Positions 1 to 64,000 of a stretch of DNA of 64,000 nucleotides are shown one piece after another. The DNA comes from Rhodobacteraceae bacterium NBU2976 (lineage in GTDB: Bacteria; Pseudomonadota; Alphaproteobacteria; Rhodobacterales; Rhodobacteraceae): the NCBI GenBank assembly GCA_023630215.1, contig JALPRQ010000001.1:124001-188000 (forward strand), given 5' to 3'. The notes beneath the pieces were generated by a model that was not told where the DNA came from, ran no database searches, and saw nothing but the letters and a program-made list of their open reading frames with translations. Numbering within the stretch: the stretch's first letter is position 1; every line of letters begins with the position of its first letter. The position numbers and the translations under genes were made by a program.

Positions 1-52
1 TTTGATCCCGGCGTTTCTCGTGTTAGGAAAAGTCAAACTGCTGGGGACTCAC

Positions 53-829
53 ATGGCCTATGAAACACTACTGACCGACATCGATGAACATATCGGTCTG
101 ATCACGCTAAACCGCCCAAAGGTGTTGAACGCCCTTAACGCACAATTGCTTGGCGAACTGGGACAGGCGCTGGCGGATATGGATGCGGACAGCACGGTGC
201 GCTGCATTATTATCACGGGGTCGGACAAGGCGTTTGCCGCCGGGGCGGATGTCAAGGAAATGGCGGAAAAAGGCTATGTCGACATGTTCGGCGACGATTA
301 TTTCACCGCCGAGGCCGAGGCGATTCTGCGGGTGCGCAAACCGATTATTGCGGCGGTTGCAGGGTATGCACTGGGGGGCGGATGCGAGCTTGCGATGATG
401 TGCGATTTTATTCTGGCGGCAGACACCGCGAAGTTCGGCCAGCCGGAAATAAACCTTGGTATCGTCGCTGGGCTGGGCGGCACGCAGCGGTTGACCCGGT
501 TCGTTGGTAAATCCAAATCGATGGAAATGCATCTGACAGGGCGGATGATGGACGCAGACGAAGCCGAGCGCGCCGGGCTGGTCAGCCGGGTGATTCCGGC
601 CAATGACCTGTTGGCAGAAGCGCGCAAAACGGCGCTAAAAATCAGCGAAAAATCCATGCTGACTGCGATGGCCGTAAAAGAATGCGTAAACCGTGCCTAT
701 GAAACCACATTGCGCGAGGGCTTGCTGTTTGAACGTCGGTCCTTCCATGCTGCGTTCGCCACGGATGACCAGTCCGAAGGAATGGAAGCCTTTATCGAAA
801 AACGTGCTCCACAATTCCGTGACAAATAA
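53..829 (+). CDS. Enoyl-CoA hydratase (crotonase family)
   Basis: A 258-residue protein of the usual length for a short-chain enoyl-CoA hydratase, which hydrates trans-2-enoyl-CoA to 3-hydroxyacyl-CoA in fatty-acid and amino-acid degradation in the cytoplasm. Visible crotonase features are the oxyanion-hole segment [11 protein letters not shown], the second oxyanion-hole segment [13 protein letters not shown], and the [19 protein letters not shown] stretch containing the catalytic-region Glu. The frame is open to the window edge, but the ATG at 53 has a GGGGAC ribosome site just upstream and gives the family length. It precedes rpsT, a neighbour order common in Rhodobacterales. The exact acyl-chain preference cannot be read from sequence. 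Confidence 0.93.
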
Positions 830-843
830 GCAGGAAAAGGGCG

Positions 844-872
844 TTGACTTAACTTTTGACCAGCGTTAGAGA
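844..872 (+). promoter_or_regulatory. Candidate sigma-70 promoter of rpsT
   Basis: TTGACT at 844-849 is separated by 17 bases from TAGAGA at 867-872, placed about 40 bases before the rpsT start. The -35 and spacing fit a housekeeping promoter well; the -10 is imperfect. Confidence 0.55.
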
Positions 873-914
873 CACGCTTCATCTTCGAATCTCGAACGAA
901 CCGGAATTATTGAC

Positions 915-1181
915 ATGGCAAATTCGCCTCAATCCAAGAAACGTGCACGCCAGACCGAGCGCCGCACCGCTGTGAACAAAATGCGCCGCACGCGTATCCG
1001 CACCTATCTGCGCAAGGTTGAAGAAGCCATTGCCGGTGGGGATCAGAAAGTCGCTGCAGAAGCGCTTCAGGCAGCACAGCCTGAATTGATGCGTGGCGCT
1101 GGCAAAGGCATCATGCACAAGAAAACCGCCAGCCGCAAAATGTCGCGCTTGGCCCATCGTGTGAAAGCGATGAACGCTTAA
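915..1181 (+). CDS. rpsT: 30S ribosomal protein S20
   Basis: An 88-residue, strongly basic protein ([16 protein letters not shown] at the N-terminus, [16 protein letters not shown] at the C-terminus) with the size and composition of S20, which binds 16S rRNA in the body of the 30S subunit. It is a single gene with its own likely promoter at 844-872 and a rho-independent terminator directly downstream at 1207-1234. The ATG at 915 is preceded by a modest GGAA ribosome site. Confidence 0.97.
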
Positions 1182-1206
1182 ACCGGATTTCCTGACCGGA
1201 AATTGT

Positions 1207-1234
1207 AAAGCGCGTCCATTCGGGCGCGCTTTTG
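1207..1234 (+). terminator. Intrinsic terminator after rpsT
   Basis: AAAGCGCG at 1207-1214 pairs with CGCGCTTT at 1225-1232, with a 10-base loop and a short T run. It lies 26 bases after the rpsT stop. Confidence 0.8.
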
Positions 1235-1342
1235 GTTTGTGCAATCAGCACGCTTAAAATACCTAAGTAATTTTGTCATATATATCTTGACTCTTTTTAT
1301 CGGATATTAAACTTTGCGCCTGCATAACAACAGGAGCTGCAA

Positions 1343-2431
1343 ATGACTTGGGACAAAATCTGGCTTTCCGGACTGTGGTTCGCGGGCACATTAATCGCCG
1401 CGATGCCACTAAGTGCGGAAACCCGAACATACTACATCGCCGCCGAGGAGGTGGATTGGGACTATGCCCCCGCGGGTCGGGAAATGATGATGGGAGAGGA
1501 ATTCACCGAGGATCAGAAAGTTTTCGTCGAACCGGGACCGTCCCGCATTGGGCGCATCTATCATAAGGTGCGTTACGTTGGTTACACGGATGACAGTTTC
1601 ACCACACCGCTTGCGCCACATGACGAATCGATGGGGATCCTTGGCCCCGTGATCCGGGCAGAAGTGGGCGACGAAATCATCGTGGTGTTCCAAAATAACG
1701 CGACCATCCCGACCTCTGTCCACCCGCACGGGGTATTTTATGAAAAGGACAGCGAAGGTTCGATGACCAATGACGGCACGATGGGGGCTGATATGGCTGA
1801 TGATTCCGTGGCCCCCGGCGACAGTCACACCTATGTCTGGCAAGTGCCCGAGCGGGCTGGTCCGGGGCCCAATGATCCGTCCTCGCTGGTTTGGCTTTAT
1901 CACAGTCACGTGGAGTCAATTGCGGATACAAACAGCGGTCTCGTCGGCCCCATCGTGATCACAGCGGCTGGCAAAGCCGACGCAGACGCAACCCCGTCGG
2001 ATATCGATCAAGAGGTGTTTTCCTTCTTCACCGTGATGAATGAAAACGAAAGCCATTTCATTGACGACATGGTTGCCGCACTGGCTGTGGAACCGGGCGA
2101 GGACGACGCTGACGATTTCGAAGAATCCAATCTGATGCATGTGATCAACGGATATGTTTACGGGAATATGCCAGTGCCAGTGATAAAGGAAAACGCCCGG
2201 GTTCGCTGGTATCTGATGGCGCTGGGAACCGAGGTTGACCTTCACACCCCCCACTGGCACGGCAATACTGTCTTGGTGAACGGCAATCGTAAGGACGTGG
2301 TGGAATTGCTGCCAGCCACAACGATGGTTGCGGATATGGTGCCCGACAATGTCGGCATCTGGATGTATCACTGCCACGTCAATGACCATATCGCTGCCGG
2401 TATGACAGGACGTTATGAGGTGGTAGAGTAA
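1343..2431 (+). CDS. Secreted multicopper oxidase, ceruloplasmin-like two-domain type
   Basis: A 362-residue protein with an N-terminal signal sequence ending near AMPLSAETR, so it probably acts in the periplasm. Copper-ligand motifs are complete: HPHG near residue 127, WLYHSH near 184, HTPHWHG near 300, and YHCHVNDHIAAGM near 342, the last containing the Cys, His and Met expected of a type 1 site. Multicopper oxidases couple one-electron oxidation of substrate or metal to four-electron reduction of oxygen. The start of the mature protein (YYIAAEEVDWDYAPAG) resembles ceruloplasmin and hephaestin more than CopA or CueO, suggesting ferroxidase or amine/phenol oxidation, but the substrate is not determined. 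The ATG at 1343 follows an AGGAG ribosome site. The length fits a two-cupredoxin-domain enzyme that would need to trimerise. Confidence 0.85.
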   Translation: MTWDKIWLSGLWFAGTLIAAMPLSAETRTYYIAAEEVDWDYAPAGREMMMGEEFTEDQKVFVEPGPSRIGRIYHKVRYVGYTDDSFTTPLAPHDESMGILGPVIRAEVGDEIIVVFQNNATIPTSVHPHGVFYEKDSEGSMTNDGTMGADMADDSVAPGDSHTYVWQVPERAGPGPNDPSSLVWLYHSHVESIADTNSGLVGPIVITAAGKADADATPSDIDQEVFSFFTVMNENESHFIDDMVAALAVEPGEDDADDFEESNLMHVINGYVYGNMPVPVIKENARVRWYLMALGTEVDLHTPHWHGNTVLVNGNRKDVVELLPATTMVADMVPDNVGIWMYHCHVNDHIAAGMTGRYEVVE

Positions 2432-2445
2432 GTTATGACGATACG

Positions 2446-2473
2446 AGGCGCGTCGCGTTTGGCGCGCCTTTAT
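2446..2473 (+). terminator. Intrinsic terminator after the multicopper oxidase
   Basis: AGGCGCG at 2446-2452 pairs with CGCGCCT at 2463-2469, followed by TTTATTT. It lies between two convergent genes, and its T run overlaps the stop codon of the minus-strand gene. Confidence 0.7.
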
Positions 2474-2934
2474 TTCAGCGCTACCGAAAACACACCGCTG
2501 ATGGTGAAGGGCAGACCTTCGTACACGACGGGTTCCGCGGTCATATAATCCTCGCAACTGACGATCTCGATCTCGAAAGCGCCGCTGATGGTTTCGTCTG
2601 TCAGTTCGGTTATTGTCGCGGTGCCGACCGGTTCGTCAGCCGGATCGCAACCAACCTGTGTGACCTGACCGTTGATTTCCAGTGGCAGGGTAACGATGGT
2701 GTTGTTGGCCCCAAAATCGGTCGTTTCGGTCATGCCATCATCAAAGTCCGGCGCGATGCGAACCAGAAAATCCTGACCCGAGAATTCCCACATGTCCACC
2801 ATCGCGTAACGGTTCTTGGCCCGGTCCATCTCGTGGGTGAATTCCAACCCTTCCGAGGTGGTGATGGTCCAGATATCCTGAGCCATGGCGCTGGTGGTCA
2901 GAGTGATCAGGCTGGCGGTAAGAAAAAGTTTCAT
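2470..2934 (-). CDS. Secreted hypothetical protein
   Basis: A 154-residue protein with a clear Sec signal peptide (MKLFLTASLITLTTSAMAQ, cleavage likely after AMA). The rest is acidic and rich in beta-type residues, with two Cys (GCDPADE and SCEDYM) that could form a disulfide in the periplasm. I do not recognise the family. Two ATG codons occur in tandem; the second, at 2934, sits at better spacing from an AAGGAG ribosome site and is used here. It is convergent with the multicopper oxidase gene and shares its terminator region. A second secreted protein of similar style lies at 26934-27464. Confidence 0.75.
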   Translation of the reverse strand: MKLFLTASLITLTTSAMAQDIWTITTSEGLEFTHEMDRAKNRYAMVDMWEFSGQDFLVRIAPDFDDGMTETTDFGANNTIVTLPLEINGQVTQVGCDPADEPVGTATITELTDETISGAFEIEIVSCEDYMTAEPVVYEGLPFTISGVFSVALK

Positions 2935-2937
2935 CAT

Positions 2938-3778
2938 GAGCTCCTTTTATTAGGGCATATGGGTGAAGGTGACGACGATGATATTGTTCTGGCGCCTTGT
3001 GTGGATACCGTTCCTGCTTGCCTCGACCGCCCGGAAAATTTCGGATTTCGCCGGTCGATTATCATCGAGAGAATTGGACCACGAGGATTCGGGGCGAGGG
3101 CCATCACGAAGGTCTGTGGAATTTTGGGAAACGGTCTTATGTCTTGCGACCTTTTTGCCAGATCAGGTCGATTAAGCAGCGCCCTTTGGTTGAAAAATAG
3201 AGGTTCAACCTTTGCCCATTTTTGACGACCAATGCATTCGCATGGGTTGTATTTTCCTGATGCAGAAAGTGACTGCAAAACGGCGTAACCCTTTGCTTTT
3301 AATGATTTTATATCGTCTTGATACAGCGGTTCAAGTTGCTTCATGCCGATTACTCTAGTAGTCGGGTGTTCATATCCAAGTGATTTTAGTCACATTTTCC
3401 CATCACTGAAAATTTTTTCGATCAAAAAACTTGCGTCCTTGATTTGTATGGAAAATTTCAAACCGACGTCACAAAACTGCAACTTGGCAACCGTTAATTT
3501 CGCAAAAATTTCCGATTCCCGCATCTGAGCTATTGAGCGAATCTTTGGCGACAGCTAGGTTCCCTCCACGCTTGGCGATTCCAACTGCTCGCTGCCTAAA
3601 GCGTCGTCAAATTTTGATTGGTTTCTTGTGCGGAAAGCTATGAATTTTCTGCAATGGGCCGACTTTGTCTTGTCGACGACCGAGCATTGGTCATCCCGAG
3701 TGGGGAGGTAGCTGCTCGCTTGCCATTGACATCATGGTGCGCCTTCACGGGCATCAAAAGACAAAAGGATTCGACCTC
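2938..3778. other. Long intergenic region, A+T-rich in part
   Basis: About 840 bases with no gene I can support. On the minus strand, 2934-3344 is open for 136 codons, with a plausible N-terminal half but a low-complexity Ser/Pro C-terminal half and no recognisable domain; it may be a decayed or very small unknown gene. From 3345 to 3560 the composition is clearly A+T-richer than the surroundings and contains inverted stretches such as AGTGAT/ATCACT (3381-3410), but no match to a DnaA box was seen although dnaA lies downstream. Promoters for the rhodanese-dnaA pair and for the minus-strand secreted protein should lie here. Confidence 0.4.
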
Positions 3779-4216
3779 GTGCCGAACGACGGAGATATGT
3801 TTGTTCATGACGCCAGCCCCACTGAAACGTGGGATGCGTTGAAATCAGACCCCACCGCCATCCTGGTCGATGTCCGCACCAAACCCGAATGGGCATATGT
3901 AGGTCTGCCGGATTTGTCATCGTTGAACAAGACAACCCTGCTGATCGAATGGGCTGTCTTTCCGACCATGGAGCGCAATGATCAATTTGCCGAACAATTG
4001 TTCGAGCAAATCGGCGAGACACCCCCGTCTGCAATCTATTTTCTATGCCGATCTGGTGTGCGCTCGTTACGGGCTGCGAATCTGATCGCGCAGGCAGATC
4101 GCAGAATTACCTGCGTAAACGTATCTGGTGGATTTGAAGGTGACAAAGACGACCGCGGTCATCGCGGCGCTGTGAATGGCTGGAAATTTGAAGGATTGCC
4201 CTGGTCGCAAGACTAA
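3779..4216 (+). CDS. Rhodanese-domain protein
   Basis: A small single-domain rhodanese (sulfurtransferase-like) protein. ILVDVRTKPEWAYVG is the N-terminal rhodanese motif, and FLCRSGVRS holds the active-site Cys in the CRSGxRS loop, so thiosulfate or persulfide transfer is possible. The frame is open from 3665. The GTG at 3779 is chosen because AAAAGGA lies 9 bases before it; the ATG at 3797 (start of MFVHDASPTETW) is an alternative that fits the family length, and the ATG at 3734 has no ribosome site. It lies 43 bases upstream of dnaA on the same strand and may share its transcript. The physiological substrate is unknown. Confidence 0.8.
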   Translation: MPNDGDMFVHDASPTETWDALKSDPTAILVDVRTKPEWAYVGLPDLSSLNKTTLLIEWAVFPTMERNDQFAEQLFEQIGETPPSAIYFLCRSGVRSLRAANLIAQADRRITCVNVSGGFEGDKDDRGHRGAVNGWKFEGLPWSQD

Positions 4217-4259
4217 CGGCAGCCAAAGGGCATCAGCCCGAGGGACAGATAGGACGATT

Positions 4260-5609
4260 ATGACACAAGACATCTGGGGGCGGATACGAAGCGAACTGCA
4301 AAACGCGCTGGGTAAAGATGAATTCAAAAGCTGGATTGACCCGCTGGACTTCATCAACGCCGACGGACGCGTGGCGCGGTTTTCTGCACCAACCAGTTTT
4401 ATCGGGAACTGGGTATCGCGCAACTATGGCGACATGATTCTGGACCTGTTTCGGTCCGAAGACCTTCCGGTTGACCGGATTGCCTTCAAAACCGCCTCGG
4501 CACCAGTCAAACCCGAACCGGAGGGCGGAAAGCCCAAGGCCAAACCCGTAAAATCGGTAGAATTCGAACTGCCGGGATCGCCGCTGGACACACGTTTTAC
4601 CTTTGACAGTTTTGTTGTGGGCAAACCGAACGAACTGGCACATGCCGCAGCGCGCCGCGTGGCCGAAGGTGGGCCAGTCACGTTTAATCCACTGTTTCTT
4701 TATGGTGGCGTTGGACTTGGGAAAACCCATCTTATGCACGCGATCGCTTGGGAATATCAGCAGACGCACAAGGACTCGCGCGTGCTGTATCTGTCCGCCG
4801 AACAATTTATGTATCGCTTTGTTCAAGCTTTGCGCTTCAAGGATATGCATGGGTTCAAGGAATTGTTCCGTTCGGTCGATGTGCTGATGGTCGATGACGT
4901 CCAGTTCATTGCTGGAAAGGATTCAACGCAGGACGAATTTTTCCATACTTTCAATGCCTTGGTAGATCAAGGCAAGCAGATCATTATCTCTGCCGACCGC
5001 GCCCCAGGCGAGATTGAAGGGCTGGAAGAGCGGATCAAATCGCGTCTGCATTGGGGGCTGGTGGTTGACCTGCACCCGACCGATTACGAGCTGCGTCTGG
5101 GCATCCTGCAATCCAAGGCCGAGGCCCATCTGAAAACCATGCCGGGTGTCGATATCGACGCGGGCGTGTTGGAATTTCTGGCGCATCGGATTTCGTCCAA
5201 TGTCCGCGTCCTCGAAGGGGCGCTGACACGTCTGTTCGCCTTTGCCTCATTGGTTGGGCGGGAAATCACGATGGACATGGTGCAGGAATGTCTTGCCGAT
5301 ATTTTGCGCGCATCCGAACGCAAGGTGACGGTCGAAGAAATCATGCGCAAAGTGGCGGATCATTACCATTTGCGGATGTCCGACCTTCTGTCCCCGCGCC
5401 GCGCCCGCAATGTGGCGCGCCCACGTCAGGTGGCGATGTATCTGTCCAAACAACTGACCTCCAAAAGCCTGCCGGATATCGGGCGGCGATTTGGCGGGCG
5501 TGACCATACAACGGTGATCCATGCCGTGCGAAAGGTCGAGGAATTGACACATACCGACCACCAGATCGCCGAGGATGTCGAGTTGCTGCGCCGGATGCTG
5601 GAAGCGTAG
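4260..5609 (+). CDS. dnaA: Chromosomal replication initiator DnaA
   Basis: A 449-residue DnaA that binds ATP and oriC DnaA boxes to open the origin. Domain I (about 1-85, MTQDIWGRIRSEL) is followed by a Pro/Lys-rich linker (about 90-110). The AAA+ core has Walker A GGVGLGKTH near residue 149 and Walker B VLMVDDVQF near 209. The C-terminal DNA-binding domain carries the signature GGRDHTTVIHAV near residues 413-424. The ATG at 4260 gives the canonical N-terminus and follows an AGGA ribosome site; an upstream in-frame ATG at 4176 lies inside the rhodanese gene and is rejected. It is followed by dnaN and recF, the classic order. No DnaA-box cluster was visible next to it, so the origin may be elsewhere. 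Confidence 0.98.
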   Translation: MTQDIWGRIRSELQNALGKDEFKSWIDPLDFINADGRVARFSAPTSFIGNWVSRNYGDMILDLFRSEDLPVDRIAFKTASAPVKPEPEGGKPKAKPVKSVEFELPGSPLDTRFTFDSFVVGKPNELAHAAARRVAEGGPVTFNPLFLYGGVGLGKTHLMHAIAWEYQQTHKDSRVLYLSAEQFMYRFVQALRFKDMHGFKELFRSVDVLMVDDVQFIAGKDSTQDEFFHTFNALVDQGKQIIISADRAPGEIEGLEERIKSRLHWGLVVDLHPTDYELRLGILQSKAEAHLKTMPGVDIDAGVLEFLAHRISSNVRVLEGALTRLFAFASLVGREITMDMVQECLADILRASERKVTVEEIMRKVADHYHLRMSDLLSPRRARNVARPRQVAMYLSKQLTSKSLPDIGRRFGGRDHTTVIHAVRKVEELTHTDHQIAEDVELLRRMLEA

Positions 5610-5631
5610 CACAAATTTCACGCTAAAATCC

Positions 5632-5659
5632 TTGCACTTCGCGAGGGTTCGGATAGTGT
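5632..5659 (+). promoter_or_regulatory. Candidate promoter of dnaN
   Basis: TTGCAC at 5632-5637 and TAGTGT at 5654-5659 are separated by 16 bases in the 93-base gap between dnaA and dnaN. Both elements are imperfect. Confidence 0.35.
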
Positions 5660-5702
5660 CTCTGTCCGACCTGTTTTTGGTTCAAGAATTACGGTGGACG
5701 AT

Positions 5703-6821
5703 ATGAAAGTCAGCATCGAACGCAGCACCCTGATGAAAGCGATGAGCCGTGCGCAATCCGTTGTGGAGCGCCGGAACACGATCCCGATCCTCGCCAATGT
5801 TCTGATCGAAGCCGAGGGTGATAAAATCGCCTTCCGCGCAACCGATTTGGATATCGAGGTTTTGGACACCGCCCCCGCGGTGGTCAGTCAGGCCGGGGCG
5901 ACAACCGTTGGCGCGCATACGCTGCACGAGATCGTGCGCAAGCTGCCCGAAGGTGCGATGGTGGAATTGTCCGATGACGGCACCGCCGGTCGGTTGGAAA
6001 TCAGCGCCGGGCGCTCGCATTTCAGTCTTGCGACCTTGCCAAAGGAAGATTTCCCAGTGATGGCATCGTCGGAATATGAGTGCAATTTCTCGGTCAAGGC
6101 GTCGGTATTGAAACGGCTTCTGGACAAGGCAAAGTTTGCAATTTCCACTGAAGAAACAAGATATTACCTGAACGGCATCTATATGCATGCTGCCGAAGGT
6201 GCGCAGGGCAAGGCTCTGCGCTGTGTTGCCACAGATGGCCACCGTCTGGCCCAAGTGGATGCGCCGCTGCCCGCCGGGGCAGAAACCCTGCCCGGCGTGA
6301 TCGTGCCCCGCAAAACGGTGGGCGAGGTGATGAAATTACTGGATGACGACGAAGCGGCGATTGCGGTGTCTGTGTCCGAAACCAAGGTGCGGTTTGCCAC
6401 GCCAGAGGTTACGCTGACCTCCAAAGTGATCGACGGATCCTTCCCTGATTATACGCGCGTGATCCCGCAAGGGAACAACAAGCGGCTGGAGGTTGATGCC
6501 GCCGAATTTGCCCGAGCGGTGGATCGGGTGTCTACAGTCTCCTCCGAACGCTCTCGCGCGGTGAAACTGGCGTTGGACGAGGATCGTCTGGTCCTGTCGG
6601 TCAACGCCCCCGACAGTGGTGCCGCGGACGAGGAATTGGCCGTTGCCTATGCGGACGAACCGCTGGAAATAGGGTTCAACGCCAAATACCTGCTGGAAAT
6701 CGCGGGACAGGTAGACCGGGAAAACGCGGTGTTCATGTTCAATTCGTCCGGCGATCCGACTTTGATGCGCGAAGGAAACGACGACAGTGCAGTTTATGTC
6801 GTGATGCCGATGCGGGTCTGA
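5703..6821 (+). CDS. dnaN: DNA polymerase III beta subunit (sliding clamp)
   Basis: A 372-residue beta clamp, which encircles DNA and tethers polymerase III and other factors. Length and the three-fold repeated clamp domains fit the family; typical segments are VVERRNTIPILANVLIEA near the N-terminus, YYLNGIYMH in the middle, and DPTLMREGNDDSAVYVVMPMRV at the C-terminus. The ATG at 5703 is preferred to an in-frame GTG at 5694 because it gives the normal MKVSIERS start. Its TGA stop shares one base with the recF ATG (TGATG), indicating translational coupling with recF. Confidence 0.97.
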   Translation: MKVSIERSTLMKAMSRAQSVVERRNTIPILANVLIEAEGDKIAFRATDLDIEVLDTAPAVVSQAGATTVGAHTLHEIVRKLPEGAMVELSDDGTAGRLEISAGRSHFSLATLPKEDFPVMASSEYECNFSVKASVLKRLLDKAKFAISTEETRYYLNGIYMHAAEGAQGKALRCVATDGHRLAQVDAPLPAGAETLPGVIVPRKTVGEVMKLLDDDEAAIAVSVSETKVRFATPEVTLTSKVIDGSFPDYTRVIPQGNNKRLEVDAAEFARAVDRVSTVSSERSRAVKLALDEDRLVLSVNAPDSGAADEELAVAYADEPLEIGFNAKYLLEIAGQVDRENAVFMFNSSGDPTLMREGNDDSAVYVVMPMRV

Positions 6822-7921
6822 TGCTCGCCGTTACGGAGCTTCGGCTTTCCCATTTTCGATCCCACAAGGCCGCGCGACTGGAAACAGACGGGCGGCCGAT
6901 TGCGTTATTTGGGCCAAATGGCGCGGGCAAGACAAATGTGCTGGAGGCCGTTTCGCTGCTCTCTCCCGGTCGTGGTTTGCGCCGCGCCGCTGTCGAAGAT
7001 ATGGCACGGGCTCCAGAAAATCTTGGCTGGAAAATCAGCGCGGTGATGGAAAGCCTGTCGGAGGTGCATGAAATTGCCACCTGGGCGGACGGCGACGCCA
7101 ATCGCCGCGTCGAAATCGACGGCAAACCAGCGCCGCAACTGGCGTTGGGGAAGATTTCCCGGATCGTCTGGCTGGTCCCGGTGATGGACCGGCTTTGGCT
7201 GGAAGGTGCGGGTGAACGCCGCCGATTTCTGGACCGCATGGTGATGAGCTTTATCCCCGGCCATGCCGACGCCACGCTGGCCTATGAAAAAGCGATGCGC
7301 GAACGTAACCGCCTGTTGAAAGACCAGGTGCGCGATTCCGGCTGGTTTGACGCGCTGGAATCGCAGATGGCGATTGCAGGCGGGGCGATTTCAGCAAACC
7401 GGGTCGAGGTTCTGGACCGTATCATCGGGGTGCAGGACCCGAGCAGTCTGTTCCCGGTTGCGGATCTTTCGCTGGTTTCTGCGGACGAGATGCCGCCCGA
7501 ACAAACCACTGAAACCCTCCGCGAAGCTTTGGCCGAGGGGCGCTCGCGCGACATGGCTGCCGGGCGTAGTCTGACCGGTCCGCACCGCGCCGACTTGCAT
7601 GCGATTTACGCCGCCAAAGGGATAGAGGCAAAGAACTGTTCCACAGGCGAACAAAAGGCGCTGTTGGTCTCGCTGATCTTGGCCAACGCACGGGCCCTGG
7701 CCGAGGATTTCGGGGCTCCTCCGATCCTGTTGCTGGATGAGGTTGCCGCCCATCTGGACGCAGATCGCCGCGCCGCTCTTTACGATGAAATCTGCGGGCT
7801 TGGGGCGCAAGCGTGGATGACAGGCACTGGGCCAGAGCTGTTTGATGCGCTGGGAGATCGCGCCCAATATGTCGAAGTTATCGAGCAGAATGGTGTCTCT
7901 ACACTGATCGACAAAGGCTGA
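6821..7921 (+). CDS. recF: DNA replication and repair protein RecF
   Basis: A 366-residue SMC-like ATPase that helps load RecA at single-strand gaps with RecO and RecR. It shows Walker A GPNGAGKTN near residue 31, the ABC-type signature STGEQKALL near 273, and Walker B ILLLDEVAAHLD near 302, in the right order for RecF. The start overlaps the dnaN stop by one base. Confidence 0.96.
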   Translation: MLAVTELRLSHFRSHKAARLETDGRPIALFGPNGAGKTNVLEAVSLLSPGRGLRRAAVEDMARAPENLGWKISAVMESLSEVHEIATWADGDANRRVEIDGKPAPQLALGKISRIVWLVPVMDRLWLEGAGERRRFLDRMVMSFIPGHADATLAYEKAMRERNRLLKDQVRDSGWFDALESQMAIAGGAISANRVEVLDRIIGVQDPSSLFPVADLSLVSADEMPPEQTTETLREALAEGRSRDMAAGRSLTGPHRADLHAIYAAKGIEAKNCSTGEQKALLVSLILANARALAEDFGAPPILLLDEVAAHLDADRRAALYDEICGLGAQAWMTGTGPELFDALGDRAQYVEVIEQNGVSTLIDKG

Positions 7922-7989
7922 CGCATCCAAAACGTCTGGGCAGTCCCTCGCCCATGTGCCATTCTAGCCCTATCGACTCGGAGGTATCC

Positions 7990-8472
7990 ATGTTTCGCTT
8001 TCTGCTCTTACCGCTGATCATCGCTCTGCCGGTTGATGACGAGCCGTTACCGCAATCGCGCGAGGGTGTCTGGCAAGGGGCGGGCGTGCAGATCGACGGG
8101 CAGGATTGGCCGATGACGGTCACCATCATGCCGGATCGCAGTCTTGTGGATTATCCGTCGCTGGGTTGTGGCGGTCACTGGGATTATCTGAATTTTGACG
8201 CGTTTCAGATTACGGCAGTGGAGCGCATTACCTATGGCGTGGATCAGTGCTTGGATGGGGGGCTTATACAAGTTTCGGTTTATGACGAGCACTCGCTCTA
8301 TTACCAATGGTTTGATAAGTCCGGGAAAGTTGTCGCGGGCGTGATACTGATCGAGGGCGAATTGCGCATGGACAATTACGACGCACTTCTGGCCCTGACC
8401 ATGCAGGCCGTGGGTAATTATTTTGTCGAGGGGCCAACCGCGCAGATTGATATGGATAACGGCGAATTGTGA
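7990..8472 (+). CDS. Hypothetical protein with N-terminal hydrophobic segment
   Basis: A 160-residue protein I do not recognise. It starts with a hydrophobic stretch (MFRFLLLPLIIALPVDDEP), probably a signal peptide or anchor, followed by a compact acidic domain with two Cys (SLGCGGHW and DQCLDGG). The ATG at 7990 follows a strong GGAGG ribosome site; an upstream in-frame ATG at 7954 is less likely. Its TGA stop overlaps the GTG start of the following LysE-type gene by three bases, so the two are probably co-translated. Confidence 0.75.
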   Translation: MFRFLLLPLIIALPVDDEPLPQSREGVWQGAGVQIDGQDWPMTVTIMPDRSLVDYPSLGCGGHWDYLNFDAFQITAVERITYGVDQCLDGGLIQVSVYDEHSLYYQWFDKSGKVVAGVILIEGELRMDNYDALLALTMQAVGNYFVEGPTAQIDMDNGEL

Positions 8473-9089
8473 CTCTCTCCCTTACGGAAATTCTCCTTTA
8501 TGCTGGGGGCCTGTTTATCCTGTTCCTGACTCCCGGCCCGGTCTGGGTCGCGCTGGTGGCACGTGCGGCGGCGGGTGGGTTTCATGCGGCGTGGCCATTG
8601 GCGCTAGGTGTTGTGGTTGGCGACATGGTCTGGCCATTGTTGGCGATTTTTGGCGTGGCGCTGCTGGTCGAGCTTTATGCCGATTTCCTGACCTTATTAC
8701 GCTGGGGTGGGGCCGCGATCCTGATCTGGATGGGCTATCGCACCATTCGCAAGGCGGATACACCGCTTGTTGGCGATAAACGACTGTCAGCGGGTGGGGC
8801 CTGGGCTGGATTTGTTGCCGGGCTGATGGTGATCATGGGCAACCCCAAGGCAATCCTGTTCTATATGGGCGTGCTGCCGGGATTTTTCGATTTACAGGCG
8901 ATAAACGCTTGGGACATTGCGGTGATCGTGGTGATATCGGCAGCGGTCCCCTTCATTGGCAACCTGATCCTTGGCCTTTTTGTCGGCAAAGCACGGCGAT
9001 TTCTGTCCTCACCGGTTGCGGTTCGCCGAACAAACCTGATTGCGGGGTCCGCGCTGGTTCTGGTCGGCCTTGCGATTGTCGTGATATGA
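8469..9089 (+). CDS. LysE/RhtB-family amino-acid exporter
   Basis: A 206-residue integral membrane protein with about six hydrophobic segments and the LysE/RhtB hallmarks: TPGPVWVALVARAAAGGF near residues 20-37 and GNPKAILFYMGVLPGFF near 121-137. The family exports amino acids or derivatives such as lysine, homoserine or threonine; the substrate here is unknown. It starts with GTG inside the stop region of the preceding gene and ends 7 bases before the next start, so 7990-9600 probably forms one operon. Confidence 0.85.
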   Translation: MTLSLTEILLYAGGLFILFLTPGPVWVALVARAAAGGFHAAWPLALGVVVGDMVWPLLAIFGVALLVELYADFLTLLRWGGAAILIWMGYRTIRKADTPLVGDKRLSAGGAWAGFVAGLMVIMGNPKAILFYMGVLPGFFDLQAINAWDIAVIVVISAAVPFIGNLILGLFVGKARRFLSSPVAVRRTNLIAGSALVLVGLAIVVI

Positions 9090-9096
9090 GGCGCAT

Positions 9097-9600
9097 ATGA
9101 AGATATTCATTGCACAAACGATTGATGGCTATATTGCCGGACCGGACGGGTCCATCGACCATTTGAAACCCTATGAGGGCAACGAATATGGGTATGATGC
9201 CTTTGTTTCCAGCTGTGACGGGGTGATCATGGGGCGCAATACGCTGGACGCATTTTATCCGCAGCATGATTGGCCATTTCCCGACACGCTACCCGCCTGT
9301 ATCATGACCAGCCGGATCCTGCCCCAAGGGTTACCGGCGCATATCCGCGCCTCGGAGAGCGTCGAGATAGCGGCCGAGAAATTTCCGAATTCCTATGTGG
9401 ATGGTGCCTTTGTCATCAACCAGTTCCTGATGCGGGGCCTGATCCGCGAGGCGCGGATATTTACCGTTCCCGTCTATTTGGGAACCGGCGTAACCCTGTT
9501 TTCCGAGGGGGCCTCGGTGACGCAAACCTGGCAATTGATGGGCAGCCGCCAATACCCGTGCGGAACTGTGGAAAATCACTATTTCATTCCCGAAAATTAG
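9097..9600 (+). CDS. RibD C-terminal / dihydrofolate-reductase-like protein
   Basis: A 167-residue protein with the fold of the RibD reductase domain and dihydrofolate reductase: KIFIAQTIDGYIAGPDGS at the N-terminus, GVIMGRNTLDAF near 46-57, and VPVYLGTGVTLF near 124-135. These motifs bind NADPH and a pterin or pyrimidine ligand in the family. Stand-alone members are widespread and mostly uncharacterised, so a specific reaction should not be assigned. It is the last gene of the likely 7990-9600 operon. Confidence 0.78.
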   Translation: MKIFIAQTIDGYIAGPDGSIDHLKPYEGNEYGYDAFVSSCDGVIMGRNTLDAFYPQHDWPFPDTLPACIMTSRILPQGLPAHIRASESVEIAAEKFPNSYVDGAFVINQFLMRGLIREARIFTVPVYLGTGVTLFSEGASVTQTWQLMGSRQYPCGTVENHYFIPEN

Positions 9601-9623
9601 CTGCGGAAAAGCGCCGCTATCGC

Positions 9624-9652
9624 GTGACATTGCCCAAAAAAACGGCTAAAAT
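9624..9652 (+). promoter_or_regulatory. Candidate promoter of gyrB
   Basis: GTGACA at 9624-9629 and TAAAAT at 9647-9652 are separated by 17 bases and lie 28 bases before the gyrB ATG. The -10 is strong and the -35 differs from consensus at one base. Confidence 0.5.
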
Positions 9653-9668
9653 CCCGACCACAAGATAA

Positions 9669-12110
<2,442 letters not shown>

Positions 12111-12114
<4 letters not shown>

Positions 12115-12533
12115 CTGTTATTGTCTAGCGCAGCCAGTCCGGCATCCAGAACTTCCTGGATCACACCGCGGCTGGTTTCGGCAAATATATTTGCCACTTC
12201 GCCACCAGAGACCAGCACCAGAATTGTCGATCGCCCGAACACATCATAGTTGCGCACAATCGGGCGCTTTTCAAACGCGTCGATATCAACCGAAATATAT
12301 TTCAAGCGGTTATATTTGGGATCGGATTCCCGTAAACGATCGATCTGTTCACGCTGGGTTACGCAAGCGCTGCACCATTCAGTGGTATAGCTGATAACCA
12401 CAACCTCGCCATGGGCGATCAGGTCATTTTCCAGCCCGTCGGAATAGTCGAGCCACTCCTGCGGGTCCTGTGCAAATGCAAATGTCGGTGCAACGACAAA
12501 CAGCACCATCAGAAATCTGAACAGCTTTACCAT
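12111..12533 (-). CDS. Exported thioredoxin-fold protein
   Basis: A 140-residue protein with a signal peptide (MVKLFRFLMVLFVVAPTFAFAQ) and a thioredoxin-like domain whose redox motif is WCSAC (Cys 54 and Cys 57), a CxxC with Ser-Ala between the cysteines. KYISVDIDAF and the later STILVLVSGGEV segment fit the thioredoxin beta-strand pattern. It likely acts in the periplasm in disulfide reduction. The ATG at 12533 is chosen because GAGGG lies about 10 bases upstream and the signal peptide then starts at residue 1. The usual cis-Pro position appears replaced by Ser-Thr (GRSTILVL), unusual for a thioredoxin. Confidence 0.78.
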
Positions 12534-12680
12534 GTTGCTTTTACCCTCAAATTCAAGCGTATGCATATTATGTCCCAACCCCCTCAATTACAAGCAACAG
12601 GTGCATAGGATATGGGTTGAGGTAACTCTGATGTGATGTTTTCGTTTGAAATCAAGGTAAGTATTTGAATATGTGCACGT

Positions 12681-13568
12681 TTAGGTTGTATTTACGGGTT
12701 TGGATAGACGTGAGACCTGTACCAACAGGATTCCAAGACTGATGATCACCACGCCAAGGACGTCGCGAAAGGTTAGTGACTCGTTGACAAAGATCGCCGC
12801 GATCACCACGCCAAAAAACGGGTTCAGAAAGTGAAATGTCGCGGCGCGTGTCGGGCCAATTCGCCGAACCAGATAAAACCAGACCAATGTTGCTGCCAGT
12901 CCCGCGATCAGGACGGAATACCCAAATGATATTACCAACGGCCAGGACCAGGTCCAGTGAAACGGCTCGCCCAAACGGGCGGCCACAAACAGGGCAGCGC
13001 TGCCGGCCAGCATACTGAACCCCACGGTCGAAATCACGTTTCCATCACGCGTAATGCCGCGCACCAGCAAGGTTGCGAATGTCAGCGCCGCAACACCCAC
13101 GAAACACAGGATCACGCCCGCAATTTCTGCGCCCGCTGACAGGCGATAGACCATAATCATCATAACCCCTGCCGTGCCAGCCAACAAACCCAGGATGGTG
13201 GTTTTGGTCAGCTTTTCCCCCAAGAACATCCATCCGGCGCCAGCGACCAGTAGCGGCAACAGGCTGGCGATGATGGCCGCAAGATTGGCTTCGATCCATT
13301 GCATCGCAACGAAGTTGGTGCCCAGATAGATACCGTTCTGAAATATCCCGAACATGATGACTGCGAACCATTGGCGTCGAGACAGGGACCAGTGTTCACC
13401 CAGCAGACGTGCAATCACGAGCGCCAGTATCCCCGATATCAGAAATCTGAACGCCAGCAGATGCAAAGGCGCTGCATAGGCGACGGCCACACGCGCCGCG
13501 GTGAAAGCACTGCTCCACATCAGGGCGAAACTGATGCCCATCACGATGGATTTAATGTCCATTTTCAT
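12681..13568 (-). CDS. DMT-family transporter (two EamA domains)
   Basis: A 295-residue integral membrane protein with about ten hydrophobic segments in two similar halves, as in the drug/metabolite transporter (EamA) family. Typical features are ALMWSSAFTAARVAV in helix 1 and SLTFRDVLGVVIISLGILLV at the end. Substrates are unpredictable. Three possible starts lie together (GTG 13571, ATG 13568, ATG 13562); none has a convincing ribosome site because the sequence upstream is the hup terminator. Confidence 0.85.
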   Translation of the reverse strand: MKMDIKSIVMGISFALMWSSAFTAARVAVAYAAPLHLLAFRFLISGILALVIARLLGEHWSLSRRQWFAVIMFGIFQNGIYLGTNFVAMQWIEANLAAIIASLLPLLVAGAGWMFLGEKLTKTTILGLLAGTAGVMMIMVYRLSAGAEIAGVILCFVGVAALTFATLLVRGITRDGNVISTVGFSMLAGSAALFVAARLGEPFHWTWSWPLVISFGYSVLIAGLAATLVWFYLVRRIGPTRAATFHFLNPFFGVVIAAIFVNESLTFRDVLGVVIISLGILLVQVSRLSKPVNTT

Positions 13569-13571
13569 CAC

Positions 13572-13602
13572 AAAAAAAGGGCCGCCAATCTGGCGACCCT
13601 TT
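13572..13602 (-). terminator. Intrinsic terminator after the HU gene
   Basis: On the minus strand AAAGGG-T-CGCC pairs with GGCG-G-CCCTTT around a 5-base loop, followed by a run of T. It lies 18 bases after the HU stop and directly before the DMT transporter start. Confidence 0.8.
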
Positions 13603-13620
13603 CCATTAAACTAGACCAGT

Positions 13621-13911
13621 TCAGGAATTTACGGCGTCTTTAAGCGCCTTCGCGATCGTGACTTTGGCAACACGATCCGCTGGCTTTTTCATCTGTTCAC
13701 CAGTGGCCGGATTACGCACCATGCGCTCGGGTCGAGCGCGGCATACGAATTTACCCAGACCCGGCAGAGTCACGGCGCCCCCAGCGGCAACTTCCTTGGT
13801 GACGATATCTGTCAGGGCTTCCAGAGTCCTGTTCGCCGATGCTTTGTCGGAACCGGTTGCGTCGGCAAGGGCAGCGACAAGCTGTGTCTTGGTCATCGGT
13901 TTCTGAGTCAT
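13621..13911 (-). CDS. hup: HU-family DNA-binding protein
   Basis: A 96-residue histone-like protein. The HU/IHF signature is visible as GKFVCRARPERMVRNPATGE, with the arm Pro that intercalates into DNA in family members (RNPATGE), and a basic C-terminus. It bends and compacts DNA. An alternative start is the ATG at residue 6. The Cys in the arm-proximal strand (KFVCRAR) replaces the more common small residue. Confidence 0.9.
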   Translation of the reverse strand: MTQKPMTKTQLVAALADATGSDKASANRTLEALTDIVTKEVAAGGAVTLPGLGKFVCRARPERMVRNPATGEQMKKPADRVAKVTIAKALKDAVNS

Positions 13912-14088
13912 TTGAAAACGGTATCCCTATATTTTGTTTGTTTTTGCTTACGAACCACTACGGCCCACCCAAAGACTAAACCGTTTTTGAACGGCAAAAA
14001 CAATCAAAGATTTGCATTTGAGTCCTTTTTTTTAAGGCTACGTCGCGAAAAAACGCTCAATTTGCCGATTTTGGACTCTGTTCGGAAT

Positions 14089-15570
14089 CTACAGGAACGC
14101 CGTTTCGTCAAAGGAACGCAATTTTCGGGAATGAAGACGTTCCAACGGCATTTCTTTCAACGATTGCATCGCCTTGATCCCGATCTGCAAATGCTGCGCG
14201 ACTTGTCGTTTGTAAAACGCTGTCGCCATGCCGGGCAGTTTCAACTCCCCATGGAGCGGTTTGTCCGACACGCACAGAAGTGTCCCATAGGGCACACGGA
14301 ACCGGAACCCATTCGCGGCAATCGTCGCGCTTTCCATATCCAGCGCAACGGCGCGGGACAGCGAAAGCCGATGCACGGGGCCGGATTGATCGCGCAATTC
14401 CCAGTTTCGATTGTCGATCGTGGCGACGGTGCCCGTCCGCATGATCTTTTTCAGCTCGAATCCGGTGTAACCGGTCACCGTTTCAACCGCGTCTTCCAGC
14501 GCGACCTGAATTTCGGCGAGCGCTGGAATTGGGACCCATGTCGGCAGGTCGTCGTCCAGAACGTGGTCTTCACGGACATAGGCATGCGCCAGCACATAGT
14601 CGCCAAGGGATTGCGAATTGCGCAGCCCCGCGCAATGGCCCAGCATCAGCCATGCGTGGGGTCGCAAAACGGCCACATGGTCGGTGATGGTTTTGGCGTT
14701 TGACGGTCCGACACCGATATTGATCATGGTGATCCCCGAATTGTTCGGCGCCGTCAGGTGGTAGGTGGGCATCTGCGGCAGCTTTGCCACCGGATCACCT
14801 TTGGTCCCCGCTTTTGTCGTGATCACGTTGCCCGGTTCGATCAAAGCATCATAACCAGAGTTCGGTTCCTTCAGCATCGACTTGGCGAATTCCAGGAATT
14901 CATCCATGTAAAACTGATAGTTGGTGAACAGCACATGGTTCTGGAACATACTGGGACTGGTCGCCGTATAATGCGATAGACGCGCCAGCGAATAGTCCAC
15001 GCGTTGCGCGGTAAACGGGGACAGGGCTCGCATTCCGTCGGGATCCAGCCCGGATTCCCCGTTTACGATCATATCATTGGTGGTTTCCAGATCGGGCACA
15101 TCAAACACATCACGCAATGGTTGTTGCAACCGGTCCTCGATCGAGCCTTCGACATGGGCGTTTTCTTCCATCGCGAAATGCAGTGGGATCGGGGTATTCG
15201 AATACCCAACGGAAATCGGAACCGCATGATTTTTCAACAACAGGCCCAGTTGCATTTCCAGATAGTTTTCAAACAGATCAGGCCGCGTTAGCGTTGCCCG
15301 ATAGGTGCCCGGTTCCGCCACATGGCCAAAAGACAGGCGGCTGTCCACCTTTGCAAAGGTGGTCGTGGTGATCATGACTTGTGGGTAATAGGCGCGATAT
15401 CGGCCTTTGATTTCCCCGCCTGCCATGATGGCTTTGAAATGCTGACGCAAGAACCCGGTCGCGTCGGCATAAAGTTTTTGGACCGCTTTCACAGCGGCTT
15501 TCGCATCGTCGAAATAGACAGGTTCCACCGCAGTCGGCGCGATGATCGGAGGATGTAGAGTATTGTTCAT
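14089..15570 (-). CDS. amn: AMP nucleosidase
   Basis: A 493-residue protein matching AMP nucleosidase, which splits AMP into adenine and ribose 5-phosphate. The N-terminal half (YFDDAKAAVKAVQKLYADATGFLRQHF onward) is the Amn-specific domain; the C-terminal half is a nucleoside-phosphorylase-like fold with GPSNAKTITDHVAVLRP and ALDMESATIAANG, the latter with the Glu expected in the active site. Its ATG overlaps the stop of ade by four bases (ATGA), so both are made from one transcript. The product adenine is the substrate of the enzyme encoded just upstream. Confidence 0.93.
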   Translation of the reverse strand: MNNTLHPPIIAPTAVEPVYFDDAKAAVKAVQKLYADATGFLRQHFKAIMAGGEIKGRYRAYYPQVMITTTTFAKVDSRLSFGHVAEPGTYRATLTRPDLFENYLEMQLGLLLKNHAVPISVGYSNTPIPLHFAMEENAHVEGSIEDRLQQPLRDVFDVPDLETTNDMIVNGESGLDPDGMRALSPFTAQRVDYSLARLSHYTATSPSMFQNHVLFTNYQFYMDEFLEFAKSMLKEPNSGYDALIEPGNVITTKAGTKGDPVAKLPQMPTYHLTAPNNSGITMINIGVGPSNAKTITDHVAVLRPHAWLMLGHCAGLRNSQSLGDYVLAHAYVREDHVLDDDLPTWVPIPALAEIQVALEDAVETVTGYTGFELKKIMRTGTVATIDNRNWELRDQSGPVHRLSLSRAVALDMESATIAANGFRFRVPYGTLLCVSDKPLHGELKLPGMATAFYKRQVAQHLQIGIKAMQSLKEMPLERLHSRKLRSFDETAFL

Positions 15571-17372
15571 TCATGTTCCAAAAATAAGGGTGTTTCTTCA
15601 AAGGTTGTGACGTCGATCAGTCCAATGTCTGATATCCGCAACTCTGGGATCACAACCAGCGCCAGCAGCGAATGCTGCATATAGGCGTTGTTCAGCTTGC
15701 AGCCGCAGGCCTTCATGGCGGCAACGATGGCCTGGGCGTCTGCGGCAACCTCGGCTGCCGGGGCGTCAGACATCAAGCCGCCGATTGGCAGTTTGACGAG
15801 CGCTAACTCCTGCCCGTCCTTAAACACGGTGACGCCTCCGCCAACCTCGCGCAGCCGGTTCGCGGCCAGCGCCATATCGGTTTTCGACGTGCCGACGACG
15901 ATCATATGATGGCTGTCATGCGCGACGGTTGAGGCGATGGCGCAGTCCCCCGTATAGCCAAACCCGCTCACGAAAGCATTCGTCACGCCACCCGTCGCGC
16001 GGTGCCGTTCGACCAGTGCGATCTGGCACACATCCTGCGCCGGGTCCCCGACGGCGAGGCCGTTTTCGACCGAGAGGTCTGCCGTCAATGCCTTCGTCGG
16101 CGCTTGGTTTTCGACCACGCCAATGACGCGAGCTTTGACGCTATTTGCGCCGTCGGGCGCTGTAATATCGAAATCCGCCGCTGCCAGATTGCGGGCCATA
16201 TTGACCGATTGACGGGCCTTGTCGGGCCAATCAAAGGGCGGCTCCTCGCCGATAATCTCACCATCCCGCGCAATCACTTGCCCATGGGCAATCACCGTTT
16301 CAATCGGCAGGGTGCGCAAGTCCGACGTTAAAATCACATCCGCCCGCCGCCCCGGGGTCACGGACCCCAGCTCTCGCTCCAACCCGAAATGCGTCGCCGT
16401 GTTGATCGTCGCCATCTGGATCGCGATCAGCGGGTCCAGCCCGCAATCAATCGCATGCCGCACCACGCGGTTCATATGGCCGTCGTTGACCAGTGTGCCG
16501 GAGTGGCAATCGTCGGTGCAGAGGATAAAGTTCCGCGGGTCCAGCCCGCGTTCCGTCACCGCAGTCACCTGCGCCTCAACATCATACCAGGCGGAGCCCA
16601 GCCGCATCATTGACCGCATCCCTTGACGCACCCGGGCAATCGCATCAGCCTCGGACGTGCCTTCGTGATCATCCGCCGGACCCCCGGCGGCATAAGCATG
16701 GAAGCCAGCCAAGTCGGGCGAGGCATAATGCCCCCCAACCACCTTACCGGCCCGCTGTGTCGCGGCGAGGATCGCCAGCATCTTCGGATCGTTATGGATC
16801 ACGCCGGGGAAATTCATCATCTCTCCCAGACCGATGATATTCGGCCAGCCCATCGCCTCGGCCACGTCATCGGGGGTGATTTCAAACCCTGTTGTCTCCA
16901 AACCGGGGGCCGAGGGTGCGCAGGAGGGCATCTGAACAAATACGTTGATCCGCTGCGCCAACGCCTCGTCATGCATCAGGCGGACCCCTTCCAGCCCCAT
17001 GACATTGGCAATTTCGTGCGGGTCAACAAACATGGTGGTGGTGCCATGCGGGATCACGGCGCGGGAGAACTGCGTGACCGTCAGCATCCCGCTTTCGATA
17101 TGCATGTGACCGTCGCACAGGCCGGGCATGATATAGCGCCCCTCGGCCTCGATCACCTGCGTGTCCGGCCCGATCATCGCCGACGCGTCCGGCCCGCAAT
17201 AGGCAAAACGTCCGTCAGCAACGGCGATATCGGTCTCGGGAATTACCTCGCGGGAGTGCACATTCACCCAGCGCCCACCACGGATCACCATGTCAGCAAA
17301 GGCGCGGCCCGCGGCCACGTCGATCAATCTGGGGGCCACGTCGGCCCATGATTTTAAGGGATGTATCGTCAT
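15567..17372 (-). CDS. ade: Adenine deaminase
   Basis: A 601-residue amidohydrolase of the Ade type, converting adenine to hypoxanthine and ammonia. The metal-binding region PGLCDGHMHIESGM and the following GTTTMFVDPHEIANVMG are characteristic, as is CTDDCHSGTLVNDGHMN further on. The ATG at 17372 (MTIHPLKSW) is preferred to a frame extension at 17387. It is the first gene of the ade-amn pair. Confusion with adenosine deaminase is unlikely given the length and motifs. Confidence 0.93.
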   Translation of the reverse strand: MTIHPLKSWADVAPRLIDVAAGRAFADMVIRGGRWVNVHSREVIPETDIAVADGRFAYCGPDASAMIGPDTQVIEAEGRYIMPGLCDGHMHIESGMLTVTQFSRAVIPHGTTTMFVDPHEIANVMGLEGVRLMHDEALAQRINVFVQMPSCAPSAPGLETTGFEITPDDVAEAMGWPNIIGLGEMMNFPGVIHNDPKMLAILAATQRAGKVVGGHYASPDLAGFHAYAAGGPADDHEGTSEADAIARVRQGMRSMMRLGSAWYDVEAQVTAVTERGLDPRNFILCTDDCHSGTLVNDGHMNRVVRHAIDCGLDPLIAIQMATINTATHFGLERELGSVTPGRRADVILTSDLRTLPIETVIAHGQVIARDGEIIGEEPPFDWPDKARQSVNMARNLAAADFDITAPDGANSVKARVIGVVENQAPTKALTADLSVENGLAVGDPAQDVCQIALVERHRATGGVTNAFVSGFGYTGDCAIASTVAHDSHHMIVVGTSKTDMALAANRLREVGGGVTVFKDGQELALVKLPIGGLMSDAPAAEVAADAQAIVAAMKACGCKLNNAYMQHSLLALVVIPELRISDIGLIDVTTFEETPLFLEHE

Positions 17373-17437
17373 GCAACAATTTCGCACAAGGTCACGGACC
17401 TGTTCAAGCGAATAATTTGTGACGTAGCGAGAGCGAT

Positions 17438-17887
17438 TCAGGCAAAGGCTTTGGCAAGGATGACAGACAGATTTTCCGCATCCATTGGCTTGAACGCCTC
17501 GCGCTGATTGCTGTCGAGGTCAAATACCCCCAGCAACTCCCCGGCACGGTTCAGGACCGGCAGGACAAGTTCGGATTCCGTGGATGAAGAACAGGCGATA
17601 TGGCCGGGGAATTTGTCCACATCCGGCACCAGTTGCACCGATTTCGTCCGCGCTGCCATCCCGCATACCCCTTTGGAAAACGGGATCGTCAAGCAGCCAT
17701 GCCCGCCCTGATAGGGACCGATTTTCAGCGTGTCATTGCCGACATTTCGGTAAAACCCGACCCAGTCGAACCGGTCGTCGGCAAAGTATACCTCGCACGC
17801 GATGGTGGCCATTTTAGAGATAACATCATGTTCACCGTCGACCAGCGCGGCAATGCGGTTTGACAGGTCACCATAATCGACAAGCAT
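17438..17887 (-). CDS. msrC: GAF-domain free methionine-(R)-sulfoxide reductase
   Basis: A 149-residue single GAF-domain protein that reduces free methionine-R-sulfoxide. All three cysteines of the E. coli enzyme are present with identical spacing: Cys65 (GHGCLTI), Cys75 (KGVCGMA) and Cys99 (GHIACSSS), which correspond to C84, C94 and C118. ESELVLPVLNRAGELLGVFDLDS is the typical GAF core. It acts in the cytoplasm on oxidised free methionine. Confidence 0.9.
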   Translation of the reverse strand: MLVDYGDLSNRIAALVDGEHDVISKMATIACEVYFADDRFDWVGFYRNVGNDTLKIGPYQGGHGCLTIPFSKGVCGMAARTKSVQLVPDVDKFPGHIACSSSTESELVLPVLNRAGELLGVFDLDSNQREAFKPMDAENLSVILAKAFA

Positions 17888-17949
17888 TCACAAAATCCCT
17901 CTTCGTTAATCCTGAAGAATATATGGGGGGGTTCGGAAAAAATGGAAGA

Positions 17950-18495
17950 TCAGACGTGGCGGAACAGGCGGATTGTGCTGTCGCCATATTTGCGCTCGTC
18001 CAGCGGCATGAGATCAGGCGGAGGGGTGACCGCGCCGCCTTCCTCCCACACAATCAGGGCATCCTTTGCAACCCAACCGCCGGACAGCGCCGCGGCCAGC
18101 GCCTTTTCCCCCAGCCCTTTGCCATAGGGTGGATCCAGAAAGATCAGGTCATGCGGCTCCCCTGCCCCCAGTCGCGTAGCGTCGCGACGGATGACAGTGG
18201 TTTCATCTTCGACCCGTAGCTTCGCGATGTTTTCGGAGAGCAGCTTTTGCGCGACCCGCCCGTCATCGACAAAGGTGGTGTGGGTTGCACCACGTGATAA
18301 CGCCTCCAGCCCCAGCGCCCCGGTTCCGGCGAAAAGGTCCAGCACGCGCGAGCCCTCCACCCCATAGCCATGCATCAGGACGTTAAACAGGCTTTCGCGG
18401 GTGCGGTCGGTTGTCGGCCGCAAATGCGCCCCCGCGTCGCCTTTGCCCACTGCGGCAAGCGCCGTGCCGCGAAATCTGCCGCCAATGATGCGCAT
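17950..18495 (-). CDS. rsmD: 16S rRNA (guanine-966 N2)-methyltransferase
   Basis: A 181-residue RsmD-type methyltransferase that modifies G966 of 16S rRNA. RIIGGRFRGTAL and RPTTDRTRESLFNVL are RsmD hallmarks; the SAM site is DLFAGTGALG (53-62) and the catalytic motif is DPPY (121-124). Length is normal. Confidence 0.94.
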   Translation of the reverse strand: MRIIGGRFRGTALAAVGKGDAGAHLRPTTDRTRESLFNVLMHGYGVEGSRVLDLFAGTGALGLEALSRGATHTTFVDDGRVAQKLLSENIAKLRVEDETTVIRRDATRLGAGEPHDLIFLDPPYGKGLGEKALAAALSGGWVAKDALIVWEEGGAVTPPPDLMPLDERKYGDSTIRLFRHV

Positions 18496-18709
18496 TCCGC
18501 CCTCCTCCGGTTCGCAGGCACGCTATGATCGCCGTCCGACATTGACAAGTCTGTCCTTGCCTTTTGGGATTCACTGATCCAGAGTCGTTGGATGATGTAT
18601 ATGTTCAAATCTTCCTCCACCTTCTTTCTGGGCTGATCTCCGCAGTCATCGGCGCCTTGCGCCAGAAAGGTAACGGCCACGCCAACGCGTTGGCCTGATG
18701 GAGACTATT

Positions 18710-19504
18710 ATGGAACATCACAACATCTCCGGTCTGGATGACCGGCAAATCACCCAATTTATCAATGACGGTTATGTCCGTATCGACAGTGCCTTTTCGG
18801 CAGAGGATGCCGCCCGCGTGCGCACGCTGCTTTGGCAGCAGATCGACGCCGATCCTGACGATCCGGCGACTTGGACTGCTCCGGTCGTGCGGCTGGGAAT
18901 ACAAACCGATACCGCGATTGTGGCGACGGCCAATACTCCGAAACTCCACGCGGCCTATGACACCCTGGTCGGAGACGGTCGCTGGATCGCGCCTGCGGCG
19001 GTTGGCACGTTTCCGGTGCGGTTTCCCGTGCCCGACGATCCGGGCGACACGGGCTGGCATGTTGATATGAGCTTCGGGACCGAGGATCCGGATTTCCTGA
19101 ACTGGCGGGTCAATGTCAAAAGCGACCATCGTGCGCTTTTGATGCTGTTCCTGTATTCGGACGTGTCGGAATTGGACGCGCCCACACGGATCAGGGTTGG
19201 CTCTCACCACATCATCGCGCGGCAATTGCTGCCCCATGGAGAGGGCGGGATGACATTGCGGAATCTGGCCGCCGACGGCTTTGCCAGCAGCGCGACTTGT
19301 CCGGAGGTTTTGGCGACAGGACCGGCGGGCACGGTGTATCTGTGTCATCCGTTCCTTGTGCACGCCGCGCAAAGCCATAAGGGGCAGACGCCTAAAGTCA
19401 TGGCGCAGCCTGCCCTTTTGCCAACGGGATCATTTGACCCCACACTTCCCCCGTCGCCCGTTCAGCGTGCGATCCGGCAAGCCAGTGGGTTGAAGATGGA
19501 TTAA
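18710..19504 (+). CDS. Phytanoyl-CoA dioxygenase-like Fe(II)/2-oxoglutarate enzyme
   Basis: A 264-residue protein with the PhyH-type fold. The iron-binding facial triad is visible as HVD (His117, Asp119) and a distal His in YLCHPFLVHA (His218). TRIRVGSHH and the N-terminal ITQFINDGYVRID support the family. Members hydroxylate diverse small molecules, so the substrate is not assigned. The ATG at 18710 is chosen because GGAG lies 6 bases before it; an ATG at 18698 has no ribosome site. Its TAA stop lies in a TTAA shared with the convergent reductase gene. Confidence 0.8.
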   Translation: MEHHNISGLDDRQITQFINDGYVRIDSAFSAEDAARVRTLLWQQIDADPDDPATWTAPVVRLGIQTDTAIVATANTPKLHAAYDTLVGDGRWIAPAAVGTFPVRFPVPDDPGDTGWHVDMSFGTEDPDFLNWRVNVKSDHRALLMLFLYSDVSELDAPTRIRVGSHHIIARQLLPHGEGGMTLRNLAADGFASSATCPEVLATGPAGTVYLCHPFLVHAAQSHKGQTPKVMAQPALLPTGSFDPTLPPSPVQRAIRQASGLKMD

Positions 19505-20703
19505 AGCAGGGATTTAAGGTCCGTAATTGGATCCGCAATCTCATCGGGGGCGGGGGATTTTCCGCCCTCGATCAGCCGTTTGCCAACCATATAGGCGCGC
19601 GGGTCGTTCATGGCGTCCACGGCCAGAAGCGTATTGCCACGGTAATACCAGAAGGAGGTCGCCCCCTCCGCCTGCCGTGTCACCACGCGGTCATAGCCGG
19701 TGTTCAGCCCGGCGATTTGCAGCTTCACGTCATATTGGTCTGACCAAAACCATGGTTTGGCGACATAGGCCTGATCGCCGCCCTGCATGGCGGCGGCGGT
19801 GGCTTCGGCCTGATCAATGGCGTTAGGGACGGATTCCAGACGGATACGCCCGCCTTGATACGGAAAACTCGTGCAATCCCCGGCGGCATAAATCGCGGGG
19901 TCCGAGGTCTGCCCCCGCCCATCAACCGCGATCCCGTTATCAATCGTCAGCCCCGCCGACTCGGCCAGTTCGGTTGCGGGTGTAATCCCCACGCCAACGA
20001 CGGCGAAATCAATCGACAGAATCGTTCCGTCGGTCAGTTCCGCCGTGTTGACATGCCTATCACCTGTCAAACGCACCAGCCCGACACCTTCGCGAATATC
20101 CACCCCGTGCGAAGTATGAATCGCACGGAAATAATCGGATGTTTCCATGGCCGCGACGCGCTGCAATATTCGGTCAGCCATTTCGACCAGCGTCACCTTG
20201 ACACCGCGCTGAGCGGCGACCGCTGCCGCCTCTAGCCCGATATAGCCGCCACCAATGATCAGGGCACGTTTTCCGCTAACGAAATAGGGGGCCATCGCGT
20301 CAGCATCCGCAAGCGTACGCACCGTGAAAACGCCACCAAGATCACCGCCGATTTCGGGCGGTAAACGTCGCGGATGTGACCCTGTTGTCAGCGCCAGCTT
20401 GTCATATGACAATACCCGCTGATCCGACAGCCGCACGGATTTTGCCGCCCGATCAATTGCCACAACCTTGGCACCAGTAATCACCGCGATATTTTGATCT
20501 TCGTAGTAGCTTTGGGGGCGCAGGTATAACCGCTCCTCCGACATTTCGCCCAGCATGTATTTCTTGGACAGCGGGGGACGTTGATAAGGCAGAACCGGCT
20601 CGTCGCCTATAAGCGTTAGCGCGCCATCATAGCCAAGCACTCGCAATTTCGCGACCAGCGAAGCCCCCGCCTGTCCCGCGCCAATGACGATAATTCCTGC
20701 CAT
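19501..20703 (-). CDS. FAD-dependent NAD(P)H:ferredoxin/rubredoxin-type reductase
   Basis: A 400-residue flavoprotein with two dinucleotide-binding folds: IVIGAGQAGASLVAKLR at residue 4 (FAD), ALIIGGGYIGLEAAAVAAQRG near 146 (NAD(P)H), and IYAAGDCTSF near 269 closing the FAD site. It resembles putidaredoxin- and rhodocoxin-type reductases with a C-terminal reductase domain. It would pass electrons from NAD(P)H to a ferredoxin; no ferredoxin or P450 gene is adjacent. Confidence 0.88.
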   Translation of the reverse strand: MAGIIVIGAGQAGASLVAKLRVLGYDGALTLIGDEPVLPYQRPPLSKKYMLGEMSEERLYLRPQSYYEDQNIAVITGAKVVAIDRAAKSVRLSDQRVLSYDKLALTTGSHPRRLPPEIGGDLGGVFTVRTLADADAMAPYFVSGKRALIIGGGYIGLEAAAVAAQRGVKVTLVEMADRILQRVAAMETSDYFRAIHTSHGVDIREGVGLVRLTGDRHVNTAELTDGTILSIDFAVVGVGITPATELAESAGLTIDNGIAVDGRGQTSDPAIYAAGDCTSFPYQGGRIRLESVPNAIDQAEATAAAMQGGDQAYVAKPWFWSDQYDVKLQIAGLNTGYDRVVTRQAEGATSFWYYRGNTLLAVDAMNDPRAYMVGKRLIEGGKSPAPDEIADPITDLKSLL

Positions 20704-20727
20704 GAAGCCCTCCGAATTTGCGGCAAC

Positions 20728-21564
20728 CTAGGGCTGCGTGTCTGCATTGGCAAGATAGGCAGAAATCAGGGTTGGCAAAAGCGAAAGCTGAAATGACGGA
20801 TCATTCCCCGCGTTCACATTCCAACAGGCCGAAATCGCGCCGTGGGCGATGGCCCAACCAAGAATACGCTGGCGGTCCCATCCCAATCCGTTCGCCAATG
20901 CCGTCGCCAGATGGTCAATACGCGCGGGGTTCTTCACCAGATCGGGGGCACCAACGGGGTTCTGGAACAGGTTGGCGGTTTCATAGACCGGATCACCAAT
21001 CAGGCCCTTGGGGTCGATCACCAGCCAACCGCGATCCGCCAGCAAAATATTGTCATGGTGGAAATCGCCGTGAAGCGGGGTTGCATGATCGTCTGCTAAC
21101 ATCCGTTCGGCAAGCTGCGTCGCATATCGAATATCCTCGCGACTTGCGTCGGGCCAGATTGCCGGGTCATGAGTCAGTAGATCGGCGAATTGCGCGCGAA
21201 GCGGACGCAATGACGGGGGGGTCGGGCGGTGTTTGTGTAGGTGCGGGATCAGGTCACAAATCACCCCAATCGCGGTGGTATCCCCGCCAGCACGCACCAC
21301 ATCCCCCAGCGTTTCACCGGGGACATATTCCATCAGGATCACCTGATCATTGACGCCATAAATCCGCGCCGCCCCCTTACCATTCAGCCACTGCATCAGA
21401 CTCACGCCCAGCATTTCATCCGCGCCATAAGGTTTCAGAAGTTTCAGCACGACCGCGCCGTGATCGGGGCTGTTGGCGCGATAGACGGCACTGGTGGGTG
21501 TATCCGCCAAGGGGGTTACATCGGTCAGTTGCCAGATGGAAATCGCCTGTTGAGCCGACTTCAT
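20728..21564 (-). CDS. APH(6)/hydroxyurea-kinase-family phosphotransferase
   Basis: A 278-residue small-molecule kinase. The catalytic loop HGDFHHDNILL and the metal-binding IDPKGLIGDP are those of the aminoglycoside 6-phosphotransferase/hydroxyurea phosphotransferase family. Its ATG overlaps the pterin dehydratase stop by four bases. The chromosomal operon setting argues for an ordinary metabolic or self-protection kinase rather than acquired streptomycin resistance; the substrate is unknown. Confidence 0.82.
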   Translation of the reverse strand: MKSAQQAISIWQLTDVTPLADTPTSAVYRANSPDHGAVVLKLLKPYGADEMLGVSLMQWLNGKGAARIYGVNDQVILMEYVPGETLGDVVRAGGDTTAIGVICDLIPHLHKHRPTPPSLRPLRAQFADLLTHDPAIWPDASREDIRYATQLAERMLADDHATPLHGDFHHDNILLADRGWLVIDPKGLIGDPVYETANLFQNPVGAPDLVKNPARIDHLATALANGLGWDRQRILGWAIAHGAISACWNVNAGNDPSFQLSLLPTLISAYLANADTQP

Positions 21565-21860
21565 CCGGCCAGATCATCCATTGTCCGCGCCATCTCGACA
21601 TCGCGCATCGACAGACCGTTCACATCATGGCTGATCAGTGTGACCGTGACGCGGTTATAGACGTTGGTCCATTCGGGGTGGTGGTTCATTTTCTCGGCCA
21701 ACAGGGCGACCTGTGTCATCCAACCAAAAGCGGCGCGAAAATCGGCGAATGTAAAGGTTTTGGTCAGCCCGTCACGTTCCGCCATCGGTTCCCAGCCGGC
21801 GGCAAAAAGATCGGGCAGATGGTTGGTGCGTTCGGCATCGGTCAGTTTCGGGGACATCAT
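21561..21860 (-). CDS. phhB: Pterin-4a-carbinolamine dehydratase
   Basis: A 99-residue protein with the family motif EKMNHHPEW followed by NVYNRVTVTLISHDVNGLS, which carries the catalytic His residues. It dehydrates 4a-hydroxytetrahydropterin in pterin recycling. No phenylalanine hydroxylase gene lies nearby. It overlaps both neighbours by four bases (GNAT upstream, kinase downstream), so the three genes are probably co-translated. Confidence 0.92.
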   Translation of the reverse strand: MMSPKLTDAERTNHLPDLFAAGWEPMAERDGLTKTFTFADFRAAFGWMTQVALLAEKMNHHPEWTNVYNRVTVTLISHDVNGLSMRDVEMARTMDDLAG

Positions 21861-23002
21861 TCAGCATCCTCCACTTTGCGAAAAGGGCCATAACTGGTCA
21901 TGATCTCGATATCCTCCCCCACCGCGTCGCGTTCGTGGCGCAGATATTCGTCAACCGCGCGGCGGAAACCCTCATCGGGCATGTAATGCAGTGAGTAGAC
22001 AGGCGAGGGCAGATAGCCCCGCGCCAGCTTATGTTCCCCCTGCGCCCCGGCCTCCACCCGCAAACCATGGGCAATCGCGTAGTCAATCGCCTGATAGTAA
22101 CACAGTTCAAAATGCAGGCAGGAGTGATCCTCGACACAGCCCCAATAACGGCCAAACAGGGTCTCGCCCCCGATGAAATTCAGCGCTCCGGCTATATAGC
22201 GCCCCTCGCGTTCCGCTAGCACCAGCAGGATATCGTTGCGCAAAGTGGCCTGCGCACAGTCGAAAAATTCGCGCGTCAGATATGGCCGCCCCCATTTGCG
22301 ACTGCCTGTGTCCTGATAAAATTGCCAGAAGGCATCCCAATGATGAGGTTCGATAACATCCCCGGTCAACTGCACGATTTTCCCGCCAAACGCCTGCGCG
22401 GTGGCACGTTCCTTGCGGATATTTTTGCGCTTACGGCTGGAGAGGTCGGCCAGGAAGGCGTCGAAATTCGTGTAACCGTCATTTTCCCAGTGAAATTGCT
22501 GAGTCATGCGCTGCAACAGTCCCAGCTCGCCGCCAAATTCATATTCCTCGCCCGTGCAGAAGGTTACATGGAAGGACGACAAGTGGTTATTCCGCGTCAG
22601 CTGCATCGCCCCATCCAGTAGCGCGCGTCGTGCGATGTCCGTATCCGCCAAAATCCGCCGCCCGGTTGCCGGGGTAAAGGGCACGGCGCATTGCAGCTTC
22701 GGATAATAGCGCCCGCCCGCCTGTTCATAGGCATGCGCAAAACTGTGGTCGAAGATATATTCCCCTTGCGAGTGGCTTTTGGCATATAGCGGCATAACCC
22801 CGATCACCTCGCCCTCGGCACGGGCGACCAGGTGATAGGGCTGCCAGCCCGAACGTCCGCCGACAGAACCGCTATCCTCTAGCGCTTTCAGGAAGCGATG
22901 GCTGGTAAAGGGATCAAACGGTGCAACCCCGGCAAAGCGGTCCCAGTCGGCGGCGTCGATCCCGTCGATGGATTGTAACATATCGATCTGGATTTCCGCC
23001 AT
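21857..23002 (-). CDS. GNAT-like N-acyltransferase (COG3146/DUF482 type)
   Basis: A 381-residue protein resembling the COG3146 family of FemAB-related GNAT proteins: SHRFLKALEDSGSVGGRSGWQPYH near the N-terminus, SRKRKNIRKER in the middle, and HKLARGYLPSPVYSLHYM near the C-terminus. The biochemical role is unknown. The ATG at 23002 (MAEIQIDML) is chosen over a frame extension to 23050. It heads the overlapping three-gene operon. Confidence 0.8.
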   Translation of the reverse strand: MAEIQIDMLQSIDGIDAADWDRFAGVAPFDPFTSHRFLKALEDSGSVGGRSGWQPYHLVARAEGEVIGVMPLYAKSHSQGEYIFDHSFAHAYEQAGGRYYPKLQCAVPFTPATGRRILADTDIARRALLDGAMQLTRNNHLSSFHVTFCTGEEYEFGGELGLLQRMTQQFHWENDGYTNFDAFLADLSSRKRKNIRKERATAQAFGGKIVQLTGDVIEPHHWDAFWQFYQDTGSRKWGRPYLTREFFDCAQATLRNDILLVLAEREGRYIAGALNFIGGETLFGRYWGCVEDHSCLHFELCYYQAIDYAIAHGLRVEAGAQGEHKLARGYLPSPVYSLHYMPDEGFRRAVDEYLRHERDAVGEDIEIMTSYGPFRKVEDAE

Positions 23003-23109
23003 AAACCGCCCTTTCCCAACACAAGATGGCGTAAGGGCGTGAAACGTCAACAGCTTGTCGTCACAATTTCTTTGGCTATACTGGCGCGGATTTAAGCAGG
23101 GGGCTAAAC

Positions 23110-24087
23110 ATGTGGGATTTCTCCATGTCCAAGGCGATGGGTCTGATGTTCAAGACCCTGCCGTTTGTGATTTTCCGGGTTCTCGTGTATTTTGGCATCT
23201 CGGTCGCCTTCGTGCTGGCCACCGGGACGGGCGCAGGCATCGGCTGGGGTATCGGCGCGTTCGGTGACGAGGAATTCCGCGCCGGCGCGATTTTCTATGG
23301 TGGCGGCATCGGCTTCGCACTGGCCGCCGGGGTGCTGTATTTCCTACGGGAATATTTGCTTTACATGGTCAAGGCCGGGCATATCGCCGTGATGCTGGAA
23401 ATCATGCAAGGCAAGGAGCTGCCGGGCGGACGCGGACAAATCGAATATGCCCAGAAAATCGTGAAAGACCGCTTTAAGGAGGCGAATATCCTGTTCGCGA
23501 TGGACCAGCTGATCACCGGCGTGATCCGGATGGTCACGGGTATGCTGGAAGGGATCGCCTCGCTGATCCCGATCCCGGCGTTGCAGAATATCGTTGGCGT
23601 GATCAAAGCCTTCTTGAAGGTTGCGGTTGGGTTTTTGGACGAAATCATCCTCGCCTATATCATCAAGAAAGACGCCGACAACCCGTGGGAAACCGCGCAG
23701 GAGGGGTTGGTCTATTATGCCCAGAACTCCAAACATATCATCAAGAACGCGGCGTTTCTGGCATTGTTCCTGTATGTGCTGTCCTTCGTGGTGTTCCTGC
23801 TGATGCTGGCCCCGGCGGCGTTTTTCGTCTGGCTGATCCCGGGCGCATGGTCGGCAGGTGGGTTCGTATTCGCGCTGATCTTTGCGTGGGCAGTGAAAAA
23901 GGCCCTGCTGGACCCGTTCGCGCTGGCCTGCATGATGCAGGTGTATTTCGAGGTGATCGAGGATCAAACCCCCGACCCGGTCTGGGAAGGGCATCTGGCG
24001 AATGTTTCGAAAAAATTCATGAAGCTAAAAGATCGCGCCGTGAAGTGGGCCGGTGGCAATGCGGGAACGCCAAAGCCGGAGGTGTAA
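23110..24087 (+). CDS. Multi-pass membrane protein of unknown function
   Basis: A 325-residue protein with about five or six hydrophobic segments (near 17-45, 60-85, 165-185, 215-245 and 248-275) separated by charged loops. The central loop after LYMVKAGHIAVMLEIMQGKELPGGRGQIEYAQ is strongly conserved-looking. I do not recognise a named family. The ATG at 23110 follows a GGGGG ribosome site, and a terminator follows at 24108-24151, so it appears to be a single gene. Confidence 0.75.
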   Translation: MWDFSMSKAMGLMFKTLPFVIFRVLVYFGISVAFVLATGTGAGIGWGIGAFGDEEFRAGAIFYGGGIGFALAAGVLYFLREYLLYMVKAGHIAVMLEIMQGKELPGGRGQIEYAQKIVKDRFKEANILFAMDQLITGVIRMVTGMLEGIASLIPIPALQNIVGVIKAFLKVAVGFLDEIILAYIIKKDADNPWETAQEGLVYYAQNSKHIIKNAAFLALFLYVLSFVVFLLMLAPAAFFVWLIPGAWSAGGFVFALIFAWAVKKALLDPFALACMMQVYFEVIEDQTPDPVWEGHLANVSKKFMKLKDRAVKWAGGNAGTPKPEV

Positions 24088-24107
24088 CGACCCCGTTTGT
24101 GATATAA

Positions 24108-24151
24108 GGGCGGGCGCCTGACCGTGGGATGGCGCCGCCCTGCTTGTTTTT
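24108..24151 (+). terminator. Intrinsic terminator after the membrane-protein gene
   Basis: GGGCG-G-GCGCC at 24108-24118 pairs with GGCGC-CGCCC at 24131-24140 (one bulged G) around a 12-base loop, followed by TGCTTGTTTTT. Confidence 0.7.
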
Positions 24152-24237
24152 GGCACTTTATGGTGCCGTCGCCTCTTACCTTCGAACTTTTCACCCCATT
24201 GTGAAAGCACCAGCCCATCGGCTTGCGCCGTGAGCGG

Positions 24238-26874
24238 TTAACTTTTCAACAAATCCCGCAATTCGTAAATCAGCGCCAGCGCGTCCTTCGGCGTCAGCTC
24301 ATCCGGCAGAATATCCTTTAACCGATCCTCCACCTCGGACGGCTTGGTTGGCTGCGAGATCGGCGCAGGTGTCGCGCTGAACAGGGGCAAATCGTCAATC
24401 AGTGTCTCGGCCTTACCGCCCCCCTCGCGGTCGCCCTTCTCCAGCGCTTCCAGCACCACGCGGGCACGTTCGACCACCGCGGGCGGCAACCCGGCCAGTT
24501 TCGCCACCTGCACGCCATAGGACCGATCCGCCGCGCCTTCGCGCACCTCGTGCAGGAACACGACGTCACCTTCCCATTCGCGCACGGCGACGGTGGCGTT
24601 GCGCAGGCCTTCCAGCTTCGCGGCCAATGCGGTCAGTTCGTGGTAGTGCGTCGCGAATAGCGTCCGGCATTTGTTGACGTCATGCAGGTTTTCGAGCGTC
24701 GCCCACGCAATCGACAGACCGTCATAGGTGGATGTGCCACGCCCGATTTCATCCAAAATCACCAGCGCCCGCTCGCCCGCCTGATTCAATATCGCTGCCG
24801 TTTCGACCATCTCTACCATGAAGGTGGAGCGTCCGCGCGCCAGATCATCTGCAGCACCGACACGGCTGAACAGTTGATCCACCATGCCGATATGGGCCGA
24901 AGTTGCCGGAACATAAGCGCCCATCTGTGCCAGCAGCGCGATAAGCGCATTCTGGCGCAGGAATGTTGATTTACCTGCCATGTTTGGCCCGGTCAGCAGC
25001 CAGACTTGACGGTCGGACAGGTCACAATCATTGGCGACAAAACTTTCCCCCGCGCGGCGCAACGCGGCCTCCACCACCGGGTGGCGACCGCCCTCAATCC
25101 GAAAATCGCGCGTGGCGGTCATGGTGGGCCGCACCCAATCCTCCCCCACGGCGAGGTCAGCAAGTGCTGCCGCCAGATCTACCTCGGCCAGTGCCTTGGC
25201 CGCTTGTGCAATCTGCGCGGCCTCAGCCATTACGGCAGCCCGTAAATCGGCAAAAATGCCTTTCTCCAGTTCGAGCGCCCGCCCTCCGGCGTTAAGGATT
25301 TTCGTCTCCATCTCTGACAGCGGCACCGTTGTGAACCGCACCTGATTGGCCGTCGTCTGGCGGTGGATGAAGGTTTCAGAAAAAGGCTCGGACAGCATTT
25401 TGTCCGCATGGTTCGCGGTCGTTTCGATGAAATAGCCCAGCACGTTATTATGCTTGATCTTTAGCGATCCGATGCCGGTCGTCTCGACATACTCCGCCTG
25501 CATACCGGCGATCACCGACCGCCCCTCGTCCCGCAGCTTGCGCGCCTCGTCCAGATCAGTGTTGAACCCATCCGCCAAAAAGCCGCCATCCCGCGCCAGC
25601 AAGGGCGGCTCGGCGACCAATGCGGAATCCAGCAGATCGACCAGCGAATCGTGGCCTTGCATATCGGCAATCGCGGCGTTTAGGCGCGGGGGCAGTGATC
25701 CGCTGCCGAGGGTGCCAGCTAACGCCCCCGCCTGTGCCAAGCCATCGCGCAAGGCCGCCAGATCGCGCGGGCCACCCCGATCCAGCGCCAGCCGCGACAG
25801 CGCGCGTTCCATGTCCGGCACTTTGCGCAGCGCATCCCGCGTGTCCTGCGCGGCCAGACGATCTTCAACAAAGAACGCAACCGCGTCATGGCGATCCGCG
25901 ATTTCGGCCAAATCGGTGGAGGGGCTGGTCAGCCGCACCTGCAACAACCGCGCGCCGCCCCCCGTCACCGTCCGGTCAATCGTTGCCAGCAGCGATCCCG
26001 CGCGCTCCCCCGACAGGGTACGCGTCAGCTCCAGATTGCGCCGTGTGGCCGCGTCGATCTGCATCGTGCCGCCTTGGGCTTCCTTGACCGGTGGGCGCAG
26101 CAGGGGCAGTTTTCCGCGCTGCGTGATCTCCAGATAATCAACAATCGCGCCCATCGCGGCGGTTTCAGCGCGATCAAACGTGCCAAACGCATCCAACGAT
26201 TTCACTTTGAACAGATCATGCAACCGCCCCTCGGCCGCCGTGCTGTCAAAGGACGCCGCAGCCATGGGAGTCAGGGTCGCCCCCATATCCTCGACCACCG
26301 GGCGATACTCCTCTGCCGTGCTGTCGGACATCAGCACCTCGCGCGGGGCGAGGCGGGCGATGGTGGGGGACAGGCTGGCGCGGGTAATGGGTGCGACGTG
26401 AAAATCCCCGGTCGAGACATCGACCCACGCAATCGCCATCTGATCCCGGACCTGCGCGACAGCCGCCAGAAAGTTGTGCCGCCGCGCATCCAGCAGCGAA
26501 TCCTCGGTCAAGGTCCCCGGCGTCACCAGTCGCACGACGTCACGCTTCACAACGGCCTTATACCCACGTTTCTTCGCCTCTGCGGGGTCCTCCATCTGTT
26601 CGGCAATCGCGACGCGGAACCCTTTACGAATAAGGGTCAGCAAATACCCCTCGGCGGCATGATGGGGGACGCCGCACATGGCGATATCCTCACCCAGATG
26701 CTTGCCGCGTTTGGTGAGGGCAATATCCAGCGCCTCGGCGGCGGCAATGGCGTCGTCAAAGAACATCTCGTAAAAATCGCCCATGCGATAGAATAGCAGA
26801 GCGTCCGGATAGCGATCCTTGATCTCCAGAAACTGCGCCATCATGGGCGTTACATTGCTGTCCGTCGCCGCCAT
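24238..26874 (-). CDS. mutS: DNA mismatch repair protein MutS
   Basis: An 878-residue MutS that recognises mismatches and recruits MutL. The N-terminal mismatch-binding motif GDFYEMFF is intact near residue 32, the Walker A site is GPNMAGKSTFLRQ near 630, and ILDEIGRGTSTYDGLS is the Walker B/signature region. The ATG at 26874 follows a G-rich ribosome site. Length is normal. Confidence 0.97.
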   Translation of the reverse strand: MAATDSNVTPMMAQFLEIKDRYPDALLFYRMGDFYEMFFDDAIAAAEALDIALTKRGKHLGEDIAMCGVPHHAAEGYLLTLIRKGFRVAIAEQMEDPAEAKKRGYKAVVKRDVVRLVTPGTLTEDSLLDARRHNFLAAVAQVRDQMAIAWVDVSTGDFHVAPITRASLSPTIARLAPREVLMSDSTAEEYRPVVEDMGATLTPMAAASFDSTAAEGRLHDLFKVKSLDAFGTFDRAETAAMGAIVDYLEITQRGKLPLLRPPVKEAQGGTMQIDAATRRNLELTRTLSGERAGSLLATIDRTVTGGGARLLQVRLTSPSTDLAEIADRHDAVAFFVEDRLAAQDTRDALRKVPDMERALSRLALDRGGPRDLAALRDGLAQAGALAGTLGSGSLPPRLNAAIADMQGHDSLVDLLDSALVAEPPLLARDGGFLADGFNTDLDEARKLRDEGRSVIAGMQAEYVETTGIGSLKIKHNNVLGYFIETTANHADKMLSEPFSETFIHRQTTANQVRFTTVPLSEMETKILNAGGRALELEKGIFADLRAAVMAEAAQIAQAAKALAEVDLAAALADLAVGEDWVRPTMTATRDFRIEGGRHPVVEAALRRAGESFVANDCDLSDRQVWLLTGPNMAGKSTFLRQNALIALLAQMGAYVPATSAHIGMVDQLFSRVGAADDLARGRSTFMVEMVETAAILNQAGERALVILDEIGRGTSTYDGLSIAWATLENLHDVNKCRTLFATHYHELTALAAKLEGLRNATVAVREWEGDVVFLHEVREGAADRSYGVQVAKLAGLPPAVVERARVVLEALEKGDREGGGKAETLIDDLPLFSATPAPISQPTKPSEVEDRLKDILPDELTPKDALALIYELRDLLKS

Positions 26875-26933
26875 CGACCCCCCTGTTTGGCGCTATTGCT
26901 AGCATGCCGTGGGGGACAGGAAAACCGCTCAAA

Positions 26934-27464
26934 TCACAGGCGGAACCATTTTTGGATGATGGTGCCGACCGTGCCGTCATCGCCCCGGATTGGTTCGAAC
27001 AGCAGCTCGGTATCCGTGCAGGTATAGAGACCCGCTGCCGCACCTATCGGGGCCATTTCATCGGTGACGGGGATTTCCATCACCATCGCCTCCATCCCCG
27101 GCATTTTCACACTGGCCGTGGCGGTGTAGGCGAAATCGCCCATGGTGAAAAAGAAATCCTCGCCCTCCGCCACGACGCTGAATTCGCCACGCCCGACAAG
27201 GGTCACGTCCGTGGGCGGCACCCCTTCGACTTTGGTGCCGATGGTCAGACCCGCAATGTCATATTGTCCGTCGCCCGTGTCGAAAATTGTCATCAGCGCC
27301 TCGCCGGTGATGGACACCTCCTCAGCATCCATCACGTCCATCATCTGCTCGCCAAATTGCAGGTAATCGGGTTCCCACATACCGACCAGACATGGATCGA
27401 CGGCGTAGGCGGATGTGGCAATACTGCCGAGTGCGACGGCAGTCGCAAGTTTGATCTTGGTCAT
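26934..27464 (-). CDS. Secreted hypothetical protein
   Basis: A 176-residue protein with a Sec signal peptide (MTKIKLATAVALGSIATSAYA, cleavage after AYA). The mature part has a PCLVGMWEPD start, repeated beta-rich segments, and two Cys (DPCLVG and YTCTDTE) that may form a disulfide. The pattern resembles lipocalin-like or DUF-type periplasmic beta proteins, but I do not recognise a family. It ends 59 bases before the mutS start on the same strand. Confidence 0.75.
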   Translation of the reverse strand: MTKIKLATAVALGSIATSAYAVDPCLVGMWEPDYLQFGEQMMDVMDAEEVSITGEALMTIFDTGDGQYDIAGLTIGTKVEGVPPTDVTLVGRGEFSVVAEGEDFFFTMGDFAYTATASVKMPGMEAMVMEIPVTDEMAPIGAAAGLYTCTDTELLFEPIRGDDGTVGTIIQKWFRL

Positions 27465-27558
27465 AGTTGGCCCCCTGATTGTTGCGTTAACCTTAGCGTG
27501 ACGGGCCAGATCGGCAAGGTATGTGAGAAAACTTGCAGATCGGGACTGAAGCTATTAG

Positions 27559-27575
27559 TTTAGAATAATTCTAAA
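27559..27575 (+). promoter_or_regulatory. Irr-box / iron control element before mbfA
   Basis: TTTAGAATAATTCTAAA is a perfect 17-base palindrome and matches the iron control element bound by the haem-responsive regulator Irr in alphaproteobacteria. It ends 13 bases before the mbfA ATG, a position expected for repression. mbfA is a known Irr target in related organisms. Confidence 0.85.
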
Positions 27576-27588
27576 AATAGGGGCCGAC

Positions 27589-28563
27589 ATGCTGCAATCC
27601 CTGACCAACCGCCGCCATTTCAAGGACCTGTCCGAGGCCGAGATTCTGGCGCTCGCCATTTCGTCCGAAGAGGACGACGCGCGAATTTACGCGACCTACG
27701 CCGCCGAACTGCGCGATGATTTCCCCGCCTCTGCCGCCGTGTTCGATGAAATGGTGGCCGAGGAGAATGCACATCGCCATCGTCTGATCGACGCCTTTAC
27801 CAAGCGGTTCGGCGACACGATCCCCCTGATCCGGCGTGAACATGTCGCGGGCTATTACAATCGCCGCCCCGTCTGGCTGGTACAGAATTTGGGATTGGAA
27901 CGTATCCGCGAAGAAGCCCGCAAGATGGAGCAAGACGCGCATAATTTCTACCTCGCCGCCGCGCAGCGCAGTAGCGATCCGGACACCCGCAAATTGCTGG
28001 GCGATCTGGCCGCTGCCGAAGCTGGACACGCCAAAACCGCGGGCGAGTTGACCGAGGAGTTGGAGGGCAAAGCGGGCGAGGATGAAAAGGCCACCGCCCA
28101 TCGCCAGTTTGTGCTGACATGGGTGCAGCCGGGCCTTGCGGGGCTGATGGACGGGTCGGTGTCCACGCTGGCCCCGATCTTCGCGACGGCCTTCGCGACG
28201 CAGGACCCGTGGACGACGTTCCTTGTCGGTCTGGCCGCGTCCGTCGGTGCCGGGATTTCGATGGGCTTTACCGAGGCCGCGCATGATGACGGCGTCATCT
28301 CGGGTCGCGGCTCGCCCATCAAGCGCGGGCTGGCCTCTGGCATCATGACGGCGGTCGGCGGTTTGGGCCATGCACTCCCTTACCTGATCCCCGATTTCTG
28401 GACCGCCACGATCATCGCCTTCATCGTCGTATTCGTCGAACTGTGGGCGATTGCGTGGATCCAGAACCGCTATATGGAAACCTCTTACGCCCGTGCGATC
28501 TTCCAGGTTGTTCTGGGCGGCGGGCTGGTGTTAGCTGCCGGGATACTGATCGGCGGAGGGTAA
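27589..28563 (+). CDS. mbfA: Membrane-bound ferritin-like iron exporter MbfA
   Basis: A 324-residue fusion of an N-terminal ferritin-like (rubrerythrin) domain (about 1-155) with a C-terminal VIT1/CCC1-type membrane domain (about 175-324). Di-iron ligands of the E-x-x-H type are seen in MVAEENAHRH and LAAAEAGHA. The membrane half shows VQPGLAGLMDGSVSTLAPIFA and GAGISMGFTEAAHDD, typical of the VIT family. MbfA exports iron and protects against iron and peroxide stress in rhizobia. The perfect Irr box upstream predicts derepression when iron is plentiful. The stop is one base before the next ATG. Confidence 0.92.
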   Translation: MLQSLTNRRHFKDLSEAEILALAISSEEDDARIYATYAAELRDDFPASAAVFDEMVAEENAHRHRLIDAFTKRFGDTIPLIRREHVAGYYNRRPVWLVQNLGLERIREEARKMEQDAHNFYLAAAQRSSDPDTRKLLGDLAAAEAGHAKTAGELTEELEGKAGEDEKATAHRQFVLTWVQPGLAGLMDGSVSTLAPIFATAFATQDPWTTFLVGLAASVGAGISMGFTEAAHDDGVISGRGSPIKRGLASGIMTAVGGLGHALPYLIPDFWTATIIAFIVVFVELWAIAWIQNRYMETSYARAIFQVVLGGGLVLAAGILIGGG

Positions 28564-28564
28564 T

Positions 28565-29437
28565 ATGCGGTTCATCTGGGTTCTGGCGTTTCTGGGCACA
28601 ACGGCACAGGCGCAGGAACCACTATGGCCGCAAGTCTCTGCCCTGCTGACCGAACGCTGCATTATTTGCCATTCCGGTAGCGGGGCGCCGCTGGGCTTGT
28701 CGCTCGACAGCTATGACGGGCTGATGAACGGGTCGTTTATGGGGTCGGTCGTCACCCCAGGCGATCCCGCCGGGTCCGAAATCATCCGCCGTCTGCGCGG
28801 GCAATCCACCCCACAAATGCCGCTCGACGGTCCGCCGTTTCTTGACGATGTCCAAATCGCACTGGTCGAACGCTGGATCGCCGCCGGTGCAGAACAGGAT
28901 GGCGAAAGCATCATCGCCGAAACCGCCCCTGATGACGGCATCATCACATACCGCGACGTTGAACCCATCTTCAAACAACGCTGCATCGTCTGCCATTCTG
29001 ACAATGGCCGCTATACCGCCCCGCCCGAGGGGCTGCGTCTGACCTCGCTGGCCGACATGCTGGCCGGGGGCGAGCGCGTGGTCCTGATCCCGGGTAATCC
29101 GCAGGCAAGCGAAATCTGGCGGCGGATCGAAGGGCTGGCCGACCCTCGCATGCCGTTCGACGGCCCGCCTTATCTGTCGGACGCGGAGATCGCCCTCATC
29201 CGCGACTGGATCGCCAATGGCGCGATGGATGATGACGGCGCCCCATCGGCCATTCCCACCGGCTATGTCCGTTTCCGGGGGCTGGTGACGGGCGAAAACG
29301 AAATCGACGGCGTGCCGTTCAGAGTTACCCCGAACACACGGGTGGAGGATCGCCTGACCATCGGCCAACAGGCCGAGGTCCGCGCCACCATAAACCCCGA
29401 CGGCAGCCTGATGGCCTATCGGTTACGGGCGCGGTGA
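28565..29437 (+). CDS. Periplasmic di-haem cytochrome-like protein with C-terminal DUF5666-like domain
   Basis: A 290-residue exported protein (signal MRFIWVLAFLGTTAQAQ) with two repeats, each holding a c-type haem site: CIICH (32-36) and CIVCH (140-144). Each is followed by a Met in a matching context (PQMPLDGPPF and PRMPFDGPPY), suggesting His-Met haem ligation. The C-terminal 55 residues (RGLVTGENEIDGVPF onward) look like a small DUF5666-type beta domain. The gene starts one base after the mbfA stop, so it should share the Irr-controlled transcript. A role in iron redox chemistry alongside MbfA is inference only. Confidence 0.8.
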   Translation: MRFIWVLAFLGTTAQAQEPLWPQVSALLTERCIICHSGSGAPLGLSLDSYDGLMNGSFMGSVVTPGDPAGSEIIRRLRGQSTPQMPLDGPPFLDDVQIALVERWIAAGAEQDGESIIAETAPDDGIITYRDVEPIFKQRCIVCHSDNGRYTAPPEGLRLTSLADMLAGGERVVLIPGNPQASEIWRRIEGLADPRMPFDGPPYLSDAEIALIRDWIANGAMDDDGAPSAIPTGYVRFRGLVTGENEIDGVPFRVTPNTRVEDRLTIGQQAEVRATINPDGSLMAYRLRAR

Positions 29438-29511
29438 CTCCGCCCTTGCCCCCTTGTTTCACTTATGTGTAAGGTTCCGGCTCGCAGCCTAACCACCACG
29501 AAAGATACATC

Positions 29512-31767
29512 ATGGCCGGAAACAAAGTTACCGACAAAGAAGCGCTCACTTATCATCTGGAGCCGACCCCGGGGAAGATAGAGATTAACGCCTCCACCCC
29601 GATGGCGACGCAGCGGGACCTGTCGCTGGCCTATTCGCCCGGTGTTGCGGTGCCTGTGCAGGCGATCGCGGATGATCCGGCGACGGCCTATGACTATACG
29701 ACCAAGGGAAATCTGGTCGCGGTGATCTCGAACGGGTCGGCCATTTTGGGGATGGGGAACCTCGGCGCGCTGGCATCGAAGCCGGTGATGGAGGGGAAAG
29801 CGGTTCTGTTCAAACGGTTTGCCGATGTGAACGCCATCGACATTGAACTCGACACCGAAGACCCCGAGGAAATCATCACAGCCGTCCGCCTGATGGGCCC
29901 AACCTTTGGCGGCGTGAACCTCGAAGATATCAAGGCCCCCGAATGCTTCATCATCGAGCAGCGCCTGAAGGAAGAAATGGACATCCCCGTGTTCCATGAC
30001 GATCAGCATGGCACGGCGGTGATCTGTGCCGCTGGCTTGATCAATGCGCTGCATATTTCGGGGAAGAAGATCGAGGATTGCCGGATCGTGCTCAACGGCG
30101 CAGGGGCGGCCGGAATCGCCTGTTTGGAACTGGTCAAGGCGATGGGCGCGAAGCATAACAATTGCATCATGTGCGACACGAAGGGCGTCATCTACCAAGG
30201 CCGGACCGAGGGGATGAACCAGTGGAAATCGGCGCATGCGGCCAAAACCGACCTCCGCACGCTGGAGGAGGCGATGAAGGGCGCGGACGTATTCCTTGGC
30301 GTGTCGGCAAAAGGGGCCGTGACGCAAGATATGGTCCGCAGCATGAACGACAATCCGGTCATTTTCGCGATGGCCAACCCCGACCCGGAAATCACGCCCG
30401 AAGATGCCCACGCCGTGCGCGAAGACGCGATTGTGGCGACAGGCCGTTCGGACTATCCCAATCAGGTCAACAACGTGCTGGGTTTCCCGTATCTGTTCCG
30501 TGGGGCGCTCGACATCCACGCCCGCGCCATCAATGACGAAATGAAAATCGCCTGTGCCGAGGCGCTCGCTGCGCTCGCCCGCGAGGACGTGCCGGACGAA
30601 GTGGCGCTGGCGTACGGCACCAACCTGACCTTTGGGCGCGACTATATCATCCCGACCCCGTTCGATCCGCGCCTGATCTATGTGATCCCGCCCGCCGTCG
30701 CCAAGGCGGGAATGGATACCGGTGTTGCTCGACGTCCGATTGCGGATATGGAGGCCTATACCAACGCGCTGAAGGAACGTCTGGACCCAACCGCTTCGAT
30801 CCTTCGTTCGCTCTATGACCGCGCCCGAAACACGCAAGCCAAAATCCTTTTTGCCGAAGGCGACGACCCCCGTGTGGTGCGTGCCGCCGTGTCTTACCAG
30901 CGCGCTGGCCTTGGCAAGGCGATCGTCTGTGGCCGCCCGGAACAGGTGAAGCAGTTCCTGACCGAAGCCGGCATGCCCGAAGCGATGGATGAGATCGAGG
31001 TGACGAACGCCGCCTTGATCGACAATCTAGAGGAATATAAATCCTTCCTTTACAAGCGCCTGCAACGCAAAGGGTTCGATCAGAAGGATTGCCATATCCT
31101 TGCCAGCCGCGATCGGCACGTGTTCTCGGCCCTGATGCTGGCGCATGACCATGTCGATGGCGTGGTAACGGGCGCAACCCGCAAGGCCGCGCATGTGATG
31201 ACGGCAATCAACCATGTGTTTGATGCTTCGCCCGGTGACGGGGCGGTGGGGGTGACGGCGCTTCTGCATCGCGGACGTATGGTGCTGGTCGCTGATACGC
31301 TGGTTCATGAATGGCCGGATGCAAATGATCTGGCGGATATCGCTGAACGCTCGGCGGCAGTGGCCCGCAATTTGGGGCTGGAACCGCGTGTCGCGATGGC
31401 GAGTTTCTCGAATTTCGGCTTCCCGATTTCCGAACGCGCCGAGAAGATGACCGAGGCCGTGAAAGTGCTGGACGCCCGCAAACCCGATTTCGAATATGAG
31501 GGCGAGATGTCCGTCGATGTCGCGTTGAACCCCGAGGTGATGAAACACTACCCATTCTGCCGCCTGTCCGGCCCAGCAAATATACTGGTGGTGCCCGCAC
31601 GGCATTCGGCGTCGATTTCCACAAAGCTGTTACAGGAAATGGCCGGGGCGACGGTGATTGGACCGATCCTGACCGGGGTCGATAAGCAGATCAAAGTGTG
31701 CTCGGCCACCTCGACCGTCAACGACATCCTCAACATGGCGGTGATGGCGGCGTGTAAGGTCGGCTGA
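29512..31767 (+). CDS. maeB: NADP-dependent malic enzyme (MaeB type)
   Basis: A 751-residue malic enzyme converting malate to pyruvate, CO2 and NADPH. The N-terminal part (about 1-430) contains SLAYSPGVAVP, VFHDDQHGTAVI and VLNGAGAAGIACLEL (nucleotide site); the C-terminal part (about 430-751) is the phosphotransacetylase-like domain found in MaeB enzymes, usually regulatory. The stop TGA shares one base with the ribokinase start (TGATG), an unusual coupling of a C4-metabolism enzyme with nucleoside salvage. Confidence 0.96.
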   Translation: MAGNKVTDKEALTYHLEPTPGKIEINASTPMATQRDLSLAYSPGVAVPVQAIADDPATAYDYTTKGNLVAVISNGSAILGMGNLGALASKPVMEGKAVLFKRFADVNAIDIELDTEDPEEIITAVRLMGPTFGGVNLEDIKAPECFIIEQRLKEEMDIPVFHDDQHGTAVICAAGLINALHISGKKIEDCRIVLNGAGAAGIACLELVKAMGAKHNNCIMCDTKGVIYQGRTEGMNQWKSAHAAKTDLRTLEEAMKGADVFLGVSAKGAVTQDMVRSMNDNPVIFAMANPDPEITPEDAHAVREDAIVATGRSDYPNQVNNVLGFPYLFRGALDIHARAINDEMKIACAEALAALAREDVPDEVALAYGTNLTFGRDYIIPTPFDPRLIYVIPPAVAKAGMDTGVARRPIADMEAYTNALKERLDPTASILRSLYDRARNTQAKILFAEGDDPRVVRAAVSYQRAGLGKAIVCGRPEQVKQFLTEAGMPEAMDEIEVTNAALIDNLEEYKSFLYKRLQRKGFDQKDCHILASRDRHVFSALMLAHDHVDGVVTGATRKAAHVMTAINHVFDASPGDGAVGVTALLHRGRMVLVADTLVHEWPDANDLADIAERSAAVARNLGLEPRVAMASFSNFGFPISERAEKMTEAVKVLDARKPDFEYEGEMSVDVALNPEVMKHYPFCRLSGPANILVVPARHSASISTKLLQEMAGATVIGPILTGVDKQIKVCSATSTVNDILNMAVMAACKVG

Positions 31768-32627
31768 TGACCATTTACAACCTCGGCTCGATCAATATTG
31801 ACCATGTTTACCGCGTCCCGCATCTGCCCGCGCCCGGAGAGACTTTGACCTCGACAAACTTCACCTCGGGTCTGGGCGGCAAGGGGGCGAACCAGTCGAT
31901 TGCGATTGGCCGCGCGGGGGGCGATGTGCGCCATATCGGTGCCGTGGGGCCAGAGGGTGGCTGGGCCGTTGAAGGGCTGCGCGAGGCGGGCGTCGACGTG
32001 CGGGCGGTTGCGACGCTCGACACGCCAACGGGCCATGCAATCATCAATGTGGATGACGGCGGAGAGAACGCGATCGTCCTGTTTCCTGGCGCGAACCGGG
32101 CGCTTACGGAAGCCATGATCGATGCAGCGCTGGATGGCGCTGGCAAAGGCGACTGGCTGATCCTGCAAAACGAGACCAACCTTGGCGTCTATACGGCACA
32201 AGCCGCACGAGCCAAGGGCATGCGTGTCGCCTATTCCGCCGCCCCGTTTGATGCGGACGCGGTGGCCGACATTCTGCCGCATACCGACTTGCTCGCGGTG
32301 AACGAAATCGAAGCGGCGCAACTGACCAAGGCATTGGGCCAGATCACCGTCCCGATGCTGCTGATCACCAAAGGCGATGAAGGTGCGGTGCTGAAGGCAG
32401 ACACCGAAACCTCCGCTCCTGCGTTTAAAGTCACGCCTGTGGATACCACTGGTGCAGGGGACACGTTTCTGGGCTATCTGATGTCCGGATTGGATGCGGG
32501 CGATCCGGCAACACACGCCCTCCGCCATGCTTCCGCTGCGGCTGCCATCCAAGTCACCCGCCCCGGTGCCGCCGTTGCCATCCCGACTGCCGACGAAGTC
32601 GCGCAATTCCTAAAGGACCATTCATGA
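31767..32627 (+). CDS. rbsK: Ribokinase (PfkB family)
   Basis: A 286-residue sugar kinase. The N-terminal GSINIDHVYRVPHLPAPGET and GGKGANQSIAIGRAGG (substrate and first PfkB motif) and C-terminal DTTGAGDTFLGYL (second PfkB motif with catalytic Asp) are those of ribokinases. It would phosphorylate ribose released by the nucleoside hydrolase encoded next, whose ATG overlaps its stop by four bases. Confidence 0.88.
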   Translation: MTIYNLGSINIDHVYRVPHLPAPGETLTSTNFTSGLGGKGANQSIAIGRAGGDVRHIGAVGPEGGWAVEGLREAGVDVRAVATLDTPTGHAIINVDDGGENAIVLFPGANRALTEAMIDAALDGAGKGDWLILQNETNLGVYTAQAARAKGMRVAYSAAPFDADAVADILPHTDLLAVNEIEAAQLTKALGQITVPMLLITKGDEGAVLKADTETSAPAFKVTPVDTTGAGDTFLGYLMSGLDAGDPATHALRHASAAAAIQVTRPGAAVAIPTADEVAQFLKDHS

Positions 32628-33547
32628 CCGTCAAAATGATCATCGACACCGATCCCGGCATCGACGACGCGATGGCGATTGCCTATGCCGCTGCGGACCC
32701 AAATATCGAAGTGATCGGCCTGACCACCGTATTTGGCAATGTCTATGTCGAACAAGGCACCCGCAATGCTTTGCACCTGGTCGAAATGTTGGACCTGAAC
32801 TGCCCGGTGGCGGAAGGGGCCGCGAAACCCCTAGAAATCCCGCTTGATCCGCCGTCTCATCAGGTGCACGGCGCCGAAGGGTTCGGCGGTCTGCCTGCCC
32901 CAACACCATCTGGCAAAGCGATTTCCGAGTCTGCGGCAGAATTCCTGTGCCGGACCTGTTCTGAAAACCCCGGAGAAGTCGTCATCTGCGCCATCGGCCC
33001 GCTTACCAACCTCGCGCATGCGCTGCGGCTCGACCCGCATATTGCCCATACGGCTGGCAAAGTTGTCATCATGGGCGGCTCTGCCGAAGTCGGGGGAAAT
33101 ATCACCCAATTTGCCGAGGCCAATATCTTCCACGACCCGCACGCCGCTGCCGAGGTCTTTGCCGCCGACTGGCCCGTGGTGATGGTGGGGCTGGACGTGA
33201 CGCACGACATCATCTGCACCTCACAGGATTTCGACAAACTGAAAGCCTATGCCCCCAAAACCGGAGGATTCATAAAGGCAATCAGCAGCTTTTACCTCGA
33301 TTTCTACGCCAGCGTCGGGCTGACCGAGGGGTGTCACTTGCACGATCCTGCAGCCGTCATCGCGGCCGCCTATCCCCATCATTTCCAGACGCGCGATATG
33401 CCGCTATCGGTAATACTAGACGGCGAACGGCGTGGGGAAACGCAACCTGCGCCCGGCGCTTCGACTCCGTTGGTTTCGGTCTGCACCGGTGTTGATGATG
33501 ATGGGGTAAAGGCCCGCTTCATGGCGGCTTATCGCGCCCTTAGCTAA
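32624..33547 (+). CDS. Inosine-uridine preferring nucleoside hydrolase
   Basis: A 307-residue nucleoside hydrolase. The calcium-binding motif IIDTDPGIDDAMAI at the N-terminus and VVIMGGSAEVGGNITQFAEANIF in the middle, containing the substrate-side Asn residues, identify the IunH/Rih family. It splits purine or pyrimidine nucleosides into base plus ribose. Coupling with ribokinase forms a short salvage path to ribose 5-phosphate. Its 3' end lies 13 bases from the convergent cca gene. Confidence 0.92.
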   Translation: MTVKMIIDTDPGIDDAMAIAYAAADPNIEVIGLTTVFGNVYVEQGTRNALHLVEMLDLNCPVAEGAAKPLEIPLDPPSHQVHGAEGFGGLPAPTPSGKAISESAAEFLCRTCSENPGEVVICAIGPLTNLAHALRLDPHIAHTAGKVVIMGGSAEVGGNITQFAEANIFHDPHAAAEVFAADWPVVMVGLDVTHDIICTSQDFDKLKAYAPKTGGFIKAISSFYLDFYASVGLTEGCHLHDPAAVIAAAYPHHFQTRDMPLSVILDGERRGETQPAPGASTPLVSVCTGVDDDGVKARFMAAYRALS

Positions 33548-33560
33548 ATCGTTTGCTTTA

Positions 33561-34700
33561 TTACAGCGCCATAAGCTCGGATTTTGTCAACGCAAAGTCC
33601 GATTGCAACCATAGATCTTCCAGTCGACGCAATTCGGCCCCCAGTTTGGGACCAGTGCCCATCCGATCCATCAGGTCAGCCGCCTTGACTGGAAAGACGG
33701 CCGCAGCGCCTCGGTCGACCTCCGTCAGTAGGGTGGGATCGGGGGAAAGCCCAAGGCTTGCCGACTCTATCAATTTTGCATCAAGGGTCGCTGCCGCCCC
33801 ATAGCGATAGGCGGATTGGGCCACCGCTCCTGCTACATTGGCGATCTTTTTCAAATGGTCTGCGTCCTTGCGCGACAGCCGCAGCGCGCGTGCAACACCG
33901 TTTCCGCCCAGCGCCGCCAGACGCCGTTGCCAACGGGGCGGCACATTCAGTGACTGTTCGATATGGATCAAGGGCGCAAGAGCGGTTATGTCGGCCCCTG
34001 CAATCACCCGTGCCAGAATGCCCGTTCCCGCCATCGTTGCAATGACCGGAGCAGGGTTGGGGGCGGACAGGAGTTTGGCCATCTCTGCCCCGATCCGTTC
34101 CTTGGACAGACTGTCGATACCATCAGCCAGTGCCGCACAGGCGGACAGCCCATCGGGGTCGGGACCATCCGCGCCATACCATGCATGGAAGCGGAAGAAA
34201 CGGAGGATGCGCAGGTAATCCTCGCGGATACGGTCTTCAGGATTGTCGATGAAACGGATGCGCCGCGCTTCGATATCGGGGTAGCCGCCCAACGGATCGA
34301 CCAGCGTTCCATCGGCCTGCACATAAAGCGCGTTGACCGTGAAATCGCGGCGTTTGGCGTCCTCGGTAATATCCGTGGTGTGGGCGATGACGGCGCGTCG
34401 GCCGTCGGTTTCGACGTCCTTGCGATAGGTTGTAACCTCGAACGGGGCGGAATTGGTGATGACGGTCACCGTGCCATGGTCAATGCCGGTCGGCACCACC
34501 TTCATCCCCGCCGCTTCGGCCAGTTCAGCGACCCGCGCGGGTTCAGCGTCCGTCGCAATGTCCACATCGGCGACGGGCACGCCCAGCAGCGCGTTGCGCA
34601 CACAGCCGCCGACGCAGAAGGCATCGTACCCTGCATCGTTCAGTAGATGCAGCACGGCTTGTGTTTCCGCCGCTTCCAGCCAGTCACCAACTACCCGCAT
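33561..34700 (-). CDS. cca: CCA tRNA nucleotidyltransferase
   Basis: A 379-residue class II nucleotidyltransferase that adds or repairs the 3' CCA of tRNA. The catalytic core shows FCVGGCVRNALLG and VADVDIATDAEP (metal-binding Asp pair), followed by RRDFTVNALY and EDRIREDYLRILRFFRF, a typical poly(A) polymerase/CCA block. The ATG at 34700 (MRVVGDWLEA) is preferred; the longer frame to 34805 reads through the NUDIX gene. The start overlaps the NUDIX 3' end by 10 bases. Confidence 0.93.
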   Translation of the reverse strand: MRVVGDWLEAAETQAVLHLLNDAGYDAFCVGGCVRNALLGVPVADVDIATDAEPARVAELAEAAGMKVVPTGIDHGTVTVITNSAPFEVTTYRKDVETDGRRAVIAHTTDITEDAKRRDFTVNALYVQADGTLVDPLGGYPDIEARRIRFIDNPEDRIREDYLRILRFFRFHAWYGADGPDPDGLSACAALADGIDSLSKERIGAEMAKLLSAPNPAPVIATMAGTGILARVIAGADITALAPLIHIEQSLNVPPRWQRRLAALGGNGVARALRLSRKDADHLKKIANVAGAVAQSAYRYGAAATLDAKLIESASLGLSPDPTLLTEVDRGAAAVFPVKAADLMDRMGTGPKLGAELRRLEDLWLQSDFALTKSELMAL

Positions 34701-35287
34701 CGCGCCACCCTTTCCGCAAGCCCGCGCAAGATCCGCGCGGTAGCGCCCCAAATGTAATAGGGGCCATAGGGGATAGTGTAATAGTAGCGCGGTTTGGCCC
34801 GCCACATTCGATGTTGGATGGTGAAGTTTTCAGGGGTCAACAGAAATTGAAGGGGGACGGTAAAAACCTCGTCGACCTCACCGGCTTCGGGGATGGGTTC
34901 GAACGGTTCCACGATCGCCACATGCGGCGTGACGATAAACCCGGTGATGGTTTCGTGGCTGGGAAGCGTGCCGAGCAAGGTTGCAGACTTATGCGGCAAG
35001 GCGATTTCTTCACCCGCTTCGCGAAGCGCCGCCTGCCAGGGGGTTTCGCTTTCTTCGACCTTGCCCCCAGGAAATGCCACCTGCCCCGGATGATGTTTCA
35101 AGTGCGAGGCACGTTTGGTCAGCAGCACCTCCAACCCAGCCTCCCCTTTCCGGATCGGAATCATCACCGCCGCCGGGCGAAGTTTGCGGTCGGGTGGCAG
35201 GGCCGCGACGACCTCGGGGTTGAGGTCAAAATCGGTGGTAGCAGTGGCGGACAGGGACAGGGCCTGTTCCAAAATAGCGCGGCTCAT
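34691..35287 (-). CDS. NUDIX hydrolase, CoA pyrophosphatase-like
   Basis: A 198-residue protein with a full NUDIX box, GGKVEESETPWQAALREAGEEIAL in the pattern GX5EX7REUXEEXGU, preceded by LLTKRASHLKHHPGQVAFPGG, which is typical of the NudL/CoA pyrophosphatase group. It probably hydrolyses CoA derivatives. It sits between ribA (one-base TGATG overlap) and cca (10-base overlap), so ribA-nudix-cca is a tight operon. Confidence 0.9.
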   Translation of the reverse strand: MSRAILEQALSLSATATTDFDLNPEVVAALPPDRKLRPAAVMIPIRKGEAGLEVLLTKRASHLKHHPGQVAFPGGKVEESETPWQAALREAGEEIALPHKSATLLGTLPSHETITGFIVTPHVAIVEPFEPIPEAGEVDEVFTVPLQFLLTPENFTIQHRMWRAKPRYYYTIPYGPYYIWGATARILRGLAERVARCG

Positions 35288-36354
35288 CACAATAAATGTC
35301 CGCTTTTGGCGGCTTTGGTCGCGAGATAGTCGCGGTTTTCAGCCGTTTCACCAACCTTCAACGGGACCCGTTCGACCACCTGCAAACCGCAGCCGGACAT
35401 CATATCCACCTTGCGCGGGTTATTGGTCATCAGCCGCACAGCACTGAAGCCCAACCGTTTCAGGATATCAGCGCCAAGGCGGAAATCGCGTTCGTCATCT
35501 TCGAAGCCCAGACGGTGGTTCGCCTCTACCGTATCGAATCCCTGATCCTGAAGTGCATAAGCGCGCAGCTTGTTGGCAAGGCCGATCCCGCGCCCCTCTT
35601 GATTCATATACAGCAACACGCCCGACCCTTCGGTCCCGATCTGTGCCAGCGCGCTGCGCAATTGCGGCCCGCAATCGCATTTGAGCGAACCGATCAGATC
35701 GCCGGTGAAACAGGCTGAATGCAGGCGCGTCAGCACCGGCTTGTCGCGCGTCGGTTGGCCGATTTCGATGGCGTAATGTTCCTCTCCTCCATCGCGGGGA
35801 CGGAAGACATGGACCCGGCTTTCGCCCACCGCCAGCGGCACACGGGCGGCGGCGATTTCGGACATATCGATGAGCTGTTCGTGCGACAGGATGTCGGCGG
35901 CGTCGGCCTGCATCAATCCGCCGGGGGCGGCATCAACGAGGACAACGACCACCGCGGGCAGGAGCTTGGCGCGTTTCGCCAATGCAATCGCGGCACGGTG
36001 CAGGTCCGGCGCACCGTCGCGCACCGACCGGAACGGCCCCTTCATCGGGTTGTCCATATCGCGCGACGGGTCGGCCATGGCCCGCAACCAATCAATGCCC
36101 ACATCCGCTGGCACTGACAGCCGCACCAGATCGCCGTCATAAGCCGGGGTGCGCAACGTCTCGGCGCGCCGGGCCGTCAGGGTCAGGTGCAGGGGACCCA
36201 ACGCGCGCAGCTCTGCCAGTCTTTCCCGCCCCAGCGCCTCGGCCGCAACGACCAGCACCACGCCCGACTCACCGGTGATCACAACCGGGATACCAATCCG
36301 GAGGTCACCGGTCAGACGTGCGGTTCTTTCCGCCGGGCTAAGGGTCAGGTTCAT
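35287..36354 (-). CDS. ribA: GTP cyclohydrolase II
   Basis: A protein of about 355 residues catalysing the first committed step of riboflavin synthesis from GTP. The C-terminal RibA domain has the zinc site [17 protein letters not shown] and the [16 protein letters not shown] motif. The N-terminal half ([35 protein letters not shown]) resembles an inactive DHBP-synthase-like domain, as in many alphaproteobacterial RibA proteins. The ATG at 36354 gives the family N-terminus, but ATGs at 36366 and 36378 are also in frame and none has a strong ribosome site. Confidence 0.9.
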
Positions 36355-36524
36355 TTTTGAAGCCATCGAATATTTCAATACGTTTCAAAGCTATATCCCG
36401 CGGATAGTGGAATTGAAACATTTCCCGCAAAACCGACACAGGTCTGTGAACGTGTGACCCGATTGCCTTGTTTCCTACGTATCAGAAGCACATTTTAGGA
36501 CAACACAGCCGAGAGGAGGCGAAT

Positions 36525-37211
36525 ATGAGCAACCTGAAAAAGATCCTGATGGTCGATGACGAGGACGATCTGCGCGAGGCGCTCGCCGATCAGCTGGTTC
36601 TGACGGACGAGTTTGATGTGTTCGAAGCCGCCAATGGGGCTGACGGCCTGAAAAAGGCGAAAGAGGCGCTGTATGACCTGATCATCCTTGACGTCGGTCT
36701 GCCCGATATGGATGGCCGCGAACTGTGCCGTCTGATGCGCAAGCAAGGCGTGAAAAGTCCGATCCTGATGCTGACGGGGCATACATCGGACAGCGATACC
36801 ATTTTGGGGCTGGACGCGGGTGCGAATGATTACGTGACCAAGCCGTTCAAGTTCCCGGTCCTGCTGGCCCGCATCCGGGCGCAGTTGCGCCAGCACGAAC
36901 AATCCGAAGATGCTGTATTCAACATCGGTCCTTATACGTTCAAGCCAGCGTCAAAGATGCTGATCACCGAGGATGAAAAGAAAATTCGCCTGACGGAGAA
37001 AGAGACCAACATCCTCAAATTCCTTTACCGTGCGAATGAAAGCGTGGTGGCCCGCGATGTGCTGTTGCACGAAGTCTGGGGCTATAATGCCGGGGTCACG
37101 ACCCATACGCTGGAAACACATATCTACCGTCTTCGCCAGAAGATCGAGCCGGATCCGTCCAATGCCCGCATACTGGTGACCGAAAGCGGGGGCTATCGCC
37201 TGGCCGCTTAA
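36525..37211 (+). CDS. OmpR-type response regulator
   Basis: A 228-residue two-component regulator. The receiver domain (1-120) has the acidic pair VDDEDD, the phosphoacceptor Asp in IILDVGLPD, and the conserved Lys in VTKPFKF; the C-terminal winged helix (from about 135) has VWGYNAGVTTHTLETHIYRLRQKIE. The protein resembles CenR-type envelope regulators of alphaproteobacteria, but that is inference. No histidine kinase is adjacent. The ATG at 36525 follows a strong GAGGAGG ribosome site; a terminator follows at 37233. Confidence 0.92.
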   Translation: MSNLKKILMVDDEDDLREALADQLVLTDEFDVFEAANGADGLKKAKEALYDLIILDVGLPDMDGRELCRLMRKQGVKSPILMLTGHTSDSDTILGLDAGANDYVTKPFKFPVLLARIRAQLRQHEQSEDAVFNIGPYTFKPASKMLITEDEKKIRLTEKETNILKFLYRANESVVARDVLLHEVWGYNAGVTTHTLETHIYRLRQKIEPDPSNARILVTESGGYRLAA

Positions 37212-37232
37212 CACTCCCTCCCTAGACTTGAC

Positions 37233-37258
37233 ACCCGGCCCTTGTGGCCGGGTTTTTT
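37233..37258 (+). terminator. Intrinsic terminator after the response regulator
   Basis: ACCCGGCC at 37233-37240 pairs with GGCCGGGT at 37246-37253 around CTTGT, followed by six T. A strong rho-independent terminator. Confidence 0.92.
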
Positions 37259-37543
37259 CTGGGTCGCGTCGCTGTCATGACAAAACAACTCGCCAGTGCA
37301 GGTATGCATAGGGGCGACTTTACCCGTTTTATTTCGTTGAAACATCCGTCACTGACCGGATCGAGCGAAATCACCTCGCGATCATTGCCTTCGCGCATCT
37401 GCTCCGACCCATTCCGGACAATTCCTCGTGGGGCAGGTTTAACAATTTCGCGGTGGAACAGGTCGTGAATAGCGGCCCAGCGATGGGCATGATGTCAGTT
37501 CACTGCCCGTCAAATGCAAACCCGTTGGTTGTCGCAGCGCCTG
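37259..37543. other. Intergenic stretch without a recognised gene
   Basis: Between the terminator and the 3' end of the minus-strand GTPase gene I see no supported gene. The short open frames here have no recognisable domain or ribosome site. It marks the boundary between housekeeping genes and the GTPase/autotransporter block. Confidence 0.4.
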
Positions 37544-38707
37544 TCACGCAACCAATTCGGAGGCAACAATATTTTTAAACTCCCAATTCAGTTGGGCGAT
37601 CACGTCTTTGGCGGTTTCCACGTTGTTCGCCTGCTTCAAAAACACGATCGCTTCATCAATCCGCGCGCGTATTTCGTCCGCGACCAAAGCGGGTTCACTC
37701 CACTGACCAAATTTGTCACCCTCAAGGGATTGCAGGAAATCGAAACAGTCCATCGGGCTTTGCCGGCCTTTGCGCAGTTCGTCCATTTGGCGGTCCCATA
37801 TCGCGGCAAAACGAACAGGCGCCCCTGTCGTGCCGTTGTCGGGCACAGCTTGGGTAGGTGCCGCGTCAATGCTGTCAAATTTCATCCCCAACAGGGCTTC
37901 CGCCTCGGCAATCTGGGTTTCGCGTATCTTGGTGGTGATGGACTTGATGATCTGTAAACAGGCAGCGCCACCGCTTTCTTCCCACCCGATCGGGTTGTTG
38001 ATCAGTTTTGCATCAAACCGTGATTTCAATGCGGTCAACAAATCCATCGCCAGAATGGAATGGAAATAAGAACCTGCTTCCTTCGTCATGCGCTTCATCA
38101 ACCGTCCAAGCGAGGCTTTTACTTTTTCCAAATCAACATGTGTGACGATCAAAAGGCTTTGTTTATGTAGCCGCGCAGGCAGGCTTTCCCACATCAACCG
38201 TTCGCTTTGGCGCCAGGCCTGAGTGGCGTTGGTGCACCACAGGACAATTTCCACTTGCTCGGCCACGGAAACGATCTGGTCATGGTCACGGCTGGGGTCC
38301 GACGTGCCGGGTGTATCGTAAATTTCAACCTGTTTCAGAAATGGTTGATCCGTGGTGATGATCAGATAATCCGCCGCCCGCATCTGCTTCTCGTCAAGGG
38401 CTTCGACACCGCTGATCATTTGCGCTTTACCTTTGGTCACCAGACAAAATGTTTCGTCAGTTCCATATTGAAAGCGCACGGTTGGCATGGCGCTGGCCGC
38501 CGCTTTGGTGCTGACAAATTCGCGCCCCAGCAACATCCGCGCCAAGGTGGTCTTTCCCGAACTGAATTCACCGGCAAGCGCCATCTTTACCGGGGCCTCC
38601 ATACGGGACAGCAAATCGCGTATATCATCCGATGGCGCGGAACGGGTGGCTTCGGTCAAAGCGATGATCGCGCGGGCAAACCGGGCTTCAAAGTCGGTAT
38701 GCGTCAT
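37544..38707 (-). CDS. Dynamin-type GTPase, short form
   Basis: A 387-residue large-GTPase-like protein. The G1 P-loop is GEFSSGKTT (47-55), the G2 Thr is in AMPTVRF, the G3 motif is DTPG (131-134), and THVD (189-192) fills the G4 position, replacing NKxD. The GEFSSGKTT form of the P-loop is typical of bacterial dynamin-like proteins, which remodel membranes. The C-terminal half is helical and lacks an obvious membrane-insertion paddle. The ATG at 38707 overlaps the stop of the upstream GTPase by four bases, so the two are co-translated and probably act as a hetero-oligomer, as paired dynamin-like proteins do in other bacteria. Confidence 0.85.
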   Translation of the reverse strand: MTHTDFEARFARAIIALTEATRSAPSDDIRDLLSRMEAPVKMALAGEFSSGKTTLARMLLGREFVSTKAAASAMPTVRFQYGTDETFCLVTKGKAQMISGVEALDEKQMRAADYLIITTDQPFLKQVEIYDTPGTSDPSRDHDQIVSVAEQVEIVLWCTNATQAWRQSERLMWESLPARLHKQSLLIVTHVDLEKVKASLGRLMKRMTKEAGSYFHSILAMDLLTALKSRFDAKLINNPIGWEESGGAACLQIIKSITTKIRETQIAEAEALLGMKFDSIDAAPTQAVPDNGTTGAPVRFAAIWDRQMDELRKGRQSPMDCFDFLQSLEGDKFGQWSEPALVADEIRARIDEAIVFLKQANNVETAKDVIAQLNWEFKNIVASELVA

Positions 38708-40791
38708 GCCGCCTCCTGTTCTTGACGAATTTCTTGGCACAGCGCAACGCGCGCCTCCAGATCGGCTAGGCGGGCTTGGAGTTCGTCAATCGACCCCTGC
38801 ACCTCCTCTGCGCCATGTTGTGCTTGACCGCGGCGTGTCGACAAGATGGCTGATTGCAATTCGTGAAAACTCTTGATTGCCGCCTGCGACGCTGTTGTCA
38901 ATTTGTCCGTCGCGTCCTCCAGAAGTTCGTTTTCTATCGGCAGAAACTGAGAGCGGATCATTTTGCCAAGGGCTTTTTCCACCTCGTCTTCGGATTTGAA
39001 CTTGCCAAACCAACCTTTCCAGAACTTGCTTGGCATATCGAACGAAACAACCTTGGAAAGAGCCGTGGTGTTGGGCGTGTCCCCGGAAAGTTGCACGGTG
39101 TTTACCTGTATATCCGACGCCTCCTCGAACCCCAGTTCAACCAAAGCTGTCGCCAGAGTTTCCGCCTCTTCTTCTAGCTTTGCCAGGATTTTCGTCTGCA
39201 CGATCGGGAATTCCATACGGAAATATCGGTTCATACCGGCACGCAGCGGGATCGGATCAATCGAATAGGTGCTGGTGGATTTTCCCCGTTTCAACTTGGC
39301 ATAAGCGGCTCGAAATTTCTTTGTCTCGTCCTTGATAAAATTATCCACCACCGCTCGAAGACCATTTTGAACATCGCCAAAAACGGTTGAGCTTGTTGCC
39401 TCCAGTGCCACCTTGAAGCGGATCAGCATTTTTTGGATCTGTTCTTCAGCCTCGGCAAATGACCGTGTATCGGTTTCGGTTGCGTCGTCCTCTGCCGGTG
39501 GTTCCTGATCCTGCATCAGTGCCAGTTGACGGCGCAGCGCACTGATCCGGCGCTTGGCATCGCCTTCCACGATTCGGCTGACGTTGCCCAGATCAACGCG
39601 CGCGCTCTGCAACCAGGATTCCCCGATACCGGCATCCATCAAACCGGCAATCGCATCGTCAAGCGCTGGCAAGCCGGACGCCACCCATGCTTTGACCTTC
39701 TCCTCGGTGTCAAACACAGCTTTGGCTGACGCCAATGCTGCGTCACGTCCCGACAGAAACATGTCAAATTTGGCAGGATCAACGGTTACCGCCTGACCCA
39801 TGGCATATTCCGCCCAAAGGGCCGATCCAAAGATTACCGGAATCGTCGTATTGGGGTTTTCGCGGGACAACATCGTTTTGATATGAGACGCGATTTCTGG
39901 AATATCATCGATGGGGTTGGTCAGCTCGTCACAGCGATTGACAAAGACCACAAGCCGATCCAGCCGCAACGCATTCAGCACACGCAACAAATACATGTCG
40001 GCGCTGGAAAAGGCTTGATGGGCCGACAGAACCAGAACGAAGATATCCGAATGTTCCAGACATTGCAGGGTGATTTCTTCGCGGATCAACAAAGGATCGT
40101 TCAGCCCGGGTGTGTCGATCAGGCGAAGCGGATAGCCAAATCGCTCCTTGCCGAAATAGATGCTGGCCTCGCGGGTGATATCGGCAAACCGACCCATGAC
40201 TGGGTTTTTCACCAACTGTTCCGGATCATCGCCTGCACAAATATATCGTGCCAAAATATCCGTGTTGATGGACGAAAACCGATGAGATTTGCCCAGAAGC
40301 TGTTGAAATTGCTCCCCCAGACGCATCTCGGCGCGCTTTCGCATTTCTTCAACCTCGGCGGAAATATCGCTCAGATCATATGAACTGCCGGGGATGGATC
40401 CCGCCAGTTCTGCCAGCCGTCCCTCTCGCGAGGCAAATTTTTTCCACTGCGTATCATCAAAAAAGGTGAAGCGCCCGCCGTCTTCGGGACCATCGGGGTT
40501 CCCGAAATACATATTGGTGACAACGGCCGTCCATGGATTGACATCCGAGGGTAGGAATTCCGGCTTCCCCATAAACCCGTTTAACAAACTGGTCTTCCCG
40601 GCCTTGACCTGTCCGATGACAGACACGCCAGCAACAGATTTCCGCAAACTGTTATCAATTTTGGCGATCAGATCGTCAAACTCGCCGTTTGCTGCCGCGC
40701 GCAGACGCGTAGCCAACGCCTCGAATTCTGACATCTTTCTGGTCAGATCAACTCCGATTGTCGAGGCAGGTACGGCAGCGTCCAATGTCAC
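38704..40791 (-). CDS. Dynamin-type GTPase, long form
   Basis: A protein of about 695 residues with a complete GTPase domain: G1 GQVKAGKTS (60-68), G2 Thr in PWTAVVTN, G3 DTPGLND (226-232), G4 NRCD (285-288). The rest is helical with a predicted coiled coil near the C-terminus (SIDELQARLADLEARV) and a hydrophobic/aromatic patch FWKGWFGKF that could touch membrane. The frame opens at a TTG at 40806, but the GTG at 40791 is preferred because AAGGA lies 7 bases before it; an ATG at 40734 would still keep the GTPase domain. It ends inside the start of the short GTPase gene. Confidence 0.85.
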   Translation of the reverse strand: MTLDAAVPASTIGVDLTRKMSEFEALATRLRAAANGEFDDLIAKIDNSLRKSVAGVSVIGQVKAGKTSLLNGFMGKPEFLPSDVNPWTAVVTNMYFGNPDGPEDGGRFTFFDDTQWKKFASREGRLAELAGSIPGSSYDLSDISAEVEEMRKRAEMRLGEQFQQLLGKSHRFSSINTDILARYICAGDDPEQLVKNPVMGRFADITREASIYFGKERFGYPLRLIDTPGLNDPLLIREEITLQCLEHSDIFVLVLSAHQAFSSADMYLLRVLNALRLDRLVVFVNRCDELTNPIDDIPEIASHIKTMLSRENPNTTIPVIFGSALWAEYAMGQAVTVDPAKFDMFLSGRDAALASAKAVFDTEEKVKAWVASGLPALDDAIAGLMDAGIGESWLQSARVDLGNVSRIVEGDAKRRISALRRQLALMQDQEPPAEDDATETDTRSFAEAEEQIQKMLIRFKVALEATSSTVFGDVQNGLRAVVDNFIKDETKKFRAAYAKLKRGKSTSTYSIDPIPLRAGMNRYFRMEFPIVQTKILAKLEEEAETLATALVELGFEEASDIQVNTVQLSGDTPNTTALSKVVSFDMPSKFWKGWFGKFKSEDEVEKALGKMIRSQFLPIENELLEDATDKLTTASQAAIKSFHELQSAILSTRRGQAQHGAEEVQGSIDELQARLADLEARVALCQEIRQEQEAA

Positions 40792-40809
40792 GGGAGAATC
40801 CTTCAACTT

Positions 40810-41994
40810 TTATGCTTGATACATTTTTTGGGTCATGGAATCCGAGGTGCTTTCCATGTCCAGGACAAGCTCCAGATCCCATAAGAACTGTTCTTCATTC
40901 ATCGAAAACGGGCATCCTTTGACCTTAGTATTTAAGATTGACAGGCTGTCGTGCACAGTAATCCCCATCTGGATCAAAAAGATCGCAGCGATCATTTTGG
41001 TCTTAGCCTGATCCGTACCCATCACCAGGACTTTGTGGCCCTGATTGATTTCTGACTGAATATGCGAAATCATCGACAGATGCTTGCGGATATCCTTGGG
41101 TTTGTTTGCGGGCTGGTGCGGCGTCATGATCACGCGGACCCCTGCCGCCTCCAACGTTGTGCTTAGACCGGTGTCCGTCTCGCTGTTCACAACGGCAACC
41201 GTAATACCCTGATGCGCCATTTCTTCAAGCATCTCGGCGTTATTGCTTGCGGAAAACGCTTCGGTTGCGACCGCAAAAGACCGACGAACAATCCAGATGA
41301 TCGGCCCGTCTGCGGTGTCTCCGGTGTCGGTGCCCAGATCCGGCATACCGCGAAACTCGGGCGCAAGTGTGCGGGCAGCGGCGTCTGGGCGCGGTATCGC
41401 CATGCCACCCGTTTTCAGGAATTGCTTGGTGACGTTGCTTTCGGGCGCGTTGAACATCTTGTCGGGGCTACCCGCCTCGATGATTTGGCCGCTGCCCAAC
41501 AGGACCATCCAATCGGCAAACAGGCGTGCATGTTCGCTATTATGGGTCACCATAACGATCGCGCGTTTCTGTGCTTCGTCTTTTAATTGCTCCAGAATGG
41601 GCATCGCCTCCTCGTGGGCGACCATCGCACAGGGTTCATCAAGGCACAACATGCGCGGGTTTTGCGCCAAAGCTTCGGCAATCTGGCCTCGAATTGTGCG
41701 CGTCGATACTGCACGCGCCATTTGTTCGCTACGCGTGGCCTGTCTTATGACATAGGGGTGATTATTTTTGGACAAGGGTTGACCGTAAAACGTCGCTTCG
41801 TCTGCTTCAGTGGTGACCACATCGGCGGTGCGTTTCCCTTCGAATACAGACATCAGGGTGGATTTGCCGACACCGACCGGCCCCATCACAACAAAAAAAC
41901 CTACAGCAGGAAACGACAGGCTGATGTCTTTCAACAACAGCCGCTCGCCGACCATGACACGCAGGTTTCGCAATGTCAGCAGATCGTCGGTCAT
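40810..41994 (-). CDS. ABC-type ATPase fused to a catalytically dead phosphatase-like domain
   Basis: A 394-residue protein in two parts. Residues 1-195 are an ABC ATPase with Walker A GPVGVGKST (38-46), Walker B MLCLDEP (115-121) and the switch His in VTHN (151), but the helical subdomain is short and the signature is degenerate (TRTIRGQ at 98-104 instead of LSGGQ). No membrane segment is present and no permease is nearby. Residues about 232-375 align without large gaps to the stand-alone phosphatase at 43715-44275, but the catalytic Cys is replaced by Met325 and the P-loop Arg by Lys331, and the general-acid Asp is missing. It is therefore a likely pseudophosphatase. Its ATG overlaps the upstream gene by four bases. 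Confidence 0.8.
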   Translation of the reverse strand: MTDDLLTLRNLRVMVGERLLLKDISLSFPAVGFFVVMGPVGVGKSTLMSVFEGKRTADVVTTEADEATFYGQPLSKNNHPYVIRQATRSEQMARAVSTRTIRGQIAEALAQNPRMLCLDEPCAMVAHEEAMPILEQLKDEAQKRAIVMVTHNSEHARLFADWMVLLGSGQIIEAGSPDKMFNAPESNVTKQFLKTGGMAIPRPDAAARTLAPEFRGMPDLGTDTGDTADGPIIWIVRRSFAVATEAFSASNNAEMLEEMAHQGITVAVVNSETDTGLSTTLEAAGVRVIMTPHQPANKPKDIRKHLSMISHIQSEINQGHKVLVMGTDQAKTKMIAAIFLIQMGITVHDSLSILNTKVKGCPFSMNEEQFLWDLELVLDMESTSDSMTQKMYQA

Positions 41995-42905
41995 CCAGAG
42001 GTTCCGGCATTAATCAATGCATTCCAGCCAATAAGAATGCGGCCCAATCGGTTCAGGTCCGAATGTGCTATAATCTGTTGGTTTGGTCCGATTACAATAA
42101 TCAGAATATCGGTGCCATTGGAGCCACGTATCAGCACCTGCAAACTGGGCGCACTGCCCACCGCTGGTTCAGCTGCGCCTTTCCAGCTTTTCAGTTCCTC
42201 CACCAGACCTTCGGTGGACAACCCTTCGATCGTGGGAATATAGCCGGATTTTTTGGTTATCTCGCCGTTTGAATCCAGCATGATGGCAAATTCCACATGC
42301 GCCTTCAGACGGTCAAAATATTTTTCGACCAGTCCGTTCGTCTCACCCTGATCACTCGTGGGAGAGACGTGCGTTTCCGACGCTGGTGTCGCAGGTGCTT
42401 TTGGGTGCAGTAGGCGCGGGGGATTGTCGACGACAACCCGCAAAGTGCGTTCCTTTGTATCGGGAGTTGTGGGCTTACCCGTCAACAGGGTGCGAAGTGA
42501 TACCCCGTCGACTTCTAACATGCCCTGTAATTCCCTTGGGACCCTTTTGATAGATAACAAATCTTCGTCACCAAGATGGGAAAGCACGGATTTGAAATGT
42601 GTTGCCGCATCATGTGTTTCCGCCGGGGATTTGTCGCCTTCGATCGCGCGAAAACCTTTTAACGAACCGATACTGTTGGGGGTGGTCATAGGTTTGTATG
42701 CGATGATCATTGCGGCTTTGACCACGAACGAAAATGTATTCTTGCCGCTTTCAAGTATGAATAACCTTGGCAGAATAGTGCGGCTTATAATTGTGTTCAG
42801 AAAGCGAACGTCATCTTGTCTGGACGTGCTTTCGCTGTTTACGGATTGTGAAAGCGCGTTGCCCCATTCATCGACGGCGCGGATAGTGATCATCTTTAAT
42901 CTCAT
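41991..42905 (-). CDS. Unknown protein with possible C-terminal Roadblock/LC7-like domain
   Basis: A protein of about 304 residues. The N-terminal 130 residues (MITIRAVDEWGNALSQSV and FILESGKNTFSFVVKAAMII) are unassigned. A Pro/Thr-rich linker near 175-200 leads to a C-terminal domain with FAIMLDSNGEITKKSGYIP and DILIIVIGPNQQIIAHSDL, a strand pattern that resembles Roadblock/LC7 domains. The ATG at 42905 is chosen because GGAG lies just upstream; 42893 is an alternative. It overlaps the ATPase gene by four bases, so the four genes 42905-37544 are one translational unit. Confidence 0.65.
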   Translation of the reverse strand: MRLKMITIRAVDEWGNALSQSVNSESTSRQDDVRFLNTIISRTILPRLFILESGKNTFSFVVKAAMIIAYKPMTTPNSIGSLKGFRAIEGDKSPAETHDAATHFKSVLSHLGDEDLLSIKRVPRELQGMLEVDGVSLRTLLTGKPTTPDTKERTLRVVVDNPPRLLHPKAPATPASETHVSPTSDQGETNGLVEKYFDRLKAHVEFAIMLDSNGEITKKSGYIPTIEGLSTEGLVEELKSWKGAAEPAVGSAPSLQVLIRGSNGTDILIIVIGPNQQIIAHSDLNRLGRILIGWNALINAGTSG

Positions 42906-43020
42906 TTCACTCCAACAGTTGCTCAAACCTCGTTAGGCAACTGCAAGTAACCAGAATTGTGTTTCGATCTAATTGTGACCGTTCTTCGCATCTGGTTGGC
43001 TACCAATTCCAACGTGGCCC

Positions 43021-43044
43021 GAAGGCAGGCCGAAACCTGCCTTC
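43021..43044. other. Perfect 9-bp hairpin between Roadblock gene and downstream operon
   Basis: GAAGGCAGG at 43021-43029 pairs perfectly with CCTGCCTTC at 43036-43044 around a 6-base loop. It begins nine bases after the Roadblock stop on the minus strand. There is no T run on either strand, so it may set relative expression by stabilising the upstream mRNA or by partial termination. Confidence 0.6.
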
Positions 43045-43053
43045 CAACAGACA

Positions 43054-43458
43054 TTATACCTGCGCGGTGATGTTTTCGATCGAAGCCCGCGCCTTTGCAA
43101 GAACCATCCCGATATTCGCGGACTTTCTGGACACATAAGTCACCACGTGATCTGGATATTTTTTTGTACGGATAAAAACGTGAATAAGGTTCTCGGACAT
43201 GATCAGCATTTCATGGAAATAATGTGCCGTGTCTTTTTCGTTGCCGCGGGCTTTTTTGAAGTGATTTTCGATGGCAATCACGTTTGACCCCTGAAACAGG
43301 TCAGCCGTTGCTGCGGCAACCATGTCCAACACTTCTTGCGGGTGGGAATCCACGGTTTTCACACCCAGTAGCATTCCGGTGCTCATATCTACATATCCGC
43401 CCGCCAGACACTCGGGAATTGTGCTTACGGCATCTGCGATTGCTTTATCTAACGACAT
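43054..43458 (-). CDS. Roadblock/LC7-domain protein
   Basis: A 134-residue single-domain protein with a Roadblock/LC7 pattern: CLAGGYVDMSTGMLLGVK as the first hairpin, an amphipathic helix, EMLIMSENLIHVFIRTKKYPDHVVTYVS as the central strands, and NIGMVLAKARASIENI as the last helix. In bacteria such proteins (MglB and conservon components) commonly regulate small GTPases as activating proteins or scaffolds. Here the only GTPases nearby are the two dynamin-type proteins. The ATG follows AAGGA at 8 bases. Confidence 0.75.
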   Translation of the reverse strand: MSLDKAIADAVSTIPECLAGGYVDMSTGMLLGVKTVDSHPQEVLDMVAAATADLFQGSNVIAIENHFKKARGNEKDTAHYFHEMLIMSENLIHVFIRTKKYPDHVVTYVSRKSANIGMVLAKARASIENITAQV

Positions 43459-43714
43459 TCAGATTTCCTTTATTACCTAGGTGTAAATTCGACGCTTAGC
43501 CACTCTGCAAATGTATTCATTAACCGGTTACTATTTACTGAATGACTCGATATCTGCCTTGGGATAACACCACATAAACCATTTAATTCCTTGTTTACGC
43601 TCGCTCGTAACAGACGGTTTTTACTATCTGGAAAAATGTGGCAAAATTCCACCATTGTTTGGCTTTAAATGCGAATGTAACAATATGTTTATGCTAGAAT
43701 TATGTCGAAATTTC
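43459..43714. other. Intergenic gap between phosphatase and Roadblock genes
   Basis: A 256-base A+T-rich gap with no supported gene. It probably carries the promoter of the Roadblock gene and the downstream operon; I cannot place -35 and -10 elements with confidence. Confidence 0.35.
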
Positions 43715-44275
43715 CTATTTTCTCCACACAATTGATAAGGTGTGCAGGAAGTCTTCTTGTGCGTGTGATTCAATCCATTTCGCGTGATTAGCTCGCACCT
43801 CGGTGATCGCGTCGATTGATTCCATTCCGTAATAGATCAATTGCGCGGCCAACATCGTACCGGTACGTCCCTGACCCGCGCGGCAATGATAGACACAGGC
43901 TTTGCCCTCTTGCAGGTAGGAATCCACCAACTGACAAAGCTCCTTTGCTTGATCAGGGGTTGGGACCCCCATATCTGCAATCTTCAGATGATAGGAATCG
44001 ATGCCATAATCGCGAAGCCTGTCAATCGGCGGGGACCATTTCTCTGTCAGCGTGATTAAAAGCCGCGTGCCCATGCGCTGCAACGCCTCCAGATCACTGT
44101 CAATCGAACGGACGATCCCGGGACGTGGTGTGCCACCCAGTTTACCGCTGATCAGCCAGTGAAAGCCGGTTGGCCCCATATACCGCAGCGGAGGATTATC
44201 AGAAGGAGTCAGATAGTCCGGCAAGCGGGCGAAAATGTTGGTATTCTCTGGCACATTGGAATCCATCTTTTGCAT
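43715..44275 (-). CDS. Dual-specificity/tyrosine phosphatase
   Basis: A 186-residue phosphatase with an intact active site HCRAGQGRTG (His130, Cys131, Arg137) and a general-acid candidate Asp101 in KIADMGVPT, in the spacing of dual-specificity phosphatases (cyclin-dependent or atypical DSP type). Substrate could be phosphoprotein, phosphoinositide-like lipid or RNA; not resolved. Length and the N-terminal GFHWLISGKLGG segment match the C-terminal half of the ATPase fusion at 40810-41994, indicating common ancestry. A second ATG lies at 44266. An inverted repeat sits directly upstream. Confidence 0.88.
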   Translation of the reverse strand: MQKMDSNVPENTNIFARLPDYLTPSDNPPLRYMGPTGFHWLISGKLGGTPRPGIVRSIDSDLEALQRMGTRLLITLTEKWSPPIDRLRDYGIDSYHLKIADMGVPTPDQAKELCQLVDSYLQEGKACVYHCRAGQGRTGTMLAAQLIYYGMESIDAITEVRANHAKWIESHAQEDFLHTLSIVWRK

Positions 44276-44281
44276 CTTCGC

Positions 44282-44299
44282 TATGTGTTACGACACATA
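44282..44299. promoter_or_regulatory. Inverted repeat before the phosphatase gene
   Basis: TATGTGT-TACG-ACACATA is a perfect 7-bp inverted repeat with a 4-base spacer, ending seven bases upstream of the phosphatase ATG on the minus strand. It is suited to binding a dimeric repressor; the regulator is unknown. Confidence 0.5.
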
Positions 44300-44386
44300 T
44301 ATCGATCTTTGCGTCTCAAAGGGTTTATGCCGCAACTTATGGGCAATTTGGTGACCAATATCTGGAAAAAATGTCGCATCTCATGC

Positions 44387-44417
44387 AAAACCCCGCCGAC
44401 TTGCATCGACGGGGTTT
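44387..44417 (-). terminator. Intrinsic terminator after the giant autotransporter
   Basis: On the minus strand AAACCCCGTCGA pairs with TCGGCGGGGTTT around a 6-base loop (12 pairs with one G-T), followed by T. It separates the autotransporter transcript from the phosphatase gene. Confidence 0.88.
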
Positions 44418-44435
44418 CGCAAATTTCTATCCGGA

Positions 44436-47400
44436 TCAGAATTCGTAGTTGATTCCGACCTGACCTTTGATGGTGAAGAAGTCACCATTCGTCTGGACGT
44501 TACCGGCGGCAAAGCCAGTCAGACCGTTGTCGTTCCAGAATTCCAGACCAGCGCCAACTTCGACGAACATGCCCGTGAACCCGGCTTCGAATTCCAGCGT
44601 ATCCACACCCGTCGCGATTGTGGCTGTGTTCTGGTCTTCGAATTCGTTCCACAGTTTGGCGGTGAAGGTCGGAGCATAGGTCATGCCACCCTGTCCGGCA
44701 AACTCGGTCGAGATGTTGACACCAACCGCCGCGCGTGTGCTCAGGCCATCCGAGTAGCTGACATCAAGCGTATCGATCGAGAAGTCGTCGATCGTGGTGC
44801 GGACATGGGCAAAGTTGCCGACCGCTTCCACTGTCGTGGTTCCCGTGCTGTAGACCTGATACCCGGCCTCTAGCTCGACACCCAGCGAACGGACGTGCGA
44901 TGTCGCTTCCGAACTAATCGACGGCATGTCGATGGCCAGATCCAGCTCGTCCTGCTTAACAAGGCTTTCGAAGCGGAACATATCGTTCGCATAGGACGCA
45001 CGAACACCCAGCGTATACCCGTTGAAGGTTGCAGTTGACGGTGTGTTGTCGAAGTTGACGACCGAGTTAATGTAACCCGCCATCAGCCCAACTTCGGCTT
45101 TACCACCAGCACCGGCCAACCCGTCGAGAGCAAAGTCATAACCCAGCATCGCAGCGAAGGTCGACTGTACATAGGAGTTGTCCACCTCTGTCGTTAGCGA
45201 ACCCAGTTCGGCCGTCTGATAGACCTCACGTGACTGCGATTCATACAGCACCAAGCCCCATGCACCGGTTGGTTTATCGGCAAGATCACTGATCAGTTCG
45301 TGTTCCAACCAGGCTTGCGCCGTCGTGTACCAGATCGACTGACCAGCGGCCATGAAGTTTACTGGCTCGTAAACCTCGTTACCGTCAACACCTGCCAGGA
45401 TGAAGTTGTTAGTCGCGTCATCGAAGAACAGACGGTAATCGACTGCGCCGGCTTCGACGAACCCGCCCTGTAGGGTGAAGTCTGTCTCGCTGGCGTTTTC
45501 GGCATCATTCACATCAACCAGAACAATCCCGATAGTGTTGATGCCGCCGTCACCCGGGTTGGTGTTGGTGACCACAATTTCGGTCGAACCCGAGCTGGAG
45601 CCGTTGATGATCAACATGTCGCCGACACCACCAGCATCAACAAACACATCCAGTTCCAACGTTCCGCCCGTGCCGGTGAAATCACCGTCGACAGTCAGCG
45701 TATCCATGTTGGTCGCCCCGTTACCCGCCGTCTCGTCCGAGAGAGAGATGCGGCCGGTGTTGTTCAGCAGCTCCAGGCTGTCAAACACGGTGACTTCGGA
45801 TGTATTGCTATAGAATGCCGCAACAATCGACGTTCCGGTGTTGTTCAGCACATCATAGCCACCACCAAAGAAGCTGGTGCCGCTAGTGTACCAGTCGCCG
45901 TCATTGTTGAACGTATCACCATAGTCAGAGAGGCTAACGTAACCTGTTATATATCCCCCGACTTCGTTGTTGATCGTTACCGGACCATTGATAGCTGTAA
46001 TTACAAGATCACCTGGCGCGCCAGAGGTATTATAAATATCCCCATAGTTGGTAATCGTGATGGCGCCTGTGGAATTTGCATCGATCGCGGATACACCGCC
46101 ATAGACAGTTCCATAATTGGTAATCTGTATGCCGTAACCACCATATTCATCGACGTTAATACCATAGTTGAGACCAAATACCGTGTTGCCTGGGTCAATG
46201 GTGATATCGATCAAACCACTAGCGCTTTCGGCATCGATACCGGTAAATCCGCCAGCGACATCGCCAACCACATTAATGGTGATAGCCCCCGACGCATTAT
46301 AGGCGTTGATCCCGTTGGAACCACCATAGGTTTGGTACCCAGCACTGGTGATCAAAATAGCACCCGTTCCGAAGTCAAACGCTCGGATACCATCACCATT
46401 GGATCCGGAGACATAAGTAGTGCCGGATGCATCGATCGTGATACCACCGCCACCATTGTTCTGGGTTTCAATGCCATCAACATATCCATAGACATTGAAA
46501 CCGTTCGTTGTCACCGATATGCCATCTTCAGCCGCTGCATAGATCCCGTCGCCGCTGTATCCGTAGACGCCTCCTGCGGTTGTAATCGTCACCGAACCGC
46601 CGAGGTCCGCGTACACATTAATTCCATTTGTACCGCCGGTTATGTCGCCTGTGCCGCCGGTGATGTTGATATTGCCATCATTCGTAAACACATTGATTCC
46701 GTGGGCTAGACCGCCGCCAACCGAACCATCGGTCGTTACGTCAACATTACCTGTACCTCCGGCATCGATATTGATCCCGGAAACACCGCCATAGATCGCG
46801 CCTGCACCGCCGATGACTTCTACATCACCATCTGTTGTAATCGCGTTGATGCCGAATGTTGAATAACCTTCAACTGTACCGTCTGTGGTAATGTAAATGT
46901 CTCCGGTCCCGCCAGCTATGGCATTGATCCCGAATACACCACCATAGATCGCGCCTGCGCCACCAAGGATGTCAATGTTGCCGTTAGTTGTCAGCGCATT
47001 GATACCAGTGTTGGAATTACCAGTAACCGTACCATCGGTTGTGATATAGACATCACCCGTACCGCCGGCTGTAGTATTGATCCCCATTACGCCGCCATAG
47101 ATTGCACCTGCACCACCAATGATGTCGATATCACCATTTACTGTGGTTGCGTTGATGCCAAAGGTGGACGTACCAGTGACGGTGCCATCGGTCGAAATGT
47201 AGACACTTCCTGTCCCACCGGCCGAGGAAGAGATCCCCATTACGCCGCCAAGGATCGCACCTGCGCCACCATAGATGTCGATATTTCCATCTGTCGTGAC
47301 GGCATTGATCCCAAAGGTGCTCGTACCCGTAACATCACCTTCTGTGGTAATGTTGATGTTACCTGTACCACCCGTAACGGTATTTATTCCCATAACACCG

Positions 47401-50400
47401 CCGGAAATGGCGCCTGCACCACCAAGTACGGTGATATCGCCATCTAATGTTGAGGCATTGATACCCATCGTGCCCACGCCGGTTACGGCACCATTTGTGG
47501 TGATATCGATATAACCATTGCCGCTGACTACAGCGTCGATACCGTTGACCTGTCCGGTAACAGTGCCAGCGACATTGTTGATGACGATATTACCAGTATA
47601 CTGTGTATATGCCGATATCCCGTGAACATTGTCCCCTGTGACATCGTCATTGGTCGTGATGTCAATATCACCATAATACGTATCTGCGAAGATGCCGTTA
47701 ATATTACCCGAAACCGTTCCATTCGCGACAACCGTCACGTTCCCATAATAGGTTACGAGATTCATACCATTTGCGCTATAGCCGGTTACATCGTCGGCTG
47801 AAGTAACCTGAACATTTCCATTATACGCATAGGCATCGATACCATTGAGAAGCCCATAAACTGTGTTGTTTGTGGTAATGGTGATATTGCCTGTGTTGCT
47901 AACATATGCGTTGATACCATCGGCTCCATAACCTGTGACTTCACCTGTCGTCGATATGGTGATGTCTCCGATGCCGTCAACGATGGAATTGATGCCGTAC
48001 GTACCACCAGATATGTACCCTGCACCACCCGTTATGTAGATGTCACCAACGACGCCAACAAAGGCATCGATACCATCGCCGGTTCCGCCGAAGACATTAC
48101 CTGTGGTCGATATCGAGATGTCACCGTCATAGGAGATATTCGCAAGGATGCCGTTATTAGATCCATAGATTGTACCAGCGCCGCCTGTGACAGTGATATT
48201 ACCGTCATAGTTCACGTTTGCTGTGATCCCGTCCCCGTTGTATCCCGTAATATCGCCATTGGTCGTTACGGCGATATTGCCGTTATCCGTATCGGCATCG
48301 ATACCGTCAAAATAACCCTGAACATTTCCGGCGACATTGCTCACCGTAATGTTGCCGATATCTTGCACATATGCCCGAATACCGTCCTGGTAGTTACCGG
48401 TCACATTGCCGTTTGTCGTAATATCGATGTTACCCGCATAAGTGTAGGAATAGATACCATTCTCATCGCCGACAATGTTACCTGCGGCGTTAGTAATGGT
48501 AATGTTTCCACCATCCTGAACAACGGCCGAAATGCCATCCTCGTTCGCGCCCCCGACATATCCGTTCGTGGTGACAGAAACGTTTCCGGAATAGGTTTCC
48601 GCGTCAATACCGTTCTGAAAACCGTTGATCGCACCCGCGCCACCTGTGATCGTGATATCGCCGTATCCGCCAACGTCAGCAGAGATGCCGTCAAAATAGT
48701 TGCCATCAACTGTGCCAGTTGTGGTGATCGTGATGTTGCCGATATTGTTAACCACACCATTGATACCATTTTCGGAACCGTAGATCGCGCCAGCCCCTCC
48801 GGTGATCTGGATATCACCGTTGATACCGGTATAGGCATAAATACCATCGCCGTTATAACCGGAAACGGTGCCCACGGTTTGGATCAGGATCGGGCCAGTC
48901 TGATTGACCGTGGCACTGATGCCATCGGAACCACCTGTAATCGCGCCGGCACCCCCCGTAATGTCGATTGTGCCGTTATAGACGATGTCGGCGTCGATGC
49001 CTTCGTCAGAATAGCCCTCAACGACACCGGTTGTGGTAATGGTAATGTTACCGCTTGTTTGGACCGCCGCATCGATACCGACATAATACCCGTAAATATC
49101 GCCTGCGCCGCCTGTGACGGTTATGTCGCCATTTCCACCAACATAGGCTTCGATACCATCTTCATTCTGGCCTGTAATCGCGCCAACGGTGGATATCTGA
49201 ATATCGCCATTGTCGTTAATAAAGGCATCGATACCGCTCTCGGAACCAGTGATGTCCCCGGTCCCACCGTAAATATTGATATACCCGCCTTCGCGATAGG
49301 AACGAATACCATCGTCGTTCAGACCGGTAATCGCGCCAGAACCCGTTGTAATCGTGGTTGTGGAATAAAGTCCAGTCGAGCTGGTGATAATACCGTTATC
49401 ATACCCGGTAATTGCCCCGGCATTTGTGGTGATTGTGACATCCGTGTTACCACCATTGTCGCTATTATTCTGGACGAGAATACCATTATCGGTTGTACCC
49501 GTAACGCTACCATTATTGGTCGTGATCGTTACATCAGCATCGAAATATCCGTAAACATAGGTGAAAATACCGTTAGTGTAACCCGTTGTATTTCCATCAT
49601 TTGTCGTTACCGACGTCGACGCATAGTAAGAGCTGTTATCAACATAGATACCGTTTTGAGTGTCACCAGTGACGTCACCAGTGGTCGTGATCGCAACATC
49701 GCCATAAAAGCTATCGTTTGCTACGTTTATACCATTTTCACTACCGTAAATCGTGCCAGTACCACCAGAAACGGTAACGGCGCCATTGTAAGCGGAGTTT
49801 GTAACTTCGATACCGTCACCGCCGTAACCGGTAATTGCGCCCGTACCGGATGTAACATTTACCAATCCATTATAACTGGCGTCCTGAATGATAGATATCC
49901 CGCTCGTGCCACCGGTAACATCGCCGTCAGCTGTCGTAACAGTAACGCCGCCGTTATAATTTGCGCCAAGGTTGACATAAATACCCGCTTCGGTAGTGCC
50001 GGTAACATTTCCCGAACCCGTTATTACTGTCGCTGTTCCGCTAATGACATATAAACTCGAAGAAATACCATTCGTATAGCCACTAACAGCGCCATCGCTG
50101 GTTGTGATTGTAATGTCAGCATCGTCAACGAATGCCGCGGTTGCATCGATACCCGCACCGGTGTTGCCATCGACGTAGCCGGAACCGGTCGTGATGCTTA
50201 TGTCCCCCGTGTACGCGAAATAAGCGCTGGCAGAAATACCGTCAATCTCGCCAGTGACGTTACCGGCATTCGTGACGATTACGGTGTTTGCATTATATCC
50301 CGTCGCATATGACACAATGCCGCTTCCGGTCACACCGTCTACATTTCCGTCATTTGTTGTAATATACGTCGTTCCGTCACTGTCATCGAACGCGGCAATG

Positions 50401-53258
50401 CCATTATCACCGCCAGATATGTCCCCGGCACCGGTTGTGATTGTCAGATCGCCGTAGCCGCTATTCGCAGCCTCGATCCCGTTATCTGCGCCGGTTACGC
50501 TGGCGTTTGCCGTGATGGTAAGCGCACCGCTACTACCGTCGTTGTTTGCGAAAATGCCGTCGTACGATCCGCCCGTAATCGCGCCATTGGTTGTGATATC
50601 AATAACACCACCGCCAGCATTGTTTGCATAAACGCCATAACCGTTACCGTTAACCGCACCCGTGCCGGTCGTGATGACAACGCCACCCGCACCTTGATCA
50701 TTGGCGTCGATACCATTTTCATACTGACCCACGATCACGCCAGCGCCGGTTGTGATGGATATACCACCCGTCCCATTGTTATAGGCCTCGATACCTTGAC
50801 CATACCCGGTCACCGCACCGTTTGTGGTGATGGATACAGCACCTCCAGCGGCATTTGTATTTTCCGCGTTTATACCGTCACCGTAATAGCCGGTCACCGC
50901 ACCATTACCGCCTGTGATTGTAATGCCACCCGTGCCGGAGTTTGTGATGTCAATACCGTCATCCGCGCCGAAAATGTTACTATTGTAGAACGTAACATTC
51001 GTCGAACCGGTCGTGCCGCTATTGGTCAAATTGATCGCGTCGCCAGCGTATAAGGTGTTCGTTGACACGGTGCCATTGAACACAGCGTTAATATCGCCAT
51101 CATTCGTATTTACGACGTTAACAGCGTCATTCGACGCTGTGTAAATCGAGCCGGTGCCACCTGTAATATTCACATCTCCCGTGCTGGAGTTGTAGACATC
51201 CAGCCCGCCGTAAATACCCAGAACAGACCCGGCGCCCGTGGTAATATTGACGTCGCCACTTCCACCAGTATTGGTCGCCTGAATTGCAGTGCCACCATAG
51301 CCCAGAAGGTAATCTCCATACGCGTCAACAGTCCCGGAAACGGTGATGTTAAGGTTGCCGCCATTGCTATTATTGGCAACGATACCATCGCCATAATACG
51401 AGCTAATCGTACCCGAGCCACCAACAATCGTCAGATCGCCGGTCCCGTCATTGTCCACAAATATTGCCTGAGAATAGCCGCTGATGGTGCCGGTACCGGT
51501 TGTGACAGACACCGAGGTCCCAAGTCCCCCAGCGTTCGCGTTATAAATGTTGATACCCGAGCTATAAAAACCAGAGACACTGCCGGTCACGCCAACGGTA
51601 ACCGCGCCGCCGCCCGTGTTATCGACGTTAATCCCGTCACCATAAAAGCCGTTGATGCTCCCAGACCCGCCTGTAATGGTGACATCGCCACTGCTCGCGT
51701 TCTGGACATTAATACCGGATTCGTAACCGCTAACCCCACCTGCGCCAGTTGTAACGGAAACCGCGCCGGTGCCCGTGTCATTATTTACCCGGATCGCGTC
51801 GCCATAACTGCCATTTACAGCGCCGTCAGTCTGGATGGTGACGTTCGTGCCACCATTATCGACGATAATACCGTAGCCCGGGTTGCCATCACCGCCATCA
51901 CCCGTAATATCGCCGGTTTGGCCGGTAAAGCTGACATCACCGCTACCATAATTGCTGATAGCAACACCCGAACCGCCGTAGGAATAAATTTCACCCGAAC
52001 CGCCAAGGATGGTAACACCGCCCCCGTTTCCGGAATTGTAGATGTCAATCGCGTCGCCAAGGTAATTGTCGTACGTGGTGATATTCCCGGTTCCAAGGGT
52101 CACCGACACATCACCCGATCCATAGGCATCGACCACGATACCGCCATACTCACCGGTCAGATTACCCGCGCCAGTTACGATCGTCGTGTCAACACTGTCA
52201 TAGCCACCATATACATTGATCGCGCTGTTATAGCCGGACACATCACCGGTTACCTGAACGCTTGCCGACCCATAGCCACGGTTGTTGACATCAATACCAT
52301 CACCGGTTTCCGACGAGATCTCGCCCGTCCCTCCGGTCACAGTCACATCGCCTGTTCCGTAATGATTTATAAGAATACCGTCCGAGCCACCGTAAATGTT
52401 CCCGGCACCCGTCACAACTGTCGTCGTCGTGGTATCTGCGCCGCCATAGGCATAAATTGCGGCATAGTTGGTGGCGTAGAAGGTGCCAGCATTTTCGTCT
52501 TCGGCAACCACACCCAGAACGGTAATCGTCGTCGCCCCATAGCCGGTGCTACGGGAATAGATACCATAGTCTTCGCCATAAATAACGGTATCGGCACCGG
52601 TATTGATGGTGACGGCGTCGGTCACGCCATAATTGGATTCATTGTTGACGTTGATCGCATCGCCATCCGCGCTTTCCACAACCGCAGTGCCTGCAATGTC
52701 GATAATGGTGCCACCGTCGGAATCCTCGTTATTCACCTTGATGGCATCATCAATAACGCTTGCAATTGATCCGTTGGTCTGGCGAATTTCAACGCCGTTG
52801 GCATTGCTGCCGTATACATTGATATCCAGTGCAGAATCATACCCAATAACTGTTCCGCCGAAATCAAAATAGAACGAACCAGCATACCCGTAGATTGCGC
52901 TATCGTTGTAAATATAGATGGCATCGTAGCCAGGGGTGCCGCCACCATACAATCCACCAAAGATCGCGCCCAGGTTACCTGTGATGGACATATCGCCATC
53001 CCCGGTAATTGTGATCATCGTTCCCGGTGCCGCATAATCTTGCAAGATCGCACCTGACAGGATCGAAACGTCAAAGTTGGCGTATCCACCCGTGTTCAAG
53101 GAAACCGGTGTGTTTGTTGGGGTACAGGTGATCTGGTTTGCTGGATCAAGACCAATGTTCGTACATGCAGCGTAAGCTTGTCGACCATACATCGATATCG
53201 CGCCAGTAATAATCGAAGATGTCAGAAAAAGACCGCGCTTAAACTTGTTGGAACCCAT
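44436..53258 (-). CDS. Giant repeat-rich autotransporter (type Va), about 2,940 residues
   Basis: One uninterrupted frame. An N-terminal signal (MGSNKFKRGLFLTSSIITG onward, ending near AYAAC) leads to a passenger of about 2,600 residues made of degenerate short repeats with the recurring core D/N-G-I followed by a Gly/Thr-rich turn, which should form a long beta-helix. Near the passenger end there is a junction-like segment (TLTVDGDFTGTGGTLELDV). Residues about 2660-2940 are an autotransporter beta-barrel that ends in INYEF with the terminal Phe needed for outer-membrane assembly. Only the two N-terminal Cys are seen. The ATG at 53258 is used because CAGGGG lies about 10 bases before it; a TTG at 53276 is in frame. 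The protein is probably a surface adhesin or biofilm factor; no catalytic motif is seen. Confidence 0.92.
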   Translation of the reverse strand: MGSNKFKRGLFLTSSIITGAISMYGRQAYAACTNIGLDPANQITCTPTNTPVSLNTGGYANFDVSILSGAILQDYAAPGTMITITGDGDMSITGNLGAIFGGLYGGGTPGYDAIYIYNDSAIYGYAGSFYFDFGGTVIGYDSALDINVYGSNANGVEIRQTNGSIASVIDDAIKVNNEDSDGGTIIDIAGTAVVESADGDAINVNNESNYGVTDAVTINTGADTVIYGEDYGIYSRSTGYGATTITVLGVVAEDENAGTFYATNYAAIYAYGGADTTTTTVVTGAGNIYGGSDGILINHYGTGDVTVTGGTGEISSETGDGIDVNNRGYGSASVQVTGDVSGYNSAINVYGGYDSVDTTIVTGAGNLTGEYGGIVVDAYGSGDVSVTLGTGNITTYDNYLGDAIDIYNSGNGGGVTILGGSGEIYSYGGSGVAISNYGSGDVSFTGQTGDITGDGGDGNPGYGIIVDNGGTNVTIQTDGAVNGSYGDAIRVNNDTGTGAVSVTTGAGGVSGYESGINVQNASSGDVTITGGSGSINGFYGDGINVDNTGGGAVTVGVTGSVSGFYSSGINIYNANAGGLGTSVSVTTGTGTISGYSQAIFVDNDGTGDLTIVGGSGTISSYYGDGIVANNSNGGNLNITVSGTVDAYGDYLLGYGGTAIQATNTGGSGDVNITTGAGSVLGIYGGLDVYNSSTGDVNITGGTGSIYTASNDAVNVVNTNDGDINAVFNGTVSTNTLYAGDAINLTNSGTTGSTNVTFYNSNIFGADDGIDITNSGTGGITITGGNGAVTGYYGDGINAENTNAAGGAVSITTNGAVTGYGQGIEAYNNGTGGISITTGAGVIVGQYENGIDANDQGAGGVVITTGTGAVNGNGYGVYANNAGGGVIDITTNGAITGGSYDGIFANNDGSSGALTITANASVTGADNGIEAANSGYGDLTITTGAGDISGGDNGIAAFDDSDGTTYITTNDGNVDGVTGSGIVSYATGYNANTVIVTNAGNVTGEIDGISASAYFAYTGDISITTGSGYVDGNTGAGIDATAAFVDDADITITTSDGAVSGYTNGISSSLYVISGTATVITGSGNVTGTTEAGIYVNLGANYNGGVTVTTADGDVTGGTSGISIIQDASYNGLVNVTSGTGAITGYGGDGIEVTNSAYNGAVTVSGGTGTIYGSENGINVANDSFYGDVAITTTGDVTGDTQNGIYVDNSSYYASTSVTTNDGNTTGYTNGIFTYVYGYFDADVTITTNNGSVTGTTDNGILVQNNSDNGGNTDVTITTNAGAITGYDNGIITSSTGLYSTTTITTGSGAITGLNDDGIRSYREGGYINIYGGTGDITGSESGIDAFINDNGDIQISTVGAITGQNEDGIEAYVGGNGDITVTGGAGDIYGYYVGIDAAVQTSGNITITTTGVVEGYSDEGIDADIVYNGTIDITGGAGAITGGSDGISATVNQTGPILIQTVGTVSGYNGDGIYAYTGINGDIQITGGAGAIYGSENGINGVVNNIGNITITTTGTVDGNYFDGISADVGGYGDITITGGAGAINGFQNGIDAETYSGNVSVTTNGYVGGANEDGISAVVQDGGNITITNAAGNIVGDENGIYSYTYAGNIDITTNGNVTGNYQDGIRAYVQDIGNITVSNVAGNVQGYFDGIDADTDNGNIAVTTNGDITGYNGDGITANVNYDGNITVTGGAGTIYGSNNGILANISYDGDISISTTGNVFGGTGDGIDAFVGVVGDIYITGGAGYISGGTYGINSIVDGIGDITISTTGEVTGYGADGINAYVSNTGNITITTNNTVYGLLNGIDAYAYNGNVQVTSADDVTGYSANGMNLVTYYGNVTVVANGTVSGNINGIFADTYYGDIDITTNDDVTGDNVHGISAYTQYTGNIVINNVAGTVTGQVNGIDAVVSGNGYIDITTNGAVTGVGTMGINASTLDGDITVLGGAGAISGGVMGINTVTGGTGNINITTEGDVTGTSTFGINAVTTDGNIDIYGGAGAILGGVMGISSSAGGTGSVYISTDGTVTGTSTFGINATTVNGDIDIIGGAGAIYGGVMGINTTAGGTGDVYITTDGTVTGNSNTGINALTTNGNIDILGGAGAIYGGVFGINAIAGGTGDIYITTDGTVEGYSTFGINAITTDGDVEVIGGAGAIYGGVSGINIDAGGTGNVDVTTDGSVGGGLAHGINVFTNDGNINITGGTGDITGGTNGINVYADLGGSVTITTAGGVYGYSGDGIYAAAEDGISVTTNGFNVYGYVDGIETQNNGGGGITIDASGTTYVSGSNGDGIRAFDFGTGAILITSAGYQTYGGSNGINAYNASGAITINVVGDVAGGFTGIDAESASGLIDITIDPGNTVFGLNYGINVDEYGGYGIQITNYGTVYGGVSAIDANSTGAITITNYGDIYNTSGAPGDLVITAINGPVTINNEVGGYITGYVSLSDYGDTFNNDGDWYTSGTSFFGGGYDVLNNTGTSIVAAFYSNTSEVTVFDSLELLNNTGRISLSDETAGNGATNMDTLTVDGDFTGTGGTLELDVFVDAGGVGDMLIINGSSSGSTEIVVTNTNPGDGGINTIGIVLVDVNDAENASETDFTLQGGFVEAGAVDYRLFFDDATNNFILAGVDGNEVYEPVNFMAAGQSIWYTTAQAWLEHELISDLADKPTGAWGLVLYESQSREVYQTAELGSLTTEVDNSYVQSTFAAMLGYDFALDGLAGAGGKAEVGLMAGYINSVVNFDNTPSTATFNGYTLGVRASYANDMFRFESLVKQDELDLAIDMPSISSEATSHVRSLGVELEAGYQVYSTGTTTVEAVGNFAHVRTTIDDFSIDTLDVSYSDGLSTRAAVGVNISTEFAGQGGMTYAPTFTAKLWNEFEDQNTATIATGVDTLEFEAGFTGMFVEVGAGLEFWNDNGLTGFAAGNVQTNGDFFTIKGQVGINYEF
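46650..47484. repeat. Tandem 153-bp repeats inside the autotransporter gene
   Basis: The landmark CCTGC inside a conserved context recurs at 46801, 46954, 47107, 47260 and 47413, exactly 153 bases apart, giving a 51-residue unit (core GGAGAIYGGVMGIN and VYITTDGTVTG). A more diverged unit precedes at 46648. These are the best-preserved copies in an otherwise decayed repeat protein and suggest recent expansion. Confidence 0.9.
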
Positions 53259-53342
53259 AGGTTGCACCCCTGTCAATCATGCACCGGTCACATGAAAAAT
53301 GCACGTAATCCGGCACTCATTAGATATACCTAGAAAGGGTTC

Positions 53343-53360
53343 TAAGCGGCTTTCCGCTTA
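53343..53360. promoter_or_regulatory. Perfect inverted repeat in the divergent promoter region
   Basis: TAAGCGG-CTTT-CCGCTTA is a perfect 7-bp inverted repeat with a 4-base spacer, followed by an A run, in the 245-base gap between the autotransporter and the TIGR03032-like gene. It could be an operator serving both directions. No terminator role fits its position. Confidence 0.45.
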
Positions 53361-53503
53361 AAAACAACAATATTTTCAAATTAAACCGTGTAAATATCGT
53401 CTGGAAGTTTCCCGTTGCATTTTTGCACCAAATACGACCTTATGCCTCGGAAATTTGAACCCGCTATAAATTGTGGCGATTAAACCATTGGTAGGAAGCA
53501 GGA

Positions 53504-54646
53504 ATGGCAACACAACCCAAGGCAGCAACTCCGCAGGCCGCAAAAGCACAGGCTGCGCAACAACAAGTCAAGTATAGTTGCTCTGGCGGGCTTGTTGCAT
53601 TTCTGGCTGCAAACAAGATTTCGTTCGTGTTTTCATCCTATCAAAGCGGCAAATTCTATTTGATTGGACGCAATCCCAAGGGCGGGTTGCTGGTGAACGA
53701 ACGGTTCTTTCAAAAGGCCATGGGAATCCATGTGGCCAACAAGAATACCATCTATCTGGCCACACTTGCGCAGATCCTGAAATTCTCTGACACGTTGAAT
53801 GAGGATCAGTTCATCAACAACATTCATGACGCGTGTTATGTGCCCCGTGTCAGCTACACAACGGGCGCGCTTGATGCTCATGACGTTGGGGTGCTTTCCA
53901 ACGGGGAAATTCTGTTCGTCAACACCAAGCACAATTGCCTGTCGACCGTGTCGGAAACGCGCTCGTTCAAACCGGTCTGGAAGCCTTTTTTCATTGACAA
54001 GATCGTGGCTGAGGACCGCTGCCACCTAAACGGATTGGCGATGGAGGACGGACAGGCAAAATATGTTACCGCCGTCTCCAAATCCAACACCATTGACGGT
54101 TGGCGCGACCGGCGGGCTGACGGTGGGATCATCATTGATGTCGAAAAGAACGAAATCGTTCTGGAAGGTCTGTCGATGCCGCACTCGCCTCGCATGTACA
54201 AGGGACAGCTTTATGTGCTGAATTCCGGCACCGGCGAATTTGGACGTGTCGAAATCGGCAAGACTGCCGCCGACTCCAAATTTCACCCGATTGCCTTCTG
54301 CCCCGGATTCGTGCGCGGCGTTGCTTTCCACGGCAAATATGCGTTCATCGGCCTGTCGAAACCACGCTATGAACGGTTCGAAGGGCTAGAGCTGGATGCA
54401 CGTCTGCGCGCAGCCGATTCCGAGCCCTGGTGCGGTGTTCAGGTGATCGATCTGGAAAGCGGATCGGTGGTGCAGTGGTTCCGCATGGACGGCGCGATTG
54501 CCGAACTTTATGACGTGGGTGTCATCGAAGGGGTTCAAACCCCGATGGCGTTGGGATTCACCAATACCGACGTGGTCAAACTGGTCACCCACGAACCCGA
54601 AGGGAAGTTGCCGCCAACGCCCGCCAAAAAACCCAAGAAGAAATAA
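53504..54646 (+). CDS. TIGR03032-like protein
   Basis: A 380-residue protein resembling the TIGR03032 family, with a beta-propeller-like repeated pattern: SCSGGLVAFLAANKISFVFSSYQSGKFYLIG at the N-terminus, ALDAHDVGVLSNGEILFVNTKHNCL, VSKSNTIDGWRDRRADGGIIID and SMPHSPRMYKGQLYVLNSGTGEFG. Function in the family is unknown. The N-terminus is Ala/Gln-rich with no signal peptide, the C-terminus is Pro/Lys-rich (PPTPAKKPKKK). The ATG follows an AGGA ribosome site. It is divergent from the giant autotransporter; TIGR03032 proteins often lie beside large surface proteins, which is my recollection and not tested here. Confidence 0.78.
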   Translation: MATQPKAATPQAAKAQAAQQQVKYSCSGGLVAFLAANKISFVFSSYQSGKFYLIGRNPKGGLLVNERFFQKAMGIHVANKNTIYLATLAQILKFSDTLNEDQFINNIHDACYVPRVSYTTGALDAHDVGVLSNGEILFVNTKHNCLSTVSETRSFKPVWKPFFIDKIVAEDRCHLNGLAMEDGQAKYVTAVSKSNTIDGWRDRRADGGIIIDVEKNEIVLEGLSMPHSPRMYKGQLYVLNSGTGEFGRVEIGKTAADSKFHPIAFCPGFVRGVAFHGKYAFIGLSKPRYERFEGLELDARLRAADSEPWCGVQVIDLESGSVVQWFRMDGAIAELYDVGVIEGVQTPMALGFTNTDVVKLVTHEPEGKLPPTPAKKPKKK

Positions 54647-54668
54647 CAGGGCCCGCGATCTTTCGGCA

Positions 54669-54684
54669 ATTGCCAGATGGCAAT
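54669..54684. repeat. Palindrome ATTGCC-N4-GGCAAT, site 1
   Basis: ATTGCCAGATGGCAAT lies between the TIGR03032-like gene and the ParB-like gene. It is embedded in a wider symmetric context (GGCAATTGCC overlaps it). No T run follows, so it is not a typical terminator. Confidence 0.6.
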
Positions 54685-54842
54685 TCCGGAAAAATCAGCG
54701 GCAATTAACCAATATTCAACCATAACACAGTATGACCCGGAGCATTCAAAGCGCCGGGTCCCCCGCCGTACGGAGTATGACGCCGCGCGATGGACAGCCT
54801 TTCACTCACCCCGTTCGCGGCGTGAATGAAAGGATATTCATA

Positions 54843-55727
54843 GTGTTGAAAACGCTTGCCAATCTATCTTCCGCCCAAACATTTCGCCACGTCGATCCGG
54901 CGACCTGCCGTCTGTGGGTGTGTCATAACCGGGACTATGCTGCGCTGACGCGCGAACGCTGCGCCGATCTGATCGACGGGATGCTGGCCCAAGGTCGTCA
55001 GGAATTTCCCGCCATCGTTCGGCGCACCACGGACCGCAATCAGTTCGAAATCATCTGTGGTGCCCGCCGTCACTGGGCCGTCAGCTGGCTGCGCGCAAAC
55101 GGACATCCCGGATTTCGGTATTTCATCGAAATTCGCGACCTCACAGATGAACAGGCCTTTCGTCTGGCCGATCTGGAAAACCGAGAGCGCTGTGACCTCT
55201 CGGATTTCGAACGTGCCCGCGATTATGCAGAAGCGCTGGAACTTTATTACGACGGTTCGCAGAAAACCATGGCGGCAGCGATGAATATTTCGGAAAGCTG
55301 GTTGTCGCGCCAGCTTGGCCTCGCCCGTCTGCCCGACGCCATTGTGCGGGCATTTGCGACACCCCACGATATTCGTGAGGGATTTGCAAGAATGCTGAAC
55401 CCTGCGCTACAGGATCGCGAGCGCGCGCAACAGCTTTTGGATCTGGCCCGTCAATTTCAGGCCGAACAAGACCGCCGTCGCATTGCACACGAGCCTGCCC
55501 TGACCAGTGACGAGGTGATGCGACAGTTTCGGCGCGCCGCAGCAAGTCCGACCCCGACGCAGTCGCGCAAGAAACAGTTCAAACAACCCGGGGAAACGGT
55601 TGGAATTACGATGTCGCGAACAAAGGATGCAATCCGTCTGGACATCCCCACCAACATCAGCCGATACGGACTCTTGGGAGCTTTTCGTTCCTTTGCCAAT
55701 GAATTCTTTCAGGACACATCGCGATAA
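54843..55727 (+). CDS. Orphan ParB/RepB-like partition protein
   Basis: A protein of about 294 residues with ParB-family features: the N-terminal ParB/Srx-type domain (HNRDYAALTRERCADLIDGML and IICGARRHWAVSWL, the GxRR-type motif), DLENRERCDLSDFERARDYAEAL, and a helix-turn-helix at about 143-165 (MAAAMNISESWLSRQLGLAR). ParB proteins bind centromere-like sites and hydrolyse CTP. No parA gene is adjacent, and no replication gene, so this is an orphan. The GTG at 54843 is chosen because AAAGGA lies 8 bases before it; ATGs at 54732 and 54777 lack ribosome sites. Three identical-pattern palindromes surround it. Confidence 0.8.
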   Translation: MLKTLANLSSAQTFRHVDPATCRLWVCHNRDYAALTRERCADLIDGMLAQGRQEFPAIVRRTTDRNQFEIICGARRHWAVSWLRANGHPGFRYFIEIRDLTDEQAFRLADLENRERCDLSDFERARDYAEALELYYDGSQKTMAAAMNISESWLSRQLGLARLPDAIVRAFATPHDIREGFARMLNPALQDRERAQQLLDLARQFQAEQDRRRIAHEPALTSDEVMRQFRRAAASPTPTQSRKKQFKQPGETVGITMSRTKDAIRLDIPTNISRYGLLGAFRSFANEFFQDTSR

Positions 55728-55742
55728 TTGCCGAGTGGCAAT
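55727..55742. repeat. Palindrome ATTGCC-N4-GGCAAT, site 2
   Basis: ATTGCCGAGTGGCAAT begins on the last base of the ParB-like stop codon; one further pair (A 55726, T 55743) extends it to 7 bp. With site 1 it brackets the parB-like gene. Confidence 0.6.
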
Positions 55743-55899
55743 TGACATTTTCGCAATGTTATCAGGAACTTGGGGAGGCAATGGCCCATGGATTGCGCAC
55801 ATGTAATTTTGCCCAAGAAAAAGTGACGGATTTGCCCTTCCTGTGCGTATAAACACCGAATAACCTATTCCCTGTGGGCAAATCGGGATAATTCGATCG

Positions 55900-57360
55900 A
55901 TGAAATTTCTGGCGCGGAGCTTCTTGGGACTGTTCCTGTTTAGCGTAACGATGGGGCTATTGGCTCTGGCAGGTGGGCAGATCTATTGGGCGCTACAACA
56001 AGCCCAAAACGACGAAGGATTCCGACGTCCCAGTCAGGAACGTGAATTCACGGTTGATGTTGCCACCTTTGAACCCACCCGCATTGCCCCGGTGATCACG
56101 GCTTATGGCACAGTAAAAAGCTGGCGCACGCTTGATCTTCGCGCCTCTGTCGGCGGTGAAATTGTCGAGGTATCCGACGCCTTTCGTGATGGCAAACATG
56201 TCCGCGAGGGCGACCTGCTGTTTCGCATCGATCCGGCCGAGGCCCAGTCAGCATTGGAGCTGGCGCAGATCGCATTGGCCGAAGCGGAAACAGAGCTGAC
56301 TGACGCCACGGCGGCGCTTTCGTTGGTCGAACGTGAATTGGAAATTGCCAACCGGCAATTGGCGCTACGCACCGCCGCGTTAACGCGCCAACAGGACCTG
56401 AAGGCGCGTGGCGTGGGCACGGATGCCGAATTGGAAACCGCCACTTTGGCTGTTATCTCGGCCGAGCAGGCGATTATCTCGCAGCAGCAAGCCATTGCCA
56501 CCGCCAACACCCGCATTGCGCGGGCCAGAATTGCGTTGGACCGTCAAGCGATTGCGGTAACTGACGCCACCCGCACTTTGGAAGCCACCAACCTTGCTGC
56601 CCCGTTTGATGGGGTGCTTAGCGGCGTGAGCGTTTTGCGCGGCGGGCAAGTCAATGCCAATGAAGTGTTGGGACAGTTGATCGATCCTGCCGCGCTGGAA
56701 GTGGCATTTCGGGTGTCGAATGCCCAATATTCGCGCCTTCTGGACGGCGCGGGACGGTTGCAGGCCCTGCCCATTACCGCCACGCTCGATCTGAATGACC
56801 TACCGTTCAAGGTCAGTGGCATTCTGGATCGCGCCGGGGCCGAGGTGGGTGAAGGTCAGACCGGTCGCATCGTTTATGCCCGGCTAGAAGAAGCAGCGGG
56901 CGATATCCTTCAACCCGGAGATTTTCTGACCATCTCGATCACCGAACAGGCGCTGGACAATGTTGCCGTGGTGCCCGCATCGTCGATGACCTCGGATGGG
57001 CGGATGCTGGTGGTGGGGGCTGAACAGCGGCTGGAATCGGTAACCGTCGAGATCGTGCGCTATCAGGCTGATTCGGTATTGATTGCTGATTTTCCTGCGG
57101 GACGAGATTTCGTGATGGCGCTGACCCCGCAAATTGGTGTCGGGATAAAGGTGAATCCGCTGCGCGATGGCACAGCTGTGAGCCCCAGTGAACCAGAGAA
57201 TATTACGCTGGACCCGGATCGTCGGGCCCGGTTGATCGCCTTTATCGAGAGCAATGACCGGATGCCTGCTGACGTTAAGGCTCGCATCCTTGGGCAATTG
57301 CAACAGGACGAAGTCCCCAAAGAAGTGGTGGACCGCCTGGAAGAGCGGATGGGCGGTTAG
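55900..57360 (+). CDS. RND efflux membrane-fusion protein (HlyD/AcrA type)
   Basis: A 486-residue periplasmic adaptor with one N-terminal membrane segment (FLGLFLFSVTMGLLALAGG). The biotinyl-lipoyl-like part (VITAYGTVKSWRTLDLRASVGGEIVEV) flanks a long coiled-coil hairpin (residues about 120-225, e.g. LELAQIALAEAETELTD and QQQAIATANTRIARA), followed by the barrel segment AAPFDGVLSGVSVLRGGQV. It links the inner-membrane pump encoded next to an outer-membrane channel that is not in this window. The stop is three bases before the pump ATG. Confidence 0.92.
   Translation: MKFLARSFLGLFLFSVTMGLLALAGGQIYWALQQAQNDEGFRRPSQEREFTVDVATFEPTRIAPVITAYGTVKSWRTLDLRASVGGEIVEVSDAFRDGKHVREGDLLFRIDPAEAQSALELAQIALAEAETELTDATAALSLVERELEIANRQLALRTAALTRQQDLKARGVGTDAELETATLAVISAEQAIISQQQAIATANTRIARARIALDRQAIAVTDATRTLEATNLAAPFDGVLSGVSVLRGGQVNANEVLGQLIDPAALEVAFRVSNAQYSRLLDGAGRLQALPITATLDLNDLPFKVSGILDRAGAEVGEGQTGRIVYARLEEAAGDILQPGDFLTISITEQALDNVAVVPASSMTSDGRMLVVGAEQRLESVTVEIVRYQADSVLIADFPAGRDFVMALTPQIGVGIKVNPLRDGTAVSPSEPENITLDPDRRARLIAFIESNDRMPADVKARILGQLQQDEVPKEVVDRLEERMGG
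56344..56359. repeat. Palindrome ATTGCC-N4-GGCAAT, site 3 (intragenic)
   Basis: ATTGCCAACCGGCAAT lies inside the membrane-fusion gene, encoding part of the coiled-coil hairpin (EIANRQL). It matches sites 1 and 2 at every fixed position. Confidence 0.5.
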
Positions 57361-57363
57361 AGC

Positions 57364-60300
57364 ATGGCATCGGATCGGAACATAAAGGCGCGCGCGGTCT
57401 TTTCCTATTTCACCCGCCACAAAACGATCGCCAACCTTTTGATGATCGTTTTGCTGGTGCTCGGGGTTATCGCGGCATCTAAAATCCGGTCACAGTTTTT
57501 CCCGGACGTTGTGATCGAAAATATCAACGTCACGGTTTCCTGGCCGGGGGCCGGCCCCGAAGAGGTTGATACCGCCATCGTCGCGGTGTTGGAAACGGCG
57601 CTTCTGACAGTCGAGGGGGTGGACTCCTCCTCGTCGACGGCGACCGAAGGAAATGCCCGCATATCGCTGAGTTTCGAGCCGGGTTGGGACATGGCGCAAG
57701 CCCAAGAGGATGTGCAATCCGCCGTCGATGCGGTCGGCAATCTGCCAGAAACGGCTGAACCACCCGAAGTGCGTCGGTCAATCTGGCGTGACCGGGTGAC
57801 GGATGTGATGATTTTTGGCCCGGTGACCGCCGAACAGCTTGGGCGTTTTGCGGATGAATTTGCTGCACGGCTTTATCGCGAGGGGATCACCCGCACCAGT
57901 ATAAGTGGCATAGAATCCCAAACCATTCGCGTTATCTTGAACGAGGCCACGCTGATCGAACATGGCCTGACGATGCGCGATGTGTCGACCGCGATCCAGC
58001 AACAATCGACCACCTCGCCCGCGGGCGAGGTGACAGGTGTGAATTCCCGCCTGAGAACCGGAGAAGAGCGGCGCACCGTACAGGATCTGGACGAGATCGT
58101 TGTGCGCACCGAGGCGGACGGTTCAAAACTCTACCTGTCCGATATCGCCCAACTGGAGGTTAATCAGGCCGATGCTGGTCAAGCCTATTTTACCCAGCAG
58201 ATGCCGGCAGTGCTGGTGCGGGTGGATCGGAACGACCGAGGCGACGCCATTCGGATGCAGACCGAAGTGGCGCGGATCGCGGCGGAACTGGAACCCACCC
58301 TGCCCGCGGGTACGCAAGTTCAGTTGATTAACACCCGTGCCGAACAGATCACCGACCGGCTGGACATTCTGTTTGAAAACGGGCTGATGGGTTTGGCGCT
58401 GGTGCTAGCCATGCTGTATCTGTTCTTGGGGGCCCGCACAGCCTTTTGGGTGGCGGCTGGCATTCCGGTGGCAATGTTTGCGGCCATAGCGGTCATGTTC
58501 GCGGCAGGTCTGACGATCAACATGATCTCGCTGTTTGCCTTGATCATCACGCTGGGGATCGTCGTGGATGACGCGATCGTGCTGGGTGAGCATGCCGATT
58601 TTCGCGCTCGCCGCCTACAGGAAAGCCCGGCGGTTGCTGCCGAGAATGCCGCGACGCGCATGGCCTCGCCGATCTTTTCCTCGACCATCACGACGGTTCT
58701 GGCCTTTTTCGGGCTGGTGGCCATCGGCGGCAGGTTCGGGACCTTGATCGCTGACATTCCCTTTACGGTGATTGCGGTCTTGCTGGCGTCATTGGTGGAA
58801 TGCTTCCTGATTTTGCCCAACCATATGTCTCATGCGCTGGTTTCGGTCGCCAAACAACGCTGGTGGGACTGGCCAAGCCGGATGTTCAATGCAGGTTTCC
58901 GCTGGTTCCGAGACCGGATTTTCATTCGATTCATGCGGCTTGTGGTGGCGCTGCGATATCCGGTGGTCGCGGGGATGATCACGCTTCTGGCCCTTAGCGC
59001 ATCAATATGGATCAAGGGGGATGTAACATGGCGTTTCTTCTCGTCCCCTGAACAGGGATCCATCACCGGAAATGTCGCAATGCTGCCATCTGCGACACGC
59101 ACAGACACGATTGCGATGGTGAACGAAGTTGAACGCGCGGTGACAGTTGTTGCCCAAGCCTATGAGGACGAATTCGGCGTTTATCCAGTAACCCATGTGC
59201 TGACACAGGTCGGTGGCACGGTCGGGCGAGGCCTGTCGGGACAGGATACCAAAGATCCCGATCAGCTGGGGTCCATTGATATCGGCTTGATCGACGCGGA
59301 CTTGCGACCCTTTTCCAGTTCCGAATTCCTGACCAAGGTGCAGGAGGAGGTGCGGAACCTGCCCTTGATGGAAACGCTGTCCTTCCGTCAATGGGGCTTT
59401 GGGCCGGGCGGGGATTCCTTGGATGTCAGTCTCTATGGCGCGGACGCTCAGACACTAAAAGCGGCGGCGGAATATCTGAAAACCAGTCTTGCACGGTATC
59501 CGGCTGTCAGCGCGCTGGAGGACAATCTGGCCTATGACAAATCCGAACTGACGTTGCAGCTGACCCCGCTTGGGCAATCGCTTGGCTTTACCATCGACGA
59601 ACTGGGACGCAACCTGCGTGACCGGCTTAGTGGTATCGAAGCGGCGACGTTCCCGGATGGAAACCGGTCCGGAAGCATCTTGGTCGAACTGGCCGCCGAG
59701 GAGTTGACCGCCGATTTCCTGACCCGCGCACGGATCATGTCCCCGACTGGAGAATTCGTGCAATTGTCCGAAATCGTGACCATCAGTGAGTCGTTAGGCT
59801 TCTCGACCGTGCGGCGCGAGAATGGATTGCGCTTGATCCGGGTGAATGGCGACATATCCGAGGATGATCCGGCGCTTGCTGCCAGTATTACCGAGGCGTT
59901 GCAGACCACGATCCTGCCCGATGTCGCCAGCCGCTTTGGTGTCGAATGGGACCTGGGAGGGTTGGCCGAGCAGGAGCGCGATTTCCTGACCGATGCGCTG
60001 GTCGGCTTTACGTTATGTATGCTGGGTATCTATCTGACGTTGGCTTGGATCTTTGCCAGCTGGACCCGACCGATGGTGGTTATGGTGGTGATCCCGTTTG
60101 GGTTGGTTGGAACGATCTGGGGGCATTACGCATGGGATGTGCCACTATCTATGTTCACCGTGGTGGGGTTGATCGGCATGTCAGGAATTTTCATCAATGA
60201 TTCCATCGTGTTGATCTCGACGATACAGGAATATGCAAGGTCACGCGCCCTGATCCCGGCGATCATCGACGCAACCACTGACCGATTGCGCCCGTTGATG

Positions 60301-60783
60301 TTGACGACGCTGACCACCGTTCTTGGGTTAGCGCCGTTGTTGTATGAGACCTCGCAACAGGCGCAGTTTTTGAAACCGACGGTGATTACGCTGGTCTATG
60401 GTTTGGGATTTGGGTTCTTTGTCGTGATCCTGATTGTGCCCTCGCTGGTCGCGATGCAACTGGATGTGCAGCGCTTGCTGACCTCGACCCGGCGCGCAAT
60501 GGTTGGGCGCGCGACGCCAAAAGGCATAAAGCTGGCCATGTTTACGTTGGGGCTTGGGCTGATCGGATGGGGTGCGGTAACGGTCGGAAGCTGGGTCGCA
60601 ACAGGTCAGGTGATCAGTTGGGCGCAGCCGCTGACTGAACGTCTGTCAATGCTACCCGGTGGACTGAAACCCCTGATCGTGATGCTGGCAGGCACGGCCC
60701 TGATCCTGTTGTTGACCCTGCCGCTCGTTCGCGTGTTGGGCCGGCGTGGTCCCAATCCGGACAGCGAAACAGACCGCGCTTGA
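57364..60783 (+). CDS. RND-family multidrug efflux permease
   Basis: A 1,139-residue inner-membrane proton antiporter with the twelve-helix, two-halves RND layout and large periplasmic loops. The first segment (IANLLMIVLLVLGVIAASKI) and the conserved helix-4 pair in IVVDDAIVLGEHADF (the Asp-Asp proton relay) are present; the second half repeats the pattern with GLIGMSGIFINDSIVLI. It would export hydrophobic or toxic compounds with the adaptor encoded upstream. The extra C-terminal region beyond about 1040 (two more hydrophobic segments) is longer than in AcrB. Confidence 0.93.
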   Translation: MASDRNIKARAVFSYFTRHKTIANLLMIVLLVLGVIAASKIRSQFFPDVVIENINVTVSWPGAGPEEVDTAIVAVLETALLTVEGVDSSSSTATEGNARISLSFEPGWDMAQAQEDVQSAVDAVGNLPETAEPPEVRRSIWRDRVTDVMIFGPVTAEQLGRFADEFAARLYREGITRTSISGIESQTIRVILNEATLIEHGLTMRDVSTAIQQQSTTSPAGEVTGVNSRLRTGEERRTVQDLDEIVVRTEADGSKLYLSDIAQLEVNQADAGQAYFTQQMPAVLVRVDRNDRGDAIRMQTEVARIAAELEPTLPAGTQVQLINTRAEQITDRLDILFENGLMGLALVLAMLYLFLGARTAFWVAAGIPVAMFAAIAVMFAAGLTINMISLFALIITLGIVVDDAIVLGEHADFRARRLQESPAVAAENAATRMASPIFSSTITTVLAFFGLVAIGGRFGTLIADIPFTVIAVLLASLVECFLILPNHMSHALVSVAKQRWWDWPSRMFNAGFRWFRDRIFIRFMRLVVALRYPVVAGMITLLALSASIWIKGDVTWRFFSSPEQGSITGNVAMLPSATRTDTIAMVNEVERAVTVVAQAYEDEFGVYPVTHVLTQVGGTVGRGLSGQDTKDPDQLGSIDIGLIDADLRPFSSSEFLTKVQEEVRNLPLMETLSFRQWGFGPGGDSLDVSLYGADAQTLKAAAEYLKTSLARYPAVSALEDNLAYDKSELTLQLTPLGQSLGFTIDELGRNLRDRLSGIEAATFPDGNRSGSILVELAAEELTADFLTRARIMSPTGEFVQLSEIVTISESLGFSTVRRENGLRLIRVNGDISEDDPALAASITEALQTTILPDVASRFGVEWDLGGLAEQERDFLTDALVGFTLCMLGIYLTLAWIFASWTRPMVVMVVIPFGLVGTIWGHYAWDVPLSMFTVVGLIGMSGIFINDSIVLISTIQEYARSRALIPAIIDATTDRLRPLMLTTLTTVLGLAPLLYETSQQAQFLKPTVITLVYGLGFGFFVVILIVPSLVAMQLDVQRLLTSTRRAMVGRATPKGIKLAMFTLGLGLIGWGAVTVGSWVATGQVISWAQPLTERLSMLPGGLKPLIVMLAGTALILLLTLPLVRVLGRRGPNPDSETDRA

Positions 60784-60814
60784 CCTTGTGCGGATTGCGC
60801 CGCAGACAGGTCTG

Positions 60815-62272
60815 ATGCACCGGTATCTGACCTTATTGCTTTTGCTGTTTCCCCCGTATGGAACCCATGCCGAAGAGGGCGAAAACCGCGCGCGTGAGGT
60901 TTGCGCGATCTGTCACGCCTTTCCCGATGCCGATCTGCTGAGCCGCGATATCTGGCTGGGGCATGTCCTACCCGAGATGGGTGCACGATTGGGATTTCAG
61001 AGCTTTCAGGGGCGCATCTATATCCCCAATCCGGACGCCCCCGACGGGATATATGCGGACGCGCCGATGATCAGCCCGGCAGAATGGAAGGCGATCATTG
61101 AGTATTACACCCGCACAGCGCCCGAGAGGCTGCCCTATGACTGGCCTACGCGTCGACAAACTGACCTGTTTAGCATCGAAATGTCAGACCCGGCGCTTCA
61201 TGAGTTCCCGACAACAACCGCAGTTCATATTGATGTTGGAAAGCAACAAATCCTTGCCGCTGACGCATTTGCGTTAGGGGTTGAAACCTATGACAAGGAT
61301 GTGGATCGGATTGAAACGCTGCGTATCGGTGGTGTGGTGTCAAAATTCGCCCTGACAGGCGCGGGCTATTGGGCGAGTGTCATGGGGCCGGATATTGGTC
61401 AGCGCGAGGCGGCCTTTGGCATGCTGATCCGTCCAGATGACGCGGGGTTCGAACGTATGGCCACAGGGTTGCATCGCCCGGTCGATCTGATTGTCGGGGA
61501 CGTCAATAGTGATGGACTGGACGATGCCATTATCGCCGAATTCGGCACACATCGCGGAGGATTGCGTCTGTTGATCGGACAGGCCGACGGCACCTTCCTC
61601 ATCAGGCAATTATTGGAGGATGCCGGGGTATCGGCGTTGGAACTTGTCGGTGAGACGCTTTGGGTGTTGATTGCGCAAGGGGATGAGCGGATTGTGCGAA
61701 TTGACGCTTTTGCGACTGACCCGGTTGTTACCGAAGTCGCGCGTTTTCCACCGGTCTATGGCAGCAGCAGTTTGCAGGTTATAGACCTCAATCTGGATGG
61801 GTATGTTGATCTGTTGCTGACGACGGGGGATAACGCGGACTTCTCGCCGGAATATAAACCCTATCATGGGGTGCATGTGTTAATCGGTCAGCCGGACGGC
61901 ACATTTGCCCGGCAGTTTTACCCGCTTGATGGGGCGACTAGCGCGGTCGCAGCTGATTTTGATCTGGATGGGGACTTGGATATTGCCGCTATTGCCTATT
62001 ACGCGCGAACCGATGCACCGCTGGATGAATCCCTGTTCATGTTGCTGATAAACGAAGAGGGTCAGTTCCAGCCCGCTAAGGTCGCCGGATTGGGGCGGTT
62101 GGGGCGGTTCGTGGCCATGTCAGCCGGCGATATCGATGGCGATGGCGATACGGATATCGCGCTGGCCAACATGGCATTTGGCCCCTATGGCCCGATGACG
62201 GTCTCGTCCGATTTGCAAAAACAATGGTTGGCGGGTCCGGCAGTGGTTTTGCTGCGCAATGAGCTGCGATGA
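60815..62272 (+). CDS. Exported FG-GAP/VCBS repeat protein with haem-binding motif
   Basis: A protein of about 485 residues with a signal peptide (MHRYLTLLLLLFPPYGTHA). A single CAICH haem motif follows near residue 30, and then a beta-propeller with FG-GAP-type calcium loops: DVNSDGLDDAI, DLNLDGYVDLL, DFDLDGDLDIA and DIDGDGDTDIA. The combination suggests an exported c-type cytochrome fused to a propeller; function unknown. The ATG at 60815 is chosen for the signal peptide; upstream in-frame codons overlap the pump gene. It starts 31 bases after the pump stop and probably belongs to that operon. Confidence 0.78.
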   Translation: MHRYLTLLLLLFPPYGTHAEEGENRAREVCAICHAFPDADLLSRDIWLGHVLPEMGARLGFQSFQGRIYIPNPDAPDGIYADAPMISPAEWKAIIEYYTRTAPERLPYDWPTRRQTDLFSIEMSDPALHEFPTTTAVHIDVGKQQILAADAFALGVETYDKDVDRIETLRIGGVVSKFALTGAGYWASVMGPDIGQREAAFGMLIRPDDAGFERMATGLHRPVDLIVGDVNSDGLDDAIIAEFGTHRGGLRLLIGQADGTFLIRQLLEDAGVSALELVGETLWVLIAQGDERIVRIDAFATDPVVTEVARFPPVYGSSSLQVIDLNLDGYVDLLLTTGDNADFSPEYKPYHGVHVLIGQPDGTFARQFYPLDGATSAVAADFDLDGDLDIAAIAYYARTDAPLDESLFMLLINEEGQFQPAKVAGLGRLGRFVAMSAGDIDGDGDTDIALANMAFGPYGPMTVSSDLQKQWLAGPAVVLLRNELR

Positions 62273-62381
62273 AGGCGGCTGTCCTGTCTTGCAGAATTTC
62301 GTTCCAGTTTCTGCTATATCCCAATGATTGCGTAGGCACTTGACGATTCGGATAATTGTGCCGTAAAAGGCGCTGGAAAAT

Positions 62382-62406
62382 ACGTCAGTATATGCGACGT
62401 TTTTTT
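62382..62406 (+). terminator. Possible weak terminator before gltB
   Basis: ACGTC at 62382-62386 pairs with GACGT at 62396-62400 around a 9-base loop and is followed by a run of seven T (62400-62406). The stem is short, so efficiency is uncertain; it could end the pump operon or act as an attenuator for gltB. Confidence 0.4.
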
Positions 62407-62552
62407 GGGAGTGAACGCGGTTGCAACCCTCGGCATGCTTACCACCCGGTTGGCATGCTTTTGTGACCGCCGGTTTCCGGAAACGGAGGTACCGGTGCAA
62501 CGTCAGGGATGGCGGGGAAATCCTGCGCCCTGACCTGAAAAGGAGACGCGAA
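62407..62552 (+). ncRNA. Structured 5' leader of gltB
   Basis: The leader contains several helices. GCATGC occurs twice around a small ACC/GGT inner stem (about 62433-62458). Further on, GTCAGGG at 62502-62508 pairs with CCCTGAC at 62528-62534, enclosing GCGGG at 62512-62516 paired with CCTGC at 62522-62526. The last hairpin ends just before the ribosome site AGGAG at 62541. This looks like a regulated leader or riboswitch-like element; I cannot match it to a known class by eye. Confidence 0.45.
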
Positions 62553-64000
62553 GTGGCAGAGCGCAATAACACGCACGGTCTTTATGACCACAGCCTTGAC
62601 AAAGATAGCTGTGGAGTCGGCTTCATCACTCGAAAATCGGGTGAGCAGACTCATGACGTGTTGCGAAAGGCCCATGAAGCACTGTGCACCATTCCGCATC
62701 GCGGCGGGATGAGCGCCGAGGGCGTTGGTGACGGTGCTGGCGTCAATGTGGATTTGCCGGTGCATTTTTTCCGTAAAGTCACCGGTGATTTCGATCTGAA
62801 AGAGGGCGATTTCGGCGTCGCGAACTTCTTTTACCCAAAAGATGCGGCGCACAATGTCAACGCGCAGAATCTGATCGACAAATCCCTTCATGATCAGGGA
62901 CTTAAAGTCATTTTACACCGCGATGTTCCGGTCGAGGAATCCGCTGTGCGTCCCGCAGCGCTGAAATATCTTCAGCGCATTCGCCAGTTCGTATTTCTGC
63001 GCCCCGAAGGGGCGTCGGATCGAGCCTTTGACAAGGCGATCTACGAAGCGCAGTTGGCGGTCGAATCCGAAGCCTATTATCGCGACGATCTGGCGGGATT
63101 GTCGCCCTTGTCCATGTCAGCGCGCACGATGGTCTATAAGGGTCGTCTGAATTCAAACGAGGTCATCCCCTATTTCAAGGACCTAGGTGACAAGGATTTC
63201 GCCATCCGTTCGTTGTTTTTCCATACGCGGTTTTCGACCAACACCGAACCGCAGTCCGCGACGGCGCAGCCATTCCATACACTGGCGCACAATGGCGAGT
63301 TGAACACTGACAAGAAGAACCGCCTGTCCGAAGCCGCGATCGCCCATATGAACCAGCGCCGGATTTACGCGCCTAAAGGCCAATCGGATTCGGCGCGGTT
63401 GGATCAAACCGTTCAGCGTCGGTTGATCGAAGACGATATGGATCTGGTCACCGCCATCGTTGCGATGATGCCGCCTGCTTGGGAAAATGACAGTCGCATG
63501 TCCGAAGATGTACGGGTGATGCTGGAATATTTTTCGCTCTACGAAGAGAAAAACGACGGTCCGGCTGCTGTCATTTTCGGCGACGGAAAAGTTGTCGGCG
63601 CCCGTCTCGACCGATTGGGTTTGCGCCCGTTGCGTTCGGTCGAAACCGAAGACTATCTGTGCGTGATGTCCGAAGCCGGACAGATCGATTTCCCACCTGA
63701 AAGCGTGCTGCGCCGCGGTCGTATCGAAGCAGGAGGCATGATCGTTTATGACCATGTTCGCAAACGGTCCTATGACTCGGTCGAAGCGCTGGAAATGCTG
63801 GCGAAGAAGCAGAATTATCGGAGGCTTCTGGAAGACGCACGGATCAACCTGAGTGACCTGCCTGTTGCTGATCGCCCCGGCGTTCATAAGGGCGACTTCA
63901 ATGATGCACAGCGTTGGGTTGCCTACTCGCTTAATCAGGAAAGCTTCCGGTTCATGATGGATCCGATGCTGGCGGGCGGGGAACGGATTTCCGCGATGGG
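62553..64000 (+). CDS. gltB: Glutamate synthase large subunit (partial, runs off the window)
   Basis: The first 482 codons of a glutamine amidotransferase-type gene, starting with GTG after AAAAGGAG at 7 bases. The N-terminal nucleophile Cys lies at residue 20 (DKDSCGVGF), in the position of GltB enzymes that are cleaved before the Cys. HRGGMSAEGVGDGAG and HNGELNT continue the class II glutamine amidotransferase domain, and LRPLRSV appears near residue 358. Ammonia from glutamine would pass to 2-oxoglutarate to give glutamate. The C-terminal synthase domains lie beyond the window. The sequence differs from the commonest Rhodobacterales GltB N-terminus that I recall, so it may be a second clade of the enzyme. 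Confidence 0.9.
   Translation, partial: MAERNNTHGLYDHSLDKDSCGVGFITRKSGEQTHDVLRKAHEALCTIPHRGGMSAEGVGDGAGVNVDLPVHFFRKVTGDFDLKEGDFGVANFFYPKDAAHNVNAQNLIDKSLHDQGLKVILHRDVPVEESAVRPAALKYLQRIRQFVFLRPEGASDRAFDKAIYEAQLAVESEAYYRDDLAGLSPLSMSARTMVYKGRLNSNEVIPYFKDLGDKDFAIRSLFFHTRFSTNTEPQSATAQPFHTLAHNGELNTDKKNRLSEAAIAHMNQRRIYAPKGQSDSARLDQTVQRRLIEDDMDLVTAIVAMMPPAWENDSRMSEDVRVMLEYFSLYEEKNDGPAAVIFGDGKVVGARLDRLGLRPLRSVETEDYLCVMSEAGQIDFPPESVLRRGRIEAGGMIVYDHVRKRSYDSVEALEMLAKKQNYRRLLEDARINLSDLPVADRPGVHKGDFNDAQRWVAYSLNQESFRFMMDPMLAGGERISAM

Follow-up and report, generated by a model that had tools for sequence, protein, structure and literature searches.

Gene content of the dynamin-Roadblock module

A module of paired dynamin-like GTPases, Roadblock proteins, a phosphatase, and an ABC-pseudophosphatase is encoded at positions 37544-44275 of the window, the 64,000-nucleotide stretch of Rhodobacteraceae bacterium NBU2976 DNA analyzed here. 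The evidence supports it as real, recurrent, and undescribed in the searched literature, and it seems that a known switch system exists here in a version with dynamins replacing the small GTPase. All six ORFs are intact and were recovered on the minus strand, at the coordinates and in the order given by an earlier note on this DNA, which also rightly described the last four genes as tightly packed: ORFX and the ABC gene overlap by 4 nt, the ABC and DLP1 genes lie 3 nt apart, and DLP1 and DLP2 overlap by up to 37 nt, varying with the start chosen. Of that note's interpretation, the recurrent module held up, but the link to a giant surface protein did not.

DLP1 (38704..40806, minus strand, 700 aa) and DLP2 (37544..38740, minus strand, 398 aa) are the long and the short dynamin-like GTPase, respectively. 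Both match Dynamin_N in Pfam (4.8e-14 and 1.9e-11) and have a GTPase domain with G1, G3, and G4 present, reading GQVKAGKT / DTPG / FVNRCD in DLP1 and GEFSSGKT / DTPG / IVTHVD in DLP2. The solved structure nearest to DLP1 is 5owv chain A, and DLP2 adjoins DLP1 in nearly all relatives; by analogy, the two may remodel membranes.

The first gene of the module, PTP (43715..44275, minus strand, 186 aa), belongs to the DSP-PTPase families (Pfam Tc-R-P, 2.5e-20; PTP-SAK, 3.6e-14). It carries HCRAGQGRTGT, a complete HCX5R catalytic signature whose C and R are invariant in 12 relatives, and by this signature it is an active-type dual-specificity/tyrosine-type phosphatase, as had been claimed. The ABC-type ATPase (40810..41994, minus strand, 394 aa; Pfam ABC_tran, 2.5e-9) keeps Walker A (GPVGVGKST), Walker B, and the H-loop, and alignment with intact relatives places a deletion at the helical region with the LSGGQ-type signature. 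Its C terminus aligns with the neighboring PTP (hhalign probability 97.3, E 2e-11) and has neither the catalytic Cys nor the Arg; judged by sequence, it is a dead copy of the adjacent active phosphatase, in agreement with the fusion described before. No permease is encoded in the module, and an ABC transporter reading was rejected for want of both permease and signature motif.

RB (43054..43458, minus strand, 134 aa) has a Roadblock/LC7 fold, a point settled by structure prediction: the AlphaFold topology is H-E-E-H-H-E-E-E-H (pLDDT 77), and the best Foldseek matches are all Roadblock/MglB/Ragulator proteins (E 1e-6). Its only Pfam match, the Roadblock-like MAPKK1_Int at 0.014, is under the cut-off, and comparison with Robl_LC7 paralogues by hhalign gave E 3.9e-5 with probability 71. 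ORFX (41991..42926, minus strand, 311 aa) has no Pfam match and is highly divergent (13 to 23% identity). Behind a variable N-terminal half, its C-terminal domain (about residues 196-307) is predicted with Roadblock topology, at pLDDT of about 75-94 for the greater part of the domain, and matches MglB in Foldseek (E 1.5e-4). These models, rather than sequence profile comparison, support a second Roadblock domain in ORFX, which the earlier note had raised as a possibility. In the profile check of its calls, the phosphatase passed by Pfam and the Roadblock proteins by fold, not by sequence profile.

Just past DLP2 lies a remnant of the C-terminal part of a ferredoxin-reductase-globin gene (GLB; 37268..37500, minus strand), which matches by tblastn (58% identity over 52 aa, E 8e-14) and continues in another frame. 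This decayed seventh gene was absent from the earlier note, as was the kinship with MglA-type small-GTPase systems described below. No intact GLB was found elsewhere in the genome, where the sole other match is partial and reductase-like. GLB comes after DLP2 in sister loci, and a same-genus locus (L014:4869-6413) has an intact 514-aa GLB at the equivalent position; in the NBU2976 genome, the globin partner is evidently decayed. Together with stops that break DLP1 in a same-genus draft genome (G004), the decayed GLB hints at erosion within the genus. It is quite improbable, however, that the module as a whole is eroding in NBU2976 and no longer fully functional, as the frameshifted remnant and the G004 stops might suggest: none of the other six genes is truncated, their motifs are intact, and the stops may be errors because the G004 draft is fragmentary (71% complete).

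Conservation across Rhodobacteraceae

The co-occurrence of these families in other genomes, anticipated from the single locus, was borne out. DLP1 is present in all RB-bearing Rhodobacteraceae genera (67/67; 298 genera surveyed), and 68 of the 74 RB genes lie within 10 kb of DLP1; the Fisher test for the association gives p 2e-56. The same gene set was found repeatedly across marine Rhodobacteraceae. Among 20 loci of the window's type, 17 contain DLP1 and 3 have no DLP nearby. The distribution of the module is patchy, and some copies are on plasmids. Nothing relevant on a combination of dynamin and Roadblock was found in the searched literature, in line with the earlier claim of novelty, and a Roadblock-type (MglB/Ragulator) regulator is not known to us for any bacterial dynamin.

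Two variants were observed. In L048/L078, Dynamin_N (28-170), PTP (280-423), and RB are fused in one polypeptide of 615 aa, whose dynamin part is the short one (DLP2). A second Rhodobacteraceae form has a Ser/Thr kinase, an FHA-like protein, and PP2C in place of ABC and PTP; RB and ORFX remain beside the DLPs though ABC and PTP are missing.

A giant ORF of 2946 aa lies on the same strand as the module, 160 bp upstream of the PTP gene, and had been taken for an autotransporter, with a functional link to the module put forward as a suggestion. That label is unproven because the ORF has no Pfam match at E <= 0.001. Moreover, no giant gene stands beside the module in 17 other window-type loci or in one same-genus locus, the largest non-module ORF being 910 aa. 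Despite the closeness of the two on one strand, it is very improbable that the module helps to export this protein or to display it on the surface, a function that we rejected because the adjacency is not conserved.

Kinship with Group 3 MglA systems

RB is 60-72% identical to the RB of gamma/betaproteobacteria, Myxococcota, and Planctomycetota. These relatives outside Rhodobacteraceae adjoin an active ABC-PTP fusion, a Robl_LC7 protein, GLB, a REC-wHTH-like protein, and a small GTPase. The small GTPase of such non-dynamin loci has a DAR G5 and an altered G4, as in the Group 3 MglA GTPases of beta/gammaproteobacteria surveyed by Wuichet & Sogaard-Andersen 2014 (PMC4316618). The two GTPase types are mutually exclusive: a small GTPase occurs in 28/60 MglA-type and 0/20 window-type loci, a DLP in 0/60 MglA-type loci, and no locus among these 60 and 20 has both. 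The REC-wHTH-like protein is found in 27/60 MglA-type versus 0/20 window-type loci. No small Ras-like MglA with a DAR-type G5 was detected at the locus, in the whole genome, or in 150 family genomes (E 1e-5; a set without positive control).

Because RB and its partners are shared and no locus has both GTPase types, the module looks like the dynamin counterpart of the MglA system. RB adjoins ABC-PTP in 52/60 non-dynamin loci, and the RB-ABC core is separable from the GTPase, since 32/60 MglA-type loci lack a small GTPase within 9 kb. The window groups with the same two relatives in the RB tree and the DLP1 tree; the GTPase exchange may have gone in either direction, the RB tree having long branches and no outgroup.

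Proposed mechanism

On balance, we favor the module as a dynamin version of a Roadblock-controlled GTPase signaling system, phosphorylation-gated and with globin-reductase input. DLP1 and DLP2 would form a hetero-oligomeric dynamin pair acting on the membrane; RB and ORFX would bind this pair and determine either its GTP state or its assembly in a GAP/GEF-like role, as MglB-type proteins do for MglA. Phosphorylation would gate the dynamins, here via the active PTP and the ABC protein, whose dead phosphatase domain may make it a nucleotide-dependent decoy or adaptor, and in the sister form via the Ser/Thr kinase, FHA-like protein, and PP2C phosphatase. The ferredoxin-reductase-globin would normally give a redox or O2/NO signal, the sensor having decayed in NBU2976. 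In favor of this reading are the folds of RB and ORFX, the constant presence of DLP1 with RB, the single-chain fusion, the partners shared with the MglA-type loci, the exclusion of one GTPase type by the other, and the agreement of the RB and DLP1 trees. Points against it are the high divergence of ORFX, the window-type loci with no DLP nearby, the MglA-type loci lacking a neighboring small GTPase, and the signs of erosion in the genus. The shared regulators are candidates for the control of bacterial dynamins, about whose triggers little is known. A broader proposal is evenly poised: Rhodobacteraceae dynamins would be under Roadblock control, with Ras-like and dynamin circuits on the same regulators, the GTPase exchanged in evolution, and upstream inputs of the kinase type and the phosphatase/globin type able to stand in for each other.

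There is a smaller but appreciable chance that the Roadblock proteins serve as a scaffold for the ABC/phosphatase (or kinase/FHA/PP2C) signaling complex and leave the dynamin nucleotide state alone, the dynamin pair being a downstream membrane effector only. Ragulator-type Roadblock proteins are scaffolds; RB sits beside ABC-PTP in most non-dynamin loci, many without a nearby GTPase gene, and its high identity with either GTPase type nearby is odd for a direct GTPase partner. However, RB and ORFX of Rhodobacteraceae stay with the DLPs even where kinase, FHA, and PP2C replace ABC and PTP, and the single-chain DLP2-PTP-RB fusion likewise argues against a scaffold role.

It is improbable that the module serves defense or conflict, its dynamins targeting infected-cell membranes under kinase/phosphatase control. 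The patchy distribution and plasmid-borne copies would suit such a role, as would the likeness of the sister-form kinase to defense kinases such as PD-T4-6 and the matches to LeoA/LeoBC; but the latter are weak and partial (E 1e-6 to 6e-8, none full length), the kinase matches are those expected of any Ser/Thr kinase, no phage or viral relatives were found, and the partners (globin-reductase; MglA-like GTPase in cousin loci) resemble ordinary signaling. A Leo-type or PADLOC defense system was rejected, the domain matches being weak or generic, and so was a phage or viral origin, for lack of matches.

Comparison with known systems

LeoA/LeoBC are also bacterial dynamin-like GTPases, but their similarity to the DLPs is weak and partial, and we know of no partners in common with the module. 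The tandem pair in 5owv/5oxf, which we take to be that of Campylobacter jejuni, likewise joins a longer and a shorter dynamin-like GTPase encoded side by side, and the DLP1 profile matches both 5owv chains; however, the sequence match is confined to the GTPase segments, and to our knowledge no Roadblock, phosphatase, or ABC partners have been reported for it. Actinobacterial conservons (CvnA-D) similarly combine Roadblock, GTPase, and phosphorylation-type input in one operon, but use a histidine kinase (CvnA) and a small GTPase (CvnD), neither of which is encoded in the module according to its ORFs and Pfam, whereas dynamins and Ser/Tyr-type phosphatases are found here. The bipartite GAP MglB/RomY of M. 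xanthus, a Roadblock protein and a second protein on one GTPase, is a possible model for RB plus ORFX, although the conserved region of RomY fits no characterized domain model and its target is MglA (PMC9481161).

Group 3 MglA systems resemble the module in encoding one or two Roadblock proteins with the GTPase; their RB is 60-70% identical, and their loci have ABC-phosphatase and globin-reductase partners in common with the present module type. These partners, which the 2014 survey (PMC4316618) leaves unmentioned in its main text, are a gain for the Group 3 systems themselves. They differ from the module in their small Ras-like MglA in place of the dynamin pair, in the REC-wHTH-like protein missing here, and in an ABC-phosphatase that is one intact fusion, whereas here it is split and the fused copy is dead. 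Two parallel GTPase types on one highly conserved regulator set amount to a natural experiment in Roadblock recognition.

Domain composition of the module

The six minus-strand genes of the module (window 37544-44275) are present as described in the earlier note. Family scans confirmed two dynamin N-terminal GTPases (long DLP1, 700 aa; short DLP2, 398 aa), an ABC ATPase, and an active DSP-type phosphatase (PTP, 186 aa). The Roadblock assignment of the 134-aa protein (RB) is correct by predicted fold, Pfam by itself being insufficient: the AlphaFold model, from an alignment of 18 relatives, has Roadblock topology (mean pLDDT, 77), and the 50 best PDB matches in Foldseek are all Roadblock/LC7-fold chains, e.g., MglB, MglC, and Ragulator subunits (best E value, 1e-6). 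The 311-aa ORF (ORFX) had no match in the family scan; in its predicted structure the N-terminal half is of low confidence, and the C-terminal ~110 residues share the topology of RB (pLDDT mostly 75 to 94) and match MglB structures (Foldseek E value, 1.5e-4), supporting by predicted fold the suggested second Roadblock for this part. The C terminus of the ABC protein (394 aa) is homologous to the adjoining PTP (prob, 97.3; E value, 2e-11) and lacks the CX5R residues, in agreement with a dead phosphatase domain. The neighboring 2,946-aa repeat-rich ORF (44436-53276, minus strand), taken in the earlier note for a giant autotransporter, is at most a putative one: Pfam gave no family at an E value of ≤0.001. 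No comparable giant gene was found adjoining related modules.

Conservation in Rhodobacteraceae and loss of the globin partner

Searching 298 Rhodobacteraceae genera with the single RB sequence gave matches in 21, around which two arrangements occur. The window-like one runs PTP-RB-ORFX-ABC/dead PTP-DLP1-DLP2-GLB, where GLB encodes [2Fe-2S] ferredoxin, FAD/NAD reductase, and bacterial globin domains in this order. The kinase-type one, variable in order, comprises a Ser/Thr kinase, an FHA-like protein, PP2C, a DLP-like protein, DLP1, DLP2, RB, and ORFX; named examples lie on Ruegeria and Leisingera plasmids (loci L066, L067, and L069), with both RB and ORFX carrying the annotation "hypothetical protein." In locus L021, the FHA-like protein shows a weak match to a T3SS YscD cytoplasmic-domain model.

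The co-occurrence search proposed in the earlier note was run, and RB and DLP1 do co-occur. With profiles, RB was found in 67 and DLP1 in 77 of the 298 genera, counted from a single representative per genus and draft genomes, and all 67 fall within the 77 (Fisher P = 2e-56 at genus level, uncorrected for shared ancestry, with a mild bias from a profile partly seeded from DLP1-found loci). DLP1 lies within 10 kb of 68 of the 74 RB genes; of the other six, five have no DLP1 match on the same contig and one is distant. In the comparison loci, ORFs were called mechanically. Several tandem DLP1-DLP2 pairs adjoin one Roadblock gene in two loci (L049:2514-14606 and L050:3-9453), and some short dynamins of these arrays have lost the DTPG motif.

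The window's genome has no intact GLB. Directly after the DLP2 gene, 44 bases beyond it, lies a frameshifted C-terminal GLB remnant (37268-37500, minus strand), with ≤58% identity over 52 residues before continuing in another frame. At the same place, G004, a draft genome from this genus, carries an intact 514-aa GLB, while its DLP1 contains stops (L014:7646-9732); erosion of the module in this genus is possible.

Proposed exchange of the GTPase type

Across 84,980 scanned genomes, 180 stretches encode RB relatives; in the best 80 of these, RB is ~60 to 73% identical, and many are from Marinobacter, Thiobacillus, Gallionella, Myxococcota, and Planctomycetota. In these MglA-type loci, RB is mostly downstream of an ABC-phosphatase fusion whose phosphatase is intact (e.g., HCRAGLGRTGT). 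A small GTPase is present in 28 of 60, its usual companions being a REC-wHTH-like protein (27) and a second Roadblock (28; Robl_LC7, 2.9e-13), and GLB occurs in 34 of the 60 overall. None of the compared loci has both a small GTPase and a dynamin. The ABC protein of dynamin-type loci is missing ~60 residues, among them the helical/signature region, and carries a dead phosphatase domain, and these loci also encode a separate active phosphatase; thus, phosphatase activity appears to have shifted to a separate gene during degeneration of the ABC part, or the change went the other way. In the RB tree, a branch with 99/99 support has the MglA-type proteins on one side, and the dynamin-type proteins are placed between these and the kinase-type ones; with its midpoint root and long branches, the tree allows either direction. 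RB and DLP1 of the window each group with their counterparts in loci L046 and L071, so the two genes travelled together.

Proposed regulation of the dynamin pair

MglB acts as a GAP for MglA, and Ragulator both scaffolds and regulates Rag GTPases; the closest solved relative is the tandem bacterial dynamin pair in 5owv. Given these established roles of Roadblock proteins and tandem bacterial dynamins, the likeliest reading, in which we infer all contacts, is that RB and ORFX would exert phosphorylation-controlled regulation on a DLP1/DLP2 hetero-oligomer at a membrane, and the globin-reductase would supply a redox or gas input. The main rival, in which RB would serve as a scaffold for the ABC/phosphatase side, with the dynamins linked only downstream, is somewhat favored by the high conservation of RB whatever the GTPase type; however, regulation of the dynamins by RB and ORFX is favored by kinase-type loci, which have no ABC/PTP, and by a 615-aa single protein in which RB is joined to a dynamin domain and an active phosphatase (L048:9747-11594, the same as L078:8555-10402).

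Comparison with Group 3 MglA systems

Group 3 systems consist of a REC-wHTH-like protein, MglA, and one or two MglBs, and the main text describing them makes no mention of an ABC-phosphatase or a globin-reductase (PMC4316618). Three MglA-type loci (L085:7426-11756, L094:5284-11465, and L129:8065-15454) of the Group 3 type have an ABC-phosphatase fusion, two Roadblocks, a CxxCxxCC-like protein, and a ferredoxin-reductase-globin, a full form apparently undescribed so far in the open-licence PMC literature. The small GTPase of the MglA-type loci carries a DAR motif and an altered G4, the same features as described for Group 3 MglA (PMC4316618).
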